A DNA stretch of 32,486 nt from Candidatus Moraniibacteriota bacterium (GTDB lineage Bacteria > Patescibacteriota > Minisyncoccia > Moranbacterales > UBA1568): contig CAINXS010000044.1 in NCBI GenBank assembly GCA_903854995.1, forward strand, positions 1 to 32,486, written 5' to 3'. The position numbers were made by a program, and so were the translations under genes. This document shows positions 1 to 32,486 of the stretch, one piece after another. Numbering within the stretch: position 1 is the stretch's first letter; the number at the start of each line of letters is the position of its first letter. The notes under the pieces were generated by a model. The model searched no databases, was not told where the DNA came from, and worked only from the letters and a program-made list of their open reading frames with translations.

Positions 1-661
1 CCGGCGGATAGCCAGCTTCGGTGAGGGTCTCGAAGCCGATCTTGATCAGCTCGGCGGAACCGCCGCACAAGACGGCCTGCTCGCCGAAGAGATCGGTTTC
101 GGTCTCGTCCTTGAAGTTGGTCTCGATGACGCCGGCCCTGGTGCCGCCGATGCCTTTGGCCCATGCCAGGGCCTGTTCCAGGGCGTCGCCGTCCACATCC
201 TGATGCACTGCAACGAGACACGGCACGCCGGTTCCCTCGACGAAAGTCCTGCGCACGAGGTGACCAGGACCTTTTGGGGCAATCATGATCACATTCACGA
301 ACTCCGGCGGAACAATCTGCTTGTAGTGGATGTTGAAGCCGTGACCGAAGGCAATCGTATCACCTGGTGCCAGATTCGGTTCGATTTCAGCTTCATAGAC
401 GGCCTTCTGATGCTGGTCCGGCAGGAGCACCATGATGATGTCTGCCCACCCGACCACTTCGGCGATCGTTCCGACCCGCAGACCGGCTGCTCGGGCCTTG
501 GCACATGATTCGCTGTCCGGACGGAGTCCTACGCGGACATTCATACCGCCGTCCATGAGATTCAGTGCATGTGCGTGGCCCTGGCTTCCGTAGCCGAGAA
601 CGGCGATGTTTTTGTCCCGCAGCACCGCGAGATTGGCATTCTGCTCGTAATAAACGTTCAT
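1..661 (-). CDS. ilvC: Ketol-acid reductoisomerase, C-terminal part cut off by window start
   Basis: Reverse-strand translation from ATG at 661: [52 protein letters not shown]...; [12 protein letters not shown] is the KARI Rossmann signature, followed by [32 protein letters not shown] and [21 protein letters not shown]. Not in the ORF track because there is no stop inside the window. Confidence 0.95.
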
Positions 662-721
662 GATAGTCATCCTTGATTGTTAATGAAGAAAAGACATACC
701 CCACTTCGGGTATCCGATATA

Positions 722-750
722 TTGATAACCCGTTTTATATATTTTGTCAA
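722..750 (-). promoter_or_regulatory. Sigma70-type promoter upstream of ilvC
   Basis: Reverse strand TTGACA (750-745), 17-nt spacer, TATCAA (727-722), about 60 nt upstream of the ilvC ATG. Confidence 0.55.
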
Positions 751-1004
751 CGTCGCTCAGTATGTTTCCATTCGCAACACCATTCAATGAAAACAGAAGC
801 CCCGAAGAAACCGAAGTAAACGCAAAAAGCCACCCATAGAGTGGGCTTACATCGTCGGCTCCGGCGACAGGATTTTCTCTCGCCTCTCAGTGCGCCGTCG
901 CGCCCCTCGGGCTGGGCACCGCCTCACGCTTTTGCCTGCTGGCAAAAGACGCTCCGGCGTTCTCATCCTGACGGAAGCCGAATCGTCGGCTTCCTCCGCC
1001 TACG

Positions 1005-1042
1005 CAAAACGAAAACCGCCCTTTCGGGCGGTTTTCGTTTTG
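1005..1042. terminator. Strong inverted repeat, probable bidirectional terminator
   Basis: CAAAACGAAAACCGCCC-tttc-GGGCGGTTTTCGTTTTG, a 17-bp perfect inverted repeat. Confidence 0.7.
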
Positions 1043-1109
1043 CTCCGGGGACTGGACGCTATTAGAACCTGTTTGATAACAGCCGCAAAGTAGCGCGCCA
1101 TGTCACGAG

Positions 1110-1295
1110 TTATTCACCAGATTTTTCCTCGGACTCCAAATCGGGGTCATACAAAACTGTAATCTCTCCCTTCGTGTGTTCCGTTCTTCCATCCTTCTCA
1201 ACAACAAACTCCGTTGGAATGCTACCTACCACTTCTTCCGTCGGATTCCCCGGAGTTTCCTCCTTTTTAGCTTTCGGTTTAAACATCTCGAACAT
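1110..1295 (-). CDS. Small hypothetical protein (61 aa)
   Basis: Charged K/E-rich ORF MFEMFKPKAKKEETPGNPTEEVVGSIPTEF...; no family recognised. Confidence 0.45.
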   Translation of the reverse strand: MFEMFKPKAKKEETPGNPTEEVVGSIPTEFVVEKDGRTEHTKGEITVLYDPDLESEEKSGE

Positions 1296-1430
1296 ACATC
1301 TGACTTAACTTATTATGTCTTCATTTTACAACAAGTTCGAATCCCATTCCAGGTAACAAAAAACAAGGCTTGTATAAGCCTCGTTTTACTTGCTCCGGCG
1401 GCAGGATTCGAACCTGCGACCAAGGGATTA

Positions 1431-2060
1431 CATGTTTTCCTCCTGTTTCCAGGACGCATGGACTATATCATCTCCATCGCACGAATGCATTAGGAGTGAG
1501 GCGCTTCGACCCCTTGCAGGGCCTACTCCCTTGCGGGATAGTCTCTGAACCTTCCTTCGCCAGGCTTCGGCATGACTATGCCTTCCACCCGTTAAAGGAT
1601 TGGCTGCTGATCACCATAGTCGGGCTGAACCGACCGTAGGCTTCCAGTCACCGACTTCTTTGAATATTCAAAGTCGTCGGGATCCCGTTTTATCGGGACA
1701 ATTCACCTCATTCATCACTCCCGGATTTCTCCGAAAGGCTGCGTAATTTCTCATGCTCCTCTCTGTGGCAATTCGCGCACATCAGGACGCACTTTTCAAT
1801 CTCTTTCTCGATTCTGGCCCAACTTCTCGTCAGACCATCCTGAGAAATACTGACATCTTTCCTTCCATCGGTATGATGGAATTCGAGCGCGCCCAAACAG
1901 CGATCATAACCGCAGCGGGAACATTTTCCGCCCTTGTATCCGATTGCACGCAACCGCATCGCCTTACGGCGCTTCGCGACGGCACGCTTCAGATACTCTG
2001 GACGGTCAGCATAGGTTCTCTTGTCTGGCATACATGTTTCAGTATACCACGCATGTTTCC
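1431..2060 (-). mobile_element. Group I intron inside tRNA-Asn, carrying an HNH endonuclease ORF
   Basis: 5' exon ends in U, intron ends in G (omega-G). Core-like motifs on the reverse strand: GGTTCAGAGACTATCC and GATGATATAGTCC, with complementary GACTAT/ATAGTC (P7-like R/S elements). Confidence 0.85.
1708..2031 (-). CDS. HNH homing endonuclease encoded in the intron
   Basis: 107 aa with KCSRCGYDRCLGALEFHHTDGRKD...CVLMCANCHREEHEK (CxxC...HH...CxNCHxxxH HNH pattern), entirely inside the intron. Confidence 0.88.
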   Translation of the reverse strand: MPDKRTYADRPEYLKRAVAKRRKAMRLRAIGYKGGKCSRCGYDRCLGALEFHHTDGRKDVSISQDGLTRSWARIEKEIEKCVLMCANCHREEHEKLRSLSEKSGSDE

Positions 2061-2314
2061 ACAGTCCCCTGCTCTACCGCTGAGCTACACCGGAATCTGA
2101 TTTTCAAGCGAACTTGAAACAGAGACAGTATAACCAAACCCTCCCATATTGGCAAGAATCCGCCCTTCCGGACGGATTCTTGCGTTCTTTCCTGATTCCT
2201 TATTCCCTATTCCTGATTCAGCCCCCCCACATTCCGACTTGATAGATAGACTTTATGGGCTTTTAACCCCGTAAAGCCTCGCGGACTCCGCTGCTGGGTA
2301 TGCTTTCGACTCGC

Positions 2315-3787
2315 CTAGTAGTGTCGCAACTTCTTGACGTTGTCGTGCTCGCGGATCTTCTCGAGCGCTTTGGCCTCGATCTGTCGGATGCGCTCGCGGG
2401 TGACGCCGAACTCCTGACCGACCTCCTCGAGCGTATGGGTCACACCGTCCTCGAGACCGAACCGGATCCGAAGGATCTTCTGCTCGCGAGGAGTCAGCTC
2501 GCCCAAGATGTCGGCGATATGCTCTTTCAGGAGCTTACGTGCTGCGGACTGGTTCGGCATGACGGTTTCGGTGTCCTCGATGAAATCGCCCAGCACCGAA
2601 TCATCGTCGCTGTCCCCGATGGACGTCTCGAGGGAGACGGTCTCCTGCGAGATTTTCTGTATATGCCGGACCTTGTCCACCTCCATACCCATTTCCGCGG
2701 CGATCTCCTCCGGAAGCGGCTCACGGCCGAGATCCTGAACCAGTCGTCGGGTCACCTGCAGATATTTGTTGATCGTCTCCACCATGTGAACCGGGATACG
2801 GATGGTGCGTGACTGGTCCGCGAGCGCGCGGGTGATGGCCTGACGGATCCACCAGGTGGCATAGGTCGAGAACTTATACCCCTTGCGATAATCGAATTTC
2901 TCGACGGCGCGAAACAATCCCATATTCCCCTCCTGAATGAGATCGAGAAGGGAGAGATTGTGTGAACGGCCGACGTATTTCTTCGCTATCGAGACCACCA
3001 GCCGAAGGTTCGCCTCGGTCAGCTTCTGCTTGGACGCGATATCGCCCTTTTCGATATTCTTGGCAAGACGCACTTCTTCCTCGGCGTTCAGAAGCGCGAC
3101 ACGACCGATTTCCCGAAGATACATCTGCACGAGATCGGACGTATCGTCTTCACCGTCCACCGGCTGAGGGCGCTCCTGGGATTTCTTCTTCGGCGCCTTT
3201 TCCTTGACGGTCTCGAAGGTCTCGGCGATCTGGTCGGTCTCCACCTTGAGCATCTCGTCGGACGTGACCACGCGGACGCCGGCATCCTCGAGGCTTCCAT
3301 ACAGGCGCTCCAGGGCGTCGAGATCCATCTCCACGTCCGGGAGGATATGGATGATCTCATCTTCCGTCACGAATCCGCGCTGCTTGCCGCGGTTCACGAT
3401 TTCCTCAAACGCGTCGTTCTTCTCTTCCTTCTTGACCTCGGCCTTCGTTTTCTTCAGTTCCGGCTTCGGAGCGGACACTTTCTTTTTTGGCGCTGCCTTC
3501 GCCTGCTTCGACGGAAGTTTCTTCAGTGCCGCTTTCTTTGGCGTAGCCTTCTTCGGAACGGACTTGGCGATGACTTTCTTGATCGGTGCTTTTTTCACGG
3601 TCTTTTTCGGTATCGATGTTACTTTTTTCGCTGGAACCTTCTTCGAAACAACCTTTTTCACCGGCTTTTTCATTGCCGCTTTGCTAGAAGACGTCTTTTT
3701 TACGGGCTTCTTCGGGACTGCCTTTTTCACAGTCTTTTTCGAACCCTTTTTTACCGGCTTTTTTACGGGCTTCTTCTTGACACTCAT
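2315..3787 (-). CDS. rpoD: RNA polymerase primary sigma factor (RpoD/SigA) with long Lys/Ala/Pro-rich N-terminal extension
   Basis: [77 protein letters not shown], and C-terminal [30 protein letters not shown]. Start set at MSVKKKP. Confidence 0.97.
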
Positions 3788-3876
3788 ACGGTTTTGATAG
3801 TATTCAAAAACGAAAGGAAACACGAAGGGTCGCCGAAGCGACAGTAATCATAAAATAGCTTTATTCAGGCGAAAAG

Positions 3877-5667
3877 TCAATTTTCCCGCGAAAGTTCCGC
3901 GAAGCGTTCGAGAAGCTTTTTTTCGAGAGCGCGGTCACCGTCCGCACGAGCGGCCCCGATAGCCTTTACGATACGCTGCAATTCTTCCTTGCGGAATTCC
4001 TCAGAGAGCTGACCAAGCAGTTCGGAAAAGACGACTTCTTTCCGCTTGTCCTGCTCATCCTCTCCCCGCTCCCCGGCAAGAAGTTCCTCGGCATCGAACA
4101 ACAACCTGGCCAGGCGACGTTTCGCCGCTTCGTCTTCCGAAACCGGAAACAGGTCATCCGGTGACGCCGAACGGATCAGCAGAAAGAGCGGGTCACTGGA
4201 AAGAGCCTCTTCAACCCTCCCCGAAATGCGCGAATCCTTGCGGAACACCGGCTCAAGCAGCATAAGCCCGAGAATCCGGTCGCACAAAACGTCTGAACGG
4301 GTCAGAAACACGTCTCCACGCTCCCCGGACGACTTCGCCTTGGGCATTTCGGGAACAGACTCGCGCGGAGTCACCTCGGCGGCCCGTAACGTCACGAGAA
4401 GTGAACGCTCCTCGACCCCGATCGCATCGGCAAGCTCACGCTGCCAAAAATCCCGGTCTATGCGATTCGTCATCGCCGCCAGGAGCGGAGCATACCCCTC
4501 CGCCACGGAACGCTTTCCGTCCGGAATCCTGACGTCGTTCGCCTCGACTGCCCGGTCCAGAAAATATTTCGCTGCCGGAGTGGATCGGATCACCGCCTGT
4601 CGCAGCGCCTCAGAATCTTCGAGCGCCGCATCGGCCGCATCCTTCCCCTCTGGCAATAGTACGACGGACACGGACATTTCCTTTCCCAGAGAAAGCAGGG
4701 CGCTCTTCCATGCGGCGGCCTGTCCGGCTCCGTCCATATCGAAAAACAAACGTATTTCCCTTCCGTATCGCTTGAGAATATCCAGTTGTTCGCCGGTAAG
4801 CGCGGTACCCGATGCCGCGATAGCGTTTTTTATCCCGGCCTGATGGCACGCGATCACATCCATCTGCCCCTCGACCAAAACCGATACGCCCTCCGCCTTG
4901 ATCGCCTGTTTCGCCTGATAGAGACCGTACAGGACACGACCCTTGTGATAGACGGGCGTTTCCGGCGTATTGATATACTTCGCCTGGCTCTCGTCCCCTC
5001 CCGGGGCTACGCGTGCGGAATATCCGATGACACGTCCGACCACGTCGGATATCGGGAACATGATCCGGTCGCGGAAACGGTCATAGTATCCCGTCCGACC
5101 GTCCTTTGCGATGACGAGCCCGGCACGTTCGAGCTCTTCCGGGCGATACCCCCTGGAAACCAGAAAATCATGCAGATGCCGCCACCCCGAAAGCGAATAG
5201 CCCACCCGAAAAGTCTTTATGCTTTCATCCGAGAGCCCGCGCTTTCGCAGGTACGGAAGCGCCGTCTTCGCGCCCTCGCCTTCCCAGAGCTGCTTTTCGA
5301 AAAACTTCGTGGAAAGCTCCAAGATTTCCCTCGTCCTGTCCGGCTCCTCGACGCCGTCTTTCGAAAATATCGACGATTTCCGATATGCCGGAACCTCGAC
5401 TCCGGCGCGTTCCGCCAAGAGCTTGAGCGCTTCTCGGAATTCGATACCCTCGATTTCCTCGACAAACGAGAATATGTCCCCGCCTTTCCCGCATCCGAAG
5501 CAATGAAAAGCCTGCCGTTCCTCGTTCACGGTGAAGGACGGCGTCTTTTCATTGTGGAACGGACAGCAGGCTTTCCAGTATGCGCCTGCCTTCGTCAGCC
5601 GGAGATACGATCCGACCACGTCCACGATATTGAGTTTCGACTTGATTTCCGGAACGATGGAATCCAT
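3877..5667 (-). CDS. dnaG: DNA primase
   Basis: 596 aa; zinc-finger CCPFHNEKTPSFTVNEERQAFHCFGCGKGGD, and TOPRIM region VLVEGQMDVIACHQAGIKNAIAASGTALT...LFFDMDGAGQAA. Confidence 0.97.
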   Translation of the reverse strand: MDSIVPEIKSKLNIVDVVGSYLRLTKAGAYWKACCPFHNEKTPSFTVNEERQAFHCFGCGKGGDIFSFVEEIEGIEFREALKLLAERAGVEVPAYRKSSIFSKDGVEEPDRTREILELSTKFFEKQLWEGEGAKTALPYLRKRGLSDESIKTFRVGYSLSGWRHLHDFLVSRGYRPEELERAGLVIAKDGRTGYYDRFRDRIMFPISDVVGRVIGYSARVAPGGDESQAKYINTPETPVYHKGRVLYGLYQAKQAIKAEGVSVLVEGQMDVIACHQAGIKNAIAASGTALTGEQLDILKRYGREIRLFFDMDGAGQAAAWKSALLSLGKEMSVSVVLLPEGKDAADAALEDSEALRQAVIRSTPAAKYFLDRAVEANDVRIPDGKRSVAEGYAPLLAAMTNRIDRDFWQRELADAIGVEERSLLVTLRAAEVTPRESVPEMPKAKSSGERGDVFLTRSDVLCDRILGLMLLEPVFRKDSRISGRVEEALSSDPLFLLIRSASPDDLFPVSEDEAAKRRLARLLFDAEELLAGERGEDEQDKRKEVVFSELLGQLSEEFRKEELQRIVKAIGAARADGDRALEKKLLERFAELSREN

Positions 5668-5695
5668 TGTCTCTGGGCATTACCCTGTTAATCCC

Positions 5696-5917
5696 CTATT
5701 TTCGCCCTTTCTTTCGACGTTCCCCGTCCACATCGCGCACGATGCGTCGCATGGACAGGATGCCGGCCAGGAACAGGACCGAAAAGAGCGTTCGGAGCGC
5801 ATGAGAGGCAAAGACCGCTATCTCCCTGGTCTCCGGAACATACCAGAGATCGAAAATTTCCGCCAGAAGGAAGCAGATTATGCCGCCGAAATACACCCGA
5901 TACGAAACAATGTGCAC
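5696..5917 (-). CDS. Small membrane protein (73 aa)
   Basis: Hydrophobic ORF MHIVSYRVYFGGIICFLLAEIFDLW...LFSVLFLAGILSMRR; preferred over the overlapping frame 5688..5930. Confidence 0.45.
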   Translation of the reverse strand: MHIVSYRVYFGGIICFLLAEIFDLWYVPETREIAVFASHALRTLFSVLFLAGILSMRRIVRDVDGERRKKGRK

Positions 5918-5954
5918 AATCGATCGGCAATCCGCATTGACGCTTATCGAACGT

Positions 5955-6548
5955 TTATTTTCCGAACACGACGACGACAGGAGTTACCGACGTCTCGCTG
6001 TTTTTCAGATCGGCGGCTTTCACGCTGACAGAGGGATATTTCACGGAAAGCGTTTTTCTCACCGCCTCGGCGGCCTCTTCATTCCCCTCTTTCCGATACA
6101 CGACCAACCCAGAATAGTCACCAGAAGAGTTGCCCGTCGTCGTGCTCGAAAACCCATCGGACTTCAAGATGTCGGCGATAATCGCCGCGGAACCTTTCGG
6201 GGCACCTCCATTGAGTACGGATATGGCAACCGAGTCTTTTTTGAAAGACGCGTCCTCGATCTTTTTTTCAGTTATGGGCGCCTCTTCCGCTTTTGATGTC
6301 TCCTTCGCGTCTGTGGGAGTCCGATTCTCGTTCGCGATAGACGCTATCGAGGCGCCTTCCGTCGCATCCGAGCCTGCCATGCGATACGCGATATACACGA
6401 AAAAAGCCGCGACGCCGACAACAAGGACGGCCACCGAGAACATGACGGTCTTCCCGAGCAAGTCATCCCGTCGGCTTTCCCGATACATACCCGGTTTCGA
6501 TACGGTGTTTCGTGTATCCGCCGCAATCTGTTCCTCACCCTTTTTCAT
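5955..6548 (-). CDS. Membrane-anchored LytR C-terminal (LytR_C) domain protein
   Basis: One TM helix, then VAISVLNGGAPKGSAAIIADILKSDGF...GLVVYRKEGNEEAAEAVRKTL. Alternative start at 6590. Confidence 0.75.
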   Translation of the reverse strand: MKKGEEQIAADTRNTVSKPGMYRESRRDDLLGKTVMFSVAVLVVGVAAFFVYIAYRMAGSDATEGASIASIANENRTPTDAKETSKAEEAPITEKKIEDASFKKDSVAISVLNGGAPKGSAAIIADILKSDGFSSTTTGNSSGDYSGLVVYRKEGNEEAAEAVRKTLSVKYPSVSVKAADLKNSETSVTPVVVVFGK

Positions 6549-6565
6549 ATGATTCCGTACGACGT

Positions 6566-7141
6566 TTATTCGTCCTTGAACCTTCTCCATGCGATGGCGA
6601 GCAATGCGAGCAATGCCGCCCCGGAAACGACGACCCGCAACCGATCATCCATATCCGACCAGTATCGCAGAGAACCGAAAATGAGCGCGATCACACCGCC
6701 CAGGGACAATCCCGAGGAAACCGTTCGGGCGGCCGCAAGAAAAGGACTGCCAAACAACAATGCCGCGCCGGCAATGACGAAAACGATGAACAGGTTTCGA
6801 TTATAGAGCGAATTCGCCTTCTCGAAATCCTTCGAACAGGTGAACTGTTCGTTACAGTACGCCGAACCGGACCCCCTTCCCTCCAAAACGGGCCCCGATG
6901 TCCCCGATTCATTCCACTGCCCACCGATCGAAAGACAGGCTTCCTGATCCGGAACGGGTTTGACCACCTGCGACTCAGGGCAGAAATCGGTATACGTCGG
7001 TTCCAGATAGAATACGCGCACCAGGTACGCAAGAAAGACATTTATGAGTATCGCTATCCCGATAACGACCGCGACGCGCACCAACGCGGCGCTTCCCGAG
7101 GAAACTCCCGGACTTTTCTTTTCGTTCGTTCCGTTCTGCAT
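6566..7141 (-). CDS. Hypothetical membrane protein (191 aa)
   Basis: One N-terminal TM and three C-terminal hydrophobic segments with paired Cys in the middle domain (DFCPE...EACLS...CNEQFTCSKDFE). Confidence 0.65.
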   Translation of the reverse strand: MQNGTNEKKSPGVSSGSAALVRVAVVIGIAILINVFLAYLVRVFYLEPTYTDFCPESQVVKPVPDQEACLSIGGQWNESGTSGPVLEGRGSGSAYCNEQFTCSKDFEKANSLYNRNLFIVFVIAGAALLFGSPFLAAARTVSSGLSLGGVIALIFGSLRYWSDMDDRLRVVVSGAALLALLAIAWRRFKDE

Positions 7142-7225
7142 ATTCGTGATAACGATACGTCAAGTATACCACAAACGATGCAAGTAAAAAAAATCGGATG
7201 CCGGTCGGGCATCCGAAATGGTTCG

Positions 7226-7591
7226 TCATGATATCGAGTCGCGTTTCCGCGGCTGTATCGTCCCCGGATTGTGTTCCGGCGGAGCATACACGGTATGAAG
7301 CTTCATCATGGCATCGGTCGATGAGTTGATGATGTTGTGCCGCATTCCCGCGGGAACGATGACTACGTCACCCACTTTGACGTCATGTGGGACGCCATCG
7401 AGAACCGCCTTTCCCTCACCCGCCTCAAAATGAAGAAGTTGATCGTGATCCGCGTGAATCTCCTCCCCGATCTCTTCTCCAGGCTCGAGAGACATGACCA
7501 CGAGCTGCATTTTCGGACCGGAATAGAGAACTTCGCGATAATTGACATTGCCAAGCGTCTTATCGGCGATATTTCCCAAAAAATATGTCAT
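7226..7591 (-). CDS. Cupin-domain protein
   Basis: GEEIGEEIHADHDQLLHFEAGEGKAVLDGVPHDVKVGDVVIVPAGMRHNIINS matches cupin motifs 1 and 2. Confidence 0.88.
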   Translation of the reverse strand: MTYFLGNIADKTLGNVNYREVLYSGPKMQLVVMSLEPGEEIGEEIHADHDQLLHFEAGEGKAVLDGVPHDVKVGDVVIVPAGMRHNIINSSTDAMMKLHTVYAPPEHNPGTIQPRKRDSIS

Positions 7592-7666
7592 ATGGTTTCG
7601 GAACGGATTATTGATTCAGTATACCATGCCCTTCAACACCGATTTTCGACCGTCTCCAGCCAGGAC

Positions 7667-7695
7667 TTGCCTTTTCCGCGCCTTTACGCTATAAT
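7667..7695 (+). promoter_or_regulatory. Sigma70 promoter of the RRM gene
   Basis: TTGCCT (7667-7672), 17-nt spacer, TATAAT (7690-7695); implies a 5' UTR of about 120 nt. Confidence 0.7.
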
Positions 7696-7824
7696 GGCCC
7701 TGTAAGTTTTCTTTTTGGTTTTTCCCACCCGGCTTGCCGGTAAGGGAGCGCGTTAAGGCCATTCGACCTGAGGCGCGCCAGAAGAAGGTCGTCTTACGCG
7801 TAAATTCAGGATTCTATCGAAGAT

Positions 7825-8106
7825 ATGGCAAAGAAGCTTTACATTGGCAATCTTTCCTACAACACGACTGATGAGGGGCTCCGCGCCGCTTTCCAGCAGG
7901 CAGGAACCGTCGTCTCGGTTGCAGTCATCATGGACAAAATGACGGGCCGCTCCCGCGGTTTCGGTTTTGTCGAGATGGAAGATGCCGATGCCGACAAGGC
8001 TATCGACATGTGGAACGGAAAGGAACTCGACGGACGTGAGCTCGTGGTCAACGAGGCCCGCCCGCTTGAGGATCGCCCGCGCCGCGACGATCGCCCGCGC
8101 TACTAA
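7825..8106 (+). CDS. RRM-type RNA-binding protein
   Basis: KLYIGNLSYNTTDEGLRAAF (RNP2) and RSRGFGFVEM (RNP1), with Arg/Asp-rich tail. Confidence 0.95.
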   Translation: MAKKLYIGNLSYNTTDEGLRAAFQQAGTVVSVAVIMDKMTGRSRGFGFVEMEDADADKAIDMWNGKELDGRELVVNEARPLEDRPRRDDRPRY

Positions 8107-8116
8107 TACGGTAGTC

Positions 8117-8152
8117 GGAAAAAAAGACCCGCTTCGGCGGGTCTTTTTTTTG
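8117..8152 (+). terminator. Intrinsic terminator of the RRM gene
   Basis: AAAAAAAGACCCGC-ttcg-GCGGGTCTTTTTTTT. Confidence 0.92.
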
Positions 8153-8161
8153 TGTGCGCGT

Positions 8162-8515
8162 TCATGCGAATCTCGACAGGAGAACCAATGAAACAAGAGC
8201 GAATGCGACCCCCATCACCTCCTGCCAGACGAGTCGCTCATGGAATTGCGCCACTCCGAGAAAGACGAGGAGAACGGCACAGGTTACCGCGTATAGCACG
8301 CCGAGAACCGAGAGTTTCACATAGCGCATGACGAAGAACCAGCCTACCGCTGTCAGCGCGTAAATCGTGGCGCCCAGCAACAATGATCGCCATCCCGAAA
8401 AGCCAGGTGCCTGTGAAGACCTTTTGACAAGATAGTCCGCCCCGACGGTAATGAAGGACAGCGCTACTCCGACAAGGATCGGGAAGGCGGTGGGACTCAT
8501 ACGATAGAATGACAT
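8162..8515 (-). CDS. EmrE/EamA-like small multidrug-type transporter (4 TM)
   Basis: 117 aa, four hydrophobic segments, VTCAVLLVFLGVAQFHERLVWQEVMGVAFALVSLVLL. Confidence 0.65.
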   Translation of the reverse strand: MSFYRMSPTAFPILVGVALSFITVGADYLVKRSSQAPGFSGWRSLLLGATIYALTAVGWFFVMRYVKLSVLGVLYAVTCAVLLVFLGVAQFHERLVWQEVMGVAFALVSLVLLSRFA

Positions 8516-9129
8516 CAGTTGAGAAGCGAGGACAATTCGGAAGGCTCGAAGGCGAGACTATCCGGATGCGATGCACGCAACACCGCCTCGGAATTGAATC
8601 CCCAGGAAACGGCCAGCGATTGCATCCCGGCTTCGCGCGCGGCTTCCACATCACGAACCTCGTCGCCAACGTACCATGCATCGTTTGGCAGTGCCCGCAG
8701 CTGGCGCATGATGTTTCGCAGCGGTCTCGCTTTTCCAAACAGACTCCGTTCCGAATGGATTATATCGAAACAGTCGCGAATTCCGTCCCGATTAAGGAGG
8801 TTCTCCACATTTGAACGACTGTTCGACGTCACGATCGCCAGGATGCGTCCGCTCTCACGAAGATCTCGGATCACATCGACGATTCCCTTGAACAAGGGCA
8901 CCCGCGGAGACGCTTTTTTGAAATATCCGTGAAACTTCGCTGTCAGAAACGGTATTTTCCAGGTAGGGATCCTCAATTTCGCTATGACGTCCCGTATCGA
9001 AAGATTCCGAAGATCCTCGGTTTCCTCGGGACCGCAGTCGAGACCCTCGCCACGGGCGAATTCGACGAAAACCGGAAACGTGTCCGCTAATGTCCCGTCG
9101 AAATCGAATATGATCACTTTCTTGTCCAT
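8515..9129 (-). CDS. HAD-superfamily hydrolase, phosphoglycolate phosphatase-like
   Basis: KVIIFDFDGTLADTFPVF, AIVTSNSRSNVENLL, DAWYVGDEVRDVEAAREAGMQSLAVSWGF. Confidence 0.93.
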   Translation of the reverse strand: MDKKVIIFDFDGTLADTFPVFVEFARGEGLDCGPEETEDLRNLSIRDVIAKLRIPTWKIPFLTAKFHGYFKKASPRVPLFKGIVDVIRDLRESGRILAIVTSNSRSNVENLLNRDGIRDCFDIIHSERSLFGKARPLRNIMRQLRALPNDAWYVGDEVRDVEAAREAGMQSLAVSWGFNSEAVLRASHPDSLAFEPSELSSLLN

Positions 9130-9138
9130 AAGCCATTA

Positions 9139-9843
9139 TTATTGCTGAGAGCGTATCAGTACATACGGATCTATCCAGTCCGAGAGCTGCCAAGCGGCCG
9201 CCACGTACCCGCGTATATCGACGACGTCCCCCCTGTGTATTCCGAGATGGAGGTGCTTCCGCTCCCCATCCGTTTCCGAAGAGTATCCCGCCCCAAGATT
9301 TCCCAGAAAACTACCGGCGTCGATCGGCTCCCCAACCTTTACCCGGATACTTGAAAGTCGTAGATGACCGTATACGACCGTTATCGGCTGCCCATCATAC
9401 GCGCACGATTGGACCGCGACGCCACCGTATCCGCCCGCGGAGCGCTTTACGAGCAGTTTCCCCGAACAGATTGCCGAAGCCGCGACGTCCGTGTCCGCTT
9501 CTTCGGGAAATATCTCGAAATCGGTCCCGGTATGATAGCCGGAAAAGCGTTCCGGCTGCACCGGCGAGGTCGCTTTCGTAATAAAGATGCCGAACGGCTT
9601 TTTCGTCACCCGCTCGGCTGCACGCGAAAGCGGCGGAAGGAAGGCTGTATCTGACGGCGCAGCCGCTTCGTTACGGTTTACGGATTCAGGCTCCGAACCG
9701 GGCGCATCTTGAAACTGTTCCGTGGTGAAAACAGGTTCTTCCGATATCGGGACGACGGCAGACCGATAATAACGATACGAAAACACGGCGCCGATAACGA
9801 CGAGGACGAGTAAAACTATCACCTTCAGCGTTCGCTTCCGCAT
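9139..9843 (-). CDS. M23-family metallopeptidase, membrane anchored
   Basis: TM near N-terminus; GYHTGTDFEIF, VVYGHLRLSSIRVKVGEPIDAGSFLGNLGAGYSSETDGERKHLHLGIHRG (HxxxxD and HLHLGI). Confidence 0.88.
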   Translation of the reverse strand: MRKRTLKVIVLLVLVVIGAVFSYRYYRSAVVPISEEPVFTTEQFQDAPGSEPESVNRNEAAAPSDTAFLPPLSRAAERVTKKPFGIFITKATSPVQPERFSGYHTGTDFEIFPEEADTDVAASAICSGKLLVKRSAGGYGGVAVQSCAYDGQPITVVYGHLRLSSIRVKVGEPIDAGSFLGNLGAGYSSETDGERKHLHLGIHRGDVVDIRGYVAAAWQLSDWIDPYVLIRSQQ

Positions 9844-9986
9844 ACACGACCCTGAAACAATAACGCGTCCGCCACTATGATACGCCAGCGTTCCGATAAA
9901 GTGAACATTCGAACGGATCGCAGAACAGGCCGATAGCTGAGATTTTTGTGCATCACACTTCATTCCGCATAAAAATCAAATGCCGC

Positions 9987-10424
9987 TCACCTGGTGGGAA
10001 CGGCATCCATAAACTCTTTTTTCAGCGCTTCTATCGATCGCGACGCGTTGACAGGGACTGGGAAGAAATATTCATCCACCTGGAGCATCGTTATGGCAAG
10101 CCATGACGGCCTGCCGATAACGCCCATCTTATATACAAGCGCTTGAAACAGATATTCGTAGAGTAAGTCCCGAACCCGGATATCCGCCAGTTCTTCTGTA
10201 AATACGGACATCTTCGACATCGCATGAAAAACAGGAGATGCGACCGGACGATCCGGTAAAAGCCAGGTTGCCTCTACGATCTTTTTTTCTCCAAGCATCA
10301 CGAGGTTCTTTGCGCTTCCATACCTTGAACGCGGAAGCGTAAACAGCGGTTTTTCACCGGACTGGAAGCTTTCTCGCAATGCCCTCCTTAGGACAATGCG
10401 GCAATCTTCCTTTTGTTTCCACAC
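9987..10424 (-). CDS. Hypothetical protein (145 aa)
   Basis: Uninterrupted ORF on the same strand as its neighbours; no recognised family. Confidence 0.5.
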   Translation of the reverse strand: MWKQKEDCRIVLRRALRESFQSGEKPLFTLPRSRYGSAKNLVMLGEKKIVEATWLLPDRPVASPVFHAMSKMSVFTEELADIRVRDLLYEYLFQALVYKMGVIGRPSWLAITMLQVDEYFFPVPVNASRSIEALKKEFMDAVPTR

Positions 10425-10741
10425 GCTTCCGGGACCTTCCTAGTTATACTCGGCGGTGATTGTAAACACGTGTCCCTCCTGGATAGGTTTAAAGTTAAAG
10501 AAGAATGTAACAAATGATAATCGCTCATATCCGTGCTCTTGTCAATATCATGAGTGAAAACATGAAACGCATCGTCTACGAAATCACACTACTCGCACCA
10601 TCGGCGTCGGGCAGTTGACACACGACCACCCGAATCATATCCGCTTCAAATACTCCGTCACTGCGTCCCCGCCGATGCAGAGCCCGCCCGGACGGTAGCA
10701 ACTTCCATCCACACCGGACGGCCGAAAGGCCGCGTTGAGCG

Positions 10742-11905
10742 TTACGCGAGAACGCCACGATTCCGCCGAAGCAAGGCGAGCGTAAACGCGACAACCACAG
10801 CCGCAAACACGAATGGGAGAAACGGCCTGATATCGAACAGCCACCCGGCCACGATAGGTCCTACGATCATCGAAAGCGACATGACGGACGCGGACATGCC
10901 GAGCAGCTCCCCTCTTCGGGACTCCTCGTGTGCGAAACGACCGTTCATGATGACACGGATGACCGGCTGAACGGCGGACAAAAGGACGATTCCTGCCGTA
11001 AAGGCCCAGAACCACGGAAGTCCCATGACCAGGAACGCGATGGAAAGCAGCGCGAGCAGCACGGGTTCGAGTGCATGTTCTGTAAACCGTTTCAGCCAGA
11101 AGTTCTTGAGCAGGAATCCCTGATTGAGCGCGATCATCACCCCGACGCCGGTCATAAAAAGTCCCACGACCACCTCTCCGGATCCGAACAGCCTCCCCAT
11201 ATAGAGCGCAAAGACGGACTGCTGCGCGGCGAATGCCGTTCCAAACAGGAACCAGGCGAGGAACGTCGGTCGAAGTGCACGGTCGCGGAAGGCGCTCCGG
11301 ATCGGAAGTGTCGGATCCGCGAGCGAAATATCGAATTGTCCGGAAAAAACGCCCTTCCTGGTTTCGGGAAGACGAAATACAGCAAGAACGAAGTTGACGA
11401 ACGCGAGCCCCGCGACGAACTGGAACGGCAACCGATGGTCTATGCTCCCGAGGAATCCTCCCACCAACGGACCGATGATGAACCCGATGCCGAATATCGC
11501 GCCGATAGAACCGAGGTTGTGCATCCGCTCATTGCGGTCTTTGGCGATATCGGAAAGCGCGCTCTGTGCCGTCGAGATATTTCCTGCCGCGAGTCCGTCG
11601 ATAATGCGTCCGAGAAACAGGACCCAGAGACTCTGTCCCATCGCGAAGACGAGCCACCCGAGGAACGTACTGAAGATGCTGACAAGAAAAACAGGTCGCC
11701 GTCCGAATCGGTCGGACAGGGTCCCGAGCAGCGGCGCCGAAAGGAACGAAAAGAAGGAGAACGCGACGATAAGCCACGTCACGACCTGCGGGGACGAATT
11801 GAACGTGCCGACGTAGAACGGCAATACCGGGATGACCACCCCGATACCCAGCACGTCGACAAAGACGGTAAAGAGGACGAGTGACTTCGGAGACATTTTT
11901 CTCAT
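10742..11905 (-). CDS. MFS transporter
   Basis: ~12 TM; SAPLLGTLSDRFGRRPVFL (MFS motif A), GRIIDGLAAGNISTAQSALSDI, GFIIGPLVGGFLG. Confidence 0.93.
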   Translation of the reverse strand: MRKMSPKSLVLFTVFVDVLGIGVVIPVLPFYVGTFNSSPQVVTWLIVAFSFFSFLSAPLLGTLSDRFGRRPVFLVSIFSTFLGWLVFAMGQSLWVLFLGRIIDGLAAGNISTAQSALSDIAKDRNERMHNLGSIGAIFGIGFIIGPLVGGFLGSIDHRLPFQFVAGLAFVNFVLAVFRLPETRKGVFSGQFDISLADPTLPIRSAFRDRALRPTFLAWFLFGTAFAAQQSVFALYMGRLFGSGEVVVGLFMTGVGVMIALNQGFLLKNFWLKRFTEHALEPVLLALLSIAFLVMGLPWFWAFTAGIVLLSAVQPVIRVIMNGRFAHEESRRGELLGMSASVMSLSMIVGPIVAGWLFDIRPFLPFVFAAVVVAFTLALLRRNRGVLA

Positions 11906-12014
11906 AGGATTCGGCAAGCATCATCGGACGACGGGTACCGCGACAGTCTATCACGGTTCCGGACAAAGAAAAACGGTCCGAAGACCGTTTTCCCCTTCCC
12001 CGCCTCACTCTACT

Positions 12015-12338
12015 CTACCGCTGCTCTAGCGGATACACGTCATATGCGACTTCCTCGTACGGATGAACTGCCTTCGTCGCGGCGATGACCGCATCGATCG
12101 ATTCCTCGGTACATAAGACTTCGATCCGCTCCTCCTCGACCTCCTCAGGTTTTCCGACTTCACCGATCGACGGATGCGCGCCTTCCCGGGGCAGGAACCG
12201 CCCCGTCCCACGCGAACTGAACGAGCAGTGCGTATAGTTTCCGATCTTCCCAGCCCCGACCTTTCCCATCGCTTCCCGCACCGCGTCCGCATGCGTGATC
12301 GGCACGAACACGACGAGTTTGTACGATTTGGTAGTCAT
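12015..12338 (-). CDS. YqfO/NIF3-associated (CutA-like fold) domain protein
   Basis: YKLVVFVPITHADAVREAMGKVGAGKIGNYTHCSFSSRGTGRFLPREGAHPSIG...HPYEEVAYDVYPLE is typical of standalone YqfO domains. Confidence 0.85.
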   Translation of the reverse strand: MTTKSYKLVVFVPITHADAVREAMGKVGAGKIGNYTHCSFSSRGTGRFLPREGAHPSIGEVGKPEEVEEERIEVLCTEESIDAVIAATKAVHPYEEVAYDVYPLEQR

Positions 12339-12346
12339 ATCCTCTC

Positions 12347-12655
12347 TTACAGCTTTGCGAGCGCCTCAGCGAACTCGGCATCGGTCGCCTCCTCACCTTC
12401 GAGCACTGTGCAGGTCTTCCCCTGCCAATGCGGCAGCCCCTTCATATTCTTGCGTGTCACGCGCTCCGCGAGTGCGCGGTCCGCACCCGTCGCCCCCATG
12501 AAAAACTGAACGCCTCCCTCAAAGATTTCCTCGCACGAATGCACGCTTCCGCTCTCATCCGCGCAATGAAGACAATAATCCATCTCCTCGTTCCCTCCCG
12601 CAAAATCCTCTTTCTTCTCAAGCGGCATCCCGCACGCGTTGCAAATCTTGGACAT
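12347..12655 (-). CDS. Putative zinc-ribbon protein
   Basis: MSKICNACGMPLEKKEDFAGGNEEMDYCLHCAD (CxxC...CxxC). Confidence 0.75.
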   Translation of the reverse strand: MSKICNACGMPLEKKEDFAGGNEEMDYCLHCADESGSVHSCEEIFEGGVQFFMGATGADRALAERVTRKNMKGLPHWQGKTCTVLEGEEATDAEFAEALAKL

Positions 12656-12700
12656 ATTCGTACAAATGAATGGTTTAAACCCATTGGGAATATTTTTTTC

Positions 12701-12784
12701 CTGTCATTCCGGCCACCATCCCGGCATTCGCGGGACAAGAGCCGGAATCTATGCTCTGGATCCCGGGTCGAGCCCGGGATGACC
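12701..12784. repeat. Multi-hairpin palindromic repeat element (GTCATTCCGG...CCCGGGATGAC)
   Basis: GTCATTCC/GGGATGAC ends (one mismatch) enclosing ATTCCGGC/GCCGGAAT, TCCCG/CGGGA and TCCCGGG-tcgag-CCCGGGA. Confidence 0.75.
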
Positions 12785-12809
12785 AATGACGAGTACCATA
12801 TAATCTCCC

Positions 12810-13241
12810 CTACTGCCCTTTATTCACCTTGAACCTATACCACCCGAAGGCAACTGGCAAGACAAAGGTTAGGACGTAGTACAGATACACATCCGGCTTG
12901 TAGTAATCGGTCAGGTGAAACAATTTCACATTGAAAAGATAGTCCAAAACGATCGCCATGACAGTCCAGATAATGCCCAATCCGAAATAGCACATGAGTT
13001 CCTCGCGATGTATCTTCTTCCACAGCACCCAGAGCGTGAACGCTATACCAAGTGGCATGACGAAGTACCCGATCTGCTCCTTCGGCACAAGGGCGAAGAA
13101 AACGATACCCAGCACATAGCCGACGAGCCAGAGCACGAATCCCCAGAAGACCGTATTCAGGAATATTTTCTTGGCATCGTTTTGCATAAGATTTTGCTGC
13201 GGATTATGTATTCTAGTATACATCGGTTTGAATATGATCAA
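12810..13241 (-). CDS. Hypothetical integral membrane protein
   Basis: Several hydrophobic segments (NTVFWGFVLWLVGYVLGIVFFALV...IGYFVMPLGIAFTLWVLW...VYLYYVLTFVLPVAFGW). Start may be at MQNDAKK. Confidence 0.65.
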   Translation of the reverse strand: MIIFKPMYTRIHNPQQNLMQNDAKKIFLNTVFWGFVLWLVGYVLGIVFFALVPKEQIGYFVMPLGIAFTLWVLWKKIHREELMCYFGLGIIWTVMAIVLDYLFNVKLFHLTDYYKPDVYLYYVLTFVLPVAFGWYRFKVNKGQ

Positions 13242-13360
13242 AAAAATCCCCTCAGGGACTCTTTCGTTTTCCGCTGCGAGCTATCTCGGTCTGGAATCTT
13301 GAAGTGTGGGGATGTTGAGGGGTTCTTTGAGGATACTTAGAATATAGTAAATTAGAGTGT

Positions 13361-13987
13361 TCAGGTCGGGCTTTTCAAATCTTCTAAAAATTTTGAAAAT
13401 ACCTCTATAAACTCATTCATGATAACATCATGGTCTTTAGTAAAGTTAAATTCCACTATGCTGCCCTGTGTTTTCTGAATCCGTAGCACTAGTTGATTAT
13501 CCCTAAAAAAGTTTCCAAGAATCACATAGTGATGTACTTCCTTTTCATAATCTGTCTCGTTTTTGGTCTTATCAGAACTTCTATGAGCCGTGTATTTGTG
13601 CCTAAACGCTTCTACTATTTCAATAATCTTTGGCGCATTGCTCGATCCCCTTTCAGAAATCCAGTAATATAATCTCCCTAAAGTGTTTATGTAAGCAAAA
13701 GCTTCAAACCTCATTTTTTCAATAGTTTTTTGTTCTTCTGAAGACCTTATTGGACTAAAGCTACAAGGAGTAATTGAAGAATGAAAACGTTGAAAAATTT
13801 CAAAATGGTACTCAAGTTCTCGAGCCATAAATACAATGCCAAAAATATTCTCCATACTCGAAACAAGTGATTCTCGATTCTTCACTCTCGCGAGCATTGA
13901 ATTAAATCTCTCAGAAATAGGCAATATCTGAGAAATTTCTATCCCTGTAAAATGATCTTCAATTCTCCAGTTTTGGGGATTAGTCAT
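13361..13987 (-). CDS. Hypothetical protein; ORF-track N-terminus reads through tRNA-Ser and is not real
   Basis: Start placed at MTNPQNWRIEDHF just after the tRNA terminator hairpin. More AT-rich than its neighbours. Confidence 0.65.
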   Translation of the reverse strand: MTNPQNWRIEDHFTGIEISQILPISERFNSMLARVKNRESLVSSMENIFGIVFMARELEYHFEIFQRFHSSITPCSFSPIRSSEEQKTIEKMRFEAFAYINTLGRLYYWISERGSSNAPKIIEIVEAFRHKYTAHRSSDKTKNETDYEKEVHHYVILGNFFRDNQLVLRIQKTQGSIVEFNFTKDHDVIMNEFIEVFSKFLEDLKSPT

Positions 13988-13996
13988 AATAGTCAC

Positions 13997-14029
13997 AAAA
14001 ATCAAACCACTAAGACGTGGTTTGATTTT
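13997..14029 (-). terminator. Terminator downstream of tRNA-Ser
   Basis: Reverse strand AAAATCAAACCAC-gtctta-GTGGTTTGATTTTT. Confidence 0.8.
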
Positions 14030-14075
14030 GAGCATTATAAAAGCGTTCGGGTTACTCGATAAAACAAGCGAGCTG

Positions 14076-14160
14076 CGGAGAGGACAGGATTCGAACCTGC
14101 GTAGAGTTGCCCCTAACGCGCTTTCCAAGCGCGCGCCTTCAACCACTCGGCCACCTCTCC
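14076..14160 (-). tRNA. tRNA-Ser(GGA)
   Basis: GGAGAGGTGGCCGAGTGGTTGAAGGCGCGCGCTTGGAAAGCGCGTTAGGGGCAACTCTACGCAGGTTCGAATCCTGTCCTCTCCG; long variable arm, anticodon GGA, paired acceptor. Confidence 0.95.
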
Positions 14161-14246
14161 GTAATTGCCAACTATATCATCTTCTATTTTAAAAACATAT
14201 CGGAGGATTCGCCCCGCATGCGCGGGGCGCCCGGCGAATGCCCGGG

Positions 14247-14315
14247 CGAACCTGCGTAGAGTTGCCCCTAACGCGCTTTCCAAGCGCGCGCCTTCAACCA
14301 CTCGGCCACCTCTCC
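14247..14315 (-). pseudogene. Truncated duplicate of tRNA-Ser(GGA), 5' 69 nt identical, disrupted in the T-loop
   Basis: 14315-14247 is identical to 14160-14092; the matching CCTCTCC 3' acceptor strand is absent and a GC-rich palindromic segment (14212-14246) interrupts GGTTCG|AATCC. Confidence 0.88.
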
Positions 14316-14317
14316 AA

Positions 14318-14359
14318 ATATCAGATATCAGCTAACAATGGACAATAAACAGGAAGCAG
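14318..14359 (+). repeat. Degenerate heptameric tandem array, 6 units (NNNNCAR)
   Basis: ATATCAG ATATCAG CTAACAA TGGACAA TAAACAG GAAGCAG. Confidence 0.75.
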
Positions 14360-14400
14360 GGGCCATTTCCAATTTCAAAGCCTTCCCTCCTCCTGTTCTA

Positions 14401-14450
14401 GAAGCTAAAAGAAGCTTTCGCAGCTTTTTGAAGCTCTGCGAAGCTTCACG
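14401..14450. repeat. AGCT-centred ~10-bp periodic array downstream of pyk, with overlapping small hairpins
   Basis: AGCT at 14403, 14413, 14422, 14432, 14442; TGAAGCT-ctgcga-AGCTTCA and AAGCT-ttcgc-AGCTTTTT. Confidence 0.55.
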
Positions 14451-14467
14451 CTCCCCAGGAATCAAGC

Positions 14468-15898
14468 CTAGCGTATTTCCCGGATTCCGACAAGGCGCAT
14501 CATATCGCGGTTGCCGGGCACGCGTCCGAGGAATACGACCGTCTGATCACCTGCCGCAAGGATTCCGTCTTCCTTGGCCGAATCGACCATTTTGTCGATG
14601 AAGCTGTCGAGATCCTTGTCTCCCTCGAACAGGTACGGGCGCACACCCCAGACAAGCGCCATGCGATCATAGGTTCGACGGTCGTTCGTCGCGACCAAGA
14701 TACCCGTATCCGGTCGGAAATGGGATGCGAGCTTGGCGGTGAATCCGCTCATGGAAAGCAGCAGGATCGCCTTGGTCTCGAAACTCTTGGCCAGCTCGTA
14801 CACGCTCCGGATCAATGTGGCGTATTCGGAATGGATATTCAGGTCCAAGGCGTCATACACGTCGTCAAACGGCGACTCTTCGGTCCTTGTGATGATTTCG
14901 CGCATCATGGAAACGGTCTCCGCAGGATACTTGCCCATAGCCGACTCTTCGGAAAGCATCACGGCATCCGCATGATCCACGACCGCATTCGTCACATCGC
15001 TCACCTCGGCGCGTGTCGGGATCGGCTGTTCCGTCATACTTTTCATCATCTGCGTCGCTACTATGACCGGCTTCACCGCCATAAGGCTTCGGCGGATGAT
15101 ATCCTTTTGCAGAAGTGTCACCTCGGACTCCGGCATTTCGATACCGAGGTCGCCGCGAGCCACCATGACCGCATCCGTCGCCTTGATGATCGCGTCGATG
15201 TTCTTGATCGCCTCCTTGCGCTCGATCTTGGAAACGATATCCGGCAGACGCGCCCCTTCGGGCAGCTCGGCCCGCATGACTTCACGGGCGCTCTCGATGT
15301 CCTGGGCCGACCCGACGAACGAAAGACCGACGAAATCGACTCCTTCCTTAAGGACGAACGACAGGTCTTTTCGGTCCTTTTCGGAAAGGATCGGCAGATC
15401 GAGTTTGGAATCAGGCAGATTCACGCCCTTGCGAGGACGTATCAGTCCATCGGTCTCCACTGTCGCGATAGCGTACCTCTCCTCCCTGCCCGTAACGGAA
15501 AGTCGGATCGTGCCGTCCTCGATGAGCACCTGATGTCCCGCCTCGAGCGGATCGGATATGCCGGCTATATCGAGGAAGACGGTCGCAAGATCCGAAGCGG
15601 AAAGTGTCTCCTTATGTCCGATATCGCTGACACGGACTGACTGTCCCGCCGCTACCGCGACTTCCGCATCGTTCCCGATGCGGATGCGGGGTCCCTGCAG
15701 ATCCGCCAGTATGCCTATCGGCTGATTCAGCTCCTGCGATATCTCCCGGACACGGTTTATGACATCGAGATGCCACGCATGTTCGTTGTGCGAGAAGTTG
15801 AGACGGACGACGTTCATTCCGGCCTCCGCGAGCGCCCGGAGCATCTCCTTGGATTCCGACGCCGGGCCGATGGTTGTGACGATTTTGGTGTTTTTCAT
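14468..15898 (-). CDS. pyk: Pyruvate kinase
   Basis: MKNTKIVTTIGPASESKEMLRALAEAGMNVVRLNFSHNEH, VMVARGDLGIEMPESEVTLLQKDII, KPVIVATQMMKSM, DAVMLSEESAMGKYP. Confidence 0.97.
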   Translation of the reverse strand: MKNTKIVTTIGPASESKEMLRALAEAGMNVVRLNFSHNEHAWHLDVINRVREISQELNQPIGILADLQGPRIRIGNDAEVAVAAGQSVRVSDIGHKETLSASDLATVFLDIAGISDPLEAGHQVLIEDGTIRLSVTGREERYAIATVETDGLIRPRKGVNLPDSKLDLPILSEKDRKDLSFVLKEGVDFVGLSFVGSAQDIESAREVMRAELPEGARLPDIVSKIERKEAIKNIDAIIKATDAVMVARGDLGIEMPESEVTLLQKDIIRRSLMAVKPVIVATQMMKSMTEQPIPTRAEVSDVTNAVVDHADAVMLSEESAMGKYPAETVSMMREIITRTEESPFDDVYDALDLNIHSEYATLIRSVYELAKSFETKAILLLSMSGFTAKLASHFRPDTGILVATNDRRTYDRMALVWGVRPYLFEGDKDLDSFIDKMVDSAKEDGILAAGDQTVVFLGRVPGNRDMMRLVGIREIR

Positions 15899-16043
15899 AG
15901 GAAAACGGTGTTAGGTATTCAATTTCGAACTGACAACATGGTGTCCGTAGAGACGGAGACAGCCCTACTCTACCAGTATAGCCTTCGAATGATGAAAAGA
16001 AAACCGCTCCGATATGGAGCGGCTTTCGAACCGACATGAACTG

Positions 16044-16559
16044 CTAGTTCACGTACTTGTCCTTGACCTGGAAGAGGATGAACCACCCGATGATGGCACC
16101 GATGATTCCTCCGATGATGTTGAAGGAAAGGACATTGCCGACAAGACTCACGACGGTCGCATAGTACGTAAGTCTCCAACCCTTCTTCGTCCGACCGAAA
16201 AGGCCAGGAATAGCCATGATATCGATGACAAGCGAGATGGCCGCGAAGATGAGCGATATGAATGCCGCTATGCCGACATGCCCGGCGAGCATAGCGAACG
16301 GGGCAAGAAACGCTGACAGCCCGATTCCCGCAAGAATGACGGGCACCGCGATGATGGCACTCAGGATCAACAGGTACGGAACGATTTTCACGATCAGCTC
16401 CTTCCCGTTCGCCGGAATCGTGAACGGAGCCTTCGTCACCATATATTCGTCGAGGATCGCCTCGAGCTGGGCGAGGATGTTCTTCGCATCCGACGCCGCT
16501 CCGGTTTTCGCCTCTTCCGCCTTCGGCTCCGCAGCCTCCTGTTTCACTTCTTCGGTCAT
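16044..16559 (-). CDS. Hypothetical integral membrane protein
   Basis: Soluble N-terminus, then four hydrophobic segments; continuous ORF. Confidence 0.65.
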   Translation of the reverse strand: MTEEVKQEAAEPKAEEAKTGAASDAKNILAQLEAILDEYMVTKAPFTIPANGKELIVKIVPYLLILSAIIAVPVILAGIGLSAFLAPFAMLAGHVGIAAFISLIFAAISLVIDIMAIPGLFGRTKKGWRLTYYATVVSLVGNVLSFNIIGGIIGAIIGWFILFQVKDKYVN

Positions 16560-16569
16560 ATTTCGTTTA

Positions 16570-17061
16570 TTATCCGATTATTCCCTCCTCCTCAAAGATA
16601 CTCCCTTCCTCGATTTCACGCAAAATCTCGTCCGGGATCGGATTTCCGGCAGGACTTACCCCGGGATACCGCCAGGCGCTGATGACTCGCAGAGAGCCGT
16701 TAGCAGATAACAGATAACGGGAATCCCCGGATGCTGAGTTTTCTGCTTTCTGTTTCGTGTTAACTGATTTCTGTTGAACATACATCACCCATATCTCCTG
16801 GCTCCACGTCTCCTTTCCGTCTTTACGCCTCGTCGAGACCGGCTGCATCACGGCGACCGTATCCTTGGCAACCCCTTCCTGTATCCGCTTCGGATTCCGC
16901 ATGACCGTTCGGACCCGCTGTACCGACAGACCATACTGCTTCATCTTGTATTCGGCATGGCGCGTGAACGAAACACCTCCCCGAACCGTACGGTTCGGGG
17001 TGCCGCTCATTTTTCCGTGCCGCTCCCGGGCCATCTTGAGAAAATCCTGATAGTTCGGCAT
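16570..17061 (-). CDS. Hypothetical protein (163 aa) containing repeat-derived segments
   Basis: MPNYQDFLKMARERHGKM...FTRHAEYKMKQYGLSVQRVRTVMRNPKRIQEG...; resembles small relE/HicA-like-sized domains but no family is assigned. Contains a palindrome (GTPNRTVRGG) and heptad arrays. Confidence 0.6.
   Translation of the reverse strand: MPNYQDFLKMARERHGKMSGTPNRTVRGGVSFTRHAEYKMKQYGLSVQRVRTVMRNPKRIQEGVAKDTVAVMQPVSTRRKDGKETWSQEIWVMYVQQKSVNTKQKAENSASGDSRYLLSANGSLRVISAWRYPGVSPAGNPIPDEILREIEEGSIFEEEGIIG
16690..16777. repeat. Inverted pair of degenerate 7-bp arrays inside the 16570..17061 ORF
   Basis: CAG/CCG/CAG/CAG/CGG triplets at 16690, 16697, 16704, 16711, 16718; CTG/CTG/GTG/CTG/CTG at 16743, 16750, 16757, 16764, 16771; all 7 bp apart. 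Confidence 0.7.
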
Positions 17062-17068
17062 ATCATCT

Positions 17069-17165
17069 ACTCACAACTTACAACCGACGACTATCAACAA
17101 AAACGTATCGATATACATACAATGACAGCCGAACGTCGTAAGTTGTCAGTCATCAGTAGTCAGTT
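17069..17165. repeat. Inverted pair of degenerate 7-bp arrays between the 163-aa ORF and htpX
   Basis: ACTCACA ACTTACA ACCGACG ACTATCA (17069-17096); CGTAAGT TGTCAGT CATCAGT AGTCAGT (17137-17164); ACAACTTAC/GTAAGTTGT inverted repeat. Confidence 0.65.
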
Positions 17166-18055
17166 GCATGTTCACCAAGAAGTGCCGCGATTCGCTCTTC
17201 GATCGGAGGATGGGTCATAAAAAGTTTCGCTCCCTTCCCTCCCTTGAACGGATTGGCGATATAGAGGTGTGCCGTGGCACGATTTGCCGCTTCAAGCGGT
17301 TCCGGATCCGCGGAAATCTTCCGTAATGCGGAGGCAAGACCTTCCGGATAGCGGGTCAGAAGAACTCCCGAGGCGTCAGCGACGAATTCGCGCTTACGTG
17401 ATATGGCCAGCTGTATGAGTGTCGCGGCAAGCGGGGCCAAAATGGACAGAATGATCGCTAGGACAAAGAATATCACCTGGAGCTGGCCATTTCCGTTGTC
17501 ATCGTCGCGATCCCGCCCGAACCAGAGCGAATTTCGAAACCAGTCCGCAAGAAGTGCGACGAAGCCGACCAAAATGACGACAACCGTCGAAATGAGCGTG
17601 TCCCGATTACCTATATGGGAGAGTTCATGAGCAGCCACGCCCTCGACCTCGGCTTTTTCAAGCCTTGAAAGGATGCCCGTCGTGAAACAGATCACCCCAT
17701 GTTCCGGATCGCGGCCGGTCGCGAACGCATTCATCGCCGTATCGTCGATGACATAGATCCGTGGCATGGGAAGCCCGGCCGTGATGGACAAGTTTTCCAC
17801 GACCCGAAACAACTCCTTATCGTCTTCGGGACCGATCTGCCTCGCGCCGCTCATGGAAAGCACGATCTTGTCGCTCCACCAGTATGAGCCGAAACTCATG
17901 ATGACCGAGAAAAGGACCGCTATCGGAAGGATACTCGGCATATCGAGTGCCTGCGCGAACACATATCCCGCGCCGATTACGATGACGAGAAATCCGGTAA
18001 GATAGACCCAGGTGAGACGACTGTTCCGATCGAAGCTGGTATAAATGGATGGCAT
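17153..18055 (-). CDS. htpX: Protease HtpX, M48 family
   Basis: VEGVAAHELSHIGNRDTLIST (HExxH), RKREFVADASGVLLTRYPEGLASALRKI, LFMTHPPIEERIAAL. Confidence 0.96.
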   Translation of the reverse strand: MPSIYTSFDRNSRLTWVYLTGFLVIVIGAGYVFAQALDMPSILPIAVLFSVIMSFGSYWWSDKIVLSMSGARQIGPEDDKELFRVVENLSITAGLPMPRIYVIDDTAMNAFATGRDPEHGVICFTTGILSRLEKAEVEGVAAHELSHIGNRDTLISTVVVILVGFVALLADWFRNSLWFGRDRDDDNGNGQLQVIFFVLAIILSILAPLAATLIQLAISRKREFVADASGVLLTRYPEGLASALRKISADPEPLEAANRATAHLYIANPFKGGKGAKLFMTHPPIEERIAALLGEHATDY

Positions 18056-18145
18056 ACGTGCGAAATAGGTGAAGAATAGGAAAAGAGGCGGGTAGTCGCC
18101 TCTTCTTTATACTCGAAAATGAGAGTATTTTCCAGGGTGAAGCCC

Positions 18146-18700
18146 TTAGAATGCGACCTCGACCGGCTTCTTTGCCGCCTCTTCATCGAGCTCGAAGAAG
18201 TCCCGCTTCGGAAAACCGAGTCCCGATGCGACCAGATTCGTCGGGAATGACTGTATCTGCGTGTTGAAATCCCTAACATTCGCATTGTAAAAGCGGCGGG
18301 CGGACTGAATCTTGTTTTCCGTATCGGACAGCTCACGCTGCAATTCGAGAAAGTTCTGATTCGCCTTGAGATCGGGATAGTTCTCCGCGACCGCGAACAG
18401 GCTTTTCAGCGTGCCGGCAAGAGCGTTCTCCGCTTCCGCTTTCTCCTGCTGACTCCCGGCGTCCATCGCGCGAGTCCGTGCCTCGGTCACCTTCTCGAAT
18501 ACCCCGCTTTCATGAGCGGCATACCCCTTCACCGTGTTCACGAGATTCGGAATCAAGTCGTACCGGCGCTTGAGCTGCACATCGATATCGCTCCATGACT
18601 CGTCGGTCCGGTTCTTGAGCGTGACCAGACGGTTATAAACGACTACCCCCCACAACACGACAACAATAGCAACGATGGCAAATATGATCATATGGTTCAT
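18146..18700 (-). CDS. lemA: LemA family protein
   Basis: YNRLVTLKNRTDESWSDIDVQLKRRYDLIPNLVNTVKGYAAHESGVFEKVTEARTRAM; RRFYNANVRDFNTQIQSFPTNLVA. Confidence 0.96.
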   Translation of the reverse strand: MNHMIIFAIVAIVVVLWGVVVYNRLVTLKNRTDESWSDIDVQLKRRYDLIPNLVNTVKGYAAHESGVFEKVTEARTRAMDAGSQQEKAEAENALAGTLKSLFAVAENYPDLKANQNFLELQRELSDTENKIQSARRFYNANVRDFNTQIQSFPTNLVASGLGFPKRDFFELDEEAAKKPVEVAF

Positions 18701-18822
18701 GTATCGGATAACCCCACGGGTACAGTATACCAGGGAAACGCAATGGGTCCAATTTCAGAAAGAAGTCTTCAAATTTATGAAAACCGTCTATAATAAGAAA
18801 GTTATAAGTCACATTTAGATTT

Positions 18823-20499
18823 ATGAGCAACAAATCAACCCTTCGTCGAGCGCTAAAACGACTCAATAAGGCAATTACCGATCTTTTTGAGGCGATAGAA
18901 GCGGCGCCCCTCACCCTCGGAGGTTTTGCGACGGCGTTCTTCGCCATCATTATCGTCCGAATCCTGATCGAGCTCGGGACGAATCTTTTCGGCTCTGAGC
19001 CGCTGAACTACATGCTCTACGAGTTCTCACATACGTTTTTGTTCTTTCTCTTCGCGTTCCTCCTTTTCTTACCTGTCGCGCGACTTGCCGGAGCCACATC
19101 ATGGTCTCGCGCCACGAATCTGCTCCTCGCCGGATTTCTCATCATCTGGACACCGCCGATTATCGACAAGATGATTTTCGGCGACCAGGCGTTCTGGAGC
19201 TTCTACCAGCTCGACGGACTTTCGGGACTTTTCTCCGGTTTTTTTCACTTTTTCGGAGGCAGACCGGACATAGGAATTACATACGGGGTCCGGTTCGAAG
19301 TCGCCGCCATGAGCATCGCTCTCGGTCTGTATTCGTTATTCCGCACCCGTAAACCGCTCCGCTCCGTCGGAATCGTCTTCTTGTCGTATCTCGTGTTCTA
19401 CATTCTCGGCACGTTTCCCTCCTATATCGCGATCGGCGCCCTGGCTTCCCGGCAGGGACTGTTCCACGTCACGGGCGCGGATATCGCCGGGTACATGCTC
19501 TCCACCAAAAAGTTTTTCGGGATGGAGATGGCAGATCCCCGAATGTCGCTCGGCTATCGCATGAGTCTCGTATACGCCATTTTGTCAGTTCTTTCCGTCG
19601 GCATACTCCTTTTTCATTCGTTCAGAAAGACATTCCTCGCCCTCCTCGGAAACGTACGATGGCCACAGGTCTTCTGGCATGGAGGCCTCCTCCTTCTCGG
19701 CGGATGCCTCGCCATGATCTATGCCGGTGCGGAACCCGACTTCAGACTCTTCGAAATCCTTTCCGTCATCGTCATGGTCATAGCCGTCGAAAGCGCGTGG
19801 CTTGCCTCCGTGATCGGCAACGACCTGACGGACCGCCATATCGACGCGATTACCAATCCGTCCCGCCCGTTGCCGGTTCGCTCCATATCGGAGTACCGAT
19901 ACCGTCATATTGGAATACTGTTCTTTTTCACCTCCATCCTGTTTTCCTCGATTGTCAGCATTAAAAGCATGCTGTTCCTCCTGGCCTATCAGGCGATTGC
20001 ATGGATATACTCCATGCCCCCACTCCGTCTCAAGCGGATACCTGTCGTCGCGACGGCGCTCTCGGCGGCGGCAGGAATCGCCGTCATGCTTGCCGGCTAC
20101 TCCGTCATCGCACCTGTTCCCACGATCAGCCCGGTTCCGCTTCCTCTGCTCGCGTTCCTTTTCGTCTGTTATGCGGCCACCATACCGCTCAAAGACTTCA
20201 AAGACATGAAGGGAGACAGACAAAACGGGGTATTCACCATTCCCGTCATACTCGGCGAAGAAAAAGCCCGGCTTTTTCTCGGCAGCGTCCTATTCGCATG
20301 CTATGTCGGCAGCCCAATCGCGCTGCATGATGCCGGCCTGTTCTTACCGGCCTTTCTCTTCGGATCACTCGCGTTCATGAGTATTCGGCGCGCGGGGAAA
20401 AAGAGTTCCCGTTGGGGTTCTTTCCGCTCACTTCCGGCATGGAATATGCTTTTCATCGCCCTGTACGGCATCTGCGTCGCACTCATCCTTCTTTCGTGA
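18823..20499 (+). CDS. N-terminal multi-TM domain fused to UbiA-superfamily prenyltransferase domain (558 aa)
   Basis: C-terminal half has GNDLTDRHIDAITNPSRPLP and KDFKDMKGDRQNGVFTIPVILGEEKA, the two Asp-rich UbiA motifs; about 270 residues of extra TM segments precede them. Confidence 0.85.
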   Translation: MSNKSTLRRALKRLNKAITDLFEAIEAAPLTLGGFATAFFAIIIVRILIELGTNLFGSEPLNYMLYEFSHTFLFFLFAFLLFLPVARLAGATSWSRATNLLLAGFLIIWTPPIIDKMIFGDQAFWSFYQLDGLSGLFSGFFHFFGGRPDIGITYGVRFEVAAMSIALGLYSLFRTRKPLRSVGIVFLSYLVFYILGTFPSYIAIGALASRQGLFHVTGADIAGYMLSTKKFFGMEMADPRMSLGYRMSLVYAILSVLSVGILLFHSFRKTFLALLGNVRWPQVFWHGGLLLLGGCLAMIYAGAEPDFRLFEILSVIVMVIAVESAWLASVIGNDLTDRHIDAITNPSRPLPVRSISEYRYRHIGILFFFTSILFSSIVSIKSMLFLLAYQAIAWIYSMPPLRLKRIPVVATALSAAAGIAVMLAGYSVIAPVPTISPVPLPLLAFLFVCYAATIPLKDFKDMKGDRQNGVFTIPVILGEEKARLFLGSVLFACYVGSPIALHDAGLFLPAFLFGSLAFMSIRRAGKKSSRWGSFRSLPAWNMLFIALYGICVALILLS

Positions 20500-20527
20500 A
20501 GGACAAAACGATAGGCGTATCGACCGC

Positions 20528-20553
20528 AAAAGCCGGCTCAGGCCGGCTTTTTT
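20528..20553 (+). terminator. Intrinsic terminator after the UbiA-fusion gene
   Basis: AAAAGCCGGctcagGCCGGCTTTTTT. Confidence 0.85.
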
Positions 20554-20583
20554 ACTGAGGTTTTTTCGACGGTCCGCCGGATG

Positions 20584-21405
20584 TCAATTTCCGGTTTCGT
20601 TCCGCATAGCCTCGACCTCCTCTGAAAGCGCGATCCAGTTCTCGACCGACAGTTCTTGCGCACGGACCAGGCGACCAAGCCCGATTCCGACGATCATTTC
20701 TTCGGCTTGTTTCCGCTCGATATGAAAAGCGGATGACAGATTGTTCGCGAGGGTCTTTCTCCTCGCGGCGAATCCGGCTCTCGCCGTGCGGAAAAGAATC
20801 CTATCCGTATCCTTCGAATACGGACGTTTTGGAACGAGCCTGATCACCGCGCTGTCAACCTTCGGCTCGGGAATGAAGGCGGATCGAGGCACAAACCGTT
20901 CCTTCGAAACGTCGGCGTAGTACTGTGCCATAAGCGAGAGGAGACTCATGTCGCCTGGCGCCGCGGAAAGTCGATCGGCTACCTCTTCTTGCACCATGAG
21001 CACCATCCTCTCCGGACGTATCGCCAAAGACAAGAGGAGACGGATGATCGGAGCGGTTATGTAATAGGGGATATTCGCGATGATCTTGTACTTTCCATCC
21101 TCGAAACCGGCGTCGCGAAGATAGGTGCCGAGATCCATGTCGAGGATATTCGCTTCCAATAAAGACAAGCCCTTGGATTCGCGAAAGGTCTCTCCGAGAC
21201 GGACGACCATGTCGTGATCGATCTCAACGGCGATCACGGATGCCACGCGTGCGAGCAGATGAGATGTGAGAGCACCCGTTCCCGGACCTATCTCAAGCAC
21301 CCGATCTTCCGATCCGAGGTCCGCGATTTCCAAAATCCCGTCGATGATGTCGGCATCGCGGAGGAAGTTCTGTCCGAGTGATTTTTTCGCCTTCACTTGT
21401 TCCAT
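20584..21405 (-). CDS. rsmA: 16S rRNA (adenine1518-N6/1519-N6)-dimethyltransferase
   Basis: KKSLGQNFLRDADIIDGILEIADLGSEDRVLEIGPGTGALTSHLL; KIIANIPYYITAPII (NIPY motif). Confidence 0.97.
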   Translation of the reverse strand: MEQVKAKKSLGQNFLRDADIIDGILEIADLGSEDRVLEIGPGTGALTSHLLARVASVIAVEIDHDMVVRLGETFRESKGLSLLEANILDMDLGTYLRDAGFEDGKYKIIANIPYYITAPIIRLLLSLAIRPERMVLMVQEEVADRLSAAPGDMSLLSLMAQYYADVSKERFVPRSAFIPEPKVDSAVIRLVPKRPYSKDTDRILFRTARAGFAARRKTLANNLSSAFHIERKQAEEMIVGIGLGRLVRAQELSVENWIALSEEVEAMRNETGN

Positions 21406-21513
21406 ATCTGTAGTATATATTGTGCCGAATCTTCATGGGATGAAACAAACGGAAGGTGAATGTGATACGAATATTTACGTTCTTATTTTTTTCACTTTTC
21501 TTTTCGTTTCCCG

Positions 21514-22458
21514 CTAGTTCAGTACCGGCTCCACTTTCACATCGATGACCCCCGCCCCGAGTGATGCTATCTCCTCAAAGGCTACCTTGTCCAGATCGAT
21601 AATCCTTCCTTTTCCGTACGGACCCCTGTCATTGATGACGACAATGACCGACTTTCCGTTCGCCGGATTCGTGACCCTGGCATAACTGCCCAGGGGCAAG
21701 GAAAGGCTTGCCGCCGCACGCTTTCCGGTATACGAATACCACGTTCCCATCCCTCGGACCGCTTTCCCTGTTTTGACATACGTCCCCTGCACGACGATCT
21801 CCGTAACCGGTTCCTTGGTCACCTCGCTGCCCAGCAGCTTTCGGGCGACTTCCTTGCCATCATGATAGCTCACACGATACCGATAGGTGCGCACCCCGTA
21901 TTCCCCCTTTTGTTCGGTCGTCTTCTTCCTCCAGCTCAGCGTATCATCTTCCTTGGTTTTCGTCTCGAACGCGATTTTCTTTTCGGAAGATTCCTCCCGG
22001 ATCTCGACACGCGTGACAGCAATCTTCGTAGTACGGGAAAGGAGTGATTCGCGGGCCGGAAAAACAAGATCCTCGTCACGCAACGAGATATTCGCCTCCG
22101 CAAGAGCCTCACCGACGATCCGCATATCCGTCGAAATGTCCCTCGTCGTCCCATCCGATGTGACATGAATGGTCTTCCGCCGGAAAATTGTCACCGTCAT
22201 TCCCGATGAAAGCGACGTCTCTCGGGTAGGGATGACGGTATCATCCGGCGAAATATCGCGAACCGCGGCATCGACGATATCTCCGACCACTCCCTCGTCG
22301 ACCTGCTCGATCGGCAAAGGAAACCCGTCAATCACGATTGTCACGTTCTTCGGACGGGACGCATCATAGATCCTTTTCTTCTCATGAAACAGCAGGAAAA
22401 CGGCGCTTATTGCGCCCCCTACGAGCAAAACAGCGATGAAATACGTGCGCCTGGCCAT
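21514..22458 (-). CDS. Ubiquitin-like/G5-domain protein with C-terminal RlpA-like double-psi beta-barrel
   Basis: N-terminal TM, DUF348-like repeats, G5-like VTKEPVTEIVVQGTYVKTG, then GMGTWYSYTGKRAAASLSLPLGSYARVTNPANGKSVIVVINDRGPYGKGRIIDLDKVAFEEI. Confidence 0.88.
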   Translation of the reverse strand: MARRTYFIAVLLVGGAISAVFLLFHEKKRIYDASRPKNVTIVIDGFPLPIEQVDEGVVGDIVDAAVRDISPDDTVIPTRETSLSSGMTVTIFRRKTIHVTSDGTTRDISTDMRIVGEALAEANISLRDEDLVFPARESLLSRTTKIAVTRVEIREESSEKKIAFETKTKEDDTLSWRKKTTEQKGEYGVRTYRYRVSYHDGKEVARKLLGSEVTKEPVTEIVVQGTYVKTGKAVRGMGTWYSYTGKRAAASLSLPLGSYARVTNPANGKSVIVVINDRGPYGKGRIIDLDKVAFEEIASLGAGVIDVKVEPVLN

Positions 22459-22500
22459 ACGTTCTTCAGAGTAATCGAAAAGCAGGCGAAAGAAAAGCAC

Positions 22501-22800
22501 TCACGATGGAGTGCCTTTCGAACCGTTCGGTTTGTAGCGGACGACCTGATACACGAGCACATACGCGACCAGAGCTCCTGCCGCCTGTGACAGCCCGAGG
22601 TAGTAATCGGGTAACGGTTTTGTCCAGGCATATCCGGCCCACAGGGAGTAAGCCAGCGCTCCGACATACGGAATAGACGGAGAAAATCCTTCCGTGCTTT
22701 TCCGCTTGTAATTCTTCCAGGCCTGCAAAACCAGGCTGCCGACGACCGCAAATGAAACAAGTGCGGCAAGTATCCCAAGCGTGTTATTAAGGCTCTGCAC
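22501..22800 (-). CDS. SemiSWEET/PQ-loop small transporter
   Basis: 99 aa, three TM; LGILAALVSFAVVGSLVLQAWKNYKRKSTEGFSPSIPYVGALAYSLWAGYAW...LSQAAGALVAYVLVYQ. Confidence 0.8.
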   Translation of the reverse strand: MQSLNNTLGILAALVSFAVVGSLVLQAWKNYKRKSTEGFSPSIPYVGALAYSLWAGYAWTKPLPDYYLGLSQAAGALVAYVLVYQVVRYKPNGSKGTPS

Positions 22801-22895
22801 CTTTCCCTCCCCTTTTATGCGTTTAAAGAAAGAAACATGATTCTAATCCGTGAAGACCGTATCGTCAAGCCGCCGACATTTACCCGGGAGTTTTT

Positions 22896-24419
22896 TCACT
22901 CGCTCCGGAACCGATACTGCAACGCCTCCGCGACGTGGCTCATCGAAATGTCGTCCGATCCGGCGAGATCGGCGATCGTCCGGGAGACCTTCAGGATACG
23001 ATGGTAGCTTCTGGCGGATAATTTCAACTCTGAAACGGCTCCGCGAAGCAACTGTTTCGAATCCTCATCAAGTCTGCAGTACTCCCGTATCATCTCCGGA
23101 CCCATCTCGCTGTTGGTGTGGATCGACTTGCCCTCGAAACGACGCTCCTGCCTCGCTCTGGCAGCCTCCACCCTTTCCCGAATATCCGCACTTGATTCTC
23201 CCCGTCCTGCCTCCTCAAGCTTTTCTATTTTCGGCCGCGGAACGGAGACCTGAAGGTCGATACGATCGAGTATCGGACCCGAGATCTTTTCCTTATATCG
23301 GAGCACGTGAAAAGGCGAACAAGAGCACATGCGTTCCGGATCCCCGGCATACCCGCACGGACACGGATTCATGGCCGCAACCAAGGTAAAACGAGCAGGA
23401 AACGTACTTGTTCCCTTGATACGTGAAACCGACACATGACCGTCCTCGAGCGGTTGACGGAGATTTTCAAGCACGGACTTCGGGAACTCCGCGAATTCGT
23501 CGAGAAACAGCACGCCACGATGCGCCAGACTCACTTCCCCCGGCCGCGGAACGGTTCCGCCGCCGACAAGCGAAATCGCCGATGCGCTATGGTGCGGCGA
23601 TCGGAACGGACGACGACGTACGAGAGACTTTTCCGCCGACAGCTTTCCGGCGACCGAAAAAATCTTGGTCACTTCCAGGCTTTCCGAAAGGGACAATGCG
23701 GGAAGGATGGTCGGAAGAGCTCGTGCAAGCAATGTCTTTCCCGATCCCGGCGGGCCGACCAAAATCGCATTGTGACCCCCGGAAGCCACGATTTCAAGCG
23801 CGCGCTTCGCATGCTCCTGACCGCGCACCTCCGACATATCGAGAACGTCCTTCGAGTCTTCGACAAACGGCGTCTCTTCGGACACGAAGGCCTCGATACG
23901 CTCGCGACCCAACAGATGGGACACGAGTGAAAAGAGATTCCGTACGGGATAGACGGTTATGCCCGGAATAAGCGACGCCTCCGCCGCATTCTCCGCGGGT
24001 ACGTACAACTCCGGGAAACCGGCGTCACGTGCCAATACGGCCGCCGAAATCACACCGTTTACGCGTCGTACGGCGCCATCGAGCGCGAGCTCCCCAAGAA
24101 ACAGCTTTCCCGCGGGTTCGAAGTCCAACTGTCCGGTCGCGCGCAAGTAGCCGAGCGCTATCGGAAGATCGTACACGGGGCCCTGCTTTGGAAGATCGGC
24201 CGGCGCCAGATTGACGGTGATGCGACCATTCTGGTGCGGCGGCTTAAAGCCGCTGTTCTTGATCGAAGAACTGACGCGCTCACGGGATTCCTTCACCGAG
24301 GTGTCCGGAAGCCCGACGAGCGTAAACGCATGCAATCCCTGATTCAGGACATCCACTTCGGCCTCGACCGTCACCCCGTCTAGGCCGACCGTGGCGACGG
24401 AAAATATTCGTGCAGGCAT
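22896..24419 (-). CDS. comM: YifB-family Mg-chelatase-like AAA ATPase (ComM)
   Basis: GLDGVTVEAEVDVLNQGLHAFTLVGLPDTSVKESRERVSSSIKNSGF; GPPGSGKTLLARALPTILP; HHSASAISLVGGGTVPRPGEVSLAHRGVLFLDEFAEF. Confidence 0.96.
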   Translation of the reverse strand: MPARIFSVATVGLDGVTVEAEVDVLNQGLHAFTLVGLPDTSVKESRERVSSSIKNSGFKPPHQNGRITVNLAPADLPKQGPVYDLPIALGYLRATGQLDFEPAGKLFLGELALDGAVRRVNGVISAAVLARDAGFPELYVPAENAAEASLIPGITVYPVRNLFSLVSHLLGRERIEAFVSEETPFVEDSKDVLDMSEVRGQEHAKRALEIVASGGHNAILVGPPGSGKTLLARALPTILPALSLSESLEVTKIFSVAGKLSAEKSLVRRRPFRSPHHSASAISLVGGGTVPRPGEVSLAHRGVLFLDEFAEFPKSVLENLRQPLEDGHVSVSRIKGTSTFPARFTLVAAMNPCPCGYAGDPERMCSCSPFHVLRYKEKISGPILDRIDLQVSVPRPKIEKLEEAGRGESSADIRERVEAARARQERRFEGKSIHTNSEMGPEMIREYCRLDEDSKQLLRGAVSELKLSARSYHRILKVSRTIADLAGSDDISMSHVAEALQYRFRSE

Positions 24420-24446
24420 ATTGATTCGATAGGTGCTTCAACTATA

Positions 24447-24872
24447 TCACACGTGTCCGTCGGAACGACGGACACCTGCAAAGCATAGCGCCAGTACCGC
24501 ACCCGCGGTAATCATAATGTCAGCCAAATTGAATGCGGGAAACCATGGTACGATCGTATAATCACGCACGCAACCGAGCAGTGCCCTATCCAGAAGATTG
24601 CCCGTCCCTCCGGCCAAAATCACGATAAGAACGATACGTGACGACATCGACCTGTTTCGAACGAAGGCGGTGACGAGTCCAGCCAACGCAAAAATCACCA
24701 AGACGGTCATCATTCCGATACCGAGTCGCCACCCCCATGGACCGTCCGGATTACAATAGGCGCGAGAAGAATCTTCGAACAAGCTCTTCACTGTCAGGTC
24801 CGTAAACAACAAAGCCGCGAACAATAACATTTCGCGGCCTTTCCAGAAAATATTTTCGAAACGAGGAGACAT
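24447..24872 (-). CDS. lspA: Lipoprotein signal peptidase (signal peptidase II)
   Basis: GGTGNLLDRALLGCVRDYTIVPWFPAFNLADIMITAG contains both catalytic Asp motifs (GNLxDR, FNxAD). Confidence 0.9.
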   Translation of the reverse strand: MSPRFENIFWKGREMLLFAALLFTDLTVKSLFEDSSRAYCNPDGPWGWRLGIGMMTVLVIFALAGLVTAFVRNRSMSSRIVLIVILAGGTGNLLDRALLGCVRDYTIVPWFPAFNLADIMITAGAVLALCFAGVRRSDGHV

Positions 24873-24876
24873 CCCC

Positions 24877-25236
24877 TTATTTCTTCAAACAGGCCATGCA
24901 TTCCTTCGCTGCCGGATATGCCCGAAGTCTGCCCTCTTCGATATCGGCACCGCAACAGACACATAAGCCGTACGTGCCGGCATCAATCCTTGAAAGGGCC
25001 TCGTTCACCTCGGACAGCTGGCCTTCCAGATTCTCCTCAAGAGCGATATTATCCGCGTATTGCTCGACTTCGGTCGCATTGTCATCTCGATCGGTCCCGA
25101 TTTCCTCAAAACGGGTCTCATAATCACCTGGAATATCCGTCTTATCCGCAAATCGGGCAAGCTCCATCTCCATCCGGGACTTCTCCGACAAAAGAGCCTT
25201 CTTCATCTCCTCCAGGAATTCGCTGCTGACGGTCAT
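24877..25236 (-). CDS. DksA/TraR-type zinc-finger protein
   Basis: ALSRIDAGTYGLCVCCGADIEEGRLRAYPAAKECMACLKK. Start taken at MTVSSEF. Confidence 0.92.
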   Translation of the reverse strand: MTVSSEFLEEMKKALLSEKSRMEMELARFADKTDIPGDYETRFEEIGTDRDDNATEVEQYADNIALEENLEGQLSEVNEALSRIDAGTYGLCVCCGADIEEGRLRAYPAAKECMACLKK

Positions 25237-25355
25237 ATGTTTGAACACAGGATTATACGAGTCAATTGTACGACGAAGGCAGGTGAAAGTAAAGTCACGC
25301 AACGGCGTTTTGGCTTCATTTTAGCGATTTTTGTCGATTCCCCCGACATCGGGAT

Positions 25356-25754
25356 TCAAAGAAAAATGCTTTTGAAGTGGCGTATCTCACTTCCGCGTGG
25401 AGAGTCGCCATACACCACAAGTACGGCATCGAATCGGTACGGTGCCGAGACCACGGATTTTTCCCGGAGATATGCCGACGATATCCTTTCCAGTCTTTTC
25501 AGTTTTCCGAACGTTATGCTTTCCTCGGGAAGAACGGATGAGCGCTCCGATGCGGTCCGAGCTTTCACCTCGACGAACACGATCTCCTCACCGTCTTTGG
25601 CGACGATATCGATTTCGCCGAGCGCCTTTCCGACGGCATTCCTATAATTCCTATCAAGGATCTTGTACCCGAGCGACCGCAAGAAATACACAGCGTCATT
25701 CTCTCCGCGATTTCCGACAGGATTGTTGAGATGGAAGCGTCTCATAGCCTTCAT
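25356..25754 (-). CDS. yraN: YraN/UPF0102 family endonuclease-like protein
   Basis: GNRGENDAVYFLRSLGYKILDRNYRNAVGKALGEIDIVAKDGEEIVFVEVKAR. Confidence 0.95.
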   Translation of the reverse strand: MKAMRRFHLNNPVGNRGENDAVYFLRSLGYKILDRNYRNAVGKALGEIDIVAKDGEEIVFVEVKARTASERSSVLPEESITFGKLKRLERISSAYLREKSVVSAPYRFDAVLVVYGDSPRGSEIRHFKSIFL

Positions 25755-25790
25755 TCCGATAAGATATCCCCCTCACCACGTCTAAGCAAT

Positions 25791-25960
25791 AAAAAAACGC
25801 CCTTCAGGGCATCCGTCGACATCCGCTACCGCCCGACATCCCAATCAATTATAAGATTGTTGGTGTCGGGCGCTTCGTGCGCCCAATATATAAATAATGT
25901 GGCTGAAGCGCCCGACTGCATGTCCCAACATGCGATCCGGCTACTTAGCCCCGGGTGAGA
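25791..25960 (-). ncRNA. Candidate structured RNA/leader ending in a terminator, upstream of yraN
   Basis: GCATGT/ACATGC, GTCGGGCGCTTC/GAAGCGCCCGAC (12 bp), CGCCCGACA/TGTCGGGCG (9 bp), GGGCGC/GCGCCC, then GCCCTGAAGGGCGTTTTTTT on the reverse strand. Confidence 0.5.
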
Positions 25961-26199
25961 AGCATCGTAGTCCAATAAGATCTCATGTAGTTTGTGAACA
26001 TACATACCTTTTTGTGCCGTCTGTCTGACTGCTATGACGACTTCCTTTCACCGTTCTCTGGCATATAGCCTTTCTTGAAAGAACTGTTTTCTCTTTTTCT
26101 TTTTGTTTCAAACATGCCGATTATATTATTTTTCGGCTTGTTTATTTTTGTTTTGGTCCCCGGGTCAGATCCGAGGTTGTACCAGGAAGAGTTCAACCT

Positions 26200-26446
26200 G
26201 ATACGTTTGAACAGTGAAAGAGGTTTCAGTCACGATCAGGGGGAGTTCGTGGCTGAAACTTCTTTCTCCGTTCACCAACTTCGTTTTAAATGTTCTTTAC
26301 TTCCGTAGTATAGCAGTTTTTTATCGTTGGGTCAATCATCCGTTAGACATTTCGCTGTAATAAAACAAATAGCGACCACATTGGCACGATTGATTATTTT
26401 TTAGAATAAGTGACCGCTAAAATAAATGCGATCACTTTTTCTTTTC
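26200..26446 (+). ncRNA. Candidate plus-strand structured RNA ending in a terminator
   Basis: 20-bp helix 26216-26235/26247-26266 whose only two non-Watson-Crick pairs are G-U in plus-strand RNA; terminator AAGTGACCGC...GCGATCACTTTTTCTTTT at 26408-26446. Confidence 0.4.
26408..26446 (+). terminator. Intrinsic terminator on plus strand
   Basis: AAGTGACCGC-taaaataaat-GCGATCACTT followed by TTTCTTTT. Confidence 0.65.
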
Positions 26447-26459
26447 TCTTGTTCCAGGC

Positions 26460-27512
26460 CTATTTCGTCGACTTTTGCAGGATGTTCCCCAACACGGATC
26501 CGAAAGAATCCTTACTCGTGCCGATGATCCACTGTTTCTCCAACAACACGTGATCGAACGAGAGTCCCGCCTCCGTGTTCACGATAGAGAATCGTGTGCG
26601 CATCGTTCCGTACGTGCCGTCACGGAATGTCTGCGCTGCCGCTACCGATATGCCTTTTCCGTACAATAATCCGCCAAGCGACGACGGAAGGGAAGCTTCG
26701 TTTTTCACGATGGCCGAACCAAGCTTCGTGCCATCCTTCGCCTGGACGACAAGCGCCCTTCGGATACCGGCAGGCTCCCGGACGAAATAGAGCGAAAACG
26801 ACTCGTTCAGGTTTGCAAGCACCTCTTCGGGAAGCTTCAAACCGAGAAGATATGCAAATCTCGAAAACGCGATAGGGTTATTGTTCATGTCGCGAATCAG
26901 GAATTGCACCGGAACCGAGACGTCCATATCGGCCATCTTCGACGCCGTATCGTCGAGAATCAAGACGACGTCTTCCGTCGTGGTATCGGTAGAGTCGGTG
27001 TTCAGCTGCAGATAATTCGCTCCAGTCTCGACAAAAGGCTTTTCAATGGTATCAATCGGAACGGAAGCATTCTCCGGAGCGGTCGGCGACCCGACGGCTT
27101 GTGACGAAAGATCGTCGCCGGCAGGTGCCTCCTGAGATGGGCTCCCCTTGCCCACGATTACGAATATAGCAGCGACCATCAGCACAACGAGCACGATTAC
27201 GCCGGAAACGACCAACGCCGTCCTATCGATTTTCGGTGACTGTGGACCGGTTTTCGCTTTGTTTTCGGAAAGAACTCTTGATTCTGGCGAAGAAACCGCC
27301 GCCGCGGCCGGAGCATCGCCGAGAAACGGGCTCCCTCCCGGCGCAATCGACGCTTCCTCCACGTTCTGTTCGAAGAGCTTGTCCGTTTTTTTCCCGGAGA
27401 GCTCGTCCAGATCATCCTGCATAACATGGATATGCCGATATTCTTCCGGCGTTATGTCGGCATGCGCCTCCTGTACTTCCCTTTTCGCGAACATCTCCTT
27501 GAGATCGCTCAT
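26460..27512 (-). CDS. Hypothetical membrane-anchored protein (~350 aa)
   Basis: Cytoplasmic N-terminus, TM ALVVSGVIVLVVLMVAAIFVIVG, long extracytoplasmic domain. Start at MSDLKEMF. Confidence 0.75.
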   Translation of the reverse strand: MSDLKEMFAKREVQEAHADITPEEYRHIHVMQDDLDELSGKKTDKLFEQNVEEASIAPGGSPFLGDAPAAAAVSSPESRVLSENKAKTGPQSPKIDRTALVVSGVIVLVVLMVAAIFVIVGKGSPSQEAPAGDDLSSQAVGSPTAPENASVPIDTIEKPFVETGANYLQLNTDSTDTTTEDVVLILDDTASKMADMDVSVPVQFLIRDMNNNPIAFSRFAYLLGLKLPEEVLANLNESFSLYFVREPAGIRRALVVQAKDGTKLGSAIVKNEASLPSSLGGLLYGKGISVAAAQTFRDGTYGTMRTRFSIVNTEAGLSFDHVLLEKQWIIGTSKDSFGSVLGNILQKSTK

Positions 27513-27573
27513 ACTGCGTGAATGAAACGGTATTTGTTGCAACGGTACAAGTATAGCATTGAATCCGACGTAT

Positions 27574-27604
27574 AAAAAGCGACCCGGAACCGTCCGGGTC
27601 GCTT
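27574..27604 (-). terminator. pnp terminator
   Basis: Reverse strand AAGCGACCCGGA-cggt-TCCGGGTCGCTTTTTAT. Confidence 0.85.
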
Positions 27605-27625
27605 ATGAACGTTTTTTTCCGCAAG

Positions 27626-29770
27626 CTACTCAGGATTTCCCTGACCCTCCGACTCGAGCCTGCGTACGGCCGCCTTGTGCGAAAGGTTGATACGTCCCTG
27701 ACTGTCGATCTCCTTGACGACGACCGGAATGATATCGCCGACCTTGACGACGTCTTCCACCTTCTCAACACGATAATCCGCCAATTCGGAGATATGGATA
27801 AGCCCTTCCTGATTCGGCAGCACTTCCGCGAACGCCCCGAAATTCATCAATCTGGTGATGCGACCCTGGAAGAGTTCACCGGCCTTCACCTCGCGCGTCA
27901 GGTTATTAATCCATTCTACGGCGGCCTTTGCGCTCGTCTCGTCGGTCGAGGTGATGAAAACCGATCCATCGTCCTCTATATCGATGGAAACCCCGGTCTC
28001 ATCGATGATCCTATTGATCATCTTGCCACCCGGACCGATGACGTCGCGAATCTTCTCCGGGTTGATGTGCAGGGTGATGATGCGCGGCGCATACGCAGAC
28101 ATCTGCTGTCTCGGCTCGGCTATCGTCTTGAGCATCTTTCCGAGGATAAAGAGGCGGCTTTCCTTCGCCTGTTTCAGCGCTTCTGCCAGCGTCTCCGGCG
28201 TAAGTCCGTCTATCTTGACGTCCATCTGCATGGCCGTGATACCGTCCGCGGTCCCAGCGACCTTGAAGTCCATGTCGCCGAAGTGATCCTCGAGTCCCTG
28301 TATATCCGACAGTACGCGGTACTCGCCGTCACCCTCGACTATGCCCATCGCGATGCCCGCGACAGGCTTCCGGATAGGGACACCGGCATCCATAAGCGAC
28401 AGCGTCGATCCGCAAGTGGATGCCATGGACGATGATCCGTTCGAAGAAAGAACCTCCGAAACGAGCAGGATCGTATATGGGAACGACTCGAACGGCGGCA
28501 AGACCGGTAGGAGAGCCTTCTCTGCAAGCGCTCCGTGTCCGACTTCACGCCGCCCGGGACCGCGCATCGGTCGCACCTCTCCAACCGAGTACGGCGGGAA
28601 ATTATAGAAGTGCATGTACCGTTTCTTCATGTCGACTTCCATCGTGTCTACGATCATCTGATCGCCGGGAGCACCGAGAGTCGTCACGGTCAGCGCTTGC
28701 GTCTCACCGCGGGTAAAGAGGCCGGTCCCATGCGTACGCGGCAACACGCCGACATGCGCCGTGATCGTCCGTATCTCATCGAGCTTGCGTCCGTCCGGTC
28801 GGATACCCTCCTTCAGGATTTTCTCATGCAATATCTCATCGGAAACCTCGTCCATTACCAGTGAAGAAACCTCACTCAGTCCGGCCGCCTGTTCCGGATA
28901 CTTTTCGGCGATATATTCCTTCATTTTCTTCCCGATCTCATTGAAGCGAGCCTCCTTTTCCTCTTTCTTCCCCAGGGAGAAGAGGGCTTCGGAAAGCCCT
29001 TCCTTTCGAAGGAACGCTTTCAAATCCTCGTCGAATCCTTCCGGGCCGGCGAGCATGATGGCTTCCGACTTCGGCTTTCCGATTTCGGCGCGGATACCCT
29101 CTATGAAGGTGGCAATCTTCTGAACGCTCTCGAAACCGAACTTGAAAGCCTCCGCCATCTCGGACTCGGGAATCTCGTTGGCTCCCGCCTCGATCATGTT
29201 AATCTTGTCCTTGGTTCCGGAAATCATGAGGTCAAGCGCATTCTGCGAACTCTCGCGCTCTTCGGTCGTCGGATTCAGGATGAAATCGCCGCCGTTGATC
29301 CGTCCGACCCGAACCGCCCCGACCGGACCGTTCCATGGAATATCGGAAATCGCGAGCGCCGCCGAGGCCGCGATGATCGCCACGAGATCCGGATCGTTCT
29401 CACCGTCGAACGAAAGCACGGTGGTAACGACCTGCACCTCGCTTCTCATACGTCCGTCGAACAGCGGTCGCACCGTACGGTCCACCGCCCGCCCCGAAAG
29501 GATGGCGTCGTCCGAAGGACGGCCCTCGCGCTTGATGAAGCGCGATCCCTTGATCTTGCCTGCGGCATAATACCGCTCTTCGTAATCCACCATCAGCGGG
29601 AAATACCCGCGCGACTGTCCCGCCTGCTTCGACATGACGGCGGTCGCGAGAACGACCGTTTCGCCGTATCGGACCGTGACCGCACCGCTCGCCTGCTGCG
29701 CCAAAAGCCCCGTGGATACGCGGAGCTCGCGGCCGCCCAACTGGAGCGCCCAACTCTTCAATTCCTGCAT
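27626..29770 (-). CDS. pnp: Polyribonucleotide nucleotidyltransferase (PNPase)
   Basis: ELRVSTGLLAQQASGAVTVRYGETVVLATAVMS, IKREGRPSDDAILSGRAVDRTVRPLF, KH region HINPEKIRDVIGPGGKMINRIIDETGVSIDIEDDG, S1 region GRITRLMNFGAFAEVLPNQEGLIHISEL. Start at MQELKSW. Confidence 0.97.
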   Translation of the reverse strand: MQELKSWALQLGGRELRVSTGLLAQQASGAVTVRYGETVVLATAVMSKQAGQSRGYFPLMVDYEERYYAAGKIKGSRFIKREGRPSDDAILSGRAVDRTVRPLFDGRMRSEVQVVTTVLSFDGENDPDLVAIIAASAALAISDIPWNGPVGAVRVGRINGGDFILNPTTEERESSQNALDLMISGTKDKINMIEAGANEIPESEMAEAFKFGFESVQKIATFIEGIRAEIGKPKSEAIMLAGPEGFDEDLKAFLRKEGLSEALFSLGKKEEKEARFNEIGKKMKEYIAEKYPEQAAGLSEVSSLVMDEVSDEILHEKILKEGIRPDGRKLDEIRTITAHVGVLPRTHGTGLFTRGETQALTVTTLGAPGDQMIVDTMEVDMKKRYMHFYNFPPYSVGEVRPMRGPGRREVGHGALAEKALLPVLPPFESFPYTILLVSEVLSSNGSSSMASTCGSTLSLMDAGVPIRKPVAGIAMGIVEGDGEYRVLSDIQGLEDHFGDMDFKVAGTADGITAMQMDVKIDGLTPETLAEALKQAKESRLFILGKMLKTIAEPRQQMSAYAPRIITLHINPEKIRDVIGPGGKMINRIIDETGVSIDIEDDGSVFITSTDETSAKAAVEWINNLTREVKAGELFQGRITRLMNFGAFAEVLPNQEGLIHISELADYRVEKVEDVVKVGDIIPVVVKEIDSQGRINLSHKAAVRRLESEGQGNPE

Positions 29771-29940
29771 AGCCTTGTGCTCCCGAAAGGCGTCCCGGGA
29801 CCCAAAGCGCAAAAATGAGACAAGAAAGCCGTTCTTTCCTCGTTTTTGAGATTTGAGCCGCGCACGCGCTTCGGAAAGCGATATCAATGATTACCTTCCC
29901 CCATACTGTACGGAGAATCCGACGCAAAGTCAATCCGAAA

Positions 29941-29970
29941 GGAAAAGGTCGTCCATAGACGACCTTTTCC
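29941..29970 (-). terminator. Terminator after NYN gene
   Basis: GGAAAAGGTCGTC-cata-GACGACCTTTTCC perfect inverted repeat. Confidence 0.8.
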
Positions 29971-29981
29971 GATTCGCCATC

Positions 29982-30488
29982 CTATCTCCCCCCAAGCAGG
30001 AACGTTTTCCTGTCGGACGAAAGATTGAGAAACTCATCCGCCGTCTCGACAAGCTTCGAGCTTGCCGACTCGGCGAATCCGACGACTTCGACACGGCAGC
30101 CGAAAGTTCCCTGAAGATATTCGACAAGCGGGATATAATCCCCATCGCCGGACGCAAGAATGATCACGTCGAGCTTGGGCGCCATCTTTATGGCATCGAC
30201 CGTGATACCGACATCCCAATCCCCTTTTTTCGCCCCGTCGGGGAAAATCTGCAATTCTTTCGTCTTCACGTCGTATCCGTACGTCCCGATCGTCTCGAAG
30301 AATTTTTCCTCCGTCGCCTCGGTCGTCGTGATGCCGTATGCGATGGCACGGATAAGCTTTCTTCCCGCGACCGCCTCCGTCAGCACGTTCTTGAAGTTGA
30401 CCTTCTTCTTATAGACGACTCGCGCGCTGTGATAGAGGTTCGAAACGTCTACCAATATACCGACCCGTTGTTCAGCTAATTTTGCCAT
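29982..30488 (-). CDS. NYN-domain (LabA/DUF88-like PIN-fold) protein
   Basis: RVGILVDVSNLYHSAR, KKGDWDVGITVDAIKMAPKLDVIILASGDGDYIPLVEYLQGTFGCRVEVVGF. Confidence 0.92.
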   Translation of the reverse strand: MAKLAEQRVGILVDVSNLYHSARVVYKKKVNFKNVLTEAVAGRKLIRAIAYGITTTEATEEKFFETIGTYGYDVKTKELQIFPDGAKKGDWDVGITVDAIKMAPKLDVIILASGDGDYIPLVEYLQGTFGCRVEVVGFAESASSKLVETADEFLNLSSDRKTFLLGGR

Positions 30489-30497
30489 ATCAGTATG

Positions 30498-30532
30498 AAT
30501 AATCAATCATCAAGCACCAATGAACAAATTCC
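30498..30532. repeat. Degenerate heptameric array, 5 units, just upstream of NYN gene
   Basis: AATAATC AATCATC AAGCACC AATGAAC AAATTCC; CAA/CNA phase repeats every 7 bp. Confidence 0.55.
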
Positions 30533-30670
30533 GATCACTCACCGTCGTCCCAAGCGAGTCGGCGAGTAGAGAGATCCCGTGTCGATATTCTCCACTCCAG
30601 GCATATGGAGAAAATGCATCGGAACGATAACGAGAAATCGTTTCTCTTTCCACTATACGCCCCTGACGTC

Positions 30671-30700
30671 GAAAAAAGAAGGACCGCCCGAAGGGCGGTC
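30671..30700 (-). terminator. rpsO terminator
   Basis: Reverse strand GACCGCCCttcgGGCGGTCcttcTTTTTTC. Confidence 0.85.
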
Positions 30701-30707
30701 ACATGCG

Positions 30708-30971
30708 CTACAGGCCGAGCGTCTTCTTCAATCCCTTCGCCGCCTTCTCATCCGTCTTCTCGAGATACGCGAAGAGCTTCTTCCGCTTGGCGACCATCTT
30801 GAGAAGTCCGCGGCGGGAATGGAAATCCTGCTTGTTCTTCTTCAGATGTGCCGTCAGCTTCTTGATCTTCTCAGTGAACATCGCGATCTGGTACTCCGGC
30901 GAACCGGTATCCTTCTCGTGACGCTTGACCCCCTTCGTCACCTTCTCCTTCTGCGCATGCGTAAGCGCCAT
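30708..30971 (-). CDS. rpsO: 30S ribosomal protein S15
   Basis: 87 aa; [53 protein letters not shown]. Confidence 0.98.
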
Positions 30972-30998
30972 ACTGTTGCGTAAGCCGTACCGTCGTGC

Positions 30999-31033
30999 CG
31001 TGGCAAATCCGCCACGAAGCGCTTTCGCGCTTC
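30999..31033 (-). promoter_or_regulatory. Two-hairpin rpsO leader
   Basis: Reverse strand GAAGCGC-gaaa-GCGCTTC abutting CGTGGC-ggattt-GCCACG, between the leader start and the rpsO ATG. Confidence 0.5.
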
Positions 31034-31124
31034 CACCCGCACCACTGTACGCTTCACCCTATGAAATTAACCTCCACACGATAACACGAGACGAAAATAT
31101 CCGCAAGCCCGCCCGCTTTATCTG

Positions 31125-31655
31125 TCAACTTAATCCCTGCACCGGCTCATCTCCGATGACGGACACATATGCCAGATAGAGAGCGAAGTTGTTGAAGAAG
31201 AGGTGGTCCTTCTTGGCGAGCTCGTCAAATTTCACCTGATATTCATACGGGATGTCCGTCACAAGCTGTACCTCCCCGTTCGCCTTCGTGATCAGAGTCT
31301 CGACGTTCTGATGACAGGTTTTCTGCTCATTCATCCACTCGACCATGTGCGCATCCATTTTCCCAGCATCCACTTTCGAAGTGAGTAAACAATCAGCAAA
31401 ATGTCTGGACTCTTCTTCGATCACATGTAGCGAGATTGCTTTCTCCGTACCCCCTGATAAGAAACCAAGACATACAATCAACGCCTCACGAAACATCCTA
31501 TCTTCACGCAGTCGTTCTCCCGAATAGTCCCGTTTCAGGCTCTCGGCAAGGTGTGTACGGTAGTATCCTTTCCGCTCCTCCGGCGAGATGGCGAACATTC
31601 TCTCTCCGCTCTGTTCGCTTGATTCTTCCGGTATCGGCATCTTCGGCTCGGGCAT
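31125..31655 (-). CDS. Hypothetical protein (176 aa)
   Basis: Continuous ORF with amphipathic helices; no recognised family. Confidence 0.6.
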   Translation of the reverse strand: MPEPKMPIPEESSEQSGERMFAISPEERKGYYRTHLAESLKRDYSGERLREDRMFREALIVCLGFLSGGTEKAISLHVIEEESRHFADCLLTSKVDAGKMDAHMVEWMNEQKTCHQNVETLITKANGEVQLVTDIPYEYQVKFDELAKKDHLFFNNFALYLAYVSVIGDEPVQGLS

Positions 31656-31761
31656 ATCCGCAGACTCACGGATTATACGGATATCATAGCGTATATCGGC
31701 GCGAAAAAGAAAAGAAGCGGAGCCGATGTTTCGACTCCGCCTTCAGATTCCTAAACCACAC

Positions 31762-32004
31762 TTAGCGTCCAATTCCGCACATGATTGCAATGACGCCTGC
31801 CCACGTAGCTATCATCTGAAAAATTTTCGCTATGGATATCCGAATATACATTCCGAGACTTTCTTCCTTCCATAGCCACATGGTGAGTTTTTTTACTCGC
31901 CCTTCTATCCTTGGAAAAGGGCTCGTTGTTTTTTCAAGCGTTAGCCATAGAGTGCTGGCAACAAGAAAAACCACGATGGAAACGAGTTGTGTCGTCATAA
32001 TCAT
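31762..32004 (-). CDS. Small membrane protein (80 aa)
   Basis: Two hydrophobic segments (QLVSIVVFLVASTLWLTLE; ISIAKIFQMIATWAGVIAIMCGIG). Confidence 0.5.
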   Translation of the reverse strand: MIMTTQLVSIVVFLVASTLWLTLEKTTSPFPRIEGRVKKLTMWLWKEESLGMYIRISIAKIFQMIATWAGVIAIMCGIGR

Positions 32005-32068
32005 ATCCCCCTCATCTTGTTTATGTTGAAAATTTATTTTTCGTATCGCCTCTCCTCTAGTGAGATTT

Positions 32069-32296
32069 TCAATTCTTCTCTTCTTCCAACTCCTTTTCTC
32101 GCGGGATGATATAGTACGGCGCGAAAATAATGGAAAAGGTTACGCCAATTCCACAAAGGAAAGCGAGGAAGTGCTGCACTTTTCCTGCAGGTATGTAGAG
32201 TAACGCTATAAAGTATAATGAGAAGGATAAAATCATAGGCGATAAGCCGAATATCCCAATTCGTACTCGTTTGCAGATGTAAATGACCTTTTTCAT
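32069..32296 (-). CDS. Small membrane protein (75 aa)
   Basis: GLSPMILSFSLYFIALLYIPAGKVQHFLAFLCGIGVTFSIIFAPYYI; two to three TM segments. Confidence 0.5.
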   Translation of the reverse strand: MKKVIYICKRVRIGIFGLSPMILSFSLYFIALLYIPAGKVQHFLAFLCGIGVTFSIIFAPYYIIPREKELEEEKN

Positions 32297-32486
32297 TTCA
32301 GCCTCCGGTATTCTTTTTTAAAATACTCTCACTTCTTATCGAAACAACACAGTATAGCGGAAAATGGAAATATTGTCGAGAGTGTTATTTTTATTTTCTT
32401 TATATTTACTTTTTTTGGCTTTTATAATACTATTATTTTGTCGACATTTATTCCACAACTTTATGATACAAGAGGTACTTGAGGAA

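Follow-up and report, generated by a model that had tools for sequence, protein, structure and literature searches.

A group I intron with an HNH endonuclease gene splits the anticodon of what is very probably the only tRNA-Asn(GUU) gene of a Moranbacterales bacterium

The locus raises the question of how a tRNA can be obtained from a gene that is broken inside its anticodon, and whether the genome holds another gene of the same kind. The window, the whole stretch of 32,486 nucleotides that was analysed, carries the two tRNA halves on its minus strand:

Positions 2061..2094, minus strand: 5' exon of tRNA-Asn(GUU), 34 nt, ending ...GACTGT (U35), from the sequence and ARAGORN with introns allowed.
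Positions 1393..1430, minus strand: 3' exon of tRNA-Asn, 38 nt, beginning TAATCC (U36) and ending in the discriminator G73.

The 5' exon, read from 2094 to 2061, is TCCGGTGTAGCTCAGCGGTAGAGCAGGGGACTGT, and the 3' exon, from 1430 to 1393, runs TAATCCCTTGG...CCGCCGGAG. Joined, they form a complete tRNA-Asn(GUU) of 72 nt, a cloverleaf with acceptor, anticodon and T stems, U1, a GUU anticodon and the discriminator G73. An earlier note, made from the sequence alone, had described two tRNA halves 630 nt apart with the loop CU-GUU-AA and a discriminator G, and both the exon sequence and ARAGORN with introns allowed, which reports tRNA-Asn(gtt) c[1392,2094] i(35,630) with a 630-nt intron, bear this out; without introns, ARAGORN found no tRNA-Asn in the window. 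The exact exons also place the insert (2060-1431, minus strand) between anticodon positions 35 and 36, as had been proposed, and the junction restores the expected 7-nt anticodon loop, CUGUUAA. The U that closes the 5' exon and the G that closes the intron, both named in that note, are present in the window sequence. Directly upstream on the same strand lie rpoD (sigma-70) and dnaG (primase), at 2315-5667.

The pairing of these exons is no chance join, since dozens of other genomes have the intron at this position and congeners show the empty site. In congeners G001-G004 the tRNA-Asn gene is intact, with an identical tRNA, the anticodon GTT and no group I match, and in G003 (L108) the alignment (91% over 160 bp) passes straight from one exon to the other. 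Congener G005 carries the same intron at 88% DNA identity. The rpoD end is common to the loci of G001, G002, G004 and G005. With G001-G004 empty and G005 filled, the element is therefore present or absent between close relatives.

The insert itself has the anatomy of a group I intron. Its parts are as follows, where pairing shares and double-change pairs refer to an alignment of 46 relatives:

Positions 1431..2060, minus strand: group I intron, 630 nt, beginning GGAAAC and ending ACATG (terminal G), from Rfam, core covariation and the empty congener site.
Positions 1739..1742, minus strand: internal guide sequence GCAG, the P1 3' strand, pairing with exon CUGU; P1 is 98% canonical.
Positions 1704..1710, minus strand: P3 5' strand TGAGGTG; 99% canonical, 3 double-change pairs.
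Positions 1497..1503, minus strand: P3 3' strand CGCCTCA, from the covariation alignment.
Positions 1645..1701, minus strand: P4 5' strand TTG...CTG, split by a 51-nt two-hairpin insertion (1698-1648).
Positions 1604..1609, minus strand: P4 3' strand CAGCAG; 100% canonical, 4 double-change pairs.
Positions 1538..1543, minus strand: P7 5' strand GACTAT, from the Rfam match and the alignment.
Positions 1461..1466, minus strand: P7 3' strand ATAGTC, from the Rfam match and the alignment.
Positions 1441..1454, minus strand: P9 hairpin TCCTG GAAA CAGGA; 85% canonical, 5 double-change pairs.

The Rfam model Intron_gpI (RF00028) matches 1762-1439 with 41.1 bits and an E-value of 6.4e-9. This is below the gathering score of 50 bits, a curated cut-off and not a biological feature, and an Rfam scan of the window at gathering scores missed the intron. 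The low score probably results from the 51-nt insertion in P4, which the window intron has in common with those of L058, L078 and L079. The assignment to group I, which the earlier note had made, thus stands on this sub-cut-off match together with a covarying core over 46 relatives, and the P7-like elements named there are the P7 strands GACTAT (1543-1538) and ATAGTC (1466-1461).

The conserved core helices P3-P8 and P4-P6 are present together with P7. Beyond the helices listed above, P2 is 91% canonical with 6 double-change pairs and P8 97% with 3; P5 and P6 are 100% canonical, but consist of two pairs each. P7 is 97% canonical and nearly invariant among the 46 introns, so that covariation is no test of it. 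When partners were slid by 1-3 columns as a control, the canonical share mostly dropped to 10-60%. The exon end ...CTGT and the terminal intron G are kept in 91/91 relatives. Hairpins at the place of P7.1 and P7.2, which between P7 and P3 mark an IA-like subclass of group I, are 79% and 68% canonical over the 46 introns, so that the intron is a candidate for this subclass.

P1 is formed by exon CUGU and guide GCAG with a U.G pair at the splice site. The guide (1742-1739) is located within the last codons of the HNH gene and lies inside the open reading frame in all 77 introns tested. Because the guide lies past most of the HNH gene, within its coding sequence, this gene fills the P1 loop. The earlier note had the host, the site, the class and the HNH gene right, but had not worked out this P1 geometry, with the guide at the far end of the gene. 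A GUGGU near the 5' end of the intron was considered as the P1 guide and rejected, as compact introns place the guide at GCAG and the GTGGTATACT block is promoter-like. A P10 pairing between exon UAA and the UUA that precedes the guide is possible in the window, yet it holds in only 16/90 introns and is not claimed.

Two further features lie in this part of the intron:

Positions 1708..2031, minus strand: HNH endonuclease gene, 107 aa, in the P1 loop, from the open reading frame, a Pfam family match and purifying selection.
Positions 2041..2049, minus strand: putative extended -10 promoter of the HNH gene, TGGTATACT, from its motif.

The complete HNH reading frame that had been noted in the intron thus runs from 2031 to 1708, with its HNH motif, and the TGA that stops it (1710-1708) is at the same time the beginning of P3. 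The metal finger CxxC...HH...CxNCH (CANCH in the window protein) is invariant in 18 sequences, and 18/18 family sequences match Pfam HNH, the best at 7.5e-6; taken alone, the window protein (P0001) reaches 18.0 bits, under the cut-off of 21.4. Compared with the HNH gene of the sister intron, dN is 0.047 and dS 0.68 (dN/dS about 0.07), and the protein is therefore under purifying selection. The TGGTATACT block sits 9 nt before the HNH start and may serve as its promoter; a similar motif occurs in 29/85 introns, versus about 5 in shuffles. An AlphaFold model (mean pLDDT 60) was too poor for a structure search, and a PDB sequence search gave weak matches, the best to the tail of a maturase reverse transcriptase (6me0, E 1.3e-4).

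We consider it highly probable that the insert is a self-splicing group I intron, probably mobile by means of its own HNH endonuclease, in the only tRNA-Asn(GUU) gene of the cell. In the pre-tRNA, the ribozyme would pair exon CUGU (positions 32-35) with GCAG, the guide in the last codons of the HNH gene. Guanosine would attack after U35, and the joining of U35 to U36 would give back the anticodon GUU. The promoter just inside the intron would probably drive the HNH gene, whose product would cut tRNA-Asn genes that lack the intron; as the break is repaired, the intron would be copied in. Splicing in the cell, promoter use, DNA cleavage and homing are predicted here from sequence, and the association of the HNH with tRNA-Asn in genomes and phages speaks only indirectly for its predicted action on this gene.

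An unlikely alternative is that the ribozyme splices, but that mobility has been lost, the HNH gene being a relic or serving another role, such as help in splicing, and the intron being inherited vertically. Consistent with this, L049 keeps a tRNA-Asn intron of 385 nt in which a large internal deletion has taken most of the HNH gene while the intron is otherwise intact, so that degeneration also occurs, and there are compact introns with no HNH gene inside them. In the window, however, the HNH gene is intact and evolves under the constraint described above, and the presence of the intron varies within the genus, both of which favour an element that is probably mobile.

The consequences of the insertion depend on whether the genome has a second tRNA-Asn gene. 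The assembly is a 90-contig draft of 1.11 Mb that is 99.86% complete. ARAGORN finds 46 other intact tRNA genes in it, which cover all amino acids but Asn, and among these no second tRNA-Asn was found. A search for an intact tRNA-Asn pattern gave a single match, CTGTTAA at C61:4330, which was rejected as a second tRNA-Asn since it is a truncated 3' fragment of tRNA-Lys that lacks the 5' acceptor strand. As the earlier note had suspected, the genome thus very probably has no tRNA-Asn gene other than the interrupted one. In a sample of 286 genomes of the class, 25 have an HNH-linked tRNA-Asn intron; the intact pattern is found in 0/24 of the other carriers, versus 159/286 of all sample genomes. 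Near the intact tRNA-Lys, both here (C61:4330-4360, L109) and in G001 (C31:57519 and 58417; L106, L119), there are truncated copies of its 3' part. They resemble attachment-site repeats left by an integrated element, and the CTGTTAA in them is coincidental.

That the interrupted tRNA is dead and that Asn codons are read by a tRNA missed in the assembly is very improbable. The genome is a draft in 90 contigs, and there is the one CTGTTAA match elsewhere. Yet this match is the tRNA-Lys fragment without its 5' acceptor strand, the assembly is 99.9% complete, the 24 other carriers are also without an intact gene by pattern, and neither the exons nor the ribozyme core are damaged. A reading of the gene as tRNA-Thr(UGU), its exons joined as CU + UGUAA, fits the same insert length and is favoured by ARAGORN in many relatives, but it is extremely improbable. 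For the window itself ARAGORN calls Asn, and the Thr join yields introns ending ...ACA or ...AAG and not in the terminal G that is constant when the cut falls after U35. U1 and G73 are typical of tRNA-Asn, Thr genes for UGU, GGU and CGU are present elsewhere in the genome whereas a further Asn gene is not, and the identical intact tRNA of the congeners has the anticodon GTT.

The HNH protein of the window belongs to a widespread lineage. A scan of GTDB genomes yielded 476 relatives, and among the best 80 of these, 79 are at tRNA-Asn, mostly in Patescibacteria and also in Nitrospirota and Omnitrophota. Direct parsing gives a tRNA-Asn 35/36 intron in 70 of these 80, correction of the parse adds L190, and in 8 more the HNH gene closely follows a 5' half that resembles tRNA-Asn and ends CTGT; L175 is the single one of the 80 that shows no such link. 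Where ARAGORN labelled HNH-bearing relatives Thr, His, Asp or Tyr, the labels were taken for mis-parsed tRNA-Asn and rejected. Record labels of the relatives include Moranbacteria, Uhrbacteria, Falkowbacteria, Peregrinibacteria, Gracilibacteria and Kazan, as well as six Nitrospira or Nitrospirae MAGs and several Omnitrophota. Single MAGs labelled Elusimicrobia, Deltaproteobacteria and Acetothermia may be contamination, whereas the Nitrospirota and Omnitrophota relatives recur. Of the suggestion that the site might be new, the 35/36 position in tRNA-Asn thus holds, but it is not a one-off, since it recurs across Patescibacteria and other phyla.

Several other arrangements were seen among the loci compared. 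In L142, L147, L179 and L194 (labelled Omnitrophota), a tRNA-Asn-like 5' half ending CTGT is followed by a GAGCG-rich hairpin-like stretch and then the HNH gene; simple patterns found no 3' tRNA half in these four. Compact HNH-less group I introns of 195-228 nt occupy the same 35/36 site in tRNA-Tyr(GUA) at loci of the same family (L060, L068, L069, L071, L072, L073), with the same exon CUGU and guide GCAG as the tRNA-Asn introns. Group I introns in tRNA-Phe(GAA) (L054, L063, L104) and introns in tRNAs with a CAU anticodon (L056, L065, L104; labelled Leu CAA by ARAGORN) apparently lie at 33/34, with exon U33 and an intron-final G.

On viral contigs, relatives of the HNH protein (44-60% identity) mostly stand free within tRNA arrays. 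Of 40 distinct viral relatives, 29 have a tRNA starting at most 60 nt downstream, which is Asn in 21 of the 29; as Asn makes up 39/346 tRNAs on those contigs, the excess next to the HNH gene has a binomial p of 2e-14. At these 21 loci the tRNA-Asn is intact. In most of them (L201-L280, e.g. L216, L229-L237) the HNH gene runs 10 nt into the tRNA-Asn, its stop codon being the TAG of the conserved positions T8-A9-G10, and the annotated Synechococcus phage S-WAM2 (L281) has the same 10-nt overlap. In some phages (FelixO1) it is tRNA-Ile that adjoins the HNH relative. In L084, L094, L097, L200 and viral L242, the HNH gene lies just upstream of, and outside, a compact tRNA-Asn intron (205-242 nt); in L158 it lies downstream of such an intron, again outside.

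The same nuclease is carried by ribozyme cores with and without the P7.1 region. On the HNH tree, 16 changes of core type are needed and free-standing genes occur in scattered places. Built from 112 columns for 130 rows, this tree has weak forks, and no direction of change is claimed from it. Because of this weak support, reassortment of nuclease and ribozyme core at the tRNA-Asn site is rated only as likely. The chances are about even that these proteins form a mobile HNH lineage specific for tRNA-Asn that occurs in three states, with nuclease and ribozyme reassorting at a single site of a tRNA-Asn gene that is the only one in many bacteria. In the first, the HNH gene would be free-standing and overlap an intact phage tRNA-Asn; in the second, it would lie beside a compact HNH-less intron, as expected for collaborative homing; and in the third, it would occupy the P1 loop, with the ribozyme guide written into the end of the nuclease gene.

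Bacterial group I introns are known from tRNA-Leu(UAA), fMet, Ile(CAU) and Arg(CCU), and the tRNA-Leu intron sits at 34/35. These introns of cyanobacteria and proteobacteria are likewise self-splicing and located in the anticodon loop, whereas the window intron differs in its host (tRNA-Asn), its site (35/36) and the HNH gene in its P1 loop. The endonuclease I-Ssp6803I has a PD-(D/E)XK fold, not HNH. It belongs to a cyanobacterial tRNA-fMet intron (Bonocora and Shub 2001), and so to a different host tRNA. The rRNA introns of CPR bacteria likewise interrupt structural RNA genes in these bacteria and carry homing endonucleases, but combine an rRNA host with a LAGLIDADG nuclease (Tsurumaki et al. 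2024, PMC11270868). The free-standing HNH of phage S-WAM2 is homologous to that of the window and its gene overlaps the 5' end of tRNA-Asn, but there is no intron and the tRNA-Asn is intact. Group I introns in tRNA genes of Patescibacteria have been reported before (Lui et al. 2021, PMC8172020), the accessible part of that paper naming no tRNA or site. A preprint (Nakagawa et al. 2025, doi 10.1101/2025.07.03.662931; cited in PMC12641178) announces in its title a novel insertion site in Patescibacteria tRNAs, and may already have reported the tRNA-Asn 35/36 site; a literature search of partial coverage found no paper on a tRNA-Asn 35/36 intron. Novelty is most likely for the guide inside the open reading frame, the spread beyond Patescibacteria and the link to phages.

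Asparagine decoding in these bacteria would wholly depend on a ribozyme leaving the middle of an anticodon. Such genes are missed by ARAGORN or misnamed (no tRNA, or Thr UGU), and the genomes that carry them can, therefore, look as if they had no tRNA-Asn. The three HNH arrangements link phage tRNA arrays to introns of bacterial genomes, and they allow a test of how an intron and a homing endonuclease that stands free of it fuse into one mobile element.
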